DNA from: Halostella litorea
GTDB taxonomy: Archaea > Halobacteriota > Halobacteria > Halobacteriales > Natronoarchaeaceae
DNA: 64,000 nt
NCBI RefSeq assembly: GCF_004785955.1
Contig: NZ_ML214300.1
Location: 237,223 to 301,222, forward strand
Direction: 5' to 3'
Shown here: positions 1-64,000 of the stretch, in pieces
Layout: each line of letters starts with the position of its first letter
How positions within the stretch are numbered: the stretch's first letter is position 1
Translations under genes and position numbers: made by a program
The notes under the pieces: generated by a model
The model's database searches: none
What the model was told of the DNA's origin: nothing
Seen by the model: the letters and a program-made list of their open reading frames with translations, nothing else

Positions 1-501
1 CGCCAGCGCGAGGAAACACACCTCCGTCGCGATGCTGCGGTCCAGCAGAACGGTGTCGGTCAGGAAGCCGTCGTTGTGCTCGACGGCGACGTCCCCGCTG
101 GCCTTCGCGCGGTAGATCGAGAACAGCGCGATGCCGGACCACCCGAGGCCGATGAGGATGCGGTTCGCGCCGGTCATGTTGGCGACCGCGAGGTCGCCCG
201 CGCCGGTCCGGCCCTGCCCCGCCTGCCAGGCGTACAGCGCGTCGACCGCGTACTCCGGGGCGACCGCGAGGATGGCGAGCACCGCGATGGCGAACGCGCG
301 CGGCACGTCCTTCTCTGCCGTCTCGGCTCCCCAGGCGAGCAGGAACGACGCCGCGAGGACCGAGAGGCCGCTGACGGCGACGGTTCCGACGTTGCCGAGC
401 GATTCAGCGCCGCCGGTGAAGTAGACGCCGAGCCACGGGAACGTCAGCAGCGTCGTCACTGCGACGGCGGCGAGCGGATGTCGTAGCCGACTGGTCATCA
501 T
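1..501 (-). CDS. Cation/Ca2+ exchanger family membrane protein (partial, C-terminus off the window)
   Basis: This is the N-terminal 167 residues of a sodium/calcium-exchanger-type (CaCA) integral membrane protein. The frame stays open to base 1, so the C-terminal half lies outside the window. The sequence shows a hydrophobic helix near residues 8-25, a second at 37-55, and an alpha-1-repeat-like stretch containing APEYAVD followed by NMTGANRILIGLGW. That Asn-Met-Thr-Gly pattern in a membrane helix is characteristic of cation-binding repeats in this family. Two tandem ATG codons (501 and 498) can start it; the first is used here. It would exchange Ca2+ or another cation across the cytoplasmic membrane, but the ion cannot be read from this fragment. 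Confidence 0.8.
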   Translation of the reverse strand, partial: MMTSRLRHPLAAVAVTTLLTFPWLGVYFTGGAESLGNVGTVAVSGLSVLAASFLLAWGAETAEKDVPRAFAIAVLAILAVAPEYAVDALYAWQAGQGRTGAGDLAVANMTGANRILIGLGWSGIALFSIYRAKASGDVAVEHNDGFLTDTVLLDRSIATEVCFLALA

Positions 502-585
502 GGGGAATCTGAGCCACGGTACAGGTAGTTCTTGCGTTGTCGGGAGAGCGGACCAGTTATTGTCACACGGCCCCCCGTACGAGCC

Positions 586-1386
586 ATGCAGGTGTTCGGA
601 CTGGTCGGCAACCCCGTCGGTCACTCGCTGTCGCCGCCGATGCATGAGGCGGCCTACGATGCGCTCGGGATAGACGCCCGCTACGTCACGTTCGAACCGG
701 CGAAAGACGAGGCCGAAGCGGCGGTCCGCGGAGCCGACGCGCTCGGCGTCGCGGGGCTGAACGTCACGATCCCGTTCAAGCAGTCCGTGCTGGACGCCGT
801 CGACCCGGACGGGATGGCGGCGCGGATCGGCGCGGTGAACACGGTCGACTTCGGCGGCGAGCGCCCGACCGGCCACAACACCGACGCCGAGGGGGCACGC
901 CGGGCGCTCGCCGAGGCCGGAGCCGACCTGGAGGGCGCGACCGCCGTCGTCGTCGGCGCGGGCGGCGCGGGGCGCGCGGTGGCGTTCGGGCTCTCGGACG
1001 CCGGCGCGAGCGTCAGAGTCGCAAACCGCACGGAATCGACGGCACACGACCTGGCGGACGCCGTGCCGGGCGCGTCCGGTCACGGCCTCGACGCGCTGGC
1101 CGACCTGCTCGGGGACGCCGACGTGCTCGTCAACGCGACGAGCGTCGGGATGGAGGAAAACGCCACGCCGGTGCCCGCCGACGCGCTCCACGGCGGCCTG
1201 ACGGTGCTCGACGCCGTCTACACGCCGCTTGAGACGCGCCTGCTGCGTGACGCCGCCGCGGCCGGCGCGACGACGGTCGACGGCGCGCGGATGTTGCTGT
1301 ACCAGGGCGCGGCCGCGTTCGAGCGGTGGACCGGCCGCGACGCGCCGGTCGCCGCGATGGACGACGCGCTCCGCTCGCAGCTCTGA
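586..1386 (+). CDS. aroE: Shikimate dehydrogenase (NADP+)
   Basis: This enzyme reduces 3-dehydroshikimate to shikimate in aromatic amino acid biosynthesis. The protein has 266 residues, the usual length for AroE. It has the shikimate-binding GHSLSP motif at residues 12-17, the catalytic Lys65 in NVTIPFK, and Asp100 in HNTD. A glycine-rich Rossmann loop GAGGAG follows at about 124-129, then NATSVGM. The C-terminal Y-x-P-x-x-T motif and the [13 protein letters not shown] helix are typical. The frame is open further upstream, but the ATG at 586 begins the conserved first strand (QVFGLVGNP) and has an AT-rich box (GTTATTG) about 25-30 bases ahead, as expected for a leaderless haloarchaeal gene. 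Confidence 0.95.
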
Positions 1387-1400
1387 CCCGGGCGGACGAG

Positions 1401-1406
1401 TTTAAG
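1401..1406 (+). promoter_or_regulatory. TATA box for the HhH protein gene
   Basis: TTTAAG lies 26-31 bases before the ATG at 1432, the spacing expected for a leaderless transcript in haloarchaea. Confidence 0.5.
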
Positions 1407-1431
1407 TAGTGCGACTATCTATTGTCAGGCA

Positions 1432-1980
1432 ATGGTACTGAAAAAGCTGAAATCGTTGCTGGGGTTCGACGACGACGACGATGCCGACCGGCAGCGCGAC
1501 ATCGGCGTGACGGTCGAGCGCGAGCCGGCGGAGTCGCCGGACGCCGAGACGGAAGCGGCGGTGAAAGGGACGGACACGGCGACCGAACCGGACGACGCCG
1601 ACGCCGACGAACTGGATGATACCGACGAGCAGGACGACGCCGACGAGGCGGACGACGAGTCCGACGAAGCGGCGTCCGAGCCGGAGGTCGAGGAGGAACC
1701 GGAAGAGGCGGAGGACGACTCCGAGGATGACGAGGCGGACGCAGAGGGGGAGCCCGCCGAGACAGAGGACGAGGACGAGGCGGAGGCCGACGCGGAGCCG
1801 ACCGGCGACCCCGTCGACGAGATCAAGGGCATCGGCCCGGCCTACGCGGAACGGCTGGCCGACGCCGGCGTCGAGACGATACCGCAACTGGCGGAGGCCG
1901 ACGCCGAGTCCCTGGCCGAGGAGACCGACCTCTCCCCGAAGCGCGTCGGCGAGTGGATCGAGCGGGCGAAGGTCCGGTAA
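1432..1980 (+). CDS. Acidic helix-hairpin-helix domain protein
   Basis: This 182-residue protein has three parts. A short basic N-terminus (VLKKLKSLLGF) is followed by a low-complexity Asp/Glu/Ala-rich region from about residue 15 to 120. The C-terminus (about 127-180) is a helix-hairpin-helix domain with IKGIGPAYAERLADAGV and a second helical pair ending near the stop. HhH domains of this kind bind the DNA backbone non-specifically or mediate protein contacts. The long acidic region probably acts as a flexible solubility or spacing segment in high salt. It follows aroE on the same strand but has its own TATA-like box. The exact function is unknown; a nucleic-acid-associated role is inferred only from the HhH fold. 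Confidence 0.85.
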   Translation: MVLKKLKSLLGFDDDDDADRQRDIGVTVEREPAESPDAETEAAVKGTDTATEPDDADADELDDTDEQDDADEADDESDEAASEPEVEEEPEEAEDDSEDDEADAEGEPAETEDEDEAEADAEPTGDPVDEIKGIGPAYAERLADAGVETIPQLAEADAESLAEETDLSPKRVGEWIERAKVR

Positions 1981-2103
1981 ACCGCAAGCGACTCGGCGCG
2001 CGGCGACCACCGCAGAGACGTATGCCGGCGGCCGTCGCGTCCGACCGGGAACCGTTCCGTCGGACAGCGGCCGCGTCGGCGCCACGCGACTGATGGGGAA
2101 CGC

Positions 2104-2961
2104 ATGCAGTATCACGTAGACGGCGAACTCGTCCCGGCCGACGAGGCGACGGTGAGCGTCCGCGACCGGGGGTTCCGGTACGGCGACGCGGCGTTCGAGA
2201 CGGTGCGGGCGTACGGCGGCGAGGTGTTCGAGTGGTCCGCCCACCTCGACCGCCTCCACCGCACCTGCGAGACGCTCGGCATCGACCACGGCGTCTCCGA
2301 CGCCGACCTGCGGGTGCGCGTCCAGGAGGTGCTCGACGCGAACGGCCTCGACGACGCGGCCGTCCGTCTCTCTATCACCCGCGGCGACCGGCCCGGGACG
2401 CTGACGCCCGGCCCGGCGGCCGACCCGACGGTCGTAGTCGTCGCGGAGGAACTCCCGCGGGGCGGCGTCGAGGGGACGCCGGTCTGGGACGATCCCGCGG
2501 CCCTCCAGACGGTTAAGACCCGGAAGCCGGCGGACGCGGCGCTGCCCGCGGACGCCAAGACCCACAGCTACCTGAACGGGGTACTCGCCCGGAACGAACT
2601 CACGGACGGCGACGAGGCGCTGCTCCGGGGGCCGGACGGCCACGTCGCGCAGGGCGCGGCGAGCAACCTGTTTTTCGTCGACGACCGCGGCCTCCACACG
2701 CCGAGCGAGGAACTGCCGGTCCTGCCCGGCGTGACGCGCTCGGTCGTTTCCGACCTCGTTCGGTCGGAGACGGACGTCCCGCTCCACGCCGGCCGCTACG
2801 ACCCGGCGGACGTGCGCGAGGCCGACGAGGCGTTCCTGACGAACACGAGGTGGGAGGTCCGCCCGGTCGCGACCGTCGACGGCATCGAGGTGGGCGGCGG
2901 CCCGGTGACGCAGTTGCTGACGATGCTGTTCGACCGCCTCGTCGAACGCCGGCACTACTGA
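2104..2961 (+). CDS. Class IV PLP aminotransferase (PabC/IlvE-like)
   Basis: This 285-residue fold-type IV PLP enzyme carries the family's N-terminal pattern (VSVRDRGFRYGDAAFETVRAY, residues 18-37). The Schiff-base lysine is probably Lys152 in AKTHSYLNGVLARNEL, and the phosphate-binding region contains GAASNLFFV. The family includes 4-amino-4-deoxychorismate lyase (PabC), branched-chain aminotransferase and D-amino-acid aminotransferase. The sequence favours the PabC/IlvE subgroup. Its position near aroE, whose pathway leads to chorismate, fits PabC in folate or p-aminobenzoate synthesis. No pabA or pabB gene is visible in the window, so the substrate remains open. Confidence 0.85.
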   Translation: MQYHVDGELVPADEATVSVRDRGFRYGDAAFETVRAYGGEVFEWSAHLDRLHRTCETLGIDHGVSDADLRVRVQEVLDANGLDDAAVRLSITRGDRPGTLTPGPAADPTVVVVAEELPRGGVEGTPVWDDPAALQTVKTRKPADAALPADAKTHSYLNGVLARNELTDGDEALLRGPDGHVAQGAASNLFFVDDRGLHTPSEELPVLPGVTRSVVSDLVRSETDVPLHAGRYDPADVREADEAFLTNTRWEVRPVATVDGIEVGGGPVTQLLTMLFDRLVERRHY

Positions 2962-3028
2962 GGGGCGGGCGGCGAGCCGCGCCGGCCGCTTTCGCACGTT
3001 TCAAACCGTCCGCGCGCCCAGGGGTGGC

Positions 3029-3451
3029 ATGGACGAGCGCGACCGCATCGCGGACCTGGACGCCGTGCCCGACGACGGCACGCTGCTCTGTACCGTCCGG
3101 GACGGCTTCGACGAGGAGGAGGTGATCCTGACCCGACTCGGCGGCGACGGGTCGGTGACCGCCTGGCGCAACTTCTGTCCGCACTGGACCGACGTGCGAC
3201 TCGACAAGGGGTCGGGCGCGTCGGTCCGCGACGGGGAACTGCTCTGTGCGAAACACGGCGCGACGTTCCGGCCCGGCGACGGCGAGTGCACCCACGGCCC
3301 CTGCGAGGGCGCGGCGTTGGACGCCGTCGACGTGACCGTCGCCGACGGCGGGGTGTTCCTCACCGACGACCGCTACGAGTTCGACGGCCTCGGCCCCGCG
3401 AGCGACGTGGATCTCTCGACGGGGGGCCGGATCGACTTCTCCGGGAACTAG
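3029..3451 (+). CDS. Rieske [2Fe-2S] ferredoxin-like protein
   Basis: This is a small soluble 140-residue protein with one Rieske domain. The cluster ligands are visible as C-x-H (Cys50, His52 in CPHW) and C-x2-H (Cys73, His76 in CAKH). The chain has no transmembrane helix and no catalytic domain. It therefore probably serves as an electron-transfer partner, like the stand-alone Rieske ferredoxins of dioxygenase or nitrite-reductase systems. It follows the class IV aminotransferase on the same strand after 67 bases. A TTTCAAA box about 25-30 bases upstream of the ATG suggests it has its own leaderless promoter. Confidence 0.88.
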   Translation: MDERDRIADLDAVPDDGTLLCTVRDGFDEEEVILTRLGGDGSVTAWRNFCPHWTDVRLDKGSGASVRDGELLCAKHGATFRPGDGECTHGPCEGAALDAVDVTVADGGVFLTDDRYEFDGLGPASDVDLSTGGRIDFSGN

Positions 3452-3477
3452 TGACGGTCGGCGCGTCTGGGACGCGG

Positions 3478-3618
3478 CTACAGGTCCCGCGGGACGCCGA
3501 GGTTCAGCAACTCGCCGCCGCAGTCGCTACACCGGCCCGCCTCCGACGCGCTCGTCCGGGAACCACACTGGAAACATTCGTACACCGCTCCGTCGTTGGT
3601 CACGTCGTTCGGTCGCAT
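3478..3618 (-). CDS. Small rubrerythrin-like zinc-ribbon protein
   Basis: This 46-residue protein starts at the ATG at 3618 (MRPNDVTNDGAV). It contains two CxxC pairs, CFQC (Cys15, Cys18) and CSDC (Cys30, Cys33), which form a rubredoxin/rubrerythrin-type zinc ribbon. Nearly identical tiny proteins are common in haloarchaea and are often annotated as 'rubrerythrin-like domain-containing protein'. The frame continues upstream without a stop, but that extension is Arg/Ser-rich and antisense to an adjacent gene, so it is unlikely to be coding. Its function is unknown; a protein-protein or nucleic-acid contact role is possible. Confidence 0.8.
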   Translation of the reverse strand: MRPNDVTNDGAVYECFQCGSRTSASEAGRCSDCGGELLNLGVPRDL

Positions 3619-3730
3619 ACACCACGATATTTCGTGTGAACAGTTAACAAGAACCCTAAAATCCCTAGAACACTCCAATGTCGTACGAGGTTCCTTTCCC
3701 GCCGAAACTGGACGGATACCGTGTTCCCGG

Positions 3731-4021
3731 TCACTCGACCCGGAACGACGGCTCCGCGACCGCCTCGCTCTTGCACTCCGGGCAGCGCGACGGGCGGTTC
3801 GCGGGGTCGTCGAAGTCGGAGAAGCCACACTCCCGGCACTCCGGCGGCGCGACGAGTAGCTGTTCCCCCGTGCCGTCCAGCGACTTCGCGACGTGCTGAA
3901 CGTGGGTGAGGGCAGCGTCGGCGGTGACGTCGAACTCCGCGGCGAGCGCGCTCGCCGAGAGCGTCTCCGCCCGGAGCCGGTCGGCGATCCGCTCGCGCGT
4001 CGTGGCGTCGGCTTCGCGCAT
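3731..4021 (-). CDS. HTH-zinc-ribbon transcriptional regulator (COG3357 type)
   Basis: This 96-residue predicted regulator has an N-terminal winged-helix-like half (residues 5-50: TTRERIADRLRAETLSASALAAEF). A C-terminal zinc ribbon has CREC (about 63-66) and CPEC (about 80-83). The architecture matches the archaeal 'HTH domain fused to Zn-ribbon' family. TTTATT on the minus strand at 4044-4049 lies 23-28 bases before the ATG and is a plausible TATA box. Its target genes cannot be inferred. The two neighbours are a zinc microprotein downstream and a radical-SAM gene upstream, and neither is obviously co-regulated. Confidence 0.85.
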   Translation of the reverse strand: MREADATTRERIADRLRAETLSASALAAEFDVTADAALTHVQHVAKSLDGTGEQLLVAPPECRECGFSDFDDPANRPSRCPECKSEAVAEPSFRVE

Positions 4022-4075
4022 GGCCGAACGGAGCGGTTCCTGGAATAAAGCTCTTCTAGACGCTCGACCGACCCG

Positions 4076-5800
4076 TCAGTCCGCGCGCTCGGGCGGCCGC
4101 GCCGTCGCGAACTTCCGGAGGTCGGCGTCGACGTCCACCGCGGCGGCGGACTCGTACGGCCGGTCGACGACGATGTCGCCCGCGCTGGAGCGGCCGACGC
4201 CGGGCAGCGCCCGCAGTTCGTCCATCGTCGCGCTGTTGACGTCGAGGGGGTGCGGGACGCCGGTCACGGAGCGGTAGCCGTGGTCGACGACTGCCACGTC
4301 GATGGTCCGCCCGAGTTCGCGCTCGCCCGGGATGCCGACCAGCAGCGGGTAGGTGCCGAGCTGTCGGCCGAACGTCTTGCCGTCCTGGTGGTACTCCAGG
4401 TGGACGTCCGGCAGGACGGTGCCCGGCGGCGCGACCCGCTGGAGCATCGGGTTGTCTATCTCCTCGCGGACCTCCTGCTTGTACTGCTGAAACAGCTGCT
4501 TGTGGTCCCTGGCCAGGTCCGCGCCCGTCTCGGCCATGTCGGTGCCCTCGAACGCCATCACCTGCCGGATATTCACCCGGCGGAGCATCAGCCCCTCGTC
4601 GTACACCCGCCGGAGGAACTCCCTGTTGTGCTCGAACGTCTCCTCGCGTTCGCCTTTCAGCCCGTGGAGCAGGTTGATCCCGGGCAGCAGCTTCGGGAGG
4701 CGGTCCGGGGCGTCGTCGCCGGTGGAGGGGCCGCGGGCGTCGCTCCCTTCCCCGGGCCGCCAGCCGGCCTCCTCGTTGACTATCCGGACCGCCTCGAAAC
4801 ACTCCTCGGTGGTGACGTTGAGGTTGTTCTCCTCCTGGACGAGCGGGTCGGCCGACTCCAGCCCGAACGCCGCCGTGTCACCGGGCGTGTTGTGCTCGGC
4901 GATGACGCGGATCCCCTCGCGGGCCAGTTCCGGCCACTCGACGACCGTGATCGGGTTCATGTTGTCGAGGTGGAGCGTCTCCAGGTCGGGCGCGACATCG
5001 CGGATCCCGCCGTACAGGTCCCGCAGGGCGTCGGGGTTGGGCTTCTCGCCGTCGCCGCCGTACGCGAGGATGTCGGCCTGCCGGCCGAGCCGGAAGTGAT
5101 GGACGCCGCGGTCCGACAGGGCGTCGACCTCGTCGACGACGGATTCGGGCGGCCGGAAGTCCGGGTCGCCGTACATCGGCTCCGTACAGAACGAGCAGCG
5201 GTACGGACAGCCCCGGGACGTCTCCAGTTCGGCGATGAGGTAGTCGGGATGGTTCGGGTGCTGTTCGACGACGAAGGCCCCCTGGCGCGCCCAGCGCGTC
5301 TCCTCGGGGACGCCGCGGTAGCGGTCCTCGAACCCCTCCAGGCCGTTCGCCACGATGTCGTGGGCCGCGGCCTCCACGTCGGCCATCGCCAGGAAGTCGA
5401 AGTCCAGGTCGTCCCGGGCCGTCTCGCTCGCGCCCTCGTTGGCCTCGCCGACGCCGAAGCGGACGGGGCCGCCCATCATCGAGACGCCGTCGGCGGTCCA
5501 GGCGAGTTCGCGCACCTCGTCCGGTTCGGCCGGGGTGCCGCCGACGTACTTGCCGGGGACGGTCATCCCGCCGATGTAGACGAACAGGTCGGCCTCCTCC
5601 ACGTCGCGCCAGCGGTTGCGGTCGTCGCGCAGTTCGTCGATGGTGTGGTACGTGATCCGCTCGGGCGGCACGCCGGCGTCGACGAGCGCGCCGGCGGTGT
5701 ACCGCGGGTACGTCGAGACGTACGGCGGGACCCCGAAGTGGGCCGGCTCGTCGACGTAGCCGTCGACGAGCGTCACGTCCAGGTTCGCGGGGTCGGTCAT
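4076..5800 (-). CDS. Radical SAM protein with C-terminal helix-hairpin-helix (COG1031 type)
   Basis: This is a 574-residue radical S-adenosylmethionine enzyme of unknown substrate. The 4Fe-4S cluster ligands form CX3CX2C at Cys198, Cys202 and Cys205 (SRGCPYRCSFC). The N-terminal domain (about 1-190) resembles the cobalamin-binding-like domain seen ahead of some radical-SAM cores. The C-terminus (about 525-560) holds a helix-hairpin-helix (LDVNSATMDELRALPGVGRS), suggesting contact with nucleic acid. A hydrophilic insertion near residue 355 is rich in Gly/Ser/Asp. An uncharacterised RNA or DNA modification is the likely role, inferred from the HhH. A TTTTAC box (5824-5829, minus strand) forms part of a divergent promoter shared with the following lipoprotein gene. 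Confidence 0.9.
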   Translation of the reverse strand: MTDPANLDVTLVDGYVDEPAHFGVPPYVSTYPRYTAGALVDAGVPPERITYHTIDELRDDRNRWRDVEEADLFVYIGGMTVPGKYVGGTPAEPDEVRELAWTADGVSMMGGPVRFGVGEANEGASETARDDLDFDFLAMADVEAAAHDIVANGLEGFEDRYRGVPEETRWARQGAFVVEQHPNHPDYLIAELETSRGCPYRCSFCTEPMYGDPDFRPPESVVDEVDALSDRGVHHFRLGRQADILAYGGDGEKPNPDALRDLYGGIRDVAPDLETLHLDNMNPITVVEWPELAREGIRVIAEHNTPGDTAAFGLESADPLVQEENNLNVTTEECFEAVRIVNEEAGWRPGEGSDARGPSTGDDAPDRLPKLLPGINLLHGLKGEREETFEHNREFLRRVYDEGLMLRRVNIRQVMAFEGTDMAETGADLARDHKQLFQQYKQEVREEIDNPMLQRVAPPGTVLPDVHLEYHQDGKTFGRQLGTYPLLVGIPGERELGRTIDVAVVDHGYRSVTGVPHPLDVNSATMDELRALPGVGRSSAGDIVVDRPYESAAAVDVDADLRKFATARPPERAD

Positions 5801-5823
5801 GGGACGCCGTAGACGCTCGACGG

Positions 5824-5867
5824 GTAAAACGGGTGCGATGCGGCGGGCGGGAGTCGCCGGGTTTTAC
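5824..5867. promoter_or_regulatory. Divergent TATA boxes, radical-SAM gene and lipoprotein gene
   Basis: GTAAAAC at 5824-5830 (TTTTAC on the minus strand, 24-29 bases before the ATG at 5800) and TTTTAC at 5862-5867 (26-31 bases before the ATG at 5893) form back-to-back leaderless promoters within 93 bases. Confidence 0.5.
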
Positions 5868-5892
5868 TCCGAGCGCTCCGATCCTCGACGCG

Positions 5893-6798
5893 ATGCCCTC
5901 CACACGACGCGACGTCCTCCGACTCGCCGGGGTCGGGGCGACGGCGGCCCTCGCCGGGTGTAGCGACGCCTTCGGCGGCCCCCTGAACGAGACTACCGCC
6001 GACGACGGATCCGCCCCCTCCCCGGCCCGCGGCTGGCTGTACGACCCGACGGACTACGAGGACCAGACGTCGCTGACGGCGACGTTCCAGTCGCCCGCGC
6101 GACTGACCGCCGCTAGCGACCACCTCGCCGACGAACTCCCCCCGGAGGTGCCCGGCCTGCGCTTCGACGCGACGCTCCCGCCCGACGAGACGGAGTGGTC
6201 CGTCCTCGTGGCCTCGCCGCTGTTCGAAGGTCCCTCCCTGTTTGCCTGCGGCGGGGGCTTCGACGCGGAGACGGCCGCCGAAAACGCCGACGCCTACACG
6301 GCCACGAACCGGGAGCCGACCGGCGAGGAGACGGTCGGCGACCTCTCGGTCCGCCACTACGGCGACGACAGGCACGGCGCTTCGCGCGAGGGGCTGGTGG
6401 TCTCGGCGAACGCCGCGTCCGCCGCGGAGTTCCGGGCGCTGCTGCAGACCGACGAGACGCTCGCCGACTCGGTCGCGGGGTCGGAGTCGCTCGTCGCCCG
6501 CACCGGCTTCGACGAGGCGGCGACGCTCGCGCTGAGCCGTGACTCGGGCAAGTGGGTCGGCTGGGGCGTGGGCTACGATATCGGCGGCGCTGAGACGCGG
6601 GTGACGCGGACCGAACTCCGGACCGACCGCGACGCCGACGCGGTCCGGGCGCTCGGCGAGGCCGTCGACGGCCTCACGGACGTCACGGCGGAGGAGCAAG
6701 GCGACCTGGCGTGGCTCGAGGGGACCGCCTCGACCGACCGCTTGGCGTTCGACGGCTCGCTGTTCAGCGTCATGGAACTGCCCTACGGCGGGGAGTGA
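5893..6798 (+). CDS. Tat-exported haloarchaeal lipoprotein, function unknown
   Basis: This is a 301-residue secreted lipoprotein. The N-terminus has a twin-arginine signal (STRRDVLRLAG) followed by a hydrophobic stretch and a lipobox LAGC, with the acylated cysteine at residue 23. The mature part is acidic and rich in Asp, Glu, Ala and Thr, with no domain I recognise. Twin-arginine export of lipoproteins is usual in haloarchaea. The start at 5893 is chosen because it places the signal peptide at the terminus and lies 26-31 bases after TTTTAC. It is a membrane-anchored surface protein, possibly a solute-binding or structural one; no ligand can be inferred. Confidence 0.8.
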   Translation: MPSTRRDVLRLAGVGATAALAGCSDAFGGPLNETTADDGSAPSPARGWLYDPTDYEDQTSLTATFQSPARLTAASDHLADELPPEVPGLRFDATLPPDETEWSVLVASPLFEGPSLFACGGGFDAETAAENADAYTATNREPTGEETVGDLSVRHYGDDRHGASREGLVVSANAASAAEFRALLQTDETLADSVAGSESLVARTGFDEAATLALSRDSGKWVGWGVGYDIGGAETRVTRTELRTDRDADAVRALGEAVDGLTDVTAEEQGDLAWLEGTASTDRLAFDGSLFSVMELPYGGE

Positions 6799-6865
6799 CC
6801 GCCGCCCGCGTGGACGGGTTTCGCCCTCCGAAAGCCCCTTTTCCGTCCTCTACGAACGGAGGAGT

Positions 6866-7024
6866 ATGCCCAAGACCGAGGAGATCAAGTGCACCAACGA
6901 CGACTGCGAGATGGACATGTTCGAGAACCGCTACACGTACGACGTGCCCGAGGACTTGACCCTCGACGACCTGGTCTGCCCGTACTGCGCGGAGACGGAG
7001 GGCCTCGAACGCATCGAACTGTAG
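6866..7024 (+). CDS. Small CxxC zinc protein (DUF7559-like)
   Basis: This 52-residue protein begins MPKTEEIKCTNDDCEMDMFE and has two cysteine pairs, C-x4-C (Cys9, Cys14) and CPYC (Cys38, Cys41), so it probably binds one zinc. Very similar short proteins are widespread in haloarchaea and, from memory, are grouped as DUF7559. A strong Shine-Dalgarno-like GGAGGAG at 6858-6864 stands directly before the ATG. This is unusual among its leaderless neighbours and supports the start. The function is unknown. Confidence 0.85.
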   Translation: MPKTEEIKCTNDDCEMDMFENRYTYDVPEDLTLDDLVCPYCAETEGLERIEL

Positions 7025-7064
7025 CGCGCCAGATTTACGCGGCTGGACGACGTACGATCCGTCA

Positions 7065-7490
7065 ATGACGCTACGAGAGATCGGCAAGTCGGTGAGCGAC
7101 GCCGTGGTCAAGGGAGTCGGCCGGGCGACGAGCCGCCTCCAGGAGTCCCGCTCGCTCGCGGCCGACGTACTGGAGAGCGACGACGACTTCCTGGTCGTGT
7201 TCGACGCGCCGGGCGCGAGCGGCAGCGACGTACAGGTCCGGTTCGCGGAGGGCGCGGTGCTGGTCCGCGTCGAGCGCTTCCGCGACTTTCACGAGGGGTT
7301 CGAGATGCGGTTCCCCGGCCGCGGGCTCTCGCTCGACGGGCGCGCCGAACTCCCGGAGGGAGCGACCGTCGACGCCGAGGCCGCGACGGCGACGCTGACC
7401 GACGCCGGCGAACTCCGCGTGCGGCTGCCGAAGGTCAGCGAGAGCGACGCCGGCGACGCCGTCGAAACGACCGTCGACACCGACGCCTGA
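7065..7490 (+). CDS. Hsp20/alpha-crystallin-like small heat-shock protein
   Basis: This 141-residue protein has a short N-terminal helix region (1-38) and a CS/Hsp20-like beta-sandwich (about 40-130). Within it are DDDFLVVFDAPGAS, a strand-rich middle, and the closing segment VDAEAATATLTDAGELRVRLPK typical of the alpha-crystallin fold. The classical C-terminal I/V-x-I/V motif is not clear, so it may be a divergent member. As a family, these are ATP-independent holdase chaperones. TTTACG at 7034-7039 lies 26-31 bases before the ATG, indicating a leaderless promoter. It converges with the FAD oxidoreductase gene, with 8 bases between the stops. Confidence 0.78.
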   Translation: MTLREIGKSVSDAVVKGVGRATSRLQESRSLAADVLESDDDFLVVFDAPGASGSDVQVRFAEGAVLVRVERFRDFHEGFEMRFPGRGLSLDGRAELPEGATVDAEAATATLTDAGELRVRLPKVSESDAGDAVETTVDTDA

Positions 7491-7498
7491 GCGCCGCC

Positions 7499-8608
7499 CT
7501 ACTCCTCGACGGTCATCCCCTCGACGATGGCGAACTCCTCGTCGCCGGTGAACCGCGTCGGGTCGAACTCGGGGATGCCGTCGCCGCCGAGCATCTCCGC
7601 AGCCACCGCCTCGCCCAGCGCCGGCGAGCGCATGAACCCGTGGCCCTGGAAGCCGCTGGCGACGAACAGCCCGTCCCGGAGCTCGCCGAGTAGCGGGTCG
7701 CGGTCCGGCGTCGCACAGCAGAGCCCGGCCCACGCGTCGGTCACGTCGGCGTCGTGGCCCGTCCGCGCCGCGATCCCCTCGCGGGTCGCCGCGACGAACT
7801 CGTCGTCGGCGTCGCGCGCCCAGTCGTCCGGGTCGCTCTCGACCTCCTCGGTGCCGTCGCCCGCGAGCAGGCCGTCGCCGTAGGGGCGCAGGTAGAACCC
7901 GCCCGTCGCGTCGTAGGTCAGTGGCACGTCCGGGCCGTCGGCGGTCGTCAGCGCCTGCACGCGGTACGGTTTGAGCGCCACCGCCACCCCCGCGTCGGCG
8001 AGCAGCCGCTTCGTGTGCGCACCGGCGGCGACGAGCACCGCGTCGAACGCGCGCTCCTCGCCGTCGACTTCGACGCCGAGCGGGTCGGTTCGGACGCTCG
8101 CGGCGGCGTTCGTCTCGACCCGCGCGCCCGCACGCTCGGCCTTCGACGCGAGCAGCGGCGGGTACGTCTCGGGGTACACCCGCCCGGCGTCCCGCGCGAC
8201 GGCGGCGACCGCCACGTCGTCCGTTCGGAGCGCGGGCCACTCTGCGGCGAGGTCGTCGGGGTCGAGCAGTTCGACGTCCCGCCCGTGGTCCCGCATCCGG
8301 GGCACCTGCTCACGGATGGCGCTGGCACGTTTCTCGTCGCCCTCGCGGGCGAGCCAGACGTACGGCGTCTCCCGGAACTCGAACTCGCCCTGCCTGGAGA
8401 ACTCGCGGAACCGCTCGACCGCGCGGTCGGCCACGCGGGCGTCGACGTCCTCGGCGAAGGCGTCGTACGCGATCCCCGCGGCGCGGCCGGTGCTGCCGCT
8501 CCCTAGCTCGCCGCGCTCGAACAGCGTCACGTCCGCCCCCTGTCGGGCCAGGTCGTACGCGGCGGTCGTGCCGACCGCGCCGCCGCCGACGACTGCGACG
8601 TTCGTCAT
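7499..8608 (-). CDS. FAD-dependent oxidoreductase, DAO/glycine-oxidase type
   Basis: This is a 369-residue flavoenzyme of the D-amino-acid oxidase superfamily (DadA, SoxB, glycine oxidase). The dinucleotide-binding motif is at the very start (VAVVGGGAVGTTAAYDLARQG), followed by an acidic ribose-binding residue in LFERG and the family's GSGSTGRAAG loop. The C-terminal FAD-contacting stretch (GLFVASGFQGHGFMRSPALG) is well conserved. The ATG at 8608 is preferred over an in-frame start seven codons upstream because it puts the GxGxxG strand at the terminus. It probably oxidises a secondary amine or amino acid; the substrate cannot be determined. Confidence 0.88.
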   Translation of the reverse strand: MTNVAVVGGGAVGTTAAYDLARQGADVTLFERGELGSGSTGRAAGIAYDAFAEDVDARVADRAVERFREFSRQGEFEFRETPYVWLAREGDEKRASAIREQVPRMRDHGRDVELLDPDDLAAEWPALRTDDVAVAAVARDAGRVYPETYPPLLASKAERAGARVETNAAASVRTDPLGVEVDGEERAFDAVLVAAGAHTKRLLADAGVAVALKPYRVQALTTADGPDVPLTYDATGGFYLRPYGDGLLAGDGTEEVESDPDDWARDADDEFVAATREGIAARTGHDADVTDAWAGLCCATPDRDPLLGELRDGLFVASGFQGHGFMRSPALGEAVAAEMLGGDGIPEFDPTRFTGDEEFAIVEGMTVEE

Positions 8609-8690
8609 GCGTGGGGCTGCGGGCGGCATCCACTTGGGCGTAGCGTTGCGGTCGGGGAGAAAAGGGAGGTCTGTTACTGCCGGGAACTCG

Positions 8691-10938
<2,248 letters not shown>

Positions 10939-11059
10939 CAGCGCGACGACCCGGGAGTCAGTTTCCGACGACGTCCGACGACGTGGCAACTGGCCGGAAC
11001 AACTGGTCGGTCCGTCCGCTGGCCGGACCGTCGAGCGGAACAGAACGGCGGGCCCCGCG

Positions 11060-11845
11060 CTACGCGCCCTCGGCGAACGCGTCGACGCCGCGCGCGGGGT
11101 AGCCCACGACCGTCGTCGCGCCGGCCTCCTTCAGGTCGGCGACGCGGTCGCGGACCGTCCCGGGCGATCCCACGAGCGCGTAGTCGCGGACGGCGGCCGA
11201 CAGTACCTCGCGGGCGCGGCCGGTCGCCGCGCTGTCGGTCGGCGCGCCGTCGGGGAGCGCGCGGGCGACGGGCTTGCGCCGCGCCGCGTAGTCGCCGACG
11301 GCGTCGAGGACGGCGTCCTCGTCGTCGGTGAGCACGGTCGGCGCGTACACCGCGACGTCGGCAGCGAGGCCGGCGTCGCGCAGCGCGCGCAGGTCGCGCT
11401 CGGTCGTTCGGGAGAGCAGTTCGTACTGGGTGCCGCCGGCGGCCAGCGCGATGCGCTCGACGCCCTCGGTGCCGACCCAGGCGTCGGGCGCGCGCTCCAT
11501 CGCCGCGCCGAAGCGCGGCGCGACGTCGCGGGCGGCCTCGGCCTCGCTCAGGTAGGCGGGGTGGCCCGCGACCAGGACGCGCCGGACGCCGTCGGGCAGT
11601 TCATCGGTCAGCGAGTCGTCGCCGAGGGGGTCGTAGCCGTCGGCCCGGACCGGCGTGGTGACGAACACCTCGCGCTCGGCCGAAAGCGCCGCGAGCGTCC
11701 CGGGGTCCGGCACGTGCTCGCGGCCCTCGTAGTCGACGGCGACGGTGTCGACCGGCAGATCCGCCGCTCGCTCGACGCGACACTCCGACGGTTTCAGCGC
11801 GACCGCGTCGAGCCCGGCCAGGGTGGACTCGGCACTGGTCAGCAT
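11060..11845 (-). CDS. Luciferase-like-monooxygenase-related protein (haloarchaeal, uncharacterised)
   Basis: This 261-residue protein has an N-terminal half with alternating beta/alpha segments. A C-terminal motif (DYALVGSPGTVRDRVADLKEAGATTVVGYPARG) strongly resembles the end of F420- or FMN-dependent bacterial-luciferase-like (LLM) oxidoreductases. The typical LLM N-terminus is shortened or diverged, so cofactor binding is uncertain. AGAGGTGA ahead of the ATG at 11845 is a plausible Shine-Dalgarno site. It may be a degenerate barrel protein conserved in haloarchaea. I cannot name its reaction. Its neighbours, katG and a Nudix hydrolase, do not indicate a pathway. Confidence 0.65.
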   Translation of the reverse strand: MLTSAESTLAGLDAVALKPSECRVERAADLPVDTVAVDYEGREHVPDPGTLAALSAEREVFVTTPVRADGYDPLGDDSLTDELPDGVRRVLVAGHPAYLSEAEAARDVAPRFGAAMERAPDAWVGTEGVERIALAAGGTQYELLSRTTERDLRALRDAGLAADVAVYAPTVLTDDEDAVLDAVGDYAARRKPVARALPDGAPTDSAATGRAREVLSAAVRDYALVGSPGTVRDRVADLKEAGATTVVGYPARGVDAFAEGA

Positions 11846-11968
11846 CGGCGGTCACCTCTCATGAAGGGAGAACTATCGTCCGCGCGGAACTCGATCCATC
11901 GTCTGTGCGACCATGTGGACCGTACTGAGTGAGCGACGCGCAAAAGGGTATCGTTCGGGGCGAAGCTG

Positions 11969-11987
11969 CCCGCACCCCGTCTGCGGG
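11969..11987 (-). terminator. Candidate terminator hairpin after the Nudix gene
   Basis: CCCGCA and TGCGGG pair around a 7-base loop six bases past the Nudix stop. On the minus strand the hairpin is followed, some 15-20 bases later, by CCCTTTTG. The hairpin is weak but suitably placed. Confidence 0.3.
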
Positions 11988-11992
11988 CCGTC

Positions 11993-12583
11993 TCAGTCCG
12001 CCCGCGACTCGGGGTCGATCCGCTCGGGCGCGCGCCAGTCGGTCGTCAGTTCGAAGAAGTCGACGACGATGCGGCCGGTCGCACCCCACACGGTGTAGCC
12101 GTCGACCCGGAAGTAGTGGATCACGACCTCGCCGTAGTGGGGGTGGTCGCGGCGCTCGTGCTCGTAGTTGTCGGGGTCCAGCATCGCCGCGACCGGCAGC
12201 ACCGCGATCTCCGCCACCTCGTCGTCGTTGGGCGCGTACTCCCGGTCGGGCACCCGCGCGACGTACGGCGTCACCGAGTACTCGGTGATCGTCCGGATGT
12301 CGTCGATCCGCCCGACGACGTCGGCCTCCTCGGGGCGGAGGCCGATCTCCTCGTCGGCCTCCCGGAGCGCGGTCGCCTCCAGGTCCGCGTCCTCGGGCTC
12401 GCGGCCGCCGCCGGGGAAGCTCATCTGTCCGGGGTGCTCGCCGAGGTGTTCGGCCCGCTTGGTGAAGAGGAGGTGTGCCTCCCCGTCGCGCTCGACGACC
12501 GGGATGAGCACGGCGGCGTCGTACTTCTCGCCGGTCACCCGCCGCGGGGCGTGCGCCGAGACGCGGGCCAGGTCCAGTTGCAT
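11993..12583 (-). CDS. Nudix hydrolase, CoA-pyrophosphatase (NudL/YeaB) type
   Basis: This is a 196-residue Nudix enzyme. The Nudix box is intact (GGGREPEDADLEATALREAD followed by EEIGL), with the READEE metal-binding core. Upstream is the segment LLFTKRAEHLGEHPGQMSFPGG, typical of the CoA pyrophosphatase subgroup, which cleaves CoA and its oxidised or acylated forms to 4'-phosphopantetheine and 3',5'-ADP. The start at 12583 is supported by an AGGAG sequence directly upstream. Substrate assignment rests on this subgroup motif; other nucleoside diphosphate derivatives are possible. Confidence 0.88.
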   Translation of the reverse strand: MQLDLARVSAHAPRRVTGEKYDAAVLIPVVERDGEAHLLFTKRAEHLGEHPGQMSFPGGGREPEDADLEATALREADEEIGLRPEEADVVGRIDDIRTITEYSVTPYVARVPDREYAPNDDEVAEIAVLPVAAMLDPDNYEHERRDHPHYGEVVIHYFRVDGYTVWGATGRIVVDFFELTTDWRAPERIDPESRAD

Positions 12584-12613
12584 CTCCTGGTAGTGCTACG
12601 GGGCCGGCACCCC

Positions 12614-13084
12614 TTAGAGCCGCCGGTCGAGCGCCGCCCGGGTGTCGTCCAGCGACACGGGGGCCCACGCCTCGACGTCGTAGCAGACGTCGAGGAGGGA
12701 CGCCATTCGGTCCTCGTCGCCGTCCGCTATCGCGGCCTCGGCGTCGGCCGCGACCCGCACCCGGACCGCCTCGCCGAGCGCCTCGCGGTCGACGCGCCGC
12801 TCGGGCACGTCCATGATGTGGGGCAGGTCCTCGGCGTTGGCCGGCAGCGTCGGGAACGCCGTCGGGCCGGCGAACAGCGTGTCGTCGTGCTCGACGAGCG
12901 CGTACGCGTCGACGGCCGCGTCTATCGCTCCGTCCGCGGCGTCGGCGTCGAACTCGTCGCCGCGGCGGTAGGCCAGTTCCGACAGCGCCGACCGCAGTTC
13001 CTCGCGGGTCAGCGCGTCGAACAGGTCGACGACGCCGGCGAGTTCGTCGCGGTCCACGCCGACGGCGTCGCGAGTCGCGTCCAT
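12614..13084 (-). CDS. Conserved haloarchaeal protein (DUF7109-like)
   Basis: This is a 156-residue acidic soluble protein, mostly helical, beginning MDATRDAVGVDRDELAGVVDLFDALTREE. It lacks transmembrane helices, cysteines in zinc patterns and nucleotide-binding motifs. From memory it fits a haloarchaeal family labelled DUF7109. Residues 1-70 resemble a small helical DNA-binding or winged-helix arrangement (LRSALSELAYRRGDEF), but I cannot confirm this. It sits 30 bases upstream of the Nudix gene in the same direction and may be co-transcribed with it. Confidence 0.7.
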   Translation of the reverse strand: MDATRDAVGVDRDELAGVVDLFDALTREELRSALSELAYRRGDEFDADAADGAIDAAVDAYALVEHDDTLFAGPTAFPTLPANAEDLPHIMDVPERRVDREALGEAVRVRVAADAEAAIADGDEDRMASLLDVCYDVEAWAPVSLDDTRAALDRRL

Positions 13085-13151
13085 GTGCGACCCCTGCGTG
13101 GCCCCGGGGAATGAGGTTTCGGGTCGGGCCGCCCGGGCGGAACGCCAGCCG

Positions 13152-14258
13152 TCACCGGTCCCGCCCGGTCACGCGCTCGACGGCCTCGGCGGAGGCGTCC
13201 GCGACGGCCTCGGGCGCTATCGACGTCGCCGACCACGCGGGGAGGCGGTCGTCGGGACCCGGCGGCCGGACGGCGTCTCTGTACTCCGCGACCTGCTCGC
13301 GCTCGGCCGCGGCGTCGTAGTCGAGGCCGTTGAACCGGGCGTCGGCGGCGTACTGGCGGACGAGCGCCCCGGCGGCGTCGCGGTAGCGCTCCGGGAGCGC
13401 GTCGTAGTCGGGGGCGACGCCGTGTTCCTCGACGACGCGGAACAGCGCCGCGCCGACCTGTCGGGCCATGTCGGCCAGCCCGGTCGGCCCGGACACCGAG
13501 CGGTGGTCGTGCTCGTGACGGCCCAGGTCGACCTGCGCGGTGCCGTCGAAGCCGGCGTGGGCGAAGGCGTCGCCGAGGGTGCCGACCTCCAGCCCCCAGG
13601 CGCGCTGGGCGCGGAGGTCACGCGCGAGGTCCGCGGTCACGGCGAACTCGCCGGCAAGCGCGTAGCGGAACGCGGCGAGGTAGTCGAGCACCGGCGCGTC
13701 GTGGGCGTCCGACAGCGCCCGCACCAGCGGCGCGTAGAACAGGCGGAACAGCCGGCCGTACAGCCGGCCGTTCTCCACGCGGGCGTAGTACCCCTTCGAG
13801 AACGCGTGGCCGTCGGCGAGCGGCGCGAGCAGGCGCGGGACGTGGGCCGCCGAGTACGTCGTCGCGTCGGCGTCGTGGACGACGACGTAGTCGGCGGTTT
13901 CGCTGGCCACGCCGAGCGCCAGCCACACGTCCCGACCCTTGCCGAAGCCGTCGTCCAGCCCGGCGTCGTCGAGCACCGCCTCGACGCCGGGCGCGTTGCA
14001 CCACAGCAGTTCGGTCGGGGCGTCGAACGAGTCGAGCCACTCCGCGAACGCCGGCACCCGGTCGGCGGGCGAGCGCAGCGGGACGACGACCCGCTCCGGC
14101 GAGACCTCCGCCAGCGTCGAGAGGACGCGCTCGGCGGCCAGCCCCGCGTGCTCCCGGTCGGTCATCGGCACGACGACCGCGCTCCGGTCGGTCGGGGCCG
14201 CCGGCGTCGGATCGTCGAACGCGTGGAGCGTCGCGATCCGCTCCTGTACGTACTCCAT
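13152..14258 (-). CDS. Glucosyl-3-phosphoglycerate-synthase-like glycosyltransferase (GT81/GT2 type)
   Basis: This is a 368-residue GT-A glycosyltransferase. It shows the metal-binding D-x-D variant in VVHDADATTY, a preceding GKGRDVWLALG segment, and FSKGYYARVENGRLYGRL. The later motif ALAGEFAVTAD followed by WGLEVGTLGDAF matches the GpgS/GT81 family, which transfers glucose from an NDP-sugar to 3-phosphoglycerate for glucosylglycerate-type compatible solutes. The acceptor is inferred from the family. Tandem ATGs occur at 14261 and 14258. The second is chosen because TTTTTATC (14281-14288) then lies at leaderless spacing. Confidence 0.8.
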   Translation of the reverse strand: MEYVQERIATLHAFDDPTPAAPTDRSAVVVPMTDREHAGLAAERVLSTLAEVSPERVVVPLRSPADRVPAFAEWLDSFDAPTELLWCNAPGVEAVLDDAGLDDGFGKGRDVWLALGVASETADYVVVHDADATTYSAAHVPRLLAPLADGHAFSKGYYARVENGRLYGRLFRLFYAPLVRALSDAHDAPVLDYLAAFRYALAGEFAVTADLARDLRAQRAWGLEVGTLGDAFAHAGFDGTAQVDLGRHEHDHRSVSGPTGLADMARQVGAALFRVVEEHGVAPDYDALPERYRDAAGALVRQYAADARFNGLDYDAAAEREQVAEYRDAVRPPGPDDRLPAWSATSIAPEAVADASAEAVERVTGRDR

Positions 14259-14311
14259 CACCCGCGGGTTGGTCTACACGATAAAAACGGCGGCGACTCG
14301 CGGCGGCGCGG

Positions 14312-15523
14312 TCAGGCCGGGGCGGCCTCGCTGGGCAGCCGGTCGAACGCGTGCAGGGCGACGAGGACGAGCAGTATCGCGGCGAGCCCGACGGCGGAGC
14401 CGCGGTAGACGGCGTCGAACGCGAACCCGGCGTCGGTTATCGCGCCGATCGCCGCGCTCCCGCCGGCCTGTACGAGCGTCATGCCGGCGCTGTACACCGA
14501 GTAGGCGCTGGCGCGGTTCTCGTCGGGCAGCGAGTCCAGCAGGTAGGTGTCGAGCGCCGGGAACAGGCTGTGGACGACGTAGCCGAGGACGACCGACACC
14601 GCGGCGACCGGCCAGAGCGACCGGACCGCGGTGAGGGCGAGCAGGCTCGCGACGAACCCGCCGAGGACGGCCAGCATGAGCGGGACGTGCGGGACGCGGT
14701 CGGCCACGCGTCCGGTGACGACGAACGCGGGGACGCCGGCGGCGAACGCGAGGGTCAGCATGTTGCGCGCCGTCGGTTCGGCGAAGCCCTTCGACTCGAC
14801 GAGGTAGGTCACGTAGAAGTTGAACACGCCGTTCCAGACGAACCCGGTCGCGCCGATGATGGCGACGGCGGTGACGACGATGGGCCACTGGCGCGCCAGC
14901 GCGGCGGCGAAATCTCGGTCCCGGGTCCCGGCCGCGGGCATCTCCGCGCCGCGCGCGACGAGGAAGACGGCGAGCGTCGTCGCCGCGGCGACGGCGCTGA
15001 CCGTCCAGAACACCGCGCGCCAGTCCCACGCCAGCAGGATGGCGCCGACCGCCAGCGGCGCGACGACGGCGGCGAGCTGGCTCGACATCCCGTGGATCCC
15101 GATGGCCCGGCCCACGCGGTCCGGGAACAGTTCGCTCACGAGCGGGTTCGCGGCGACGAAGTACGCGCCGCTGGTCGTCCCCATCAGGAACGCGCCGGCC
15201 GCGAGCACGGGAAACGAGTCCGCGACGGCCGTCAGCGCGGCCGACGCCGCGAGCAGGCCGCCGGCCCCGAGCACGACGACGTGACGGGGCACCCGCGTCA
15301 GCAGGTACCCCGTCGGGAGCCGCGGGACCGCGCTGCCGAGCCAGGCCATCGTCGCAACGAGGCCGACCGTCGCGCCCGAGAGGCCAAAGGAGGCCCGGAG
15401 CGGCTCGACCAGCGGCGCGAAGACGACGCGGGCGAGGTTGACGAGAAACACCGTCGCGCACAGCGAGCCGAACAGCCGCCCCCGCCCGCGGAACGTCCGG
15501 CCCGACCCCTCGCTTGGTGACAC
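14312..15523 (-). CDS. Major facilitator superfamily transporter
   Basis: This 403-residue membrane protein has about 12 hydrophobic helices arranged as two halves separated by a hydrophilic loop near residues 185-200. This is the usual MFS plan and length. The first helix pair contains FLVNLARVVFAPLVEPLRASFGLSGA. The segment MAWLGSAVPRLPTGYLLTR corresponds to MFS motif A between helices 2 and 3. It probably exports or imports a small solute with a proton or sodium gradient. The substrate cannot be told from sequence. It lies upstream of the glycosyltransferase in the same direction after 53 bases. Confidence 0.88.
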   Translation of the reverse strand: MSPSEGSGRTFRGRGRLFGSLCATVFLVNLARVVFAPLVEPLRASFGLSGATVGLVATMAWLGSAVPRLPTGYLLTRVPRHVVVLGAGGLLAASAALTAVADSFPVLAAGAFLMGTTSGAYFVAANPLVSELFPDRVGRAIGIHGMSSQLAAVVAPLAVGAILLAWDWRAVFWTVSAVAAATTLAVFLVARGAEMPAAGTRDRDFAAALARQWPIVVTAVAIIGATGFVWNGVFNFYVTYLVESKGFAEPTARNMLTLAFAAGVPAFVVTGRVADRVPHVPLMLAVLGGFVASLLALTAVRSLWPVAAVSVVLGYVVHSLFPALDTYLLDSLPDENRASAYSVYSAGMTLVQAGGSAAIGAITDAGFAFDAVYRGSAVGLAAILLVLVALHAFDRLPSEAAPA

Positions 15524-15611
15524 GGGCGGCGGTTCGCGCGACCCGGGGTCAAGCTTTTCGAAACGAAAGTGCAGGGGTGGTTTTTTGCCAGGGAATCACA
15601 TACGTTCGCCT

Positions 15612-15779
15612 ATGAGATCCGTCCGCAAGGCGCTCCGCGACGGCGAGCTGTTCAAGGACACGTACGAGCGGCTCACCTGCGCCGAGTGCGAGCAGACGCT
15701 CAAGAGCCGGAACGACCCGGCCGAGGTGTGGACGGTGCGGGAGTGCCCCGACTGCGGGTCGGAGTGGAAGGAGATCTGA
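15612..15779 (+). CDS. HVO_0758-type zinc-finger microprotein
   Basis: This is a 55-residue protein with two zinc knuckles, CAEC (Cys24, Cys27) and CPDC (Cys46, Cys49), and the sequence MRSVRKALRDGELFKDTYER at the start. It closely matches a haloarchaeal family known from Haloferax as HVO_0758-type zinc finger proteins (recalled, not searched). The ATG at 15612 is chosen over upstream in-frame codons because this is where conservation begins. Small zinc proteins like this can be regulators or adaptors, but this one's role cannot be deduced from sequence. Confidence 0.85.
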   Translation: MRSVRKALRDGELFKDTYERLTCAECEQTLKSRNDPAEVWTVRECPDCGSEWKEI

Positions 15780-15884
15780 CCGGGCCCGCGTTGCCGCTTT
15801 CTCACTCCCGGGTACGCTACGACGCGTTCGACCAGCCCCGGCGACCCGAGGACCGTCGGCCCGCACGGGCCGCTGGCGACGCCG

Positions 15885-16325
15885 TCAGGAGAACAGCCGC
15901 TTCAGGCGCGCGACGAGGCTCTTCGAGCGGTCGCCACCGCGGCGGACCTGCTGCTCGCCGGCGTCCGTTCCCGCGTCGCCCTCGGACGACGTCTCGGCCT
16001 CTATCTCGCCGGTCTCGCCGGTCTCCGCGGCCTCGACCGCCCGTTCGAGCAGCGAGCGGGCGTCGTTGACGGCGTCCTTGACGGTGCCCTTGACGACCGG
16101 CTTCCCGTCGAAGCGGTCGCGGCTGACCGCGGTGTCGGCGGCGATGACGACCGCGCCGGCGTCGGCGATTTCGTCGGCCGACAGCTCGTCCTCGGCCCCC
16201 ATCGCCCCCTGGATCTCGACGCGGATGTCGTGGCCCAGCTCCTCGGCGGTCTGTTCCAGGTTCTCCGCCGCCATCTGGCTGTGTGCGATACCTGTCGGAC
16301 AGGACGTGACTGCTACGATGTTCAT
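15885..16325 (-). CDS. ptfB: Fructose PTS enzyme IIB component
   Basis: This protein transfers phosphate from EIIA to incoming fructose at EIIC. The N-terminal 100 residues form a fructose-type IIB domain with the phosphorylated cysteine Cys9 (VAVTSCPTGIAHSQMAAE). A further 45 residues follow: an acidic linker and then a basic, hydrophobic tail (DRSKSLVARLKRLFS) that could form an amphipathic helix. It is the last gene of the fructose cluster, and its ATG overlaps the ptfI stop by four bases, so it is translationally coupled. In the archaeal fructose PTS this chain produces fructose-1-phosphate. Confidence 0.95.
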   Translation of the reverse strand: MNIVAVTSCPTGIAHSQMAAENLEQTAEELGHDIRVEIQGAMGAEDELSADEIADAGAVVIAADTAVSRDRFDGKPVVKGTVKDAVNDARSLLERAVEAAETGETGEIEAETSSEGDAGTDAGEQQVRRGGDRSKSLVARLKRLFS

Positions 16326-18016
16326 GATCGATGAATACGTTCGAGTACCTTAGTTCTCGTGCCGGCCGCGCCGGCGTCCGCCGCCAAGTCCGCGGCCGCG
16401 TCGGTGTCGGTCGCCTCCACGTTCGCCTTCACGTCGGGGATGGTGACGGCGCTCATGCTCAACTCGTCGAGGCCGAGTCCGACGAGCAGTTCGGTCGCCT
16501 CGGGGTCGCCGGCCATCTCGCCGCACATGCCGACCCAGGCGTCGCCCTCGTGGCCCGCCTCCACCGTGCGGCGGATGGCCCGGACGACGCCGGGGTGGAA
16601 CGGGTCGTGCAGGTCGGCCACGCGGTCGTTCTCCCGGGCGGCGGCCATCACGTACTGCGCGAGGTCGTTCGTGCCGATCGAGAGGAAGTCGACCCGCGCG
16701 GCCAGTTCGTCGGCGACGAAGGCCGCGCTCGGCGTCTCTATCATCACGCCGAGTTCGGGGAGGGCGTGGTCGACGCCCTCGGCCGCCAGGTCGGCGGCCA
16801 CCTCGTCGACGCGGTCGAGCGCGGCCTCCAGTTCCTCGACGGTGGCCACGAGCGGGAACATCACGGCGAGGTCGCCGTCGCCCGCCGCGGCGGCCCGCAG
16901 GAGCGCGCGCAGTTGCGTCTCGAAGAGGTCCGCGTCCGGGCCCAGCGAGCGCCGGATCCCGCGCTCGCCGAGGAACGGGTTCTCCTCCTCGGGCAGGTCC
17001 AGATACGGCACCTGCTTGTCGCCGCCCACGTCGAGCGTGCGGACGACGACCCGGCCGTCCGGGAACGCGTCCAGCGCCTCGACGACCGTCTCGAACTGCT
17101 CGTCCTCGTCGGGCGGCGACTCGCGGTCGAGGAAGAGGAACTCGGTGCGGTAGAGGCCGATCCCGTCCGCGCCGCGCTGGACCGCCGGCTCGACCTCCGC
17201 GGGCTGGCCGACGTTCGCCGCGACCTCTATCCCCTTCCCGTCCGCGGTCGAGACGGGGTCGGGCCGGACCTCGGCCGCGTCCGTTTCGCTGGCCGCCGCG
17301 CGTTCCTCGTCGGTCGGGGCGACGACCAGTTCCCCCGCGTCGCCGTCGACCATGACCTCGGCGTCGTCGGGTACGTCGAACAGCGCGTCGCCGACGCCGA
17401 CGACCGCCGGCAGCGCGAGCGACCGCGCGAAGATGGCCGCGTGGGACGTCCGCCCGCCCGTGACGGTGGCGAAGCCGGCGACGCGCTCGGGGTCCAACTG
17501 CGCCGTGTCGCTGGGCGTCAGCCGCTCGGCCAGCACGACCGACCCCTCGGGGAGCGCGGCGAGGTCGACGCGGTCGCCGTCGGTGAGGATCCGGACGAGG
17601 CGGTCGCGCACGTCGCGCAGGTCGTCCGCGCGCTCGGCCATGCGGCCGTCCATCCCCTCGAACTGCTCGATGTGCTCGGCGAACGCCCCGTGGACGGCGT
17701 TGGGGGCGGGCAGCCCGTCGTTTATCGCGTCCTCGACGGCGTCGGCTATCGTCGGGTCGTTGATGAACTGAACGTGCGCGTCGAAGACGGCCGCCTCCTC
17801 CTCGCCGACGCTCTCGGCGGTGCGCTCGCGCTCGCGCTCCAGTTCTGCCTCCGCGGTCTCGCGGGCGTCCGCGAACCGCTCGCGCTCGGCCGCGGCGTCG
17901 ACGCCGCCCTCGGGCGGGTCGGGCAGTTCCGTCCCGGGGTCGTACCAGACGACGGTCCCGACGCCGGCCCGCGGCGTCGCGCCCGTCCCGGGGAGGACCC
18001 GTCGCTCGGTGCTCAT
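16322..18016 (-). CDS. ptfI: PTS enzyme I (phosphoenolpyruvate-protein phosphotransferase)
   Basis: This is a 564-residue enzyme I, which takes phosphate from phosphoenolpyruvate and passes it to HPr. The phospho-histidine is His192 in GGRTSHAAIFARSL. The helical HPr-binding domain is inserted at about residues 40-140. The PEP-binding barrel carries GIGLYRTEFLF, MIETPSAAF and, near the end, WVGMCGEMAGD, where the conserved cysteine is the general acid. Length and order match bacterial EI. It overlaps ptfH upstream and ptfB downstream by four bases each. Confidence 0.97.
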   Translation of the reverse strand: MSTERRVLPGTGATPRAGVGTVVWYDPGTELPDPPEGGVDAAAERERFADARETAEAELERERERTAESVGEEEAAVFDAHVQFINDPTIADAVEDAINDGLPAPNAVHGAFAEHIEQFEGMDGRMAERADDLRDVRDRLVRILTDGDRVDLAALPEGSVVLAERLTPSDTAQLDPERVAGFATVTGGRTSHAAIFARSLALPAVVGVGDALFDVPDDAEVMVDGDAGELVVAPTDEERAAASETDAAEVRPDPVSTADGKGIEVAANVGQPAEVEPAVQRGADGIGLYRTEFLFLDRESPPDEDEQFETVVEALDAFPDGRVVVRTLDVGGDKQVPYLDLPEEENPFLGERGIRRSLGPDADLFETQLRALLRAAAAGDGDLAVMFPLVATVEELEAALDRVDEVAADLAAEGVDHALPELGVMIETPSAAFVADELAARVDFLSIGTNDLAQYVMAAARENDRVADLHDPFHPGVVRAIRRTVEAGHEGDAWVGMCGEMAGDPEATELLVGLGLDELSMSAVTIPDVKANVEATDTDAAADLAADAGAAGTRTKVLERIHRS

Positions 18017-18291
18017 GCGTCTAGTTCGTCCTCTGGCGTCGTAAGGATGTCCGTCAGCGCGTCGAGGGCGGCCTCGGCGTCGTCGCCCTCGGCGACCAGG
18101 CGGACGTCGTCGCCCGACGCGACGCCGAGGCTGGTGACGGCGATCATGCTGCCGGCGGCGACGAGGTCGCCGTCGGCCGCGCCCACCTCCACCTCGGCGT
18201 CGTGTTCGTTCGCCGCCTCGACGAACGCCGCCGCCGGGCGGGCGTGGAGGCCGTCCTCGGGGACGACGGTGACCGTCCGCTCCGCGCTCAT
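18013..18291 (-). CDS. ptfH: HPr phosphocarrier protein
   Basis: This is a 92-residue HPr. The phosphorylated histidine is His16 in PEDGLHARPAAAFVEAAN, and the family's second helix/strand pattern (AGSMIAVTSLGVASGDDVRLV) follows. A serine is present in the AGSMIAVTS region, but no HPr kinase gene is visible here, so regulatory phosphorylation is not implied. It relays phosphate from enzyme I to EIIA. It overlaps both neighbours by four bases within the fructose PTS operon. Confidence 0.96.
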   Translation of the reverse strand: MSAERTVTVVPEDGLHARPAAAFVEAANEHDAEVEVGAADGDLVAAGSMIAVTSLGVASGDDVRLVAEGDDAEAALDALTDILTTPEDELDA

Positions 18292-18764
18292 GCGACGGCC
18301 TCCTTGAGCGTGTCCCGGACGTCCTCGGCGTCCCCCGCGGCGTGGAGGGCCTCGCGGACCTCGTCGTGCATCAGCGCACGCGACAGCGAACTGAGGATCG
18401 AGAGGTGGTCCTCCGCGCCGGACTCGGGCACGAGGATCATAAAGAGGAGCGTCGCCGGCTCCCCGTCCATCGAGCCGAAGTCGACGCCCGCCTCGGAGCG
18501 CGCGAACGCGACCGAGGGGCGGGAGACGGCGTCGGTCTTGGCGTGGGGGATGCCGATCCCCTTGCCGACGCCCGTGGTGGTCTCCTCCTCCCGGGCGAGC
18601 AGCGCCGAGAGCGCGGCGTCCCGGTCGTCGACGCGGCCGGCGTCGACCAGCAGGTCGAGCAGGAATTCGATGGCGTCGCGCTTCTCGGCCGGCGGCTCCG
18701 AGAGCGAGACGTGGTCGGCCGGGATCAGCTCGTCCACGTCGGCCTGATCGATTGTGACCGTCAT
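18288..18764 (-). CDS. ptfA: Fructose PTS enzyme IIA component
   Basis: This is a 158-residue EIIA of the fructose/mannitol (PTS_EIIA_2) type. The active histidine is His74 in GKGIGIPHAKTDAV, within the family's V-G-x-G-I-x-I-P-H-A signature. It receives phosphate from HPr and passes it to EIIB. It overlaps ptfH by four bases and is separated from ptfC by 35 bases, so it could have a separate ribosome loading site. It is a stand-alone IIA rather than the fused IIA-HPr form common in proteobacteria. Confidence 0.96.
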   Translation of the reverse strand: MTVTIDQADVDELIPADHVSLSEPPAEKRDAIEFLLDLLVDAGRVDDRDAALSALLAREEETTTGVGKGIGIPHAKTDAVSRPSVAFARSEAGVDFGSMDGEPATLLFMILVPESGAEDHLSILSSLSRALMHDEVREALHAAGDAEDVRDTLKEAVA

Positions 18765-18799
18765 TGTTTGAAAATGATTGCCCGGGGACTTAACGGTTG

Positions 18800-19957
18800 T
18801 TAATCGTCGGCCTGTGCGGTCGCGCCGGCGTCGCTACTCTCGATCCGGTCCTCGAAGTCCGGCTTCAGCAGCGTCGCCACGACGGCCGTGACGAGCGACC
18901 CGAGGACGATACAGCCCAGGAACAGGAACGGCGAACTGGACAGCGGAATGACGAAGATGCCGCCGTGCGGGGCCGGCATCGTCACGTCGAGCGTCATCGC
19001 GGCCGCGCCGCCGACGGCGCTCCCCGCGACGATGCTCGGGATGACCCGGAGCGGGTCGGCCGCCGCGTAGGGGATCGCGCCCTCGGTGATGAACGAGAAG
19101 CCGAGCACGATGCCGCTCTTGGCGTTCTCGTACATCTCCTCGGCGTACTTGTGCGGCGAGATGAAGTTCGAGAGGGCCAGCCCGATCGGGGGGATCATCC
19201 CGCCGATCATGACGGCGGCCATCGGTCCCGTCACGCCCTCGCCGATGAGGCCCGTCGCGAACACGTACGCGACCTTGTTCACCGGGCCGCCCATGTCAAA
19301 CGCCATCATCCCGCCGAGGATCGCGCCGACGATCAGCGCCTGCCCGCCGCGCATGGACTCGAGGAAGCCTGTCAGCGCCTCGTTGGCGAGCGCGATGGGG
19401 ACGCCCAGCACGAACAGCATCACCGGGGCGAGCACCATCGTGGTCGCCACGGGGATGAGCAACACCGGCATCATCGGCTCGATGAAGCCCGGCACGTCGA
19501 GGTTCTTCAGGAACCGCGCGACGTAGCCGGCGAGCAGGCCGGCGACGATCGCCCCGAGGAAGCCGGCGGTCGCGCCGCCGGCGTCGAGGCCGACCGCAGA
19601 GCCGGAGGCGTCGATCAGCATCCCCTGCTGCAGGATGTACGACAGGATGAAACCCGGCGCGAGCCCCGGTCGGTCGGCTATCGCGTACGCGATGTAGCCC
19701 CCGAGGATGGGGATCATGATCGTCAGCCCGAGGTTGCCGATCTGCGCGAAGTACCACGGGAGCGACCCGGTCTGTTCGAACACCGTCTCGGTGTTGCCGG
19801 GGAACATGGAGAGTTCGGACAGCCCGAACCCGATCGCCATGAAGATACCCCCGATCGTCACGAAGGGTATCATGTACGATACGCCCGTCATCAGGTCCTC
19901 CTTGACGGAAGTCACGTGCGCCCGGAGGACGTTCTCCGCTTTGTCGCTGGATGCCAT
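18800..19957 (-). CDS. ptfC: Fructose PTS permease, enzyme IIC component
   Basis: This is a 385-residue polytopic membrane protein, the sugar-translocating subunit of the fructose PTS. It contains VTSVKEDLMTGVSYMIPFVTIGG, the conserved opening of fructose IIC proteins, plus about nine hydrophobic segments. The loop GGPVNKVAYVFA and the later EGAIPYAAADPLRVIPSIVAG match substrate-binding regions of the family. The ATG at 19957 (MASSDKAEN) is preferred to one six codons upstream, which would add an uncharacteristic MMWNPT leader. A TATA-like box at 20025-20033 suggests that ptfC can be transcribed separately from glpR-pfkB. Confidence 0.96.
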   Translation of the reverse strand: MASSDKAENVLRAHVTSVKEDLMTGVSYMIPFVTIGGIFMAIGFGLSELSMFPGNTETVFEQTGSLPWYFAQIGNLGLTIMIPILGGYIAYAIADRPGLAPGFILSYILQQGMLIDASGSAVGLDAGGATAGFLGAIVAGLLAGYVARFLKNLDVPGFIEPMMPVLLIPVATTMVLAPVMLFVLGVPIALANEALTGFLESMRGGQALIVGAILGGMMAFDMGGPVNKVAYVFATGLIGEGVTGPMAAVMIGGMIPPIGLALSNFISPHKYAEEMYENAKSGIVLGFSFITEGAIPYAAADPLRVIPSIVAGSAVGGAAAMTLDVTMPAPHGGIFVIPLSSSPFLFLGCIVLGSLVTAVVATLLKPDFEDRIESSDAGATAQADD

Positions 19958-19988
19958 AGTGGGATTCCACATCATTATACAGCCAATT

Positions 19989-19997
19989 GTTCAAAAG
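19989..19997. promoter_or_regulatory. GTTCAAAAG element upstream of ptfC
   Basis: This 9-mer recurs in opposite orientation upstream of fba (22707-22715). It is a candidate half-site for the cluster's regulator. Confidence 0.35.
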
Positions 19998-20024
19998 TAT
20001 TTTCGTTTGTGTTTGTTACTGTTC

Positions 20025-20033
20025 GATATATAG
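20025..20033 (-). promoter_or_regulatory. ptfC TATA-like box
   Basis: GATATATAG reads as a TATA element on the minus strand, about 70 bases before the ptfC ATG, within an AT-rich stretch (19975-20040) that contrasts with the surrounding GC content. Confidence 0.4.
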
Positions 20034-20086
20034 ATGTATGAACTGGCACAAGCATCGGACCAGCTTCGCCCGGCAAAAACGACCCC

Positions 20087-20995
20087 CTACACCACCGAGA
20101 CGGAGACGCTCTCCACGTCGGACTGAACGTCGGCGAACCGGGGGACGTCGGTCCCGGTGACCGCCACGACCCGCGACGAGACGGCGACCCCCGCCTGCAG
20201 CGCCTCGCGGTCCGACCGCCCGCGCTCCAGCGCGTCGACGAACCCCGAGAGGAGGGCGTCGCCCGCGCCGACCGTGTCCACCACGTCGACGTTCAGCGCC
20301 GCCGCGTGGAGGACGCCCTCGCCGCCGGCGACCAGCGCGCCGTCCGCGCCGAGCGAGGCGACGACCCGGTCGAACCCCTGCTCCCGAAGCGCCCGCGCGG
20401 CCGCGACGCAGTCCTCCAGCGAATCGACCGCGCGGCCCGTCGCCGCGGCCAGTTCCTCCCGGTTGGGCTTGCAGACGGCGTACGCGGCGCTCAGTTCGGC
20501 GAGCGTCTCGCCGCCAACGTCGACCGCCGTCCGCCACGGCCCCGCGCGGGCAATCCGGTCGACCGCGTCGGGGCCGAGTCCCGGCGGGCGGCTCCCGGCG
20601 ATGACGACCATCGACGGGTCGTAGCGCTCGATGGTGTCGACCACGTCGTCGACCGACTCGCGGGACACCCGGGGGCCGTCGTGGTTTATCTTGTACTCGG
20701 CGTCGTCGGTCAACAGCGTCGTGTTCAGCCGCGAACTCCCGTCGATGTCGACGAAATCGCGGGGGATCCCCTCTTCGTCGAGGCTGTTCGCGATGTAGTC
20801 GCCGAGGAAGTCGCCGACGAGGCCCGTCGCGAGCGTGTCCGCTCCGAGCCCGACGAGGTACTTCGAGACGTTGATCCCCTTCCCGCCGGGGTCGAACTGC
20901 GCGTCGTCGGTCCGGGCGACGCTGCCCGACGCCGGGAGTTCGTCGATCCGGACGGTGTGGTCGACAGCGGGGTTCAGCGTCACCGTGAGGATCAT
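20087..20995 (-). CDS. pfkB: 1-Phosphofructokinase (PfkB family)
   Basis: This 302-residue ribokinase-fold enzyme phosphorylates fructose-1-phosphate to fructose-1,6-bisphosphate. The N-terminus (MILTVTLNPAVDHTVRIDEL) and FDPGGKGINVSKYLVGLG match the PfkB family. The catalytic aspartate lies in DTVGAGDALLSGF near the C-terminus. The linkage to the fructose PTS, which delivers fructose-1-phosphate, argues for 1-phosphofructokinase rather than tagatose-6-phosphate or ribokinase activity. Its ATG overlaps the glpR stop by four bases, so glpR and pfkB form a coupled pair ahead of ptfC. Confidence 0.95.
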   Translation of the reverse strand: MILTVTLNPAVDHTVRIDELPASGSVARTDDAQFDPGGKGINVSKYLVGLGADTLATGLVGDFLGDYIANSLDEEGIPRDFVDIDGSSRLNTTLLTDDAEYKINHDGPRVSRESVDDVVDTIERYDPSMVVIAGSRPPGLGPDAVDRIARAGPWRTAVDVGGETLAELSAAYAVCKPNREELAAATGRAVDSLEDCVAAARALREQGFDRVVASLGADGALVAGGEGVLHAAALNVDVVDTVGAGDALLSGFVDALERGRSDREALQAGVAVSSRVVAVTGTDVPRFADVQSDVESVSVSVV

Positions 20996-21759
20996 GCGTC
21001 GAGCCCCTCGACGAGTTCGACGCCCGCGTTCTCGAAGGGCTCGCGCTGTGCCTCGGTCAGCGTCGCGTCCGTGACGAACATGTCGAGGTCCTCGAACCCG
21101 GCAAAGCGGACGAAGCTCCGGTTTTGCAGCTTCGACCCGTCCGCGACGAGCACGACGCGCCGGGACTTCTCGATCATCAGCTCCTTGATCCGCGCCTCGT
21201 CCTCGTTGGGCGTCATCAGCCCCTGAACGGGGTCGATGGCGTTCGTCCCGAGAAAGAGGAGGTCGAAGTTCATCCGGTCCATGAAGTTCTCGGCGCTCGG
21301 CCCGACCAGGGCGCGGGTCTGCCGGCGGAGCGTCCCGCCTGTGAGGTTGACCTCGGTGTCGCCCTTGCTCAGCTCCAGGGCCAGCAGCGGCGAGTTCGTG
21401 ACGGCGAGGAAGGAGCCGTCGGTGGGGGCGTGTTTGACCACCTGCATCGTCGTCGAGCCGGCGTCGAAGAAGACGACCTGGTTCTCCTGGATCTCCTCGA
21501 CCGCCCGGTCCGCGATGGCCATCTTCGCGTCGAGGTTCTGGACCTCCTTCTGCCCGTAGGACTGCTCCTCGCCGACGGTCGTCGCCGGGACCGCGCCGCC
21601 GTGGGACCGCTCGATGAGCTGGCGGTCCGCGAGGTCGTTCAGGTCGCGCCGGATCGTCGCCTTCGAGCAGTTCATCTCGTCGGCGAGCTCCTCGACCGAG
21701 CAGCCGTCGTTCTCCGAGACGAGTTCGACGATCTTCCGCTTTCGTGCTGCCGGTAACAT
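20992..21759 (-). CDS. glpR: DeoR-family transcriptional repressor GlpR
   Basis: This is a 255-residue regulator. An N-terminal DeoR winged helix (residues 1-57: RKRKIVELVSENDGCSVEELADEMNCSKATIRRDL) is followed by the DeoRC sugar-phosphate sensing domain (about 75-235), with FFDAGSTTMQVV and FLGTNAI motifs. In Haloferax volcanii the homologue represses fructose and glucose metabolic genes. Its position at the head of pfkB-ptfCAHIB and just downstream of fba fits control of this whole cluster. The ATG at 21759 begins the recognition domain. The frame runs on upstream, but that part overlaps fba antisense-like noise and is not conserved. Confidence 0.93.
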   Translation of the reverse strand: MLPAARKRKIVELVSENDGCSVEELADEMNCSKATIRRDLNDLADRQLIERSHGGAVPATTVGEEQSYGQKEVQNLDAKMAIADRAVEEIQENQVVFFDAGSTTMQVVKHAPTDGSFLAVTNSPLLALELSKGDTEVNLTGGTLRRQTRALVGPSAENFMDRMNFDLLFLGTNAIDPVQGLMTPNEDEARIKELMIEKSRRVVLVADGSKLQNRSFVRFAGFEDLDMFVTDATLTEAQREPFENAGVELVEGLDA

Positions 21760-21866
21760 GGTCTTCGTTGTCCCGTGATCGATTTTCCACGGTGATAGTT
21801 GTTTGCGTTCGTCTATGATCGTTTCTTGTCGAAGCGTCGGCCGGGCGCGGAAAAGCGGGCCCCGAA

Positions 21867-22655
21867 CTACTCCGCCAGCGCGGCGTCGACCGTCGCGTCC
21901 TCGAACACGACCGCTTCGAGGGCGTCGAGGAGCGCCGTCGGGTTCTCGCGCTGCCAGACGTTCCGCCCGACCGCCAGCCCGGAGACGCCGGCGTCTATCG
22001 CGCCCTCGACCATCGACAGGAACTCGCGGTCGGAGGTCTTCGACCCGCCGCTGAGGAGGACGTTCACGTCGCCCGCCGCGTCGACGGCGCGGGCCATCGC
22101 CTCCTCGCTCCGCGGATATTTCACCTTCGCGAAGTCGGCCCCGAGTTCGAGGCCGATGCGCGTGGCGTAGGCGATAGTCTCCGGCTTGCGGTGGGCCTTG
22201 ATCGCCTGCCCGCGGGGGTACGACCACATCGCGACCGGCAGGTCGTGCCCGCGGGCCGCCTCCTGTACGTCGCGGAACTCCTCGAACATCTCCGGTTCGC
22301 GGTTGGTGCCGGGGTAGACCGTGTAACCGATCGCGTCAGCGCCCAGTTCGGCGGCGTACTCGACGCTCCAGTTCTGCGGGGAGTACGGCTCGCCCTCCCA
22401 GAGCGCGCTCGTCCCGTTCAACTTGGCGAGCAGGTTCACGTCGTCCTCGTAGGAGGGGTAGTACGTCTCCGCGAGCCCCTTCCCGACCGCGAACCCGGTG
22501 ACTGCGTCGTGGGTCGCCATCTCGAACACCGTCTCGGGGTCGAGCCGCTCGGGCACGTCCGCGAACGCGCTCGGCCCGTGCTCCAGGCCGTGGTCGTGTG
22601 CGAGCACTATCGACCGCCCGTTCCGCGTCAGGGGTGATCCGGCAGTGGGAAGCAT
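21867..22655 (-). CDS. fba: Class I fructose-1,6-bisphosphate aldolase (archaeal DhnA type)
   Basis: This 262-residue Schiff-base aldolase cleaves fructose-1,6-bisphosphate to dihydroxyacetone phosphate and glyceraldehyde-3-phosphate. It has the DhnA-family features NGRSIVLAHDHGLEHGP (about 12-28), a lysine in GADFAKVKYP (Lys177/179, the likely Schiff-base residue) and the phosphate loops LLSGGSKTS and GLAVGRNVWQRENP. This family also contains the ADH synthase of archaeal aromatic synthesis, but the context argues for glycolytic aldolase. The ATG at 22655 is chosen because upstream in-frame sequence lacks family similarity. Confidence 0.9.
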   Translation of the reverse strand: MLPTAGSPLTRNGRSIVLAHDHGLEHGPSAFADVPERLDPETVFEMATHDAVTGFAVGKGLAETYYPSYEDDVNLLAKLNGTSALWEGEPYSPQNWSVEYAAELGADAIGYTVYPGTNREPEMFEEFRDVQEAARGHDLPVAMWSYPRGQAIKAHRKPETIAYATRIGLELGADFAKVKYPRSEEAMARAVDAAGDVNVLLSGGSKTSDREFLSMVEGAIDAGVSGLAVGRNVWQRENPTALLDALEAVVFEDATVDAALAE

Positions 22656-22683
22656 TCGTGATCGAAACGACGCGTCGGCGTGT

Positions 22684-22689
22684 CTAAAT
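22684..22689 (-). promoter_or_regulatory. fba TATA-like box
   Basis: ATTTAG on the minus strand lies 29-34 bases upstream of the fba ATG. It is followed upstream by TTGAA repeats (22694-22698 and 22710-22714) and a perfect 12-bp palindrome, CGGATCGATCCG (22723-22734). Confidence 0.4.
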
Positions 22690-22706
22690 CCTGTTGAATT
22701 TGCACG

Positions 22707-22715
22707 CTTTTGAAC
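22707..22715. promoter_or_regulatory. CTTTTGAAC element upstream of fba
   Basis: This is the reverse complement of the GTTCAAAAG element before ptfC. It lies 52-60 bases before the fba start. Confidence 0.35.
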
Positions 22716-22802
22716 GAACCGGCGGATCGATCCGGGAGAGTCGTTCACGGAGGCCACCCGGGTCGGCCCCGTCGGTTCGCGACAACGGCGATCGACGGTG
22801 CG

Positions 22803-22810
22803 TTTTTATA
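22803..22810 (+). promoter_or_regulatory. TATA box of the PAS/GAF histidine kinase gene
   Basis: TTTTTATA lies 26-33 bases before the GTG start at 22836. This supports that start and a leaderless transcript. Confidence 0.55.
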
Positions 22811-22835
22811 CGCTGAGTGAAAAGATAGCCGCACT

Positions 22836-24749
22836 GTGAGCGACGACGCGTTCGGCGTTTCGGCCGCTGCCCTCCGGGAATCCGTCAGAGCGGTTCCCGC
22901 CACGCTTCTCCTCGTCGACGTACAGTCCGGGCGTATCGTCGAGTGCTCGGACCGGGCCACGGAGCTGTTGGCGGGGTCACGCGAGGCCGTCGTCGGGACC
23001 GAGTTCGCGGACTGGCTCCGCGGCGGGACCGGCGACGCCGGGATCGTGGACGCAGCGGTCGCAGCCGACGGGCCGGTGACCCGCGGCGCGCGACTGACGA
23101 CCCGGGACGGAGCGGTCGACTGCGAACTCGAAGCCAGCGTCGCGAGGGACGGCGACCGGGCGACCTGTACCGTCACGGTCGACACCGACCTGAGCGAGCG
23201 CTCCGAGGAGACCGAAAGCGACGTCGCCAGCCGGTTCGAGGCGCTGTTCGAGGCCCCGGCCTCGTTCGTCACGCTGCTCGACCCCGACGGCACCCTCCGG
23301 CGGGCCAACGAGAACGCGCTGGCGTTCGTCGACGTCGCGCCCGACGCGGTCCGGGGGCGGCCGCTCCCGGAGACCCCGTGGTGGTCCCACTCGGCGGAAC
23401 TCCAGTCGAACCTCCGGGACTGGATCGAAGCGGCCGCCGAGGGGCGGGCGGTTCGCTACGAGGCCGAGCACCGCAACGCGAACGGGGAGACGGTCACCGT
23501 CGACGGCGTCCTGCAGCCGGTGACCCGGGACGGGGAGGTGACCGCCCTTCTGACGATCGGGCGGGATATCAGCCGGCGGAAACACCTGGAGGACCAGCTC
23601 AAGGAACGCGAGGAGTCGTTCCGGGAACTGTACAACGTCCTGTCGGCCCCGGACCCCTCGTTCGAGGGCAAGCTCGAGCGCGTCTTCGACCTCGGCCGGG
23701 ACCGGCTCGGCGTCGAACTCGGCTTCCTGACCCGCATCGAGGACGACGTCCAGGAGATAGAGGCCGCGGCGGGCGACCACCCCCTCATCTCGCCGGGGGA
23801 GTCCTGCCCACTGTCGGAGGCGTACTGCAAGAAGACGGTCGAGCGCGACGAGTTGCTGAGCGTCCACGACGCGCCCGCGGCGGGCTGGGAGGGGACGCCG
23901 GCCTACGAGACGTTCGAACTCGGGAGCTACATCGGGTGCAAGGTGCTCGTCAGAAACGAGCTGTACGGCACCCTCTGTTTCGCCGACTCGTCGCCCCGCG
24001 AGCGGAGCTTCACCGAGGCCGAACGCACGTTCGTCGAACTGCTCACCCAGTGGGTGAGCTACGAACTCACCCAGGAGCAGGCCCAGCGCGAACTGCAACG
24101 GCAGAACGAGCGCCTCGACCGGTTCGCGGACGTCGTCAGCCACGACCTGCGCAACCCCCTCCAGACGGCGACGGGCCACCTGGAGCTCGCCCGCGAGCGC
24201 TACGACGACGACAACCTCGACACCGTCGCCGAGATGCATGCGCGGATGGAACAGCTGATCGAGGACGTCCTCGCCGTCGCGCAGGGCGGACAGGAGGTCC
24301 CGCCCGCGGACAGGGAGGACGTGTCGCTGTTCTCGGTCGCTCAGGCGGCGTGGGAGACGGCGGGCGACGACGCCGCGGCGCTCACGCTGGACGGCGACGA
24401 CGCCGTCGTCCGCTGCGACGAGAGCCGGCTCCGGCAACTGTTCGAGAACCTGTTCCGGAACGCCGTCGAGCACGGGACCGACGACGGCGGGCTCACCGTC
24501 CACGTCGGCGCGCTGGACGGCGACGCAAACGAGTTCGACTCCAACCCCGGCTTCTACGTCGCCGACGACGGTCCCGGCATCCCCGAGGGTGAGCGCGAGA
24601 AGGTGTTCGAGGACGGGTTCTCGGACGGCGGCTCGACGGGGCTGGGGCTGACCATCGTCGAGGAAGTGGCGGCGGCCCACGGCTGGACCGTGTCGGTCGG
24701 CGGGAGCGAGTCGGGCGGCGCGCGGTTCGAGGTCCGGGACGCCGAGTAG
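22836..24749 (+). CDS. PAS-PAS-GAF sensor histidine kinase
   Basis: This is a soluble 637-residue sensor kinase. Two PAS-like domains occupy about residues 10-120 and 133-250, a GAF domain about 270-415, then a HisKA dimerisation helix with phospho-acceptor His436 (ADVVSHDLRNPL). The HATPase_c domain has the N box NLFRNAVEHG and G boxes DDGPGIPEGER and GLGLTIVEEV. No transmembrane segment is present, so it senses an internal signal, perhaps redox or light through a PAS or GAF cofactor. It starts with GTG at 22836, as judged from the upstream TATA box. No response regulator is nearby, which is typical of orphan haloarchaeal kinases. Confidence 0.9.
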   Translation: MSDDAFGVSAAALRESVRAVPATLLLVDVQSGRIVECSDRATELLAGSREAVVGTEFADWLRGGTGDAGIVDAAVAADGPVTRGARLTTRDGAVDCELEASVARDGDRATCTVTVDTDLSERSEETESDVASRFEALFEAPASFVTLLDPDGTLRRANENALAFVDVAPDAVRGRPLPETPWWSHSAELQSNLRDWIEAAAEGRAVRYEAEHRNANGETVTVDGVLQPVTRDGEVTALLTIGRDISRRKHLEDQLKEREESFRELYNVLSAPDPSFEGKLERVFDLGRDRLGVELGFLTRIEDDVQEIEAAAGDHPLISPGESCPLSEAYCKKTVERDELLSVHDAPAAGWEGTPAYETFELGSYIGCKVLVRNELYGTLCFADSSPRERSFTEAERTFVELLTQWVSYELTQEQAQRELQRQNERLDRFADVVSHDLRNPLQTATGHLELARERYDDDNLDTVAEMHARMEQLIEDVLAVAQGGQEVPPADREDVSLFSVAQAAWETAGDDAAALTLDGDDAVVRCDESRLRQLFENLFRNAVEHGTDDGGLTVHVGALDGDANEFDSNPGFYVADDGPGIPEGEREKVFEDGFSDGGSTGLGLTIVEEVAAAHGWTVSVGGSESGGARFEVRDAE

Positions 24750-25838
24750 TCACTCGAAGACGGCGTCGAACGCGTCCGCGCCCATGGGGTCGAACGTCCC
24801 GGCGGCAGCGTTCTCCGCGACGTGGTCCGGGCCGCTCGCCCCGACCAGCGCGCAGGTGATGCCGGGCGCGCTCCGCGCGAAGTTGATGGCCCGCTGGGCC
24901 GTCGTGTCGCCGGCCAGCCGCTCGGCCACGTCCTCCGGGATCGATTCGGCGAGTTGCCCCTGTGCGAGGCTCGCGCTCGCGAAGACGTTGATCCCCGCCT
25001 CGCGGGCAAAGGCCAGCGCACTCGTCGGGCCGTCCGGCGACTCGTGGGCCTCGACGGTGAACGCGTCGGCCATGACCACGTTGAACGGCAGCTGTATCGC
25101 GGAGAAGCCGGTCGTCTCGTTGCCTGCGGCGTCGGCGGCGGCCCGCGCCCGAGAAACGACTTCCGGGAGCGAGAGGTACTGCTCGTGGTCCGGCGGCACG
25201 CGGAACGCCTCCCACGTCGCGACGCCGTAGGCGCTCAGGTCGCCGGCCGCGACGCGCTCCTCCAGCCGGCGGAACGCCGCCTCCAGCCGGTCGTACACCT
25301 CGTCGCGCGACCGCTCGGCGAGTTGCGTCTCGGGGTTGTGGACGTAGTAGAGGTCGACCGTCTCGACGTCCAGGTTCGACAGCGATCGGTCGACCTGGTC
25401 GTCGAGGTACGCCGGCGCGATGCAGTGGCTCCCCCGGACCAGGTCATCGCGGTCGACGAGTCCCGTCTCGACGTACTCCTCGCGGACGTACCGCCCCGGA
25501 TCGGCCGGGCGCTCGCCGTCGAACGGGACGAACCCGCCCTTCGTGGCGACGAGGACGGCGTCGCGGTCCACGTCGGCGTCCGCGAGCGCGCGTCCGACGA
25601 CGCGCTCGCTCCGCTGACAGCGGTAGTTTATCGCCGTGTCTACGACGTTGACGCCGCTCTCCAGTGCGGTTCGGACCGCCTCGTAGTAGCCCTCGTCGAC
25701 CGCGTCGGTCGGGTCCCCGAGGTACGTGCCGACGCCGACGCTGGAGACGACGCCGTCGCCGTACCGGCGGAAGTACGTGCGACCGAACGAGTCGCCGAAG
25801 CGGTCCCGGTAGTCCCAGGTTCCCTGCCCGGTTGCCAT
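24750..25838 (-). CDS. Aldo/keto reductase
   Basis: This is a 362-residue (beta/alpha)8 oxidoreductase. The catalytic tetrad region is visible: Asp and Tyr in DTAINYRCQ, Lys in LVATKGGFV, and His in YYVHNPE. The NADP-binding end contains ITCALVGASGPDHV. It would reduce an aldehyde or ketone with NAD(P)H. Its stop codon abuts the histidine kinase stop without any gap (24749/24750). The N-terminal 20 residues (YRDRFGDSFGRTYFRRYGD) precede the usual first strand, as in several haloarchaeal members. The substrate is unknown. Confidence 0.9.
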   Translation of the reverse strand: MATGQGTWDYRDRFGDSFGRTYFRRYGDGVVSSVGVGTYLGDPTDAVDEGYYEAVRTALESGVNVVDTAINYRCQRSERVVGRALADADVDRDAVLVATKGGFVPFDGERPADPGRYVREEYVETGLVDRDDLVRGSHCIAPAYLDDQVDRSLSNLDVETVDLYYVHNPETQLAERSRDEVYDRLEAAFRRLEERVAAGDLSAYGVATWEAFRVPPDHEQYLSLPEVVSRARAAADAAGNETTGFSAIQLPFNVVMADAFTVEAHESPDGPTSALAFAREAGINVFASASLAQGQLAESIPEDVAERLAGDTTAQRAINFARSAPGITCALVGASGPDHVAENAAAGTFDPMGADAFDAVFE

Positions 25839-25870
25839 GCGGGGGCGTACGGGCGGGGCCGGGAAAAGCG

Positions 25871-27040
25871 CTACACGTCGCCGTCGAGCGCCGCGAACAG
25901 CCGGCCGGTGAACTCGTCGCGGGTGAGGCCGTCCGAGGGGCCGATGCCGTGCATGTGGTCGACCGACACCTGCCCGCCGCCCATCCGCGCGTGGCCGCCG
26001 GCGTCGGCCATCGGGATGTCGTCGACGACCGCCCGGAGCGCCTCGCCCATGTGGACGCGGTCGTCGCGCGAGCGCCCCGAGAGGTGGAGCGTTCCCTCGT
26101 GCTCGCCGTAGACGACGACCGCGGTGACGCCTTCGAGGCTCGTCAGTTCGTCGGCCGCCTGCGGGATGGCGTCGACAACGTCGACCTCCCCCACGTCACA
26201 CACCGCGAAGGAGCCCCGGACCTCGCGGTCGTAGATGGCCCGCGCCTTCGTCTCCAGGACGTCCGCGCTGACCTGCGGGTTGGCGATGCGGTCCAGCGCC
26301 GACTGGTCGACGGCCGGGTACAGGAACGCGCTGGCCTCGAACTCGGCCTCCGAGCAGCCCTTCGTCAGCCGGTTCGTGTCGGACTGGATCCCGTAGATCA
26401 GCCCGGTCGCGAGGTCGTCGGTGAGTTCGAGCCCGTCCCCGCCGTCGTCCGGGTTCGGCTCCGCGTCCAGCGACTCGAAGTACTCCGCGAGGATCGTCGC
26501 GCAGGCCCCGTACTCCGTCCGCACGTCCGTGAAGTCGTCGCCAGCCCCGTTGCCGGGGTGGTGGTCGACGACGGCGAACGGCTCGACCGACGACGCGCCC
26601 TCGAACCCCCGCGGGGCGTTGTGGTCGACGAGGACGACTTCGTCGGCCGCGAGGTCGGCGGCGCGGCCGACCCGGTTCAGGTCCAGGCCCAGCACCGTCT
26701 GGAACGCGCGGTTCTCCTGGTGGCGGATCTCGCCGGGGTACTGGAGCGTCGCCTCGGTGTCGACGGCCTTGGCCATCGCCGCGACGGCCATCGCAGACGA
26801 CATCGCGTCCGGGTCCGGGTTCGGATGCATCAGCACGGCCACCTCGTCCCGCTTGGACAGCGTCCGGCTGAACCGTTCCCCCGGGTCCCGGCGGTACCAC
26901 GCCACCGCGACGGCGATCCCGAGGAGCAAGACGAGGACCCCTGCGCCGAGGAGCGCGAGTTCGAGGGACGAAAGCGCCGGCAGCAGCTCCCGGAGGACGT
27001 CGACCTGTAACGCGGAGGCGGGACCGGCGAACGACGACAT
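25871..27040 (-). CDS. Membrane-anchored DHH-family phosphoesterase
   Basis: This 389-residue protein has one N-terminal transmembrane helix (about 18-40), followed by a DHH domain. DHH motifs include HPNPDPDAMSSAMAV, VVLVDHNAP and AVVDHHPGNGA; together they would bind two metal ions. A C-terminal DHHA1-like domain contains GGHARMGGGQVSV. Proteins of this type hydrolyse cyclic dinucleotides, nanoRNA or polyphosphate esters. The presence of DHHA1 suggests a small nucleotide substrate. The start at 27040 is chosen so the hydrophobic helix is near the terminus. It is anchored on the cytoplasmic face. Confidence 0.88.
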   Translation of the reverse strand: MSSFAGPASALQVDVLRELLPALSSLELALLGAGVLVLLLGIAVAVAWYRRDPGERFSRTLSKRDEVAVLMHPNPDPDAMSSAMAVAAMAKAVDTEATLQYPGEIRHQENRAFQTVLGLDLNRVGRAADLAADEVVLVDHNAPRGFEGASSVEPFAVVDHHPGNGAGDDFTDVRTEYGACATILAEYFESLDAEPNPDDGGDGLELTDDLATGLIYGIQSDTNRLTKGCSEAEFEASAFLYPAVDQSALDRIANPQVSADVLETKARAIYDREVRGSFAVCDVGEVDVVDAIPQAADELTSLEGVTAVVVYGEHEGTLHLSGRSRDDRVHMGEALRAVVDDIPMADAGGHARMGGGQVSVDHMHGIGPSDGLTRDEFTGRLFAALDGDV

Positions 27041-27078
27041 ACTCGCCCAGACTTTATCAACCGATAAGAATGTTCCCC

Positions 27079-27975
27079 CTATTCGTCGGCCGGGTCGAAG
27101 GCGTCCACAGCGGCCCGATACCCCTCGCGGAACGTCGGGTACGCGAACTCGTAACCGAGCGACCTGAGCCGGTCGTTCGAACAGCGCTTGCTCGTCTGGA
27201 TCCGCCGCTCCGCGGCCGCCGAGAGGTCGCCCTCGGCCAGACGCTCCGCTTTCGTCCGCTTCGCCGGCGGATCGACGCCGCACTGGTCGGCCAGCCAGTC
27301 CGCGAACGCCCACTTCGAGACCGGTTCGTCGTCGACGACGAGTACGACGTCGTCGCGCGCCCGGTCGGCCTCCAGCAGGTACCGCACCGCGCCGGCGGCG
27401 TCGTCGCGGTGCACCATGTTCAGGTACCCCTCCGTCACCGGCCCCTCGACGTACCGCCGGAGCCGGTACCTGTCGGGGCCGTACAGTCCGGCGAACCGCG
27501 CGACGGTGCCGTCGATTCCGTGCTCCGCCGCCGCCTCGCGGGCGACGCGCTCGGCTTCGGCGAGAACCTCCGTCTTCTCCGTGGTCGGGTCCAGCGGCGT
27601 CGTCTCGTCGACCCAGTCGCCGCCGTGGTCGCCGTATACGCCGGTGCTGGACGTGTACACCAGCCGGTCCGGCGGCGATGCGCGCTCGCCGAACGCCGCG
27701 ATGGCCGTCCGCAGGCCGTCGACGTACACGCGCCGGGCCGCGTCGGCCCCGCGCCCGCCCGAACTCGCGGCGAACACCAGCGCGTCGGCGTCCGGGACGT
27801 CCGCGAGCGACGCGGCGTCGGTCACGTCCGCCCGGACGGCGTCCAGGCCGGCGTCGCGGACGGCCTCGATCCCCGCGTCGGACCGGCGGACGCCGACGAC
27901 GTCGTGGCCGGCGCCGCGTAGCTGTCGACCCAGTTCCAACCCGACGTAGCCACAGCCGAGGACGGCGACGTTCAT
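27079..27975 (-). CDS. NAD-dependent epimerase/dehydratase-like protein (YeeZ type)
   Basis: This is a 298-residue extended short-chain dehydrogenase-like protein. The N-terminal Rossmann motif is VAVLGCGYVGLELGRQL (GxGxxG at residues 7-12). It has the SSTGVYGDHGGDW motif in place of a classical YxxxK site, as in the E. coli YeeZ group, whose function is unresolved. The start at 27975 fits the first beta strand. It probably binds NAD(P)H; its substrate is unknown. Confidence 0.85.
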   Translation of the reverse strand: MNVAVLGCGYVGLELGRQLRGAGHDVVGVRRSDAGIEAVRDAGLDAVRADVTDAASLADVPDADALVFAASSGGRGADAARRVYVDGLRTAIAAFGERASPPDRLVYTSSTGVYGDHGGDWVDETTPLDPTTEKTEVLAEAERVAREAAAEHGIDGTVARFAGLYGPDRYRLRRYVEGPVTEGYLNMVHRDDAAGAVRYLLEADRARDDVVLVVDDEPVSKWAFADWLADQCGVDPPAKRTKAERLAEGDLSAAAERRIQTSKRCSNDRLRSLGYEFAYPTFREGYRAAVDAFDPADE

Positions 27976-28006
27976 GGCCGTCCCTCCGGCCGGCAGCACG
28001 TCGCTC

Positions 28007-28435
28007 TCACGGCTGGCGCCCCGCGATGGCGTGTTGCACGTGGACGAACTCGTCGAAGGTCATCGGCGCGCGCCGCTCTATCTTCTGTTGGACCTCCTTG
28101 GGGTCCAGGTCGATGGCGAGTTCGCGGGCCACCGCGTCGACGTCCATGACGCCCGTCGTCATCCCGAGCAGCAGGTGTTCGCAGGCCATCTCGACGAGCG
28201 TATCGGCGTCGGGCGCGTCCGGGTCCAGCGCCTGGATCGCCGCCGCGGCCGCGAGCGTCAGGTCGGGCGCGTCGCCCGCGACCAGCGCCTCGACTGTCGA
28301 CCGCTCGACGTCCGCCGCCTCGGCGGCCCGGTCGACGCCGGCCGCCTCAACCGCGGCCGCGAGGTCCGCGTCGTACTCGCTCCGCAGGTCGGCGGGCGAC
28401 AGCCCGTCGACGTCCGTTCGGTGGTCGTGAAACAT
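28007..28435 (-). CDS. Conserved haloarchaeal protein (DUF5791-like)
   Basis: This is a 142-residue acidic, all-helical protein without membrane segments. The N-terminal half (LSPADLRSEYDADLAAAVEAAG) contains an HTH-like stretch (RAAEAADVERSTVEALVAGDAPDLTLAAA) reminiscent of a DNA-binding fold. The C-terminal half carries KEVQQKIERRAPMTFDEFVHVQHAI. From memory it belongs to a haloarchaeal DUF5791 group. The gene is separated by 31 bases from the epimerase gene and may be co-transcribed. A regulatory role is possible but unproven. Confidence 0.7.
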   Translation of the reverse strand: MFHDHRTDVDGLSPADLRSEYDADLAAAVEAAGVDRAAEAADVERSTVEALVAGDAPDLTLAAAAAIQALDPDAPDADTLVEMACEHLLLGMTTGVMDVDAVARELAIDLDPKEVQQKIERRAPMTFDEFVHVQHAIAGRQP

Positions 28436-28451
28436 GGCTTCCCGTAGGGGA

Positions 28452-31400
28452 TCACCCTACAAGTGGCTTCAGATCGGCGCGCCCGGCGTCGGGCCACCCG
28501 GGCGACTCCTCGGTCCGCTGGCCGTCGACGTCACCGACGCCGCTTTTCCCCGGCGGCACGACGACGAGCACCGTCGTCGACGCCTCGAACGAGACGCGGG
28601 TCGAGCGGCCGAGCCGTTCGCCCTCGCCGTCCCCGTCGACGTCCACCGACACCGGCGAGCCGTCCCGGGAGTATGCGACCGTCGCGCCGGGCGTCGCCGG
28701 CGAGTCGCGGCCGGCGCGGACGGTGAACCGCGCGTACCGTCCGCCGAGGTCGACCTGCCACGCGTTCGCCGTCGCGAACCAGTACCCGGGGATGGGCGTC
28801 ACCGGCACGCCGGCCGGGACGGCGGTTCGCGCCCGGGCGAGTCGCTTCGTGGCGCGGTCGCCGGCACGACGCAGGCCGTCCTCGACCGCGCCTTCGAGCC
28901 GCGACCGCGCCGCCGCGCGGAGGCTGCTCGCGGCGTCCCGCACCGGCCCCTCGGGCGGGCGGACCGACCCGTCCTCCATCGCCTCGGACGTGGCGACCCG
29001 GAGCCGGGTCCGCACCCGGTCCCGCCACGCCGGCGCGGCGGGCGTCCCGCTCCGGGCGGCGGCCGCGTCGGCGATCGGCGCGGCCGCGGAGCCGTTTGCC
29101 AGCGCGATAGCGCGGGCGGCGGTCGAGTCCCACTCGGACAGCCCGTCCCTGACCGCGTCCCGGCTCTCGCGCCGGGACAGCGCGGTCGCGGCAGCCAGTT
29201 CGGCCGCCGTGGCGTCGGTCGCGTTCCGGAGCCCCTTCCGCACGGCCGACCAGAGGTTCCTCCGGCTGGCGACCACCCCCTCGTCGTCGACCGCGTCGAG
29301 CGCGCGGTTCGTCTCGCGGAGCGTCTTCGCCGCCGTCCGCAGGTCGACCCGGGTGGTGTCGTCGACGAACTCGCCGACGATCCCCTCCGCCGCGTCGCCG
29401 TACGGGACGGTGACGACGTTCTCGTTGCGCGCGACGAGCGGGTGATACGTCTCCCCGTCGGCGACCGCGGGAACCCTATCGTGGTCGACCGACGCCGTCG
29501 TCAGGTACGCCGGCGCGCCGTCGACGCGCAGGGTCGTCGGGCCGCCGTCCGTCGCGACGACGTGTCGCCCCGGCTGGTCGACCGCCCGGGCGGCGTCGAT
29601 CAGGTCCTGCAGTCGGTCGCCGGTAACCGCACCGAGGTCGCCGAGCGCGTCGTCGAGTTCCGCCTGGGTCTCCGCGACGACCTCGGCCTGGCGCTCCAGC
29701 AGCCGGATCGTGCGGTCGACGTACGCCGCGCGGACGCCGACCCGGGCGCGGTCGGCCACGCCGTCGTACCGCCCCGGCGGGTCGACGAGCGCCGACCGGC
29801 GCGAGCGGAGCTTCGCCGCTAGCTCGGCAGGCGGGTTGGCACCGGTCGCGAGGCCGGCCCGTTCGACCGTGACCGACACGTTGCGGACGCGCTCGCGGAG
29901 GTCGGCCACGTCCCGGTAGGCCCAGCGTTCGACCCCGTCCGGCTGCCGGCCGCCGACGGTGACCGTCCCGTCGACGTCGTCGCCGTCGGCGACGGCTCGC
30001 GCCAGTTCGTTCGCCCCGCCCCGGTCGACGACGAGCCGTCTCGCGGCGCGTCGTTCGATCCCCGCGAGGTTGGGGCCGTCCAGCGCGCCGCCGGGGGCGT
30101 GGACGCCCCTGACCGGGCGGTTCGGCACACGCTCGCCGGCGGCGTGCGTGCCGACGAGCCGGATCCCAACGCGGTGCCGGGTCGTCCACCGGTCGGTCGT
30201 CCAGACCGTCTCGTTGCCCCGCGTCCACTCGCGGTGTGCGTCGGTGCGTTCGGCGACGACCCGCCGGTAGCTTCGCAGTTCGTGCCAGCCGGGGGGCACC
30301 GACGGGAGCGACGCCCGCCCGTCCGTGACCGTCACGTCCGTCTCGCGGCGGGTGTCGTTCAGCGTCCAGTTGCCGCCCGCCGGTTCCGTCCGCGGGCGGA
30401 CGCTGGGCCGGACCGTCCTGGAGTTCGAGACCAGTCGCGCCTTCGTCCCGTACGCGTCGTCCACGACGGCGCTCAGGGACGGCCCCTCGGAGCCGGTCAG
30501 CAGGGCCGTCGCCGCCACGTCGGCCGTGTAGTTCACGCCGACCGTGGTGGTCCGGCCCGGCGAGACCGGTCCGGTCGCGTTCCCGACCCCGGGGAGCGTC
30601 CCGTTCGGCGGGTCGCCCTCGCCGAGGACGTAGTCGACCCACCCCTGGCCGCTGACGTTCGTCTCCGCGAGTGCGTCCGTGATGCCGACGCGGGCCGTTC
30701 CCTTGGCGAGACCGACCCGACCACCCGGGTCCGCGCGGCCGAACACCGACCGCTGCGTCTCCAGCGCCGCCCCGTTCGCGGCCAGTTCGACGTGGCGGTT
30801 GCCGACGACGTTGGCGACCGGCGCGCCGCCGTACTGGGCGTAGCCACGGGCCCAGGCCATCGCGTAGAGGCGTGCGGCGACGCGCCGGCCGAAGCCGGGA
30901 CCGTCCAGCGCACCGCGGTTCAGCCGGTCCTTGTAGCGCTCGACGCGGTCGTGGAGCAAGAGGACGGGTGTCGGGACGGTCACGTCGACCGTCCGCCGCT
31001 CCCGGGCGACCGTCTGGCCGTCGTGCTCCGCGACGAACGAGACGTTCCGAACGGTGACCGCGACCCGGCCCTCGCCGGCGCGATCGACGGTTACGCGGCG
31101 CTTCGCGGCGCGGAGGTCCGACGCGTTCGTCACCGGCGGCAGCGACGCGGTCGCGCCGGCGCTCCGAACGCGCTTGTCGACGGCTCCGAGCCGGGACTGG
31201 ACCGCGAGGTAGATCCGGATCCGCAGCGCGTCGCGGAACGGCGTCGAGTCGTTGATGACCCGGCCGTACCGGGTGTTCGCCGGCTCGACGACCGGAGCCG
31301 CCGCCGCCCGCCTGCTCGCGTCCGCGACCGCGTCCCGGACGACCGTCTGGACGGCCGCGTCGGCGCGGTCGACGGCGGCACCGGCGTCGACTTCTGGGGT

Positions 31401-31511
31401 CCGGTCGTGTTGGTCCAGCAGACTCGCGCCGAGTGTCGCGCTCCCGACGAGCAGGAGCACGCCGACCAGCGCGAACGGGACGCGCGCCCGGCGGTCGTCG
31501 GCCAGCCTCAT
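28452..31511 (-). CDS. Giant pilin-like cell-surface protein of the Tad-like operon (DUF7286-like)
   Basis: This 1,019-residue protein is the last and largest product of the pilus-like operon. The start codon at 31511 overlaps the previous gene by four bases. Residues 1-10 are short and basic (MRLADDRRAR) and are followed by a single hydrophobic helix (about 11-30), the layout of archaeal class III (pilin-like) signals. The rest is a long extracytoplasmic region rich in Val, Arg, Asp and Thr with several Asn-x-Ser/Thr sites and helical repeats. I recognise no enzymatic domain. It probably forms or caps an extracellular structure assembled by the ATPase and TadC. The family is, from memory, DUF7286 and uncharacterised. 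Confidence 0.72.
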   Translation of the reverse strand: MRLADDRRARVPFALVGVLLLVGSATLGASLLDQHDRTPEVDAGAAVDRADAAVQTVVRDAVADASRRAAAAPVVEPANTRYGRVINDSTPFRDALRIRIYLAVQSRLGAVDKRVRSAGATASLPPVTNASDLRAAKRRVTVDRAGEGRVAVTVRNVSFVAEHDGQTVARERRTVDVTVPTPVLLLHDRVERYKDRLNRGALDGPGFGRRVAARLYAMAWARGYAQYGGAPVANVVGNRHVELAANGAALETQRSVFGRADPGGRVGLAKGTARVGITDALAETNVSGQGWVDYVLGEGDPPNGTLPGVGNATGPVSPGRTTTVGVNYTADVAATALLTGSEGPSLSAVVDDAYGTKARLVSNSRTVRPSVRPRTEPAGGNWTLNDTRRETDVTVTDGRASLPSVPPGWHELRSYRRVVAERTDAHREWTRGNETVWTTDRWTTRHRVGIRLVGTHAAGERVPNRPVRGVHAPGGALDGPNLAGIERRAARRLVVDRGGANELARAVADGDDVDGTVTVGGRQPDGVERWAYRDVADLRERVRNVSVTVERAGLATGANPPAELAAKLRSRRSALVDPPGRYDGVADRARVGVRAAYVDRTIRLLERQAEVVAETQAELDDALGDLGAVTGDRLQDLIDAARAVDQPGRHVVATDGGPTTLRVDGAPAYLTTASVDHDRVPAVADGETYHPLVARNENVVTVPYGDAAEGIVGEFVDDTTRVDLRTAAKTLRETNRALDAVDDEGVVASRRNLWSAVRKGLRNATDATAAELAAATALSRRESRDAVRDGLSEWDSTAARAIALANGSAAAPIADAAAARSGTPAAPAWRDRVRTRLRVATSEAMEDGSVRPPEGPVRDAASSLRAAARSRLEGAVEDGLRRAGDRATKRLARARTAVPAGVPVTPIPGYWFATANAWQVDLGGRYARFTVRAGRDSPATPGATVAYSRDGSPVSVDVDGDGEGERLGRSTRVSFEASTTVLVVVPPGKSGVGDVDGQRTEESPGWPDAGRADLKPLVG

Positions 31512-32350
31512 CGCTCCCACACCCTGACGACGATCCGTACTTCGCCGACCGCGACCGCCGACGCGGCCGCGTGTGGCGACTCGAACCCCGCTTCGAAGTC
31601 CCGGGCGAACTGCTCGGTCAGGGCGTCGGCGAGGCGGCCGTTCGCCCGCGCCACGTCGCGCCGCGTGCCGGGGCCGGGGCCGACCGCGACCGTCCCCAGC
31701 GCCCCGTCGATCCTGTCGTACCGGGCCGCAGTCAGCGGCGCCGTCGCGGGGTCCGACAGCGACAGCGCGGTTGTCGCCGGCGGGAACAGGGTCGCAACGA
31801 CGCCCGTCGCGGTCGCGCGGGCGACGCTCCGGTAGCCGTCGCCGGTCGGTTCGGCCGCCGCGCCCGGCGGGCCGCCGCTCGGTACCCTGAGTGTCGCGAC
31901 GTGGACGTCCGCCCCCTGCGGCGGCGGGTCGCCGGCCGACACCGCGCCGCGGACCGGCGACCCGGGGTAGGGCTCCCACGTCGCACGCACCGCGACCGAG
32001 GCGTTCGGCCGTGCGACGGCGGCGGCGACGGCCGCGGTCGCGCGGTCGACGTACGCGGCGCTGGCGGGCGAGATCGGGCGTCCCCACGCCGTGGCGTTCG
32101 CGACGGCGGCGTCGGCGAGCAGTTCCGCGAGGGTCCCCTGTGCGGACCGCTCCAGTTCGCGGCCGTCGACCGTCAGCGTGTAGTTCACCCGCTCGGTGCT
32201 CGCCCCGAGCGCGTCGGCCGTCTCGTCGGCCGCGTTCGCCCGGGACGGCCCGGGGTCGGCCGGCAGATACGCGAGCGTCGCGACCGCGCCGGTGACGAGC
32301 AGCAGGCAGAGCGCGGCGTCGACGACCGCGCTGACCCCGCGGTCGGTCAC
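31508..32350 (-). CDS. Pilin-like membrane protein (DUF7284-like)
   Basis: This 280-residue protein starts with GTG at 32350; the GTGA overlap with the preceding stop supports the choice. The N-terminus reads MTDRGVSAVVDAALCLLLVTG: a basic Arg-Gly just before a hydrophobic helix, as in prepilin signals cut by PibD-type peptidases. The remaining residues form an extracytoplasmic domain rich in Ala, Thr and Asp without recognised motifs. It is coupled to both neighbours by overlaps of four bases. It is most likely a minor pilin or pseudopilin of the machine encoded upstream. Confidence 0.72.
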   Translation of the reverse strand: MTDRGVSAVVDAALCLLLVTGAVATLAYLPADPGPSRANAADETADALGASTERVNYTLTVDGRELERSAQGTLAELLADAAVANATAWGRPISPASAAYVDRATAAVAAAVARPNASVAVRATWEPYPGSPVRGAVSAGDPPPQGADVHVATLRVPSGGPPGAAAEPTGDGYRSVARATATGVVATLFPPATTALSLSDPATAPLTAARYDRIDGALGTVAVGPGPGTRRDVARANGRLADALTEQFARDFEAGFESPHAAASAVAVGEVRIVVRVWER

Positions 32351-32745
32351 GACCACACCTCCACGCGCAGGCGGCCGACGCGAACCGACCCCGGCCCGAC
32401 CCGGACGCTCGCCGTTCGGACGGCGGACGCGGCGTCGGGCGGGGCGTCGGCGCCCGCGGTCCACGTCTCACCGCCGGCGGTCAGCGTGATCCGGACCTCG
32501 TGGCCGCCGGGCGCGGCGTGCAGCCCCGACGGGAGGTCCGCGGGCGCGACGACGCCCGTCTCCGCGACCGCGCGCCAGACGCGGCGGAGGGTCGGCGTCG
32601 CGTCACGCGCGCCGTCCCCCGGAAGCGTCGCGTCGACGGTCGCCGCGTACAGCGCGAGGCCGGCCCCGACCGCCAGCACCGCCGCCACGGCGGCGAGCGG
32701 TTCGGTCTGGCCCCTACGCGTCGACCAGCGTGACACGCTTCTCAC
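32347..32745 (-). CDS. Pilin-like protein (DUF7285-like)
   Basis: This is a 132-residue protein with N-terminal STRRGQTEPLAAVAAVLAVGAGL: two arginines, then glycine and a glutamate at +3 of a hydrophobic helix, close to the cleavage site and helix of type IV prepilins. The C-terminal 90 residues form a small extracytoplasmic domain. The start is either GTG at 32745 or GTG at 32736; both overlap the previous gene, and the longer one is listed. It sits third in the block of membrane-anchored subunits and is translationally coupled to the next gene. Confidence 0.7.
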   Translation of the reverse strand: MRSVSRWSTRRGQTEPLAAVAAVLAVGAGLALYAATVDATLPGDGARDATPTLRRVWRAVAETGVVAPADLPSGLHAAPGGHEVRITLTAGGETWTAGADAPPDAASAVRTASVRVGPGSVRVGRLRVEVWS

Positions 32746-33184
32746 CCCAGGAGACCGTTCTGACGACGATGCGGTCGTCGGCGTCCCGCCACGAGGGGTC
32801 GCGGTCGCGCGCGTCGGCGGCCGCCGCCGCGAACGCGGCCGGCGACTCGAAGACGTGCGCGGGGTCGGCACCCTGCGCGACCTCCCACAGCAGGGTCCCG
32901 TCGCCGACCGGCGTCACGGGGCCGTACGCGAACGTCGCCCGGGCGGTCCCGCCGCCGTCGCGGAGCGCGAGACGGTGCGGGCCGAGCCTGACCGCGTCGG
33001 CCGAGACCGGCTGTTCCGCGGTCGCCGGGTATTCGCTCGCGGCGACGGCGTCGACGGTATCGGCCGCCCCGGCCGCGTCGGGCGGTGCCTGCGACGGGAG
33101 GTCGGCGGCCACGCCGGCGAACGCGACGCCGGTCAGCGCGACGCCGACGGTGAGATACCACGTGTCGACTGGCGCGTCGAACAT
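32714..33184 (-). CDS. Membrane-anchored pilus-operon protein (DUF7283-like)
   Basis: This 156-residue protein starts at the ATG at 33184 with an N-terminal helix (TWYLTVGVALTGVAFAGVAADL, residues 8-29). An acidic extracytoplasmic part follows. There are no positive charges before the helix, unlike the next three genes, so it may be a bitopic protein or carry an ordinary signal rather than a prepilin signal. A GTTTAT box (33211-33216, minus strand) 27-32 bases upstream suggests that a new transcript starts here. Its C-terminal end overlaps the next gene by about 32 bases. Confidence 0.7.
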   Translation of the reverse strand: MFDAPVDTWYLTVGVALTGVAFAGVAADLPSQAPPDAAGAADTVDAVAASEYPATAEQPVSADAVRLGPHRLALRDGGGTARATFAYGPVTPVGDGTLLWEVAQGADPAHVFESPAAFAAAAADARDRDPSWRDADDRIVVRTVSWGEKRVTLVDA

Positions 33185-33210
33185 GGCCCGGGTTCGCCGC
33201 GCTCTCCGAC

Positions 33211-33216
33211 ATAAAC
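33211..33216 (-). promoter_or_regulatory. Internal TATA box inside the pilus-like operon
   Basis: GTTTAT on the minus strand lies 27-32 bases before the ATG at 33184, just beyond the stop of the TadC-like gene. Confidence 0.45.
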
Positions 33217-33218
33217 CT

Positions 33219-34916
33219 TCAGACCAGCAGGCGGGCGAGCGCGAACGCGCCGAGGAACGTCGGCGTGGCGGCACAGAGCGCCCGTCCGACGCGGTAGCCG
33301 ACCAGCGGCCGGTCGATGCCGGCTTCGAGCCCCGCGGCCAGCGCCGAGAGGACCGCGGCGAGCAGGAGCACGTACCCGCCGACCGCGAGGCCGAGCCCCG
33401 CCGGCGGCAGCGCCGGCTCGCCGAACTTCGTCCCGCCGATGCCGCCGGCGAGCGCCACTGTCACGCCCGCGACGAGCGGCCCGAACACGGCGGCCGTGTG
33501 GCCGAGCGTCCCCGTGACCCGCGAGAGTTCGTGGCGGGCCTCGCGCTCCACGGTCCGGAGCTCCTCGACGTGGTCCGCGGTGGCGACGACCGCGCCGCCG
33601 GCCGGGCGCCCCTCGCTCGCGGCCAGCGCGAGCAGCGCCGCGGTGCTCCGGACGCGCGGGCTCGGCACGTCAGCGAGCGCGCCGTGGTCGCCAAGGAACG
33701 ACTCCCGGACGCCGACGCCGAGCTGGCGCTGTCGGCGGGCCGCGCCGGCGAGCACGTCGCCCATCCCGCCGTCGACCTCCTCGCTCGCCCGCGCGATAGC
33801 CGACTCGACGGCCGCGCCCTCGGCGACGCGCCGCCCGACGAGGTAGAGCGCGTCGACCAGGCCGCCCTCGACGGCCCGGACGCGCTCCCGAACCGCGACG
33901 ACCGGGCGGTACCAGGCGACGAGCGTGACGCCAGCACCGAATCCGATTGCGGCGACGGGGGCGGTCCAGACGGGCAGGGCTACGAGGCCGACCCCCGCGC
34001 CGACACAGGCCGCGACGCCGCCGGCGGCGAGCGGCGGCCAGCGCCGGTCCGGGACGTCCGGGTGCGAGCGCGAGACGGCCGGCGGCGGGAACGCGACTGG
34101 CCGCCGGAGGAGCAGCCACACGCCGGCACCGACGAGGCCGAGCGGGAGGACGACGTCGTAGACGAACGCGAACAGCGGGAGGGTGACCGGAACGCCGGCA
34201 ACGCTGGCGGCCGGCACCGCCGCGACCAGCGAGAGCGGGAGCAAGACGCCGAACGCGTACAGCGCGGTGGCCGGGGCGCGCACGTCGCTCGCGAACGCCG
34301 CCATCCGGTCGCGGGTCCCGTCGAGGACGGCCGTCAGCGCGCGGTCCAGCGTCCGCGACCGCTCGGCCGCCGGCGCGGCCGCGGCCGCCAGCAGCAGGTG
34401 CGCCGAGCGCGTCAGCGCCGGGAACCACTCGTCCCACTCGTCGGCGAAACTCGCGAGGCCCGTCCGCGGGGTCCCCTCCGCCGCCCGAACGCGCTCGCGG
34501 AGGCTCCGCGCCAGCGGCCCCCGGCCGGTTCGGGCGGCGAAGGCCGTCGCCGTCTCCGCGGCGGGCGTGATCCGCATCCGCAAGACGGCGCGGCCGACCA
34601 GCCCCGGCGCGTCGCCGAGCGCCGCGGTCCGCCGCGCGGCCGCGGCGACGACCGGGGCACGATGGACGCCGTGGGCCGCGGCCAAGGCGAGCGCGAGGCC
34701 GCCCACCGCACCCCCGGGACGCATCGCCGGCGGCACGACGGCCGTGACCGCGACGCCGAGCGCGGCGACGACGACCGCCGCGCCGTAGCCAGCGTCGACG
34801 ACTGTCTCCGCGGTCGTGTCGGTGTCGAGAAAGCCAAGCGAGCGGCGCAGTTCCGCGCTCGGGGACGTCTCAACGGGCGACAGCCGGGCGAGCGCCCGGA
34901 GCAGCGCCGTCAGCAT
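33219..34916 (-). CDS. TadC/PilC-like type II secretion system F-domain membrane platform
   Basis: This 565-residue membrane protein has T2SSF-type helical segments separated by clusters of transmembrane helices. The last cluster spans roughly residues 475-565. It would form the inner platform on which the secretion ATPase acts. Hydrophobic stretches such as VVVAALGVAVTAVVPPAM and AAVFGPLVAGVTVALAGGIGG are evident. Its start at 34916 overlaps the ATPase stop by seven bases, an arrangement common for secretion ATPase and TadC pairs in archaea. It would assemble a type IV-like pilus or archaellum-like filament. Confidence 0.85.
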   Translation of the reverse strand: MLTALLRALARLSPVETSPSAELRRSLGFLDTDTTAETVVDAGYGAAVVVAALGVAVTAVVPPAMRPGGAVGGLALALAAAHGVHRAPVVAAAARRTAALGDAPGLVGRAVLRMRITPAAETATAFAARTGRGPLARSLRERVRAAEGTPRTGLASFADEWDEWFPALTRSAHLLLAAAAAPAAERSRTLDRALTAVLDGTRDRMAAFASDVRAPATALYAFGVLLPLSLVAAVPAASVAGVPVTLPLFAFVYDVVLPLGLVGAGVWLLLRRPVAFPPPAVSRSHPDVPDRRWPPLAAGGVAACVGAGVGLVALPVWTAPVAAIGFGAGVTLVAWYRPVVAVRERVRAVEGGLVDALYLVGRRVAEGAAVESAIARASEEVDGGMGDVLAGAARRQRQLGVGVRESFLGDHGALADVPSPRVRSTAALLALAASEGRPAGGAVVATADHVEELRTVEREARHELSRVTGTLGHTAAVFGPLVAGVTVALAGGIGGTKFGEPALPPAGLGLAVGGYVLLLAAVLSALAAGLEAGIDRPLVGYRVGRALCAATPTFLGAFALARLLV

Positions 34917-36799
34917 TTCCCCTCGGCGTAGGCCCGCGTCACGTCCTCGGGACGCGTCCGCTCGTCCGCGGCGAGCCCCGCGATCAGGTCCTCGCGTGCG
35001 GCGAGTCGGTCGCGCAGGTCGGCGTACGTCTCGCCGGCGTCGGCGAGCGTCGGGAGCAGGCGGCTCTCGCCGCGGTCGATCCGTCCGGTTGCGGCGAGGC
35101 CGTCGTCGGTCATCGCGTACAGCGGCTCGAACCCGACGCCGCCGTCGCGGTCGACCACCTCCTCGACGGCCCGCACGCGCCGCGCCCGCTCGCCGTCGTC
35201 CCGGTACGCTTCGAGCGTGACGACCAGATCGGTCGTCGCGAACGACGACTCCGGGACGCCCAAATCGGAGACGACGCGCTCGCGGACGCTCTCACCGCCG
35301 TCGCCGTGGATCGTGCCGAGCACGGCGCTGGCGTTCGCCCCCACCCGCATCGCCTCGTACAGCACCTGTGCCTCCTCGCCACGGACCTCGCCGAGGACGA
35401 GTCCGCCCTCGCCCAGCCGCAGCGCCGTCCGGAGCGCCTCCGTCGGCGCGATCCCCGGGCCGTCGTCGAGCGTCGTCCGGACCGGCTGGACGTCGCGTCC
35501 GGCGGCCTGGAGCGCGGCCACCGGGAGCTCCGGCGTGTCCTCGATGGCGACGACCCGCGTCTCGGCCGGGATCTCCCAGAGGAGCGACCCGAGCGTCGTC
35601 GTCTTCCCGGCCCCGCGCGCCCCGGCGACGAGCGCCGCCGCGCCGCGCTCGACCGCCACGGAGAGGAGCGCGGCCGCGTCGGCCGGGAGGGTCCCGTTCG
35701 CCACGAGCGCGGGGAGCGTGAACGCGTCCTCGCCGTGTGCGCGGAACGCGAAGGCGACGCCGTCGCTGACCGGGTCGGTCACGCCCGCGACGCGGATCCG
35801 GTCGCCGGCCGCCGTCTCCGCCGCGGCGTCGAGCGTCGGCGCGGCCCGGGAGAACCCACGGCCGCTCGCGCGGCGAAAGCGGGAGGCAAGCGCCGCCGCG
35901 CCGTCCTCGGTGAGGCGGACGTTCGTCCGCATCGTCTCGCCGTCGACCACCGCCCGGAGGGGGTTCTCCGTCACCGGCGCGGTCGCGTACACGTCGGAGA
36001 CGCGCGGGTCCGCGAGGAGGTCCTCCAGCACCCCGAACCCGCGGGCATGCTTCCGGAGCACGTCCGCGAGCAGGCAGACCGGGTCGTCGCCGTCCGCGAC
36101 GCGCCTGACCGCCCGCCCCGGCGCACGGTCGCCGCCCTCGACCGCGCCCGTCGCCAGCGCCTCGTGGGCGTCGACCAGCGTCGCCGTCGCGTCCGGCGGG
36201 AGGTCCTCCTCGACGGGCGCGAGGTGGTAGGTCCGCACGCCGTCGCCCTCCCGCGCGTAGACGCGGGCGGTCGACCCAGTGTCCAGGTCCCGGGCGTCGA
36301 CCAGCCGTGCGTCGGCCGGCGGCCGGGAGCGGACGCGGGAGCCGGCGACCGCGACTCCGACCGACGGCCGGAGCGCGTCGGCGTACCCGTCGACGGCGGT
36401 CGCGAGTTCGAGCAGTCCCGTCTCGGCCGCGACGTCGCTCACCGGACTGGCCCGCGCGCCGGCGTCCCGGGCGGCCCGGAGCGGGTCGCGCCGCGCGGTC
36501 GCGGCAAGCGTCTCATCGCGGAAGGCGACGCGCTCCGCGAACCGGCCGGCGGCGACCAGCAGCGCCGCGGCGGCGTCCTCGTACGCCCGTTCGACGCCGC
36601 GGGACCGCGTCAGCACCGCCTCCGCGTCGCGGTCGGTCAGCGACGTCACAACGGTCTCGCGGCAGTCCGCCTCGTCGGCGAGTCTGCCGTCGCCCGAACA
36701 GTCGTCGGCGTCGACGACGAGGCGGTCGCCGTCGAACGAGGGGCGACAGCCGCAGGGCCGCTCGTCGCCCTCCCGGAACCGGTCGAAGATCCCTCGCAT
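34910..36799 (-). CDS. Type IV pilus / Tad-type secretion ATPase
   Basis: This is a 629-residue motor ATPase. Walker A is VAGARGAGKTTTLGS (about 391-405), the Asp box is in IEDTPEL, Walker B includes GGLVLGEVRGEE, and the His box is GTIHGDGGES. The N-terminal region has four spaced cysteines (Cys16, Cys18, Cys34, Cys46), possibly a metal-binding knot. The central region resembles CpaF/TadA, although the N-terminal half is longer and divergent. It powers assembly of the filament with the TadC-like protein. A TTTAGG box at 36825-36830 overlaps the upstream stop codon and lies 26-31 bases before the ATG. Confidence 0.88.
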   Translation of the reverse strand: MRGIFDRFREGDERPCGCRPSFDGDRLVVDADDCSGDGRLADEADCRETVVTSLTDRDAEAVLTRSRGVERAYEDAAAALLVAAGRFAERVAFRDETLAATARRDPLRAARDAGARASPVSDVAAETGLLELATAVDGYADALRPSVGVAVAGSRVRSRPPADARLVDARDLDTGSTARVYAREGDGVRTYHLAPVEEDLPPDATATLVDAHEALATGAVEGGDRAPGRAVRRVADGDDPVCLLADVLRKHARGFGVLEDLLADPRVSDVYATAPVTENPLRAVVDGETMRTNVRLTEDGAAALASRFRRASGRGFSRAAPTLDAAAETAAGDRIRVAGVTDPVSDGVAFAFRAHGEDAFTLPALVANGTLPADAAALLSVAVERGAAALVAGARGAGKTTTLGSLLWEIPAETRVVAIEDTPELPVAALQAAGRDVQPVRTTLDDGPGIAPTEALRTALRLGEGGLVLGEVRGEEAQVLYEAMRVGANASAVLGTIHGDGGESVRERVVSDLGVPESSFATTDLVVTLEAYRDDGERARRVRAVEEVVDRDGGVGFEPLYAMTDDGLAATGRIDRGESRLLPTLADAGETYADLRDRLAAREDLIAGLAADERTRPEDVTRAYAEGKC

Positions 36800-36824
36800 G
36801 CGCCGGGGTCGCCGCGGCCTCCTA

Positions 36825-36830
36825 CCTAAA
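36825..36830 (-). promoter_or_regulatory. TATA box of the secretion ATPase gene
   Basis: TTTAGG on the minus strand overlaps the stop codon of the preceding gene and is 26-31 bases before the ATPase ATG, indicating internal leaderless initiation. Confidence 0.45.
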
Positions 36831-37287
36831 CCCCCGGACGGTCGACGACGACGGTCTGTTCCCCGTCGACCCGCACGAGGCGGAGCCGGAGCTGGTAGTC
36901 GCCGCCCCCAGAGAGTTCGAGCGGGCCGGCGGCCGGGCGGACCGGGGCGTCCAGCGTCACGACGCGCCGGTCCCGCCCCGCGACGGCGTACGCGACCCTG
37001 GACCGCGAAGACCCCTCCGTCGGCTCCCGGATCGTCAGTTCGTCGACGCCGGCGCGGTGCCAGCTCCGCTCGGGCAGCGACACGGTGACGCTGCGGCGCG
37101 GCCCGTTCGACGCGCCGGGTACCGTCTCCTCCGTCGCGAGCAGCGACGCGGCGGTGCGCTCTATCCGGTCTATCTCCCCCCGCACCTGGCTGTCGGTCGC
37201 GCGCTCCCGGCCGTCGTCGACCGCCGGGAGCGACGCCGCGACCAGCGCCGTCGCGAGCAGGACCGCGAGGACGACCCGGACCGTCAC
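36826..37287 (-). CDS. Small exported or membrane-anchored pilus-operon protein (DUF7311-like)
   Basis: This 153-residue protein begins MTVRVVLAVLLATALVAASL, a short basic start followed by a hydrophobic helix, so it is anchored or exported. The rest is a beta-rich acidic domain with no recognised motif (SVTVSLPERSWHRAGV, VAYAVAGRDRRVVTLD). It overlaps the coiled-coil gene by four bases. From memory it fits a haloarchaeal DUF7311 family found beside secretion ATPases. It is probably an accessory subunit of the filament machine. Confidence 0.7.
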   Translation of the reverse strand: MTVRVVLAVLLATALVAASLPAVDDGRERATDSQVRGEIDRIERTAASLLATEETVPGASNGPRRSVTVSLPERSWHRAGVDELTIREPTEGSSRSRVAYAVAGRDRRVVTLDAPVRPAAGPLELSGGGDYQLRLRLVRVDGEQTVVVDRPGV

Positions 37288-37796
37288 AGCGCGTCGCGGA
37301 GGCGGGCGACGACGCCCGCGTCGTTCGCTCCGTCGTCCGCCGGGCCGTCCGCGTCGGCGGCCGCCGCGTCCGACCGTTCGGGTCCCGTCGATCGCCCGAC
37401 CGCGGCCCCCGTTGCCGCCGCTGGGTCCGGTTGGTCGGCTCGCACCCCCGGGGCGGCTCCGTCTGGTCCGTCAGCCGGGGTCCTGGCAGCCGCCCGCCTC
37501 GCGTCGGCTTCGAGGTCGTCGACCCGGGCCTCCAGATCCTCGACCCCGGCGACGGCGGCGTTCGCGCGCGCCTCCACGTCCTCGTTGACCGAGCGGACGC
37601 TCCCGACGTAGCCCCGGACCGCCTGCAGGCCGGCGTCCAGTTCCGCGATCCGCTCGTCCATCTCCTCGACCCGGCGTTCGAGTTCCTCGACGCGGCCGGT
37701 CAGTTCGGCGTCGTCGGCGACCGAAGGCAGGTCGGCGTCCGCATCGGTCAGCGCGCGCTCGACGGCGGCGAGCCGCTCGGCGATGTCGTCGGCCAT
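37284..37796 (-). CDS. Coiled-coil protein at the head of the pilus-like operon (DUF7310-like)
   Basis: This 170-residue soluble protein has a predicted coiled coil from about residue 30 to 105 (heptad pattern in RVEELERRVEEMDERIAEL and VEDLEARVDDLEADAR). A disordered Ala/Asp/Pro-rich tail follows, ending in a short helix (AGVVARLRDAL). The ATG at 37796 is chosen over one seven codons upstream because the TATA box at 37823-37828 is then 27-32 bases away. As the operon's first gene it may scaffold or regulate the ATPase. Its family is haloarchaea-specific. Confidence 0.72.
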   Translation of the reverse strand: MADDIAERLAAVERALTDADADLPSVADDAELTGRVEELERRVEEMDERIAELDAGLQAVRGYVGSVRSVNEDVEARANAAVAGVEDLEARVDDLEADARRAAARTPADGPDGAAPGVRADQPDPAAATGAAVGRSTGPERSDAAAADADGPADDGANDAGVVARLRDAL

Positions 37797-37822
37797 GGCA
37801 CGGGGTGGCCGCGGCATCGTTC

Positions 37823-37828
37823 ATAAAC
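37823..37828 (-). promoter_or_regulatory. TATA box of the pilus-like operon
   Basis: GTTTAT on the minus strand lies 27-32 bases before the ATG at 37796. It marks the main promoter of the minus-strand operon that runs to 28452. Confidence 0.55.
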
Positions 37829-37845
37829 CCTCGTCGCGGGACGGA

Positions 37846-37872
37846 CGGTCCGCATCCCCCCGGCGCGGACCG
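37846..37872. promoter_or_regulatory. Inverted repeat centred between the pilus-like operon and cetZ2
   Basis: CGGTCCGC (37846-37853) and GCGGACCG (37865-37872) form a perfect 8-bp inverted repeat with an 11-base spacer. Its centre lies within a few bases of the midpoint of the 117-base divergent intergenic region. Confidence 0.45.
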
Positions 37873-37913
37873 ACGGCGGAACGTTCAACTGTGGACCCTC
37901 CGAAAGCGGTTGC

Positions 37914-38990
37914 ATGAAAGTCGTCCTGATAGGTATCGGCCAGGCCGGCGGGAAGGTCACTCAGGCCCTGGTCGAGTTCGACGAACGAATGGACTTCGGT
38001 GCGGTCCGCGGCGCGGTCGCGGTCAACTCCGCGCAGACCGACTTGCAGTCGCTGGACCTCGACACGGTGCTGATCGGGCAGGACCGGGTGAAGGGACACG
38101 GCGTCGGCGGCGACAACGAACTCGGCGCGGAGGTGATGCAGGCGGACGCGCGGGAGGTGATGGACAGCATCGACGGCCGCATCACCGCCGAGGCCGACGC
38201 CATCTTCGTCGTCGCCGGCCTCGGCGGCGGCACCGGCAGCGGCGGCGCGCCGGTGCTGGCGAAGGAACTCGGCCGCGTGTACAGCGTCCCCGTCTACGCG
38301 CTCGGCGTCCTCCCCGGGCGCGGCGAGGGGGCGATGTACCAGGCCAACGCCGGCCGGTCGCTGAAGACGCTCGTCCGCGAGGCCGACGCCACTCTGCTGG
38401 TCGACAACGACGCCTGGCACGGCGCGGGCGAGAGCGTCGGGGAAGCGTACGACGCGATAAACGAGGCGATCGCACAGCGCGTCGGCCTCCTGCTTGCCTC
38501 CGGCGAGGCCGTCGACGGCGTCGCCGAGAGCGTCGTCGACTCCAGCGAGGTGATAAATACCCTCCGCGAGGGCGGCATCGCCGCGCTGGGCTACGCGAAC
38601 GCGAAGGCCGACCCCGACAGCGCGGAGAACGTCAACACCGTCACCAGCGTCACGCGCAAGGCGCTTCTGACCGGGACGAGCCTGCCCGACGCCGTGACCG
38701 CCGAGTCCGCGCTGCTCGTGATCGCCGGCGACTCGGACCGCATCCCCCGCAAGGGCGTCGAGCGCGCCCGCGCCTGGGTCGAGGAGGAGACGGGGAGCAT
38801 GCAGGTCCGGGGCGGCGACTTCCCGCTGGAGAGCGACCACCTCGCCGCACTCGTCCTACTGGGCGGCGTCGAGCGGGGCAAGCGCATCGAGGAGTTCATG
38901 GAGCGCGCCCGCGAGGCCCAGAAGCAACAGCCCGACGACGGCGACCCCGCCGAGCAGTTCAAAAACGAGGAGATAGACGACCTGTTCTGA
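37914..38990 (+). CDS. cetZ2: Tubulin-like protein CetZ (CetZ2-like)
   Basis: This is a 358-residue tubulin/FtsZ-superfamily GTPase. The tubulin signature GGGTGSG is at residues 104-110, preceded by IFVVAGL. The N-terminal nucleotide-binding segment is LIGIGQAGGKV, and the loop NSAQTDLQSL is CetZ-like. The C-terminus is short and ends IDDLF. CetZ proteins polymerise on the inner face of the membrane and affect cell shape and motility in Haloferax. The sequence resembles the crystallised CetZ2 as I remember it. It is divergent from the pilus-like operon, so the two may be co-regulated. The name CetZ2 rests on recall; CetZ itself is clear. Confidence 0.9.
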   Translation: MKVVLIGIGQAGGKVTQALVEFDERMDFGAVRGAVAVNSAQTDLQSLDLDTVLIGQDRVKGHGVGGDNELGAEVMQADAREVMDSIDGRITAEADAIFVVAGLGGGTGSGGAPVLAKELGRVYSVPVYALGVLPGRGEGAMYQANAGRSLKTLVREADATLLVDNDAWHGAGESVGEAYDAINEAIAQRVGLLLASGEAVDGVAESVVDSSEVINTLREGGIAALGYANAKADPDSAENVNTVTSVTRKALLTGTSLPDAVTAESALLVIAGDSDRIPRKGVERARAWVEEETGSMQVRGGDFPLESDHLAALVLLGGVERGKRIEEFMERAREAQKQQPDDGDPAEQFKNEEIDDLF

Positions 38991-39088
38991 GCGGAAGCTT
39001 CAAGCCCGCGGCCCCGCTGAGACACGGGAAATAGCGGTCGGTCGCGGAGCGTGTACGTTCTCACGCCGGGCGCGGCCGGAGGTCCCAG

Positions 39089-40492
39089 ATGTCGAGCAAA
39101 CAGTTCAAGGACCCGGTACACGGGTACGTCGAGGTCGCCGAACCGATAGTCGAGCGCATCGTCGATACGCCGTCGTTCCAGCGCCAGCGCCACGTCCGCC
39201 AGCTATCGGCGACGTACCTGGTGTACCCGGGCGCGAACCACTCCCGGTTCGAACACGCGCTGGGCGTGTTCGCGCTGGCAAAGCGGGTGTTCCGGAGCCT
39301 CCGCTCGCAGCGCCGCTTCGCCCGCGGCGCGTCCGAGGCGCATCTGGACACCGTCGAGGCCACGCTGAAGTGCGCGGCGCTGCTGCACGACGTCGGCCAC
39401 CCGCCGCTCTCGCATCTGGGCGAGCACCACCTCGACGCCACGGCCCTCCGGGACCGGCTGGCCGACGCCGGCCTCGTCGGCGCGTTCGAGGACGCCGGGC
39501 TCGCCGTCGGGGTGCCCGGCGGGCCGTTCCGGCGCGCCAGCCCGCACGAACTGCTCGGCTGCGTCGTGATCCTGCGGAAGTACGCCGACGCCCTCCGGGA
39601 CCTCGGCGTCGACCCCTACGAGGTGTGTGCGTACGTGCTCGGCTACAGCCTGACCTACGAGCGCGAGGGCGACCGCCACTTCGGGGTCGCCGCCGAGGTG
39701 CTCCACTCGCCCATCGACGTCGACAGGCTGGACTACATCATCCGCGACAGCCGGATGACGGGCGCGGAGGTGCTGAGCGTCGACACCGAGCGCATGATCG
39801 ACGCGTACACCGCCGTGCCGGATGCCGGGCTGGCGCTGCGGGACAAGGCGCTGTCGACGATAGGCAACTACCTCGAAGGGCGGGTCGCGCTGTACATGTG
39901 GGTCACCCAGCACCACAAGTCGGTGTACGCGAACGTCCTCCTGCGGGAACTGCTCGACGAGTTCGTCGCGCTGGCCGACGAGCGGCCGATCACCGCCGAC
40001 AAGGTGCTCGACGGGTACGTCGACGACTACTACGCGATGGAGCGGATCCGGGCGGCGGCCCGCGAACACCCGGACTCGACCCTCGCGGACCTGCACGACC
40101 GGTTCCGGTCGCGGCGGTTCCCGGAGTCGTGCTGGAAACACCGCGTCGGCTACGGCGAGTCGGTCGACGCGACCGACGACATGGCCGCGTTCTCTGCGTG
40201 GCTGCTCGACGACGCCGACGCGCTGGAGGCCGATCTGGCGGCGGCGCTGGACCTGCCGGTCCACGAGGTGTGGATCGAGCGGTCGTACGTGCCGGAGTAC
40301 GAGCCCGGGGAACTGATGGACATCCCGATCGCCCACCGCGACTCGACGCGGTCGGTCGCCGAGACGGGGCTGTACGGGAGCCGGGCGTTCGAGGGGGCGA
40401 TCCCGTTCGTGTTCGTCCCGGACGGGTACCGGTGGGCGGCGATCGACCACCTAAACGAGGCGTTCGCCTCGGCCGCCGGCGAGTCGGCTTAG
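39089..40492 (+). CDS. HD-domain phosphohydrolase (dGTPase/SAMHD1-like)
   Basis: This is a 467-residue metal-dependent HD enzyme. His in HSRFEHALGV, the HD pair in LLHDVGHPPLSHLGEHHLD, and a later Asp in DVDRLDYIIRDS complete the H...HD...D metal site. The N-terminal KQFKDPVHGYVEV is characteristic of archaeal members, which may degrade dNTPs or other phosphate compounds. A GGAGG Shine-Dalgarno sequence at 39079-39083 precedes the ATG. The last four bases (stop) overlap the convergent alkaline-phosphatase-superfamily gene. Confidence 0.88.
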   Translation: MSSKQFKDPVHGYVEVAEPIVERIVDTPSFQRQRHVRQLSATYLVYPGANHSRFEHALGVFALAKRVFRSLRSQRRFARGASEAHLDTVEATLKCAALLHDVGHPPLSHLGEHHLDATALRDRLADAGLVGAFEDAGLAVGVPGGPFRRASPHELLGCVVILRKYADALRDLGVDPYEVCAYVLGYSLTYEREGDRHFGVAAEVLHSPIDVDRLDYIIRDSRMTGAEVLSVDTERMIDAYTAVPDAGLALRDKALSTIGNYLEGRVALYMWVTQHHKSVYANVLLRELLDEFVALADERPITADKVLDGYVDDYYAMERIRAAAREHPDSTLADLHDRFRSRRFPESCWKHRVGYGESVDATDDMAAFSAWLLDDADALEADLAAALDLPVHEVWIERSYVPEYEPGELMDIPIAHRDSTRSVAETGLYGSRAFEGAIPFVFVPDGYRWAAIDHLNEAFASAAGESA

Positions 40493-41832
40493 ACGATGCT
40501 CGCGCCGTCGAACTCGCCGCGGTCGTAGTCGACGTCCATCAGGTCGAGGATGGTCGGCGTGAGGTCGAACAGGTCGACCTCGCTGATGGTGGCGTCGGGG
40601 TCGTCGACGAACAGCGTCGCGTTGTCGAAGCTGTGCATCCCGTTGCGCGGGCCGGTGTCGAACACCGCGTCGTGGCCCTTGAAGCCGGCTTTCAGGTCGA
40701 AGCCGTAGTTGGGGATCACCGTCAAGTCCGGGGCGATGTCGTCGTGGTCGCCGCGGAACGCGGCCTCCTTCTCGACGACGCGGTCGGCGACGGGGTTGCC
40801 GTCGGGACCCTCGAGCGACTCCAGTTTCTCCTTTAGCTCATCCCGGACCGCCTCGTACTCGTCCTCGGGGACGCTGCCCCGCGGCTCGCGCCCTTCGAGG
40901 TTGATGTAGAAGCGGCCGGGGATCAGCGAGTACGCCTTCGTGTCGTCGGCGATGTCGCCGAGTTCCTCGTGGTCGTCGTCCGCGTACTCGAGCCAGCCCT
41001 CCTGTTCGAGCCACTCGTTGAAGTGGACCTCGTAGTCGAGGCTCGTGAAGCCGTGGTCGCTGGCGACCATCATCGTCACGTCGTCGGCGAGCATCCCGCG
41101 GAGCTGACCGAGGTAGTCGTCCAGCTTGCGGTAGAACTCGAGGAACTCCTGCTTGTACTCGCCGTCGCGCTCGTAGTGTTTGTACAGGAAGTGGTTCACC
41201 CGGTCGGTCGTCATGAAGACGCCGAAAAACAGGTCCCAGTCGTCCTGCTCGATGTAGTGTTTGAACGCCTCGAAGCGCGCGTCGAGGGTCTCGTGGGCGT
41301 TCTCGATGAACGCGGACTTGTCCTCGTCGTGGCCCAGTTTCGCGTTGGCGTCGATCTTGTAGTCGATCCCCTGGAGGTACTCCGCGAGGTCGTCCGGGTA
41401 GGCGGCCTTGTCGATTGCCGGCGAGAGGAAGCCCGAGACCATCCGCTGGACGTTGCGCTGGGGCGGGAACGTGACGGGGACGTTCATCACGGTGGCGTCC
41501 CGGCCGTCCGCCTGCACGCGGTCCCAGACGCGGTCTGCCTGCACGTCCCGGCCCATCGGGACGTACGTGTCGTAGGAGCCGACCTCGCGGTCCTGGAAGC
41601 CGTACACGCCGGTTTCGCCGGGGTTCTTCCCGGTCGTGAGGCTCGGCCAGCAGGCGCTCGATTCGGGCGGCACGATGCTGTCGATGGGGCCGGCGCTGCC
41701 CTCGTCGGCGAGCGCAGCGAGGTTCTCGAACTCGTCGAAGTGGTCCGAGAGCATGCTGTACGGCACGCCGTCGATGCCGAAGAAGGCGACGCGCGGGGCG
41801 TCGTCACCGCGTATCCTGTCGAAGAGGCCCAT
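40489..41832 (-). CDS. Alkaline-phosphatase-superfamily enzyme (type I phosphodiesterase/nucleotide pyrophosphatase)
   Basis: This is a 447-residue metal-dependent hydrolase. Its opening strand is VAFFGIDGVPYSML, with a metal-binding Asp. A nucleophile-bearing loop with SSACWPSLTTGKNPGE follows, with ASDHGFTSL (metal-binding Asp and His) further on. The pattern matches type I phosphodiesterases/nucleotide pyrophosphatases, although the chain could also act on a phospholipid or sulfate ester. It lacks an obvious signal peptide, so it is probably cytoplasmic. It shares a divergent promoter region with the 7TM histidine kinase. Confidence 0.87.
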   Translation of the reverse strand: MGLFDRIRGDDAPRVAFFGIDGVPYSMLSDHFDEFENLAALADEGSAGPIDSIVPPESSACWPSLTTGKNPGETGVYGFQDREVGSYDTYVPMGRDVQADRVWDRVQADGRDATVMNVPVTFPPQRNVQRMVSGFLSPAIDKAAYPDDLAEYLQGIDYKIDANAKLGHDEDKSAFIENAHETLDARFEAFKHYIEQDDWDLFFGVFMTTDRVNHFLYKHYERDGEYKQEFLEFYRKLDDYLGQLRGMLADDVTMMVASDHGFTSLDYEVHFNEWLEQEGWLEYADDDHEELGDIADDTKAYSLIPGRFYINLEGREPRGSVPEDEYEAVRDELKEKLESLEGPDGNPVADRVVEKEAAFRGDHDDIAPDLTVIPNYGFDLKAGFKGHDAVFDTGPRNGMHSFDNATLFVDDPDATISEVDLFDLTPTILDLMDVDYDRGEFDGASIV

Positions 41833-41869
41833 ACCAGTTGTACCAATGCACGGGCATAAGAACCTTCTT

Positions 41870-41878
41870 TTCAGTGGC
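41870..41878 (-). promoter_or_regulatory. GCCACTGAA element, alkaline-phosphatase-superfamily side
   Basis: Minus-strand copy of a perfect 9-mer. It lies 38-46 bases before the ATG at 41832 and just upstream of a TTAT box (41856-41859). Confidence 0.4.
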
Positions 41879-41940
41879 GAGTTCCGCCGGCTCCCGATAG
41901 CGACACGACTTGCCGGCTGGCGGGGAAACCGCCCGCAGTA

Positions 41941-41949
41941 GCCACTGAA
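41941..41949 (+). promoter_or_regulatory. GCCACTGAA element, histidine-kinase side
   Basis: Plus-strand copy, 32-40 bases before the ATG at 41981, directly followed by the TATA box TTTTAT (41951-41956). Confidence 0.4.
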
Positions 41950-41980
41950 GTTTTATCGGATCGGATACAAATACACGACC

Positions 41981-43693
41981 ATGACGATCGGCGTGGGGAC
42001 CGTTCGGGCGGTGTACGCCGTCGCGACGGTGACGACCGTCACGCTGGGGTACGTCGTGTGGCGGCACCGCGAGGAGCGCGGCGCGCTGCCGCTCCTGGGG
42101 AGCATCGCGGGCGGCGCGTGGTGGTCCGGGTCGCTCTTCCTGGCGACTGTCTCGAACAATTACGCAACGTCCGTCCTTCTCAACAGGGCCCTGTACGTCG
42201 GCGTCGTCGCCGCCGTCGCGTCGATAGCCCTGTTCGCGCTCGAATACACCGGCCGGGCGCACCTGATCACGCGCCGTACGGTCGCCCTCCTCGCGGTCCA
42301 CCCCCTGCTGGTGGTCGCGCTCGCGTTCGCCAACCCCGGCGACGTGTTCTTCGCCTCGATCGCACCCGCGCCGTCGGCACCCACCGGGGTCGCGGTGGAG
42401 TGGGGGCCCGCGTTCTGGGCGCACGTGCTCTACTCCTACGCCGTCACGCTGTTCGTCGCCGTGTTCGTGTTCGAGATGGTGTTCCGGTCCCGGAGCCTCT
42501 ACCGGGGGCAGGTGCTCGTGCTGACTGCCGCCGTGCTGTCGCCCGCCTTCGCGAACCTGCCGAACCTGTTGGACGTGGTGCCGTTCGACACCACGCCGAT
42601 CGGCTTTCTCGCCGCGAACCTGCTTTTCACCGTCGCGATAACGCGGTACGAACTGATCGACCTCATGCCGATCGCCCGGGAGCGCGTCCTGGACACCGTC
42701 GAGGACGCCGTCTACGTCGTCGACCGGGACGGCCGGATCGTCGATGCGAACCCCGCCGGGCGGGACCTAGCCGACCGGACGGGCACCGGTCCCGACGTCG
42801 TCGGCCGGGACGCCGAGGAAGTGCTGTCGGGCATGCCGAAGTTCCGCGACCTCTTCCGTCGCGCCGTCGAGACCGGCGAGGACCGGGCGAACGAGTTCGA
42901 GTTCGAGGACCGACACTACGCCGTCGAGGCCTCCACCATCGAGGACGGGCGGGACCGGCACGTCGGCTGGCTGTTCCTCGTCCGCGACGTCACGGAGCGG
43001 GAACGGCGCGAGGCCGAACTCCGGCGGCGAAACGAGCAACTGGACGAGTTCGCGAACATCGTCTCCCACGACCTCCGCAACCCGCTGAACGTCGCGGACG
43101 GGTACGTCGGGCTGGCCCGCGAGTCCGGGGACGTCTCGCACCTCGACGGTGTCGAGGAGGCGCTTGACCGGATGGAGGCCATCGTCGAGGACGTGCTCGC
43201 GCTCGCCCGGGACGGCGGCGAGGTCGCCGACCCGATGCCGGTGGACCTGCGGGCCGTCGCGGAGGCCGCGTGGGGGGACGTCGACACCGGGGACGGGCGG
43301 CTCCGCGTGGCGGACGACGCCACGGTCGACGCCGACCGGCCGCGGCTGGTCCGGCTGCTGGAGAACCTGTTCCGCAACGCGGTCGAACACGGTGCGCCGG
43401 ACGAACCCATCACGGTCACCGTGGGTGTCCTCCCGTCGGGAACGGGGTTCTACGTCGCGGACGACGGGCGGGGGATCCCGGAATCCGAACGCGGGCAGGT
43501 GTTCGACAGCGGGCACACGACGGCGGAGGACGGGACGGGGTTCGGTCTGGCCATCGTCGAACGGATCGCCGGTGGGCACGGCTGGAATGTCTCGGTCGCG
43601 GAGAGCGAGGGGGGCGGCGCGCGCTTCGAGATAGAGGGGGTTGCGGTGCGCTCGGTCGACCGCGGCGCTCCGGACAGACCGGCCGAGCGGTAG
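41981..43693 (+). CDS. 7TM-PAS sensor histidine kinase
   Basis: This is a 570-residue membrane sensor. Residues 1-225 contain seven hydrophobic helices (histidine kinase N-terminal 7TM type), and a PAS domain spans about 232-340 (DAVYVVDRDGRIVDANPAG). HisKA follows with phospho-acceptor His363 (ANIVSHDLRNPLN), and then a HATPase_c domain with NLFRNAVEHG, DDGRGIPESER and GFGLAIVERI. The 7TM fold probably detects a membrane or extracellular signal. There is no response regulator gene nearby. TTTTAT at 41951-41956 places the start codon 25-30 bases away. The stop codon abuts the next, convergent gene. Confidence 0.9.
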   Translation: MTIGVGTVRAVYAVATVTTVTLGYVVWRHREERGALPLLGSIAGGAWWSGSLFLATVSNNYATSVLLNRALYVGVVAAVASIALFALEYTGRAHLITRRTVALLAVHPLLVVALAFANPGDVFFASIAPAPSAPTGVAVEWGPAFWAHVLYSYAVTLFVAVFVFEMVFRSRSLYRGQVLVLTAAVLSPAFANLPNLLDVVPFDTTPIGFLAANLLFTVAITRYELIDLMPIARERVLDTVEDAVYVVDRDGRIVDANPAGRDLADRTGTGPDVVGRDAEEVLSGMPKFRDLFRRAVETGEDRANEFEFEDRHYAVEASTIEDGRDRHVGWLFLVRDVTERERREAELRRRNEQLDEFANIVSHDLRNPLNVADGYVGLARESGDVSHLDGVEEALDRMEAIVEDVLALARDGGEVADPMPVDLRAVAEAAWGDVDTGDGRLRVADDATVDADRPRLVRLLENLFRNAVEHGAPDEPITVTVGVLPSGTGFYVADDGRGIPESERGQVFDSGHTTAEDGTGFGLAIVERIAGGHGWNVSVAESEGGGARFEIEGVAVRSVDRGAPDRPAER

Positions 43694-43858
43694 CTACTCG
43701 TGCTCGCCGAGGGGCCGGCCGCACCGTGGGCAGTCCGTCGTCTCGCGGTCGAAGTTCCGGGGGACGACGGTCGTGTGGTTCATGCCGACCGCACCGCCGG
43801 TCCGGCACTCCGTCTCGTCCGTGACCGCGGGCGCGTCGGGGTCGCTCGTGGTGGCCAT
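43694..43858 (-). CDS. Small zinc-ribbon microprotein
   Basis: This is a 54-residue protein starting at the ATG at 43858 (MATTSDPDAPAVTDETECRT). Near the C-terminus is a CPRC pair (Cys43, Cys46) and, earlier, Cys18. It has an acidic N-terminus and no membrane segment. Single CPxCG-type microproteins of this kind are abundant in haloarchaea and can regulate larger partners. It is encoded opposite to the histidine kinase, with stop codons directly abutting. The role is unknown. Confidence 0.7.
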   Translation of the reverse strand: MATTSDPDAPAVTDETECRTGGAVGMNHTTVVPRNFDRETTDCPRCGRPLGEHE

Positions 43859-43972
43859 TGCGTGTGCTAGTAGCGACCTCGCCCCCAAAAGATTACCCAT
43901 AATCATAATACATCGCCGTTCGCCGCCGCATAACTCGAACGTATTTTGTGCCGAACGGCCCAAGCGCCGCCC

Positions 43973-44182
43973 ATGTTCGACCGGAACGTCGGCGGCACGG
44001 ACCGACTCGCACGGATCGGCCTCGGGTCGGTGCTCGTCTTCGTCGGCACGGCCGTCGCGCTGGCCCTGGAGCGGCCGCTCGTCGGCGCGGCGGTGGCGCT
44101 GTTCGGCGCGGGGATGCTCGCCTCGGGCGTCGCCCGGCGCTGTCTGGTGAACGAACTGCTCGGGCTCGACACCGCCGAGTGA
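43973..44182 (+). CDS. DUF2892-type small membrane protein
   Basis: This is a 69-residue protein with two hydrophobic helices (about 15-30 and 35-52), beginning MFDRNVGGTDRLARIGLGSV. This matches the DUF2892/YgaP C-terminal membrane domain, often found alone or fused to rhodanese in other organisms. The conserved NVGGxDRxxR start is visible. TATTTT at 43942-43947 is 26-31 bases before the ATG, a leaderless promoter. The function is unknown. Confidence 0.85.
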   Translation: MFDRNVGGTDRLARIGLGSVLVFVGTAVALALERPLVGAAVALFGAGMLASGVARRCLVNELLGLDTAE

Positions 44183-44200
44183 AAAACCGCGCCCGCCGGC

Positions 44201-44731
44201 CTAGAAGTTCTCCTCGTAGAGGTCCATCGCGTGCTCGATGGCCTCCTTCGCGGCCGCCTTGTCCTCCCAGCCCTGGGTCTCGACTTCCTTGCCCTCCTCC
44301 AGGTTCTTGTACGTCGCGAAGAACTCGTCTATCTCGTCGAGTTGCTGCTGGGGGATGTCCTCGATGTCCTCGATGTGGTCGTAGCGGGGGTCCTCCGTCG
44401 GGACGGCGATGACCTTGTCGTCCTGCTCGCCGTCGTCGTCCATCTTCATCAGTGCGACGGGGCGGGCCTCGATGACACAGCCGGGGAACGTCTGGTCCTC
44501 GACGAGCACGAGCACGTCGAATGGGTCCTCGTCGTCGTAGTACGACTGCGGGATGAACCCGTAGTCGGAGGGGTAGTGGACGTTGCTGTGGAGGACGCGG
44601 TCGAGGACGACGCCCGGGACGTCCTTGTCGTACTCGTACTTGTTGCGCTCGCCCTTGAGACACTCCACGACGGCGTAGATCTCTTCCGGCGGGTTCGGTC
44701 CGGTCTCCAGATCTTCCCAGAGGTTCGTCAT
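44201..44731 (-). CDS. ppa: Inorganic pyrophosphatase (family I)
   Basis: This is a 176-residue soluble pyrophosphatase that hydrolyses pyrophosphate from biosynthetic reactions. The family I features are clear: KYEYDKD near residues 40-46, HYPSDYGFIPQSYYDDEDPFDVLVL with metal-binding aspartates, and a later GEQDDKVIAVPTEDPRY segment. The ATG at 44731 is preferred to one nine codons upstream because an AAAGTACTTT box (44759-44768) then stands 28-37 bases away. It is divergent from the PadR gene and probably a single-gene unit. Confidence 0.96.
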   Translation of the reverse strand: MTNLWEDLETGPNPPEEIYAVVECLKGERNKYEYDKDVPGVVLDRVLHSNVHYPSDYGFIPQSYYDDEDPFDVLVLVEDQTFPGCVIEARPVALMKMDDDGEQDDKVIAVPTEDPRYDHIEDIEDIPQQQLDEIDEFFATYKNLEEGKEVETQGWEDKAAAKEAIEHAMDLYEENF

Positions 44732-44844
44732 GCGACCGCGAATCGGACGGGCGACCAAAAAGTACTTTCGACCTCACCGCATGGCTCCCGATGGACCGTT
44801 CGCGGGGCCGATCCGGGCACGCGCCCCCTGAACTTCCACAGGCA

Positions 44845-44889
44845 ATCCCCCGGGTCGCCACAGCCGCAGCGCCGGCGTGACCGGGGGAT
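44845..44889. repeat. Large inverted repeat between ppa and the PadR gene
   Basis: ATCCCCCGGGTC (44845-44856) pairs with GACCGGGGGAT (44879-44889), 11 pairs with one bulged base and a 22-base spacer. It lies just upstream of the PadR promoter. Confidence 0.5.
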
Positions 44890-44904
44890 ACCAGTCAAGA
44901 AGTG

Positions 44905-44910
44905 TTAAAT
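44905..44910 (+). promoter_or_regulatory. TATA box of the PadR gene
   Basis: TTAAAT lies 24-29 bases before the ATG at 44934. Confidence 0.5.
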
Positions 44911-44933
44911 AGCTGTGTGACATTATCGAAACC

Positions 44934-45293
44934 ATGTCAGAGGCACAAACAGTTTCCGGCGAACCGGGCATCGTTCGCGACCTGACCGCGTTTCAGCAGA
45001 ACATCCTCGTGATCCTCTCCGAGGAGCCACGGTACGGCCTCGCGATCAAACGCGACCTCGAGGAGTACTACGGCGACGAGGTGAACCACGGGCGGCTGTA
45101 CCCCAACCTCGACGAGCTCGTCGAGATGGGCCTCGTCGAGAAGAGCGAACTCGACAAGCGAACCAACCAGTACGAGCTGACCGACGACGGCCACGAGGCC
45201 GTCCTCGACCAGCTCAACTGGACGCTGTCGAAGGTCGTCACCGACGACGAGCGCGCTGACACGGTCCGCGAGCTCGTCGACGACCAGCTCTAG
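44934..45293 (+). CDS. PadR-family transcriptional regulator
   Basis: This is a 119-residue winged-helix regulator. Residues 17-90 contain the PadR fold: TAFQQNILVILSEEPRYGLAIKRDLEEYYGDEVNHGRLYPNL, followed by VEKSELDKRTNQYELTD (the wing). PadR proteins usually repress genes next to their own and bind inverted repeats. A 44845-44889 inverted repeat upstream could be an operator. The effector is unknown. The stop codon overlaps the convergent RNase-H-associated gene by four bases. Confidence 0.92.
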   Translation: MSEAQTVSGEPGIVRDLTAFQQNILVILSEEPRYGLAIKRDLEEYYGDEVNHGRLYPNLDELVEMGLVEKSELDKRTNQYELTDDGHEAVLDQLNWTLSKVVTDDERADTVRELVDDQL

Positions 45294-45844
45294 AAACCGG
45301 GCACCCGTTTTTCGGCGGCGTCGAACGCGTAGCGGAGCGACCGCTCCACGACCTCGCGCTGCTCGTCGCTCGGCCACGCGTTGCGCGGGTAGTAGTCGCG
45401 GAGGAACTCCCGCACCTCGTCGCCGGTCGCCGAGTCCAGCGGCCGGGCGTAGTGGTTGCCCATGAAGTCCGCGAACGCGCGGACGTTCGCCGCGTGCACC
45501 TCGCCGTGGTCCTCGCGGACGCGCTCGACCAGTTCGGCGTTGTGTGCCTCGACGGACTCCCAGTCGTCCGGGTCGCCCGGCCCGTCGAGCGGGATCTCCG
45601 CGGCGCGGTCGGTGTCATCGACCTCGCCGGGCCGGATCGTGCCGTCCTCGACCCACTCGTCGGGGTGGAGCACGAGCACGGCCCTGGCGTCGTCCTCGCG
45701 GACCCGCGCGCGGAAGTCGTGTTCGGCGAGCCGTCGGTCGCGGTCGCGTCGGTACGCCGCCGCCTCCTGCTCGTCGACCGCCTCGCGCGCGAGGCGGGTC
45801 AGCCGTTCGGCCTCCTCGGCCACGTCCTCGGGGAGTTCAGGCAT
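45290..45844 (-). CDS. RnhA-operon protein (haloarchaeal, DUF7108-like)
   Basis: This is a 184-residue acidic soluble protein, encoded directly after rnhA and overlapping it by eight bases, so it is co-transcribed and coupled. The start is highly helical (ELPEDVAEEAERLTRLAREAVDEQEAAAYRRDRDR), and the central part has VLVLHPDEWVEDG and FADFMGNHYARPLDSATGDEVREFL. I see no catalytic motif or zinc site. The consistent pairing with RNase HI, remembered from haloarchaeal annotations, suggests a link to R-loop or DNA metabolism, but only by association. Confidence 0.78.
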   Translation of the reverse strand: MPELPEDVAEEAERLTRLAREAVDEQEAAAYRRDRDRRLAEHDFRARVREDDARAVLVLHPDEWVEDGTIRPGEVDDTDRAAEIPLDGPGDPDDWESVEAHNAELVERVREDHGEVHAANVRAFADFMGNHYARPLDSATGDEVREFLRDYYPRNAWPSDEQREVVERSLRYAFDAAEKRVPGF

Positions 45845-46430
45845 CGTCGAGCGCCTCGTTTGCCAGTTCGTCCGCTCGCTCGTTTACCTCCCGCGGAACG
45901 TGCTGGAGCGACCAGTCGTCGAACCGGTCGAGCAGTTCGCGGACGGTGACCCGGCGCTCGCGCAGGTCGGGGTCGTTCGTGTCCCACTCACCGCGGACCT
46001 GCTTGACGACGAGTTCGGCGTCGATGCGCACGTCGACCACGTCGTACCCGTACTCCCCGGCCGCCTCCAGCGCACGGATCAGCCCCTCGTACTCCGCGCG
46101 GTTGTTCGTCGTCTCGCCGATGGTCTCGTTGCCCTCCGCGACGATGCCGTCGCTCGTGACGATGACCCACCCCACCGCGGCGGGGCCGGGGTTGCCGCGG
46201 CTCGCCCCGTCGGAGTAGACGTGCGCGCGACCGCCGCCCTCGCGCAGGACGGCCTCGATGTCGCTCGGGTCCGACCCCTGTACGACGACCTTGCCGTCGT
46301 ACGCGACCGCGGTCGCGTCGCCGCGAGAGGCCCGCCAGCGCTCGTGATCGGTGTTTCCGGCGTCGACGTCCGCGCCCGCGTCGAGCAGTTTTTCCCTCGC
46401 GGCCGCCACGTCGCACTCGATGACCGGCAT
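45837..46430 (-). CDS. rnhA: Ribonuclease HI with N-terminal extension
   Basis: This 197-residue enzyme hydrolyses the RNA strand of RNA-DNA hybrids. The RNase H fold spans about residues 68-197, with the acidic catalytic residues Asp74 (VYSDGASRGNPG), Glu114 (NNRAEYEGLIRAL), Asp137 (VRIDAELVVKQ) and Asp187. The N-terminal 65 residues form a small separate domain ending AVAYDGKVVVQGSDPSDIEAVL that resembles the substrate-binding domain of RNase HIII. The start at 46430 has a TTAAAT box 25-30 bases upstream. The next gene overlaps it by eight bases. Confidence 0.92.
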   Translation of the reverse strand: MPVIECDVAAAREKLLDAGADVDAGNTDHERWRASRGDATAVAYDGKVVVQGSDPSDIEAVLREGGGRAHVYSDGASRGNPGPAAVGWVIVTSDGIVAEGNETIGETTNNRAEYEGLIRALEAAGEYGYDVVDVRIDAELVVKQVRGEWDTNDPDLRERRVTVRELLDRFDDWSLQHVPREVNERADELANEALDDA

Positions 46431-46465
46431 TGAGCGTAGGTGAAGCGATCTCGAATTTAACGGTT

Positions 46466-46497
46466 GCGGTCCGGGCGTCGAGCCGTCCCGGAACCGC
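46466..46497. repeat. GC-rich inverted repeat between rnhA and tfb
   Basis: GCGGTCCGGG (46466-46475) pairs with CCCGGAACCGC (46487-46497) with one bulged base and an 11-base spacer. Confidence 0.4.
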
Positions 46498-46568
46498 GTC
46501 GCAGTCCTGCGGTTCGCACGGGCAGCCGGTTTCTGACCTCGCAGCGACCATAAGATTCTTACCGAGGG

Positions 46569-46574
46569 TTTAAG
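46569..46574 (+). promoter_or_regulatory. TATA box of tfb
   Basis: TTTAAG lies 30-35 bases before the tfb ATG. A second, more perfect TATA-like sequence (CTATAAAAG, 46591-46599) is too close to the ATG to direct a leaderless start there. Confidence 0.45.
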
Positions 46575-46603
46575 TTGGTTGGTCATACTACTATAAAAGT
46601 GCG

Positions 46604-47566
46604 ATGACACGGTCCACCCGCCAGCGGGAGCGCGAGCTTGAGACGGAGGAGTCCGAGGAGCAAGAGGGGGTACGGGAGTGCCCCGAGTGCGAGTCCGAGA
46701 ACCTCGTCAAAAGCTCCGACAGGGGAGAACTCGTCTGCGAGGACTGCGGCCTCGTCGTCGAGGAGGAGAAGATCGATCCGGGTCCGGAGTGGCGGGCGTT
46801 CAACCACCAGGAACGTCAGGAGAAGTCCCGCGTCGGCGCGCCGACGACACAGACGATGCACGACAAGGGACTGACGACGACGATCGACTGGAAAGACAAG
46901 GACGCCTACGGACGCTCTATCTCCTCGAAGAAGCGCAGCCAGATGCACCGGCTGCGAAAGTGGCAGGAACGCATTCGAACGAAGGACGCGGGCGAGCGGA
47001 ACCTGCAGTTCGCTCTGAGCGAGATCGACCGGATGGCGAGCGCCCTCGGTGTGCCGCGCTCGGTCCGGGAGGTCGCAAGCGTCATCTACCGGCGCGCGCT
47101 CAAGGAGGACCTGATCCGCGGACGCTCCATCGAGGGCGTCGCCACCAGCGCGCTGTACGCCGCGTGTCGCAAGGAAGGGATCCCCCGAAGCTTAGAGGAG
47201 ATCTCGGAGGTCTCCCGCGTCGAACGGAAGGAGATCGGCCGCACGTATCGATACATCTCGCAGGAGCTCGGCCTCGAGATGAAACCCGTCGACCCCAAGA
47301 AGTACGTTCCCCGGTTCTGTTCCGAACTCGAACTCAGCGAGGAAGTCCAGACCAAGGCAAACGAGATAATCGAGACCACCGCCGAGGAGGGCCTGCTGTC
47401 GGGGAAGTCCCCGACCGGCTACGCCGCCGCGGCGATCTACGCCGCGTCGCTGCTGTGTAACGAGAAGAAGACCCAGCGCGAGGTCGCAGACGTCGCGCAG
47501 GTGACCGAGGTCACCATCCGGAACCGCTACCAGGAGCAGATCGAAGCGATGGGCATCCACAGCTAA
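46604..47566 (+). CDS. tfb: Transcription initiation factor IIB (TFB)
   Basis: This is a 320-residue archaeal TFB, which bridges TATA-binding protein and RNA polymerase. The N-terminal zinc ribbon has Cys26, Cys29, Cys45 and Cys48 (CPEC...CEDC), followed by the B-reader/linker (EWRAFNHQE) and two cyclin-like repeats covering about residues 110-310. The first 20 residues are unusually acidic, typical for haloarchaea. Haloarchaea have several TFBs, so this could be one of multiple paralogues. Its start codon is placed at 46604 by the ribbon and by the TTTAAG box. Confidence 0.96.
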
Positions 47567-47629
47567 CGCCCCCTCTTCTCGCGGTTCTCCCGCCTCCGAG
47601 CGACCGCCCACCCGCAGGTGGACCGAACG

Positions 47630-47636
47630 TTTATCA
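47630..47636 (+). promoter_or_regulatory. Orphan TATA-like box in the tfb-nreA gap
   Basis: TTTATCA lies far (about 145 bases) from the next start codon but about 25-30 bases before a GC-rich stem-loop region, so it could drive a small RNA. Confidence 0.3.
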
Positions 47637-47676
47637 CCGATTGCGCGGCCAGCGGCGCCGTGCTCTGACCGCTGAC

Positions 47677-47714
47677 GCGGGGCGGTTCGCGGTTGTGCGG
47701 CGCACCCGCCCCGC
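47677..47714. repeat. Strong GC stem-loop between tfb and nreA
   Basis: GCGGGGCGG (47677-47685) and CCGCCCCGC (47706-47714) pair perfectly. Inside, GTGC and GCAC (around 47694-47705) can extend the stem past a bulge. It could be a terminator for tfb or part of a small structured RNA. Confidence 0.5.
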
Positions 47715-47747
47715 GCCCGGGACGCGCCGCCTGCTCGCAAACGAAGA

Positions 47748-47753
47748 TTCATA
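47748..47753 (+). promoter_or_regulatory. TATA box of nreA
   Basis: TTCATA lies 26-31 bases before the ATG at 47779. Confidence 0.4.
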
Positions 47754-47778
47754 GTCGCCGGTCCCCTACGCCCGTCGA

Positions 47779-49035
47779 ATGCGGCTCGACGAGTTCATCG
47801 AGGACTTGGAACCCGACGAGGGCGCGCGCAAGCGGCAACTCGCCCGGGAGAAGTCCTACGAGATCACCGACTACCTGGAGGAGTTCGAGTCCCAGTTCGA
47901 GGAGACGGTGCAGGGCGACGCGCTGTTCGGGAGCACCGCCCCCTCGATCTTCGTCGGCCGCTCGAACTACCCGAGCGTCTCGACCGGCCTGCTCTCGCCG
48001 GTCGGCCACGAGACGGAGGCCGCGGACTTCGTCACCGACGCCGACTGGTACAGCCAGCGCTACGGCATCGACGACGTGTTCCAGCGCCGCACCAACCTGC
48101 TCAACTCCCGCCGCCGCTCGAAGGTCGACGTCGACGACGTGTGGGACGGCTTCGTCGGCACCCAGCGCGAGGTCGCCATCGCCGACCGCCCGGTCGACGT
48201 GGAGATCGGCCTCGACGACCGCCCGGAGATCGACTTCGACGTGGGCGAGGGCGTGGCGACCCCGACCGGCCCCAACGCCAGCGCGGAGTCGGTCGACCTC
48301 ACCGAGAACCCCCACGTCCCACGGCCGGTGAAGAAGACGCTGGAGGACGACGACTGGCAGGCCCAGGGGGCGATGACCTACCTCTACCGCCGCGGCTTCG
48401 ACGTGTACGAGATCAACACGATCCTCTCGGCCGGCGCGCTCGGCCGCGGCGAGAACCGGCGGCTCGTCCCGACGCGGTGGTCGATCACCGCCGTCGACGA
48501 CACCGTCGGCCAGTACCTCCGGGGTCGCATCCGCAACGCGCCGAGCATCGACACGCCGCAGGTCTGGGAGAACGAGTACATGGGGAACCGCTACTGGGTC
48601 GTCCTCGCCCCCGGCCAGTGGGAGTTCGAACTCGTCGAGATGAAAGCCCCGGGCAGCATCTGGAACCCCGACCCGGAGGGCGACGTGTGGATGGCCAGCG
48701 CCGCGGAGGGGTTCGAGGGCCGCACCGGCTACGTCGACGAGACCGCGGGAGCGTACTACGCCTCGCGGCTCGGCGTGCTGGAACACCTGGAGTCGATCGG
48801 CCGGCAGGCCAAGTGTCTCGTGCTCCGCGAGGTGTCGGACGACTACTGGGCCCCCGTCGGCGTCTGGCAGGTCCGAGAGAGCGTTCGTAACGCGTTCGAC
48901 GGCGGCCACGGCGAGGCCGAGACGTTCCACGCCGCCGTCTCGGCGGTCGCCGAGCAACTCCCCGTCTCGCTGGGCGCGCTCCGGCGCAAGTCGGAGATGG
49001 TCGCCGGCCTGCAGGCGACGCTGTCGGACTTCTGA
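47779..49035 (+). CDS. nreA: NreA family DNA-repair protein
   Basis: This is a 418-residue protein of the archaeal Nre family. It includes the conserved segments SIFVGRSNYPSVSTGLLSPVG (about 55-75), TNLLNSRRRS and RGENRRLVPTRWSITAVDD. In Haloferax volcanii NreA contributes to survival after DNA crosslink damage. The C-terminus ends GLQATLSDF, which contains the Q-x-x-L-x-x-F core of a PCNA-interacting peptide, as in other family members. It starts at the ATG at 47779, after a TATA box. It is probably recruited to the sliding clamp. Confidence 0.92.
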   Translation: MRLDEFIEDLEPDEGARKRQLAREKSYEITDYLEEFESQFEETVQGDALFGSTAPSIFVGRSNYPSVSTGLLSPVGHETEAADFVTDADWYSQRYGIDDVFQRRTNLLNSRRRSKVDVDDVWDGFVGTQREVAIADRPVDVEIGLDDRPEIDFDVGEGVATPTGPNASAESVDLTENPHVPRPVKKTLEDDDWQAQGAMTYLYRRGFDVYEINTILSAGALGRGENRRLVPTRWSITAVDDTVGQYLRGRIRNAPSIDTPQVWENEYMGNRYWVVLAPGQWEFELVEMKAPGSIWNPDPEGDVWMASAAEGFEGRTGYVDETAGAYYASRLGVLEHLESIGRQAKCLVLREVSDDYWAPVGVWQVRESVRNAFDGGHGEAETFHAAVSAVAEQLPVSLGALRRKSEMVAGLQATLSDF

Positions 49036-49042
49036 GGCCGAC

Positions 49043-49050
49043 GCTTATCC
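49043..49050 (+). promoter_or_regulatory. TATA-like box of the FAD-Rieske gene
   Basis: GCTTATCC predicts a transcript beginning near 49073, giving a leader of about 30 bases. Confidence 0.4.
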
Positions 49051-49072
49051 GGCCTCCCGTGGCACTCACCGT

Positions 49073-49094
49073 GGAGCCGATGCTCCGCCATCGG
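49073..49094 (+). promoter_or_regulatory. Mutually exclusive leader hairpins before the FAD-Rieske gene
   Basis: GGAGC-cgat-GCTCC (49073-49086) and CCGATG-ctccgc-CATCGG (49077-49094) share bases, so only one can form at a time. They occupy the predicted 5' leader. Confidence 0.4.
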
Positions 49095-49102
49095 GGGTTC
49101 CA

Positions 49103-50644
49103 ATGGACACGGGAGACGAGGCAGACGCGCTCGAACCGCTCCCCGGCGAGCCGCGGTCGCTGTGGCTCGACACGACGCCGGCGACCGACTTCGACCCGCT
49201 CGACGGCGACCTGCGGGTCGACGCCGCCGTCGTGGGCGGCGGTATCGCCGGGATCACGACCGCGACGCACCTGCGGGAGGCCGGCCGGTCGGTCGCCCTG
49301 CTCGAAGCCGACCGCGTCGTCGAGGCCGTCACCGGCCACACGACGGCGAAGGTCACGGCCCAGCACGGGCTGATCTACGACCACCTGCGGTCGACCTTCG
49401 ACGCCCGGACCGCCCGGTTGTACGCCGAGGCGAACGAGGCGGCGATCGAGGACATCGCAGCGCGCGTCTCGGACCGGGGGATCGACTGCGACTTCCAGCG
49501 ACAGCCCGCGTACACGTACGTCGCCGACGAGTCGAAGCGCCGGAAGGTCCGCCGGGAGGCCGTCGCGGCGAGGCGCGCCGGGCTGGCGGCCGAGTTCGTC
49601 GAGGGGACGCCGCTCCCGTACGACGTCGAGTGTGCGGTCCGCTTCGACGACCAGGCGCAGTTCCACCCCCGCAAGTACCTCCTTTCCCTGGTCGACGACC
49701 TGCCGGGCGACGGGAGCGACGTGTTCGAGCGGACCCGCGTCACGGACGTGTCGGACGGGGACCCGTGCCGCGTGGAGACCGACCGCGGCACCGTCCGCGC
49801 GGACGACGTCGTGGTCGCCACGCACTTCCCGGCGTTCGACCGCGCGGGGTACTTCGCCCGCCAGTACCCGAAGCGGTCGTACGTGCTGGCCGCTCGCCTG
49901 AACGAGCCCCTCCCCGAGGGGATGCACTACCGCGACGAGGAGCCGTACTTCTCGGTCCGGACCTACGACGGCGACGACGGCGAGTTCGCGTTCATCGGGG
50001 GGCAGAACCACAAGACGGGGCAGGGCGGCAGCACCGCCGACCGCTACCGCGAACTCGCCCGCGAGGCCCGCGAGCGGTTCGACGTCGCGGAGTTTGCCTA
50101 CCGCTGGTCGACGCAGGACTACCGCACCGCGGACCGCGTCCCCTTCGTCGGGCGACTCGGGCCGGGGACCGACGGCCTCTACGTCGCCACCGGCTTCGGC
50201 GGTTGGGGGATGACCGGCGGGACGGTCGCCGGCATGCTCCTCTCGGACCTCATCGTCGACGGCGAGAGCCCCTGGGCGGACGTGTTCGACCCGACGCGGC
50301 TCGACCTCGCGGCGGCCGGGCGGGAACTGCTGTCGGAGAACGCGGACGTGGCGCGCGAGTTCGTCGGTGACTGGACGACGAAGCCACTGACCGGCGTCGT
50401 CACGCTGTCGCCCGGCGATGCCGTCGTGTCGCGCGACGGCGGCCGGGTCGTCGGCACGTACCGCGACGCGGACGGCGAGGACCACCGCGTCTCCGCGGTC
50501 TGTCCGCACATGGGCTGCCTGCTGGAGTGGAACGACGGGGAGAAGACGTGGGACTGCCCGTGTCACGGCTCGCGGTTCACCTACGAGGGGGAAATGCTCG
50601 ACGGCCCCGCAAACACCGACCTGCCGCGGCCGGACGACGGGTGA
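49103..50644 (+). CDS. FAD-dependent oxidoreductase fused to a Rieske domain
   Basis: This is a 513-residue two-domain protein. The N-terminal part (about 35-400) is a DAO-type flavoprotein with VVGGGIAGITTATHLREAG and ALLEADR, plus a closing FAD motif GLYVATGFGGWGMTGG. The C-terminal part (about 425-513) is a Rieske domain with CPHMGC and CPCH ligands (C-x-H and C-x2-H). This architecture passes electrons between flavin and a 2Fe-2S centre in one chain. The substrate is unknown. It starts at the ATG at 49103, and its leader may form alternative hairpins. Confidence 0.9.
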   Translation: MDTGDEADALEPLPGEPRSLWLDTTPATDFDPLDGDLRVDAAVVGGGIAGITTATHLREAGRSVALLEADRVVEAVTGHTTAKVTAQHGLIYDHLRSTFDARTARLYAEANEAAIEDIAARVSDRGIDCDFQRQPAYTYVADESKRRKVRREAVAARRAGLAAEFVEGTPLPYDVECAVRFDDQAQFHPRKYLLSLVDDLPGDGSDVFERTRVTDVSDGDPCRVETDRGTVRADDVVVATHFPAFDRAGYFARQYPKRSYVLAARLNEPLPEGMHYRDEEPYFSVRTYDGDDGEFAFIGGQNHKTGQGGSTADRYRELAREARERFDVAEFAYRWSTQDYRTADRVPFVGRLGPGTDGLYVATGFGGWGMTGGTVAGMLLSDLIVDGESPWADVFDPTRLDLAAAGRELLSENADVAREFVGDWTTKPLTGVVTLSPGDAVVSRDGGRVVGTYRDADGEDHRVSAVCPHMGCLLEWNDGEKTWDCPCHGSRFTYEGEMLDGPANTDLPRPDDG

Positions 50645-50653
50645 GCCGGCGAG

Positions 50654-51091
50654 TTAGAGGTCCCCGAACGCCTCGTCGACGAGTTCGCCCGTGTCCGCGA
50701 CGATGTCCGCCCACGCCTCGTTGTCGGGGGCCATCCCGAGCAGCCGGGCGATCCGCATGATGCTGACGTGGTACACCTGCTGGACGCCCGGTTCCGCCTC
50801 CCAGACGATCACGTTGCAGGGGAACAGGCCGCCGATCCGGAGCGTCTCGTCCAGCGCGCGGTCGGCCATCTCGGGGTTGCACGCGCCGAGGACGTAGTAG
50901 GGGTCGCGGTCGGCGTCGACCTTCTCGTTGAGCAGTTCCGACGGCGAGAACTCCACGGGGATCCCGAAGCCGGCGTCGGTGAACGTCTCGCGGACGTGCT
51001 CGACGGCCTCGTCGTGGTCCATCTCCAGGGTCGCGCGCTCCTCGCCGTACTCCTCGGGGTCTAGCTCGGCCGGGTCGAACGGCAGGCTCAT
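50654..51091 (-). CDS. DUF302-domain protein
   Basis: This is a 145-residue soluble protein of the DUF302 family. The typical order is visible: VEHVRETFTDAGFGIPVEF, YYVLGACNPEMADRALD and VWEAEPGVQQVYHVSIM. The fold is a small alpha/beta sandwich, and the family's biochemical role is unclear. A cysteine in LGACNP is the most conserved part of the family and is present. It lies 9 bases from the convergent FAD-Rieske gene. Confidence 0.88.
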   Translation of the reverse strand: MSLPFDPAELDPEEYGEERATLEMDHDEAVEHVRETFTDAGFGIPVEFSPSELLNEKVDADRDPYYVLGACNPEMADRALDETLRIGGLFPCNVIVWEAEPGVQQVYHVSIMRIARLLGMAPDNEAWADIVADTGELVDEAFGDL

Positions 51092-51144
51092 GAACTGTGG
51101 TTCGGACGGGTCCCTCTAAACCCCACCGGCGAACGGCGGGCGAC

Positions 51145-51822
51145 TCACAGCGGGAGCGGCACCCAGCGGAGCCACTGCACGACCGTCTCGGTCGGGATCA
51201 GCGGCGGGTAGAGCACGAGCCAGTCCAGCAGGACCAGCCCCGCGCCGTGGGCGACGACGGAGGGGAGGAGGGAGTTGCTCTCGTAGTCGACCGCGCCGAA
51301 CAGCACGTCGGTCGGCCCGGAGAGGACGAACTCGATGGGGGGCTTGTGGAAGTGGTGCAGGGCGTAGACGAGCGGGCTGATGAACACGCTCTTGAACCCG
51401 ATCTCGCGGACGCCGACACAGAGCAGGCCGCGGTAGTACGTCTCGGCGGCCAGCGCCAGCGTGAACAGTTTGATCGCGTGGGGGATGAACTCGGCGGGCG
51501 CGGTGCTTGTCTCCCATATCGGGTAGAACGTCCGGATCGAGGGGAGCGACGACCCCACGAGGTAGAAGGGGAGGACGAACAGCGCGAGCAGGAGGGTGTT
51601 GCGGAGCGCCTTCCTGTCGACGCGCCAGCCGATCCGCCGGCCGTGCGAGAGGCCGAGCGCGAGCGGCCCCACGATGAAGATGAGGGTGTCCCGGACGACC
51701 CGCTTGTCGATGCCCGGTTCGACGGTGTACATCCAGATGACCGTGAGCACGGCTCCGGTCAGCAGCGACTTCTGTACCCAGGAGAGGTCGACCGCGTACC
51801 GGCGGACGGCGTCGACGTTCAC
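51145..51822 (-). CDS. CPBP-like intramembrane protease family protein
   Basis: This is a 225-residue membrane protein with about five or six helices. It contains ALAAETYYRGLLC, matching the first CPBP glutamate/arginine motif (here E-T-Y-Y-R rather than E-E-x-x-x-R), and YALHHFHK and VVAHGAGLV with the later catalytic histidines. The single glutamate differs from the usual pair, so activity is uncertain. The start is a GTG codon at 51822. It could act in protein processing or membrane stress, but nothing specific is known. Confidence 0.75.
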   Translation of the reverse strand: MNVDAVRRYAVDLSWVQKSLLTGAVLTVIWMYTVEPGIDKRVVRDTLIFIVGPLALGLSHGRRIGWRVDRKALRNTLLLALFVLPFYLVGSSLPSIRTFYPIWETSTAPAEFIPHAIKLFTLALAAETYYRGLLCVGVREIGFKSVFISPLVYALHHFHKPPIEFVLSGPTDVLFGAVDYESNSLLPSVVAHGAGLVLLDWLVLYPPLIPTETVVQWLRWVPLPL

Positions 51823-51823
51823 G

Positions 51824-52117
51824 TCACTCGTCGGCGGTGGCGACGGGGCCGGTGCCGACGACGGACTCTACCTCGTCGACGAACTGCTGGCGGCGGTCGA
51901 AGTACGTCGTCGACGTCTCGGGGAGCACGTCCGCGAGCGCCGTCGGGCCGTCGGGCGTCCGGATGACGGCGTCGCCCTCCTGGCGTTCGATCTCGCTTCG
52001 CTCCTTGGGCCAGGTGAGCCGCGATGCGACGCGGGCGAGCGGCGCGCCCTCGACGGACTCGCCCTCGCCGAGTTCGACGGCGGGCGCTTCCTCGGATTCC
52101 TCGTCGTCGTCAGCCAT
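51824..52117 (-). CDS. Conserved haloarchaeal protein (DUF5789-like)
   Basis: This is a 97-residue acidic soluble protein beginning MADDDEESEEAPAVELGEGE. The central region WPKERSEIERQEGDAVIRTPDG and the C-terminal helix FDRRQQFVDEVESVVG match, from memory, the haloarchaeal DUF5789 family. The stop codon lies one base before the GTG start of the CPBP-like gene, so the two are co-transcribed. The ATG at 52117 is preferred because upstream in-frame sequence is low-complexity. It has no recognised function. Confidence 0.7.
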   Translation of the reverse strand: MADDDEESEEAPAVELGEGESVEGAPLARVASRLTWPKERSEIERQEGDAVIRTPDGPTALADVLPETSTTYFDRRQQFVDEVESVVGTGPVATADE

Positions 52118-52181
52118 ACCCGGGCGTTCGGAAGCGCCGCGATTAGTCCTTTCGTTTCCGCGAGCGGGGCGCGTCGCGGGC

Positions 52182-52197
52182 CGGGCACACGTGCCCG
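52182..52197. promoter_or_regulatory. 16-bp palindrome between divergent DUF5789-like and DUF7139-like genes
   Basis: CGGGCAC-ac-GTGCCCG is perfect and close to the midpoint of the 124-base divergent gap. It is a candidate operator. Confidence 0.4.
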
Positions 52198-52241
52198 ATG
52201 TCTGACGTAGTGTTTTGTGTGATGCCCCGCAATGGGGGGAC

Positions 52242-53189
52242 ATGACGAGCCTCGCGGACGTGTACGAGGGCCACGTGGGGGAGGTACAGAGCGTTCGCCG
52301 CCTGTATCTCGGCACGGGGCTGTTCCTCCTCGGGGCGGTGCTCGCTGTCGTCGGCGTGGTCGTCGCCACGACCGACCTGCTCGCGGTCGTCGGCGTCGAC
52401 CAGTTCGGCCGACGCCTCGTCGCGGGCGTGCTCGGCGGGGTTGGGTTCCCGACCGTCGTCCTCGGCGTGTTCACCGTTCTCCCCGCTGAGACGCGGATCC
52501 GGGCGGCCGCCGCCATCGGCGCGAGCGTGACCGCGCTCGGCGTCGCGCTGTTCTGGTACGCGTACCCCGACCACTGGGCCGGCTACGGCCGGGACCTCAC
52601 GTTCGTCGTGACGGCGGTGTACTTCCTCGGCGTCATCACGCTCGTGGGCTGCCTGTTCGCCGGCATCGCCACGTTCAAACGGCGCAACGATCCGGGCGGC
52701 ACCGTCCGGCTGGAGGTGACCAAGCAGGGCGAGACGAAGGTCGTCGAGGTGGACCGCTCGGAACTCGGCACCGGCTTCGGCAGCGTCGGCACCTTCGGCG
52801 AGACGCCCGACGGCGACGTCGAGACGCAGACGAACCGCCCCGACAGGTCCGGCGGGACAGTTGGGAGCGGATCGTCCACCGGCGGCGCGGCGGGGGCCGG
52901 CGGGCCGGCAGCGGCCGCGTCGTCGGGTCCCGGGAGCGCGGCCGCCGGGCCGGCGAGCGACGGCGGCTCCGCGGCCAGCGACATCACGTCGCCGATGGAC
53001 GGCCGGCCCGACGACGGGGAGGTGCTGGACGACGGGCCGACGACGACCGAACTGACCGACACGTACTGCGGCAACTGCGAGCACTTCGAGTACGTCCGCA
53101 CCGGCCGCGGGATGCAGCCCTACTGTGGCTTCCACGGCGAGCGCATGGACGACATGGAGGCTTGCGACGAGTGGGAGCCGAACAACTAG
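52242..53189 (+). CDS. Membrane protein with C-terminal cysteine-rich domain (DUF7139-like)
   Basis: This is a 315-residue protein. Four N-terminal hydrophobic helices lie roughly at residues 25-45, 52-80, 87-105 and 120-145. They are followed by a Gly/Ser/Ala-rich disordered linker (about 200-260) and a short C-terminal domain with CGNCEHFEYVRTGRGMQPYC and CDEW, a possible zinc site. From memory it corresponds to DUF7139. The ATG at 52242 is the likely start, since the nine preceding in-frame codons lack conservation. It would sit in the membrane with the metal-binding tail in the cytoplasm. Confidence 0.75.
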   Translation: MTSLADVYEGHVGEVQSVRRLYLGTGLFLLGAVLAVVGVVVATTDLLAVVGVDQFGRRLVAGVLGGVGFPTVVLGVFTVLPAETRIRAAAAIGASVTALGVALFWYAYPDHWAGYGRDLTFVVTAVYFLGVITLVGCLFAGIATFKRRNDPGGTVRLEVTKQGETKVVEVDRSELGTGFGSVGTFGETPDGDVETQTNRPDRSGGTVGSGSSTGGAAGAGGPAAAASSGPGSAAAGPASDGGSAASDITSPMDGRPDDGEVLDDGPTTTELTDTYCGNCEHFEYVRTGRGMQPYCGFHGERMDDMEACDEWEPNN

Positions 53190-53629
53190 CCGTCCATCGC
53201 CGCCAGCGTCGCCGCCACCCGGTCCCAGTGACTCCCCTTCCAGAAGCAGCGCCCGCAGTCGCGACACCGCCAGACGGCGACGTCCGCAGGGTCCGGAGCG
53301 TAGTCCGGCGTCGACCCCTCGGTCCGCGCCAGCGGCCCGTTGCACGCCCCGCAGCGTTCGGGCTCGTCGGGGAGCGTGAGGGGCACGCCGGCGTCCCGGA
53401 GTTCGCGTAACTGCTCGTCCACGTCGGTCGCGTCGAGTCGAACGGCGTCGGCGGCGCGGCCGGCGAGCGCGGCGTCCCTGGTGACGAGCGTCCGGTCCTC
53501 GTCGCGTGCGATCCGCAGCAGCGCATCGTCGGCCTCGACGCCGCGGTCGAGCGCGTACGCGGCGTCGTGGCCGCACATCCGCAGGTGCGCCCTGACGCCG
53601 CCACACATCGCGTCGAGGAGGAGCCGCAT
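53186..53629 (-). CDS. Mut7-C RNase/zinc-ribbon protein
   Basis: This is a 147-residue protein with a Mut7-C domain (residues 1-90, PIN-like: RLLLDAMCGGVRAHLRMCGHDA, ARDEDRTLVTRDAALA) and a zinc ribbon (CGACNGPLA, CRDCGRCFWKGSHWDRV). Mut7-C proteins are thought to be RNases. It overlaps the previous gene by four bases at its stop (CTAG) and the polX stop by one base (TGATG) at its start. The coupling to polX suggests a shared role in nucleic-acid repair or processing. Confidence 0.87.
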   Translation of the reverse strand: MRLLLDAMCGGVRAHLRMCGHDAAYALDRGVEADDALLRIARDEDRTLVTRDAALAGRAADAVRLDATDVDEQLRELRDAGVPLTLPDEPERCGACNGPLARTEGSTPDYAPDPADVAVWRCRDCGRCFWKGSHWDRVAATLAAMDG

Positions 53630-55401
53630 CAGCCGAGGAACGCGCGGAGGCCGTCGGCGTCGCGGGCGTTCAGCACGTCGGCGGCCTCGGCCCAGCCCCG
53701 GCGGGCCGTGTGGACGCCGTAGCGCACCAGGTCGAACTCGGCGGGGCCGTGGGCGTCCGTGTTCACCGCTATCGTCGCGTCGGCCTCGACGGCGGCCCGG
53801 ACGGCGTCGTCCCACAGGTCGAGGCGGGCGGGGTTGCTGTTCACTTCGAGCGCGGTGCCCGCGGCCGCGGCCGCCTCGGCGACGGCCCCGGCGTCGAACG
53901 TCAGGCCGCTGCGGCGGTTTATCATCCGGCCGCTCGGGTGGCCGAGCACGTCGACCTCGTGGTGCTCGACGGCGGCGACCAGGCGGTCGGTCGCGGCGTC
54001 CTCCGACTGGTCGAGCGCGCTGTGGGGCGAGGCGACGACGAGGTCCAGTTCCGCGAGCACGTCGTCGCCGACGCTGATCCCGCCCTCGGCGTCGACGTTC
54101 GCCTCGACGCCGGCGAACACGTCGATGGGCGCGTCGGCGGCGACATCGCGCACCGCGTCGATCTGTTCGCGGAGTTCGGCGTCCGAGAGGCCGACGCCGC
54201 CGACCATCCCCGGGCCGGTCGCGTGGTCGGTGACGCAGTGGTAGTCGTACCCCCGCTCGGCCGCGGCCTCGACCATCGCGGCGATGGAGTGGCCGCCGTC
54301 GGACCAGTCCGTGTGGGTGTGGAGATCACCCCGGATGTCCTCGACTACGAGGAGGTCGGGGAGTTCGCCGGCCTCGGCGGCCGCTATCTCGCCGTTGTCC
54401 TCGCGCAGTTCCGGCGGGATCCAGGGGAGCCCGAGCGCCTCGTACATCCCCGCCTCCGTCTCCCCGGCGACGCGCTCGCCGGCGCGCTGTCCGTCGCCGT
54501 CCCCGTCGGACTCCGTCGGACTCCCAGCGGCGCTTCCCACCTCGCTCACGTCGAACGCGCCGTACTCGTTCAGCTTCATGTCGTGGTCGATGGCGTAGTT
54601 CCGGAGGCGGACGTTGTGGTCCTTGCTCCCGGTGAAGTACTGGAGCGCGCTGCCGAACTCCGCGGGGACGACCACCCGGAGGTCGACGCGGACCCCGTCC
54701 GCGCGGACGCTGGCCTTGATGTCGCCGGCCTCGATGGTCTCGTCGGCGCGGTCCCAGTCGGTGAAGGCGTCGACCACCGCCCCGGCGTCGTCGCTGGCGG
54801 CGAGTACGTCGACGTCGCCGATCGTCTCCCGCCAGCGGCGCAGCGAGCCGGCGACCTCGGCCCGCTCGACCACATCGACCCCGTCGAGCAGGGCGAGCGC
54901 CGCGTCGGCGAGCGGGCGGGCCTCGCCGATGCGCTGGCGTTTCGTCGCCTGCCGGGCGAAGTCGACGTTGTCGAGGATGTTCTCCTCTGTCTTCGCGCCG
55001 AACCCCTTCACCTCCCGGATCTCCCCCTCGCGGGCGGCGCGTTCGAGGTCGTCCAGCGTCCGGATGCCGAGCGCCGCGTACAGGTCCCCCACGGTCTTCG
55101 GGCCGACCCCCTCGACCCGGGTCAGCGCGTCCATCTCGACGGGGAGTTCAGCGCGTAACTCCGCCAGTTCGGCTATCTTCCCCGTCTCGGCGTACTCGAC
55201 GACCTTGTCGGCGAGCGCCTCGCCGACGCCGTCTATCGCCTGCACGGCGTCGGCCCCCTGAGTCGCGCGCTCGTCTATCGGCCGCGGGTACTCGCGGATG
55301 TTCTCGGCGGCGCGGCGGTACGCCCGGGGCTTGTACTCGACGCCCTTCGCCGCCAGCAGGTCCGCCATCTCCTCGAAGCGGTCGGCGACCTCGTCGTTCA
55401 T
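53629..55401 (-). CDS. polX: DNA polymerase X with PHP domain
   Basis: This is a 590-residue repair polymerase. Its order is N-terminal 8-kDa/HhH region (VEYKPRAYRRAAENIREYP, AIDGVGEALADKVVEY), a nucleotidyltransferase core with catalytic aspartates in GDVDVLAASDD and VDLRVV, then a C-terminal PHP metallo-domain (about 345-585) with DLHTHTDWSDGGHS and VTDHATG. The PHP domain usually supplies 3'-5' exonuclease or phosphoesterase activity. An acidic, low-complexity insert (about 285-310) separates the two catalytic parts. The start at 55401 overlaps the stop of the adjacent DUF5788-like gene. Confidence 0.94.
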   Translation of the reverse strand: MNDEVADRFEEMADLLAAKGVEYKPRAYRRAAENIREYPRPIDERATQGADAVQAIDGVGEALADKVVEYAETGKIAELAELRAELPVEMDALTRVEGVGPKTVGDLYAALGIRTLDDLERAAREGEIREVKGFGAKTEENILDNVDFARQATKRQRIGEARPLADAALALLDGVDVVERAEVAGSLRRWRETIGDVDVLAASDDAGAVVDAFTDWDRADETIEAGDIKASVRADGVRVDLRVVVPAEFGSALQYFTGSKDHNVRLRNYAIDHDMKLNEYGAFDVSEVGSAAGSPTESDGDGDGQRAGERVAGETEAGMYEALGLPWIPPELREDNGEIAAAEAGELPDLLVVEDIRGDLHTHTDWSDGGHSIAAMVEAAAERGYDYHCVTDHATGPGMVGGVGLSDAELREQIDAVRDVAADAPIDVFAGVEANVDAEGGISVGDDVLAELDLVVASPHSALDQSEDAATDRLVAAVEHHEVDVLGHPSGRMINRRSGLTFDAGAVAEAAAAAGTALEVNSNPARLDLWDDAVRAAVEADATIAVNTDAHGPAEFDLVRYGVHTARRGWAEAADVLNARDADGLRAFLG

Positions 55402-55838
55402 AGCCCCGGCCCCCCGGTCGACGCGTCCTTCTTCCCCAGGGCCTTCTGGAGGAAGTTCATCCAGCGCTTGCGGTCGGTCATCTCCTGGACCTCCTCCTCG
55501 CGTTCGATATCGGTCGGCGAGAGGCTCTCCAGGGCGTTGAGCGCGCGCTCGATCCCGATTATCGCCCGGACGAGTTCCTGGCCCTCCTCGTAGCTCACCT
55601 CGCCGGCCTCCAGCGTCTGCTTGCGCTGGAGGCGCTCGCGGCGCAGGTTCTTCTTCGCCTCCTCGACCCGGTCCCGTTCCCCCGGCGGCACCGTCTCCCG
55701 TCGCTTGATCTCGAAGACGAACTCCTGCAGGTCGATCTCCTCGCCCTGGACCGTGATGCGGTCGGGGATCGCCGCGCCCACGGTCGCCCCCTCGCGCTCG
55801 ACCTTCGCGAGGAGCTGTTTTCGCTCGTACTCTTGCAC
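55398..55838 (-). CDS. Conserved haloarchaeal protein (DUF5788-like)
   Basis: This is a 146-residue basic/acidic helical protein that begins with GTG at 55838 (MQEYERKQLLAKVEREGAT). It contains ITVQGEEIDLQEFVFEIKRRE and a strongly charged helical middle (VEEAKKNLRRERLQRKQTLEAGE). It overlaps the polX start by four bases, so it leads a DUF5788-polX-Mut7C operon. From memory it fits the DUF5788 family. The function is unknown; the operon context suggests a repair link. Confidence 0.75.
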   Translation of the reverse strand: MQEYERKQLLAKVEREGATVGAAIPDRITVQGEEIDLQEFVFEIKRRETVPPGERDRVEEAKKNLRRERLQRKQTLEAGEVSYEEGQELVRAIIGIERALNALESLSPTDIEREEEVQEMTDRKRWMNFLQKALGKKDASTGGPGL

Positions 55839-55873
55839 GTCCGGCAGTGGGACCGCAACCGGCAAAAGCGTCC

Positions 55874-55899
55874 CGACGGGTGCGTTCCGTCGACGCGTG
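55874..55899. repeat. Left copy of an imperfect direct repeat
   Basis: CGACGGGTGCGTTCCG (55874-55889), then GACGCGTG (55892-55899). The same two blocks occur in the same order at 56850-56878. Confidence 0.55.
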
Positions 55900-56006
55900 T
55901 TGCCGGGCGCAGCAGTCTCCCCAATGCAGACGGATCCGGTCCTCTGGGGTTTCAAATATCTCACCAACATAAAAATACAACTTCTTCTAAACTGTATATT
56001 AATTCG

Positions 56007-56831
56007 ATGTTCCGTCGCAAGTTCATCAAGACCAGCGGTATCGCCACGACGATCGGTCTCAGCGGTGTCGCCTCGGCGGCCAGCGCCACGCGCCCGGGGA
56101 TCCCCGACCGGGTGAAGGAGTTGCTTCGGGACGGGGAACTCGAGCGGGCCCACGACGCACTCGACGACCGCAGCGTCGGGTACAGCCACACGCGGACGAT
56201 CATGGGTTCCGGGGACGGGGGCGGCTCGGACGGCGTCTCGACGGAGGACTTTCTCCAGGACCCCGAGGACGGCTCGGGGACCCTGGATCTGGGCGTGTAC
56301 GACACCCAGACCGACGGGGAGTTCTACGCCTTCCTCTACTGGGACTTGGACTACTCGAACACCCTGGTCGACGGTCCCGGTCCGGACGACGGCGTAAGCA
56401 TCTCGTTCAGCGACAACGCCTTCCGTCTCATCCCGGACAGCCCGAACCACTCCGACCAGACCAACTCCCACGACACCAACCAGTACGGCTACTGGGCCGA
56501 GTTCAACGACGTGAAGCCGTACCTCATCAACGGGGGCGTCGACGGCCCCGACGGCAGTTCGTCGGACGACGTTAGTACGCAGAATCACGGCGACTCCGAC
56601 ACGAACCACAACGAGGGGTGGCTCGACCTGCGCGTAGAGGTTCGCGACGACTACGACAGCACGCACGCGAACGTCTACTCCGACTACGTCCACAGCTGGA
56701 ACCCCGGCGGAGTGCCGACGAACCTCGGGATCAGCTTCTCGCTGGGCGGCGTCGGGGCGCTTACCTACGACGTGACCGGCCGGGTCGACACCTGGCGCGC
56801 CGAGGACAACGTCGCCCACGAGGTACAGTAA
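56007..56831 (+). CDS. Tat-secreted protein of unknown function
   Basis: This is a 274-residue secreted protein. The N-terminus MFRRKFIKTSGIATTIGLSG is a twin-arginine signal with a hydrophobic core and a probable signal peptidase site after VASAASA (about residue 28). There is no lipobox cysteine, so it is released or surface-bound. The mature part is beta-rich with many Asp, Ser, Asn and Gly. The gene is in an AT-richer island (TATA-like CATAAAAATA at 55969-55978) flanked by direct repeats. It has no recognised domain and looks like an accessory gene. Confidence 0.7.
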   Translation: MFRRKFIKTSGIATTIGLSGVASAASATRPGIPDRVKELLRDGELERAHDALDDRSVGYSHTRTIMGSGDGGGSDGVSTEDFLQDPEDGSGTLDLGVYDTQTDGEFYAFLYWDLDYSNTLVDGPGPDDGVSISFSDNAFRLIPDSPNHSDQTNSHDTNQYGYWAEFNDVKPYLINGGVDGPDGSSSDDVSTQNHGDSDTNHNEGWLDLRVEVRDDYDSTHANVYSDYVHSWNPGGVPTNLGISFSLGGVGALTYDVTGRVDTWRAEDNVAHEVQ

Positions 56832-56849
56832 ACGCCGACCGGGGAACCT

Positions 56850-56878
56850 CGACGGGTGCGTTCCGCGGCGGACGCGTG
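56850..56878. repeat. Right copy of an imperfect direct repeat
   Basis: CGACGGGTGCGTTCCG (56850-56865), then GACGCGTG (56871-56878). It begins 18 bases after the stop of the secreted-protein gene. Confidence 0.55.
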
Positions 56879-56936
56879 CCGGCCCCGGCCTCCCCGACCA
56901 AAAGCCCCATTGGGGGGCCACTCGAAGGGGGAGTCA

Positions 56937-57881
56937 ATGGCGACGTGCGACCAGTGTGGCAAGGAAGAGAACATGCCGTACAACTGCCGGCACTGCGGTG
57001 GCACGTACTGCGCCGAGCACCGCCTCCCCGAGAACCACGCCTGTCCGGGGTTAGAGGACTGGGGGGACCCGGACGGCGTCTTCGACAGCGGCTTCGACGA
57101 CAGCGTCCGCGACGACGGCTCGTCCGGCGGGATCACCGACCGCCTGGGCCTGAACACGGGCGTCGGCGGGCCGCTCGGCTACGTCCGGGGGAACATGACG
57201 TTCGTCTTCCTCGGCCTGATGTGGGTCACCTTCGCCCTCCAGCAGGTGACACAGGCGTACCTCGGCCTCGCATACCGGATCCCGGGGACCGAGGAGTACG
57301 AGCTCTACCGCAGCATCTTCGTGTTGACGCCCCAGCACCCCGAGTACGTCTGGACCTGGTTCACGTCGGTGCTGTCCCACGGCGGGCTGGGCCACATCGC
57401 GGTCAACAGCATCGTGATCTACTTCTTCGGCCAGCACGTCGAGCGCTACGTCGGCTCGCGGGACTTCACGCTGCTGTTCCTGGGGAGCGGCATCGCCGCC
57501 GGCCTCGCACAGGTCGGCCTCCAGATCGTCCAGGGCGTCGGCGCCGTCGGCGGCGGCGTGGTCGGCGCGAGCGGGGCCGGGTTGGCTATCATGGGCGTGC
57601 TGACGGTGCTCAACCCCGACATGCGCGTCCTGCTGTACTTCCTCGTCCCGGTCCCCATCTGGGTCATCACCGGGTTCTACGCGGTGATCAGCGTCCTCGG
57701 CGTCGTCGGGCCGAGCATCGCCGGCGCGAACGTGGCCAACGCCGCACACCTCGTCGGCCTCGCCATCGGGCTGACGTACGGTCAGCACGTCAAGAACAAG
57801 GGCGTCAACACGCCCAACCGGATGCGGTTCGGCGGCGGGGGCGGCCCTGGGGGTCCCGGCCGCGGTCGCGGCCCGTTCTGA
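56937..57881 (+). CDS. Rhomboid intramembrane protease with N-terminal AN1-type zinc finger
   Basis: This is a 314-residue membrane serine protease. An N-terminal zinc finger (CDQCGKEENMPYNCRHCGGTYCAEHRLPENHAC, residues 4-36) of the AN1 type is typical of haloarchaeal rhomboids. The rhomboid core follows in about six helices, with catalytic Ser in VVGASGAGL and His in NAAHLVGLAIGL. The conserved HGGLGHIAVN motif is present. It would cut membrane proteins within the bilayer. The C-terminal tail is Gly-rich. Its stop codon shares a base with the ATG of endonuclease V. Confidence 0.9.
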   Translation: MATCDQCGKEENMPYNCRHCGGTYCAEHRLPENHACPGLEDWGDPDGVFDSGFDDSVRDDGSSGGITDRLGLNTGVGGPLGYVRGNMTFVFLGLMWVTFALQQVTQAYLGLAYRIPGTEEYELYRSIFVLTPQHPEYVWTWFTSVLSHGGLGHIAVNSIVIYFFGQHVERYVGSRDFTLLFLGSGIAAGLAQVGLQIVQGVGAVGGGVVGASGAGLAIMGVLTVLNPDMRVLLYFLVPVPIWVITGFYAVISVLGVVGPSIAGANVANAAHLVGLAIGLTYGQHVKNKGVNTPNRMRFGGGGGPGGPGRGRGPF

Positions 57882-58648
57882 TGACGCCGGTCCGCCCCGA
57901 GTTCGTCCCCGACGCGGCGCTCTCCCGCGGGGAGATGGAGGCGCTCCAGCGCGACATCGCCGACGCCGCCGCCTTCGAGAACGACCTCCCCTTCGACCCG
58001 GCGACGGTCGCCGAGGGGCCGCTCTCGACGCCGGGCGCGGCGCCGCCGACCGTCGTCGGCGTCGACCAGGCGTTCCTCGACGAGCGGGCCGTGAGCGCTG
58101 TCGTCGCGATGCGGGACGGCGAGGTGATAGAGCGCGCTCACGCGGCGACGCCCCTGGAGATCCCCTACATCCCCGGCCTGCTCTCGTTCCGCGAGGGGCG
58201 GTCGATCCTCGCGGCGTTCGAGGAACTCGACGCGACGCCCGACCTCGCGCTGTTCGACGGGAGCGGCCGGATCCACTTCCGGCAGGCCGGCCTCGCCACG
58301 CACATCGGCGTCTGTCTGGACCTGCCGAGCGTCGGCGTCGCCAAGAGCTTGCTCTGTGGCACCCCGCGGTCGTCGGTCGACGGTTTGCCCGAGGGCGCGC
58401 GCGTCGCTGTCGAGGCCGACGGGGACGTCGACGCGCCGGACGGCACGGTGATCGGGTACGCCGTCCAGTCCCGGCAGTACGACTCGGGTTCGACCTCCAT
58501 CAACCCGCTGTACGTCAGCCCCGGCCACCGCGTCGACGCGGAGACGGCGGCGGACCTCGTCGAGGGGCTGGGCGGGGAGTACAAGCTCCCGGAGCCGACG
58601 CGGCTCGCCGACGCGTACGCCGACGAGGTCAAGGCCGAACTCGGGTGA
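57881..58648 (+). CDS. nfi: Endonuclease V
   Basis: This 255-residue enzyme cuts DNA next to deaminated bases, notably hypoxanthine (inosine). Its family landmarks are GVDQAF near residue 60 (metal-binding Asp), YIPGLLSFREG, and LFDGSGRIHFRQAGLATHIGV with another catalytic Asp, then SVGVAKSLLCG. The ATG at 57881 overlaps the rhomboid stop by one base, so the two are translationally coupled. It could be part of the same damage-response theme as polX and nreA in this region. Confidence 0.93.
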   Translation: MTPVRPEFVPDAALSRGEMEALQRDIADAAAFENDLPFDPATVAEGPLSTPGAAPPTVVGVDQAFLDERAVSAVVAMRDGEVIERAHAATPLEIPYIPGLLSFREGRSILAAFEELDATPDLALFDGSGRIHFRQAGLATHIGVCLDLPSVGVAKSLLCGTPRSSVDGLPEGARVAVEADGDVDAPDGTVIGYAVQSRQYDSGSTSINPLYVSPGHRVDAETAADLVEGLGGEYKLPEPTRLADAYADEVKAELG

Positions 58649-58710
58649 CCCCCGGCCCCCACACCGCCGGAACCGGCTAGCTTTACTGTCCCGCGGTCGA
58701 CACCTCCACC

Positions 58711-59610
58711 ATGACCAGCACGGCAACGGACGACGCCGAGGCGGACGAGTGGGACGACGGTGACGAGTCGAGCGCGTGCGGAAAGACGGTGCTCATCACC
58801 GGCTGCTCGTCGGGGATCGGGCGGGCGACCGCGAAGGCGTTCCTGGACGAGGGCTGGCGGGTGTACGCCACCTCGCGGGACGTCGGTGACGTCGAGGACC
58901 TGGCCGACGCCGGCTGCGAGACGGCCGCGCTCGACGTGACCGACGACGACCAGGTCGACGCGGTCGTCGAGAAGGTCGTCGCGGAGACCGGCCGGATCGA
59001 CTGCCTCGTGAACAACGCCGGCTACGCGCAGATGGGGCCGGTCGAGGACGTCCCGGTCGAGGACGTGCGCCGGCAGTTCGACGTCAACGTGTACGGCCCG
59101 CACCGTCTCTCGCGGGCCGTGCTCCCGCACATGCGCGAGCAGGGCGACGGCACCATCGTCAACGTCTCCAGCCTCGCGGGGCGGGTCTCCTACCCCGGGA
59201 GCGGCGTCTACTGCGGGTCGAAGTTCGCGCTGGAGGCGATGAGCGACGCACTCCGCGCCGAGGTGGCCGAGTTCGACGTGGACGTGGCGCTGGTCGAACC
59301 GGGGCCGGTCGAGACGAAGTTCACCGAGCGCGTCGAGGAGGAGGTCGACGGCCTACCGCGGACGGACGCGTACGCCTCGCTGTACAAGATACTCGACGAT
59401 ACGGCGGCGATCGGCGGCGGCGGGCCGGCGTCGGTCCCGCCGCGCCGCGTGGCGGAGGTGGTCCTGAACGCGGCGAGTTCGACCGAACCCGAGGCGCGGT
59501 ACCCGGTCGGTCCGTTCGCCACGCTGTTCAGCTACGCCGGGATCCTCCCCGCGAAGTGGCGCGACGCCGCCTACCGGCTGGTGTCGAAGATCGCCGGCGT
59601 CCGGTCGTGA
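58711..59610 (+). CDS. Short-chain dehydrogenase/reductase
   Basis: This is a 299-residue classical SDR. The cofactor motif TGCSSGIGRATAK (about residues 30-42) and NNAGY are followed by the catalytic YxxxK in VYCGSKFALEAM and a Ser in NVSSLAGR. The first 20 residues are an acidic extension. It would oxidise or reduce an alcohol or ketone with NAD(P). It shares a stop/start base with the glycerate kinase gene, suggesting co-expression. TTTAC upstream near 58681 is a possible TATA box. Confidence 0.9.
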   Translation: MTSTATDDAEADEWDDGDESSACGKTVLITGCSSGIGRATAKAFLDEGWRVYATSRDVGDVEDLADAGCETAALDVTDDDQVDAVVEKVVAETGRIDCLVNNAGYAQMGPVEDVPVEDVRRQFDVNVYGPHRLSRAVLPHMREQGDGTIVNVSSLAGRVSYPGSGVYCGSKFALEAMSDALRAEVAEFDVDVALVEPGPVETKFTERVEEEVDGLPRTDAYASLYKILDDTAAIGGGGPASVPPRRVAEVVLNAASSTEPEARYPVGPFATLFSYAGILPAKWRDAAYRLVSKIAGVRS

Positions 59611-60953
59611 TGACCGAGAACCGGGACGCCCTCGCGACGACGCCCGCCCGCGACGTCGCGCTGGCCTGCGTCGAGGCCGGGATCGAGGCCGGCCACCCGC
59701 GGACCGTCGTCCGGGACGCCGTCTCGCTCGACGGCGGGACGCTGCGGATACGCGACGCCGCCGGGGGCGAGGCGTCGTACGACCTCGACGGGTACGACGA
59801 GGTCGTCGTGCTGGGGGGCGGCAACGCGGCGGCCCACGTCGCCGCGGCGCTGGAGGCGGTCCTCGGCGACCGGATCGACGGCGGCGTCGTGGTGACCGAC
59901 GACCCCGCCGGGACCGAGCGGGTGACCGTCCGCGAGGGCGACCACCCCGTCCCGACCGAGCGCGGCGTCGAGGGGGCGCGGGCGGTGCTGTCGGCCGCGG
60001 ACGACGCGGGCGAGGGGACGCTCGTCCTCGCGGCTATCACCGGCGGCGGGAGCGCGCTCCTGCCCGCGCCGGCCGGCGACGTGTCGCTGGACGACCTCCG
60101 GGCGGTCACCGACGGCCTGCTCGCCAGCGGTGCGGATATCGGCGACATAAACGCCGTCCGCAAGCACCTGTCGGCGCTGAAGGGCGGCCGGCTGGCCCGG
60201 CGGGCGGCCCCCGCGACGGTCGTCTCGCTCGTGCTCAGCGACGTGGTCGGCAACGACCTGTCCGTGATCGCGAGCGGGCCGACCGCGCCGGACGGGACGA
60301 CGTTCGCCGAGGCCCTGTCGGTGCTGGACCGGTACGGCGTCGACGCGCCGGCCAGCGCCCGCGAGCGCCTGGAACGCGGCGCGGCGGGCGAACTCGCGGA
60401 GACGCCGGGGCCGGACGACCCCGCCTTCGACCGCGTCGCGAACCACGTCGTCGCGGACGGCCGGACGGCGATCGACGCGGCCCGCGACGCCGCCGCCGAG
60501 CGCGGCTACGACCCGCTCGTGCTCTCCTCGCGGGTGCGCGGCGAGGCCCGCGAGGCGGCGAAGACCCACGTCGCGGTCGCCGAGGAGGCGCGTGCGACCG
60601 GCGACCCCGTCTCGCCGCCGGCCGTGGTCCTCTCGGGCGGCGAGACGACGGTGACGGTCCGCGGCGACGGCGAGGGCGGCCCGAACCAGGAGTTCGCGCT
60701 GAGCGCCGCGCTGGAACTGGCGGGTGGGGGGTCGGAAGTCGCCGTGGCCGCGGTCGACACGGACGGGATCGACGGCGCGACGGACGCGGCGGGCGCGGTC
60801 GTCGACGGCGCGACGGTCGACGACGCGGACGCCGCCCGCGCCGCGCTGGCCGACAACGACGCGTACCCGTACCTGGCGGCGCGTGACGCGCTGATCCGGA
60901 CGGGCGCGACGGGCACCAACCTGAACGACCTGCGCGCGCTGGTCGTGGAGTGA
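59610..60953 (+). CDS. Glycerate 2-kinase type protein (DUF4147/MOFRL)
   Basis: This is a 447-residue kinase of the glycerate 2-kinase family. Its N-terminal domain (DUF4147-like) contains VVVLGGGNAAAHVAAALE and GDHPVPTERGVEGARAVL. The C-terminal MOFRL domain includes LSGGETTVTVRGDGEGGPNQEFAL and ATDAAGAVVDG, followed by GATGTNLNDL. It phosphorylates glycerate to 2-phosphoglycerate, linking it to glycolysis and the breakdown of sugar acids. The ATG at 59610 overlaps the SDR stop by one base (TGATG). Confidence 0.9.
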   Translation: MTENRDALATTPARDVALACVEAGIEAGHPRTVVRDAVSLDGGTLRIRDAAGGEASYDLDGYDEVVVLGGGNAAAHVAAALEAVLGDRIDGGVVVTDDPAGTERVTVREGDHPVPTERGVEGARAVLSAADDAGEGTLVLAAITGGGSALLPAPAGDVSLDDLRAVTDGLLASGADIGDINAVRKHLSALKGGRLARRAAPATVVSLVLSDVVGNDLSVIASGPTAPDGTTFAEALSVLDRYGVDAPASARERLERGAAGELAETPGPDDPAFDRVANHVVADGRTAIDAARDAAAERGYDPLVLSSRVRGEAREAAKTHVAVAEEARATGDPVSPPAVVLSGGETTVTVRGDGEGGPNQEFALSAALELAGGGSEVAVAAVDTDGIDGATDAAGAVVDGATVDDADAARAALADNDAYPYLAARDALIRTGATGTNLNDLRALVVE

Positions 60954-61060
60954 CGGTCCCGTTTCGGCGGCGGACGCGCTCCCGATCGGCCAAGTTATAG
61001 CATATTTGTTATTTGTTGGATTTCGATACCCATCGCACTACTTGCAGTAATCTGGGGCTT

Positions 61061-61066
61061 TTTATA
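61061..61066 (+). promoter_or_regulatory. TATA box of the Tat lipoprotein gene
   Basis: TTTATA is 28-33 bases before the ATG at 61094. TAGTATC occurs twice at 61065-61071 and 61082-61088, and a 120-base AT-rich stretch precedes it. Confidence 0.55.
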
Positions 61067-61093
61067 GTATCATTGTAGTGGTAGTATCGACAC

Positions 61094-62254
61094 ATGGTAA
61101 ACGATCGAATGATTTCGCGACGCGTCGTCCTGGGCTCGGGCGCCGCGTTGAGCGCCGCGCTCGCCGGGTGTACCGGCGGCGGGTCCGACGGCGGAGGATC
61201 GGAGACCGACGCCGACACCGACGCGGCGACGGACGCCGGGACGGGGACGGAGACCGAGACGGCGACGAAGACGACCGAGAAGCCGGGACCGACGCTCGCG
61301 GAGTTCGAGTACCCCGACGGCGCGGCCCGCGACGGCATCGACGGCGGGACGCTGTTCGGGACGCACGAGTCGACCGTCACCGACGCCGGGACGCTGACGG
61401 TCGAGAGCGAGATCACCCGGGAGTTCAGCGAGTTCGCCGACACGGAGTCGGCGACGAACGAGATCGGCGAGGGCGGCGTCGCGCGGACGACCGACGACGG
61501 GGACCTGACGGAGTCGCTCTGGTCCCCCGACGGCGAAGCGGCCGCGTACGTCCGGATGAAGTCGGGGTTCGAGGAGCGCTACCGGATCGACGACCGGGCG
61601 CCCCGACCGCGCGAGCTTGCGGAGCTGGGCCGGTTCGAAGCGCTGCTACGCGGGGCGGCGTGGAGCGAAGCGCTGGAAGTCGTCGAGGCGGGCGAGGGGT
61701 ACGCCGCGACGTACGAGTCGACCGGCGTCGCCGACGAGGACGCGCTGCTGGGGCTGGCGTTCGGGGACAGCGTCGCGGCGTTCGAGGCGCGGGTCGCCGT
61801 CTCCCAGTCCGGCTACGTGCGCGAGGTCGTCTACAACATCAGCGTCGCGCGGGAGGGAGACGACGTCCGCCACGACGCGACCCTGGCCGTCGGGGGCGTC
61901 GGGGAGACGACCGTCGCGGAACCGGACTGGGCGGACGCGGCGCGCGAGGAGGGCGTTCGCTTCGCGGTCCAGCCCACGTCCGACGGCAGGGGCGTCGAAC
62001 TGGAGATGGTCAACGGCGGCGACGTGCCGGCGGAGTCCCGGCTCGCGCTGTCCGACGCCCGGGGGCGCGGGCAGCGACAGCTCTCGGAGCCGCTCTCGGC
62101 GGGCGACCGGCTGTTCGTGGGTCTCTCGGACGGCGGGGAGCTCCTGAAGGCTACCGACGGCGTGCCCGACGGGGCGAGGGCGCTGGAGGGGTTCGCCAGG
62201 ACGACGATCCGGTACCGCGGGTACCTGCTCCTCCAGTCCGAGGGTCGCCTGTAG
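61094..62254 (+). CDS. Tat-exported lipoprotein, function unknown
   Basis: This is a 386-residue secreted lipoprotein. Twin arginines (SRRVVLGSG, residues 8-16) precede the hydrophobic core and lipobox LAGC, with the acylated cysteine at residue 26. The next 40 residues form an Asp/Thr/Gly-rich linker, typical of haloarchaeal surface lipoproteins. The remaining domain (about 75-385) is beta-rich with no known motif. A second possible start is at 61109; the first is chosen because of TATA spacing. It would be anchored to the outer face of the cytoplasmic membrane. Confidence 0.82.
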   Translation: MVNDRMISRRVVLGSGAALSAALAGCTGGGSDGGGSETDADTDAATDAGTGTETETATKTTEKPGPTLAEFEYPDGAARDGIDGGTLFGTHESTVTDAGTLTVESEITREFSEFADTESATNEIGEGGVARTTDDGDLTESLWSPDGEAAAYVRMKSGFEERYRIDDRAPRPRELAELGRFEALLRGAAWSEALEVVEAGEGYAATYESTGVADEDALLGLAFGDSVAAFEARVAVSQSGYVREVVYNISVAREGDDVRHDATLAVGGVGETTVAEPDWADAAREEGVRFAVQPTSDGRGVELEMVNGGDVPAESRLALSDARGRGQRQLSEPLSAGDRLFVGLSDGGELLKATDGVPDGARALEGFARTTIRYRGYLLLQSEGRL

Positions 62255-62258
62255 GGCG

Positions 62259-63323
62259 CTACTCCAGGCAGGCTGCCACGATCCGCAGCATCGCCTCGCC
62301 GCGCACCTCGTCGGCGAACAGCGGGACGCGCCGGACCTCGTGGCCGCGGAACACGTCCTGTGCGGCCGCCAGCGCGTCCTGCTGGACGTCCCAGCGCCGC
62401 TGGCAGAACTCGCAGTCCTCCAGGTTCGGCGAGACGAACCGCGCGGCGTCGACGTCGTCGGTCACGTCCGCCAGGTCCTCCATCACCTTGTTGACGACGA
62501 CGGTGCCGACGGGGATTTCGAACTCCCGAAGCTGGTCGAGCAGGCGCTCGGACTCGACGACGCTCATCTCCTCGGGCACCATCACGACGCGGAAGTCGGT
62601 GCGGTCGGGGTCCCGGAGCGTCGCCCGCAACCGCTCGATCCGGTCGCTCAGCCGCCGCAGGTCGTCGATCCCCTGGTCGACCTCCTCCTCGCTCGCGCCG
62701 CCGAACATGCCCTTGATCCCGTCCATCATCCCGCCGAGCCGCTCGCGGAGCGCGAGCATCCGCCCGACCATCGTGTCCATCACGTCGGGCAGTTCCAGCA
62801 GGCGGAGCGTGTGGCCGGTCGGCGCGGTGTCGACGACGACGCGGTCGAACCGGTCGTCGTCGAGGTACTCCAGCAGGGTCTGCATCGCCGCGGCCTCGTC
62901 GGCTCCGGGCATCGCGCCGCCCATCAGCGACTCCATCGGCCCGCCCTCGCCGCCCAGCAGTTCGCCGAGGCCGCCCATCGCGCCCTCCCCCTGCGCGAAC
63001 GCCGCGGTGCCGTCCTCGATGGCGGCGTCCGGGTCGATCTCGGCGGCGTACAGCGGCACCTCGTCGCGGATGCGCGCCGGGCGGGCCGGCACGTCGGTCT
63101 CGAAGGTGTCCGACAGCGAGTGGGCCGGGTCCGTCGAGACGACGAGCGTGGTCGCGCCGCCCTCGGCGCTTGCCAGCCCCGTCGCGGCGGCCATCGTGGT
63201 CTTGCCGACGCCGCCTTTCCCGCCGTAGAGAACGTACTCGGCGCTCGGGTCGAGCGACCTGGCCGCCCGGTCGACGGGCTCCTCGTCGACCTCGTCGACG
63301 GCCTCGACGTCGATAGAATCCAT
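62259..63323 (-). CDS. ArsA/Get3-family ATPase
   Basis: This is a 354-residue P-loop ATPase. The deviant Walker A is YGGKGGVGKTTMA (residues 33-45), followed by STDPAHSLSDTF (switch I), DTAPTGHTLRLLELP and a CEFC pair near the C-terminus (about 308-311). The architecture matches archaeal Get3/ArsA, which in archaea may deliver tail-anchored membrane proteins or detoxify arsenic. There is no arsenic pump gene nearby, so targeting of membrane proteins is the better guess. It is close behind the coiled-coil gene and possibly co-transcribed. Confidence 0.9.
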   Translation of the reverse strand: MDSIDVEAVDEVDEEPVDRAARSLDPSAEYVLYGGKGGVGKTTMAAATGLASAEGGATTLVVSTDPAHSLSDTFETDVPARPARIRDEVPLYAAEIDPDAAIEDGTAAFAQGEGAMGGLGELLGGEGGPMESLMGGAMPGADEAAAMQTLLEYLDDDRFDRVVVDTAPTGHTLRLLELPDVMDTMVGRMLALRERLGGMMDGIKGMFGGASEEEVDQGIDDLRRLSDRIERLRATLRDPDRTDFRVVMVPEEMSVVESERLLDQLREFEIPVGTVVVNKVMEDLADVTDDVDAARFVSPNLEDCEFCQRRWDVQQDALAAAQDVFRGHEVRRVPLFADEVRGEAMLRIVAACLE

Positions 63324-63361
63324 ACGGCCGGGTAGCCGGCGGACGCTTGTGTACCCGTCGG

Positions 63362-64000
63362 TTACTCGTCGAGGTCGGACTCGCGGGTCACCGTCGGCCC
63401 GCCGGACCCCGAGAGGGGGTTGTCGTCGTCGCTCTCCTCCAGCAACTGCTCGAACTGCTCGTTCAGGTCGCCGCCGTCCTCGTCGTCGCCCGACGGTGCG
63501 TCGGCAGCGGCGTCAACGCCGCCGACGCGGCTCTCGACCTCGTCCAGACGCTCGCCCAGCGCGGACACCTCGGTCCGGAGCTCCAGCACCTCCTTTTCCA
63601 TGCGGTCGACCTGCTCCGGGTCGACCGCCGGCGCGGGGGCGTCGTCGGCGTCCGACCCGTCCACAGCGACGGCGGCGTCCGCCGCGACGTCCGCAACGTC
63701 GTCGACCCGCTCGGCGAGCGCGCCCACGCGGTCCCGCAGGTCCGCGACCGCGTCGTCCGTCCCGTCGCTCTCGACGGCCGCCACGCGCTCGTCCAGCGCC
63801 GTCACCTCGTCGGCGACACGCTCGACCGTGGGTGCGAGCGACGCGGCGGTCGGCCCGTCGTCCGCTGCGACGGCGTCAAGGTCGGACTCGGCGTCGGCCA
63901 ACCGGCTCTCCGCGGCGTCGAGGCGCTCGTCCAGACGCTCGACCGCGGCATCGCGGTCGTCGGCGTCGTCGGCCAGACCGGCGATCTGTCCGTCCGCCGC
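63362..64000 (-). CDS. Coiled-coil protein, 5' end beyond the window
   Basis: This is the C-terminal 212 residues of a protein whose frame stays open to the right edge, so the start is not visible. It consists of long heptad-rich segments (VERVADEVTALDERVAAVE, VADLRDRVGALAERVDDVAD, KEVLELRTEVSALGERLDEVESR) separated by short acidic linkers, and ends NPLSGSGGPTVTRESDLDE. No enzymatic motif is seen. It sits upstream of the ArsA-type ATPase with 38 bases between. It could be a scaffold or chaperone-like partner, or a structural cytoplasmic protein. Confidence 0.75.
   Translation of the reverse strand, partial: AADGQIAGLADDADDRDAAVERLDERLDAAESRLADAESDLDAVAADDGPTAASLAPTVERVADEVTALDERVAAVESDGTDDAVADLRDRVGALAERVDDVADVAADAAVAVDGSDADDAPAPAVDPEQVDRMEKEVLELRTEVSALGERLDEVESRVGGVDAAADAPSGDDEDGGDLNEQFEQLLEESDDDNPLSGSGGPTVTRESDLDE

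Follow-up and report, generated by a model that had tools for sequence, protein, structure and literature searches.

The eight minus-strand genes between positions 28452 and 37796 of the window, as the whole analysed stretch of 64,000 nucleotides is called here, form an operon. Judged from homology, we consider it likely that this operon encodes a PilB2/PilC2 (Makarova 4F) type IV filament system, with the divergent cetZ2 gene as an old neighbour and not as an obligate component. The locus is the known haloarchaeal pilB2/C2 regulon; what our analysis contributes is a broader census, structure models, operon scars and a comparison of promoters. Makarova et al. 2016 (PMC4858521) had already placed a gene of the FtsZ family, along with one for a coiled-coil protein, in subclade 4F loci, and for Haloferacales and Halobacteriales Brown and Duggin 2023 (PMC9856176) showed the neighbour of the regulon to be specifically cetZ2. 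The suggestion of the initial annotation that such a system could be undescribed is rejected in view of these two papers and of Losensky 2015, since this type IV pilus regulon was already in print (PMC4858521, PMC9856176).

If true, the positioning of an archaeal surface machine by a cytoskeletal tubulin would be of note for cell biology, and the locus type found in the window has been published as a candidate for it. Comparison across genomes makes the question sharper: judged by position the neighbourhood is probably ancient, yet CetZ2 and the operon have been lost independently. No mutant phenotype for the pilB2/C2 operon and no filament of the system were found in the literature searched, and to our knowledge no filament is known for any pilB2/C2 system. 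With its large DUF7286 protein and no known phenotypes it is among the least understood of the common haloarchaeal type IV systems.

Gene content and promoters

The eight initially annotated minus-strand genes, like the tubulin gene that diverges from them, are all present, and a profile search assigns them to named families, PilC2 by way of its orthologues (Table 1). The order of the eight genes is identical in dozens of haloarchaeal genomes from several families, which indicates that they are real genes and not chance reading frames in DNA of 76-78% GC.

Table 1. Features of the cetZ2-pilB2/C2 locus and of its flank, in positions of the window
Feature	Coordinates	Strand	Family matches and remarks
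cetZ2	37914..38990	+	358 aa CetZ2, tubulin superfamily; conserved C-terminal peptide NEEIDDLF; CetZ_C PF21011 3e-66, Tubulin PF00091 2e-30
Divergent intergenic region, 117 bp	37797..37913	.	A core promoter in each direction, back to back; each leaderless by position
DUF7310 cytoplasmic coiled-coil protein	37284..37796	-	PF23991 2e-28; without hydrophobic segment; alternative start 37817
DUF7311 protein	36826..37287	-	PF23993 2e-46; one N-terminal hydrophobic segment, residues 1-25
PilB2, VirB11/TadA-type secretion ATPase	34910..36799	-	T2SSE 5e-17; TadA-family TIGR03819 3e-34; archaeal 2oap 2e-27, CpaF, FlaI
PilC2, TadC/T2SSF-like multi-span platform	33219..34916	-	T2SSF 0.003 (window copy); several hydrophobic segments
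DUF7283 protein	32742..33184	-	PF23954 7e-54; N-terminal anchor, segment 10-28, without prepilin motif
DUF7285 prepilin-like subunit	32347..32736	-	PF23956 1e-30; N-terminus RRG/QTEPLAAV, start placed by comparison with relatives
DUF7284 prepilin-like subunit	31508..32350	-	PF23955 1e-74; N-terminus DRG/VSAVVD, start placed by comparison with relatives
DUF7286 giant anchored surface subunit, 1,019 aa	28452..31511	-	PF23957 1174 bits; N-terminus RRA/RVPFALVG; start ATG 31511
DUF5791 gene, chromosomal landmark 3' of operon	28007..28435	-	PF19104 7e-50
NAD-dependent epimerase, second site landmark	27079..27975	-	Epimerase PF01370 2e-16; kept beside DUF5791 in relatives

The assignment of a secretion ATPase and a TadC-like platform holds. 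PilB2 matches T2SSE, TIGR03819 and 2oap, keeps an intact Walker A motif (GARGAGKTTT) and has a cysteine-containing N-terminal domain. The window copy of PilC2 lies below the Pfam cut-off for T2SSF; 10 of 14 orthologues match this family, the best of them at 1e-5. Going by PMC4858521, the DUF7310 protein presumably corresponds to arCOG07564, a coiled-coil gene that only the 4F loci of halobacteria have. It would be a cytoplasmic coiled-coil accessory, and DUF7311 and DUF7283 would be anchored accessory proteins.

The CetZ2 protein finds its best PDB match in 4b45 (E 1e-153, against 1e-99 for 4b46), structures which we take to be H. volcanii CetZ2 and CetZ1, respectively. By its CetZ C-terminal domain and its closest similarity to Haloferax CetZ2, the tubulin gene of the window is a genuine cetZ2. 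The annotated distance of 117 bases between the two divergent units is correct if DUF7310 starts at the ATG at 37796, a start that was picked by promoter position: in the window as in relatives, this ATG is preceded at a distance of about 25-30 nt by a TATA-like box. BRE/TATA-like positions are kept across relatives at about -37 to -24 before cetZ2 and at -37 to -25 before DUF7310.

Prepilin-like subunits and the giant protein

Class III prepilin-like N-termini were found in three subunits, DUF7284, DUF7285 and DUF7286. The motif R[GA]R[VI]P occurs in 130 of 141 DUF7286 matches and a motif of the R[GA]QxEP type in 116 of 138 DUF7285 loci, while DUF7284 carries a class III motif in 88 of 140 loci. 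Processing of these proteins by PibD is not certain, since many family f5 loci encode a DUF7284 protein that is without the R[GA] leader and the +1 residue of DUF7286 is arginine, which is unusual. No prepilin peptidase was seen in the window, as initially reported, and the single Peptidase_A24 match of the genome is on another contig (G000:C2:1063494). The accompanying statement that no standard pilin is present stands in so far as no Pilin_N (PilA-type) gene occurs in the operon or elsewhere in the window; it passes over the three subunits with prepilin-like N-termini and the seven Pilin_N matches that the genome has outside the window. The genome has five T2SSE matches.

A membrane-anchored subunit of about 1,019 residues had been annotated, and DUF7286 has exactly this length from the ATG at 31511. 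Its predicted model has a pLDDT of 82.9 and that of DUF7284 one of 88.5. A Foldseek search of the PDB gave no match with E < 0.3 for the DUF7286 model, parts of whose 1,019 residues were barely tested, and a known fold was rejected as the best VIA Z score (6.5) was to unrelated proteins and under the stated noise level. A known fold was likewise rejected for DUF7284, whose highest Z score (5.5) was to ribosomal proteins and whose Foldseek matches had E values of 0.3 or worse, and its PDB profile matches to ribosomal uL16, at E 0.001 and worse, were judged to be chance.

From homology, a mechanism can be proposed in which PibD, encoded elsewhere, would cleave the class III leaders of DUF7285, of DUF7286 and, where the leader exists, of DUF7284. 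The PilB2 ATPase would then power the PilC2 platform, so that a short pilus or pseudopilus is built up from the subunits as they are drawn out of the membrane. An extracellular body of roughly 950 residues would be displayed by DUF7286, most likely as a tip or adhesin, and major pilins of PilA type may be supplied in trans.

A pseudopilus-type secretion device that exports DUF7286 or other proteins, rather than a pilus, seems to us rather unlikely, although the operon is without a PilA-type gene, only three of its subunits are prepilin-like, one of them giant, and the ATPase and platform are T2SS-related. The seven Pilin_N matches in the genome weigh against it, as does the link of subclade 4F systems to PilA-family pilins encoded elsewhere (PMC4858521).

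Relationship between cetZ2 and the operon

DUF7286 is present in 299 of 391 haloarchaeal genomes. The initial annotation had proposed that conserved co-occurrence of cetZ2 with the operon would support a link between them, and this was borne out in part. Adjacency is conserved across many genera: the full-length loci, taken at about one per genus, have cetZ2 divergently next to them in 35 of 48 cases, and the named loci in 54 of 80, but none of 21 divergent loci has it (Fisher test). Co-occurrence is not obligate, since each partner is found without the other. Six genomes have the operon and no recognisable CetZ2 (G237, G036, G305, G128, G135 and G221), one of them being without any CetZ; conversely, CetZ2 is found without the operon, and in many such loci DUF5791 stands directly beside cetZ2. 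CetZ2 is somewhat commoner alongside DUF7286 (59 of 67 genomes, against 12 of 20 without it; Fisher p 0.008, uncorrected for phylogeny), a difference with which a functional link would be compatible.

In the tree of PilB2 sequences alone, the adjacent loci fall in both main halves, while all relocated copies group in a single nested clade (support 100). The CetZ2 tree requires at least nine changes of the adjacency label, six of them forced by well-supported branches. Operon losses are shown by scars, namely an in-frame DUF7310-DUF7286 fusion (G012), an N-terminal remnant of PilB2 (G212) and a solitary DUF7310 (G057), and in some genomes cetZ2 is retained beside them.

It has been proposed by Brown and Duggin 2023 that CetZ2 acts as a scaffold, and CetZ2 could belong to the working machine as a membrane-associated tubulin polymer that scaffolds or positions PilB2/PilC2, perhaps via DUF7310. 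The frequent divergent adjacency speaks for this, as do the split operons in which the coiled coil and motor (G140, G033 and G124) or the coiled coil alone (G057) remain with cetZ2, and the CetZ genes that adjoin pili loci in Thermococcales. Nevertheless we regard it as improbable. The operons without CetZ2, the CetZ2 without operon, the persistence of cetZ2 beside scars and a cetZ2 promoter that is the same with and without the neighbouring operon argue against an obligate partnership. Moreover, where the operon has been relocated the coiled-coil gene has moved with it and cetZ2 has not, and in G045 it was the opposite pieces, the pilin-like genes, that stayed with cetZ2. An operon-specific CetZ2 tail was also rejected, as the C-terminal peptide occurs with and without the operon and its DDRLENLF variant follows family f4.

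Because many genomes separate the operon from the tubulin gene, the pilus machine probably does not need CetZ2 as an obligate part, and cetZ2 would be an old upstream neighbour with its own promoter. The CetZ2 link is conserved by position and dispensable by distribution, and its functional tie is putative. CetZ2 may have a conditional role, such as positioning. The fuller picture of a short PilB2/C2 appendage that bears a giant subunit of unsolved fold at its top, with its assembly site set by CetZ2 polymers via DUF7310 and with another positioning factor in relatives that lack CetZ2, is a speculation to which we give little chance.

That the operon is a mobile element recently acquired beside cetZ2, an idea of Brown and Duggin 2023, would fit with flanking genes that are the same on both sides with and without the operon (here and in PMC9856176), but it is very improbable given that the site between DUF5791 and cetZ2 is the same in several families, that the PilB2 tree broadly follows families and that the three scars record losses.

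Comparison with known systems

The operon shares a TadA/CpaF-like ATPase and a TadC-like platform with the bacterial Tad pilus. However, of the set that a Tad locus unites (TadA, TadB, TadC, Flp, TadV and secretin) only the ATPase and a single platform protein are represented in the operon, whose proteins include neither an Flp pilin nor TadV nor a secretin. The adhesion pili PilB3/C3 and PilB1/C1 of Haloferax likewise rely on an ATPase and a platform that assemble peptidase-processed pilins (PMC6491452), but with other ATPase clades and pilin sets, and an adhesion role has been demonstrated there. In the CetZ-associated loci of Thermococcales the CetZ gene likewise adjoins a type IV pili-like locus (PMC9856176); these are set apart, by the papers' descriptions, by another ATPase clade and other pilin families. 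The closest counterpart is the haloarchaeal pilB2/C2 regulon itself (subclade 4F; the pil-2 locus of Halobacterium salinarum), which shares the ATPase, the TadC-like protein, the coiled-coil gene, the pilin-like genes, the large surface protein and the cetZ neighbour (PMC4858521, PMC9856176, PMC4292770), and from which the operon of the window shows no essential difference.

Gene content of the locus

The eight genes of the window operon, among which DUF7310 encodes a coiled coil and DUF7286 a protein of 1,019 residues, correspond to the haloarchaeal PilB2/PilC2 type IV filament system and are followed, beyond DUF7286, by DUF5791 and then an epimerase gene. The ATPase has an intact Walker A motif, and its nearest solved relatives are archaeal 2oap, CpaF and FlaI. 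The divergent tubulin is identified by sequence as CetZ2: among solved proteins it is closest to 4b45, Haloferax CetZ2 (E 1e-153), with 4b46, Haloferax CetZ1 (1e-99), far behind. The high GC content of the operon explains the long spurious ORFs on its opposite strand.

Features of the window locus and of compared sites (G, genomes; L, fetched loci)
Feature	Coordinates	Strand	Content
Operon, 8 genes	37796 to 28452	minus	DUF7310, DUF7311, T2SSE ATPase, T2SSF-like platform, DUF7283, DUF7285, DUF7284, DUF7286
CetZ gene	117 bp from operon	plus	divergent
GC-rich operon region	window 28000-38000		GC 76-78%; about 66-74% elsewhere in window
G012 fusion	L049:16062-17000		DUF7310 N-terminus joined to DUF7286 C-terminus by in-frame deletion
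G212 PilB2 frame	L227:6886-7470		N-terminal domain only, about 130 matched residues
G045 site	L048:7780-12455		CetZ2 and second CetZ gene within 5.6 kb of DUF7286; motor genes missing
DUF7286-like protein	G398:C1:2429268-2432402		example outside haloarchaea

Subunits and proposed function

The motif R[GA]R[VI]P[FL][AS] precedes a hydrophobic stretch in 130 of 141 DUF7286 matches, and the misses that were looked at proved to be fragments or to have a start shifted by one residue. Motifs of the R[GA]QxEP type were found in DUF7285 (116/138) and of the R[GA]xST type in DUF7284 (88/140), the start of which seems to be the mature N-terminus at many loci of family f5, while in DUF7283 and DUF7311 the N-terminal anchor comes without such a motif. 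For DUF7286 and DUF7284, predicted structures were confident across most of the length and gave no significant match to solved structures, which does not prove that the predicted folds are new. The parts, their order and their motifs can be read directly from the sequence, as can the peptidase and pilins encoded in trans. By homology, ATP-driven extraction of the prepilin-like subunits would produce a short pilus or pseudopilus that would display DUF7286. Cassettes of DUF7286, 7284, 7285 and 7283 were also found without adjacent ATPase and platform (L074, L076, L078, L080, L081, L085 and L089), and these may borrow a motor encoded elsewhere.

Distribution and history of the neighbourhood

Of 391 haloarchaeal genomes, 299 carry DUF7286, which puts it in 66 of 86 genera; more remote members turn up in other families of the phylum as well as in Methanosarcina acetivorans, which served as a control. 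Outside haloarchaea the DUF7286-like proteins have about 1,000-1,400 residues (families f13 and f19), whereas the pil-2 locus has been described as haloarchaea-restricted.

Adjacency, defined as a divergent cetZ2 within 10 kb, was scored in about one genome per genus. It was found at 35 of the 48 full-length DUF7286 loci, the window included: 34 by direct distance and G040, whose operon is cut by a contig end while the cetZ2 contig bears DUF7310, DUF7311 and PilB2. None of the 21 loci with divergent DUF7286 had cetZ2 within 10 kb (Fisher 3e-9, ignoring phylogeny); at one of them, G221, the usual site is occupied and CetZ2 is absent. The eight-gene order is common to adjacent and many relocated loci, and cetZ2 lay inside the fetched stretch for 54 of the 80 named loci, several others being cut by contig ends.

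Adjacent loci occur in both main halves of the PilB2 tree (quick method, midpoint root), broadly following families, and the relocated ones group together in a single nested clade (support 100). The unrooted CetZ2 tree needs at least nine switches of adjacency label, six of them forced by well-supported branches. Epimerase, DUF5791 and cetZ2 stand directly side by side in many genomes whose site lacks the operon, and scars at cetZ2 sites point to operon loss. The G012 fusion retains an open frame of 313 codons beside an intact cetZ2; the G212 frame, between cetZ2 and DUF5791, is either a remnant or a small protein that has been reused; and at the G057 site DUF7310 alone is left. Moreover, G140 and G033 keep the coiled coil and motor beside cetZ2 with the pilin-like genes elsewhere, and in G045 the pilin-like genes remain at the site and the motor is gone. 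The simplest reading, drawn from unrooted trees, is an old neighbourhood that was separated repeatedly.

Association with CetZ2

No CetZ2-like gene (CetZ_C match length 480-496 nt) was found in six genomes that carry the operon (G237, G036, G305, G128, G135 and G221). G128 has no CetZ match of any kind, and in G305 the coiled-coil gene was also not recognised. Two further operon genomes without it, G121 and G388, are fragmentary. CetZ2 is present in 59 of 67 genomes with DUF7286 and in 12 of 20 without (p 0.008, ignoring phylogeny), G240 being scored as positive on an adjacent match of 528 nt. In addition, cetZ2 is preceded at about -37 to -24 by a BRE/TATA-like box of its own. The position suggests a leaderless transcript, and conservation of the box is at least as good without the operon as with it. 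As a separate box precedes DUF7310, closeness implies no shared core promoter. The association is therefore a tendency, not a requirement, given operons without CetZ2, CetZ2 without DUF7286 and this independent box. The proposed link between machine and CetZ stands as a positional one, and positioning of the machine by CetZ2 is speculative.

Comparison with described systems

The initial annotation suggested that the machine could be one not yet described functionally; the system is not undescribed, and the cetZ2-operon neighbourhood is not a new finding. In the account of these subclade 4F loci by Makarova et al. 2016 (PMC4858521), an FtsZ-family gene lies in the context, and the coiled-coil protein is found only in the halobacterial system. 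Brown and Duggin 2023 (PMC9856176) reported the neighbour of the pilB2/C2 regulon as specifically cetZ2 in Haloferacales and Halobacteriales, not Natrialbales. The pil-2 locus of Halobacterium salinarum is co-transcribed, and its pilB2 is 8.5-fold up in adherent cells, yet weakly expressed; strain NRC-1 has an in-frame stop codon in pilC2 and an interrupted pilB2 (Losensky et al., PMC4292770). Deletion of cetZ2 in H. volcanii led to mild shape effects in early biofilm (PMC10606840).
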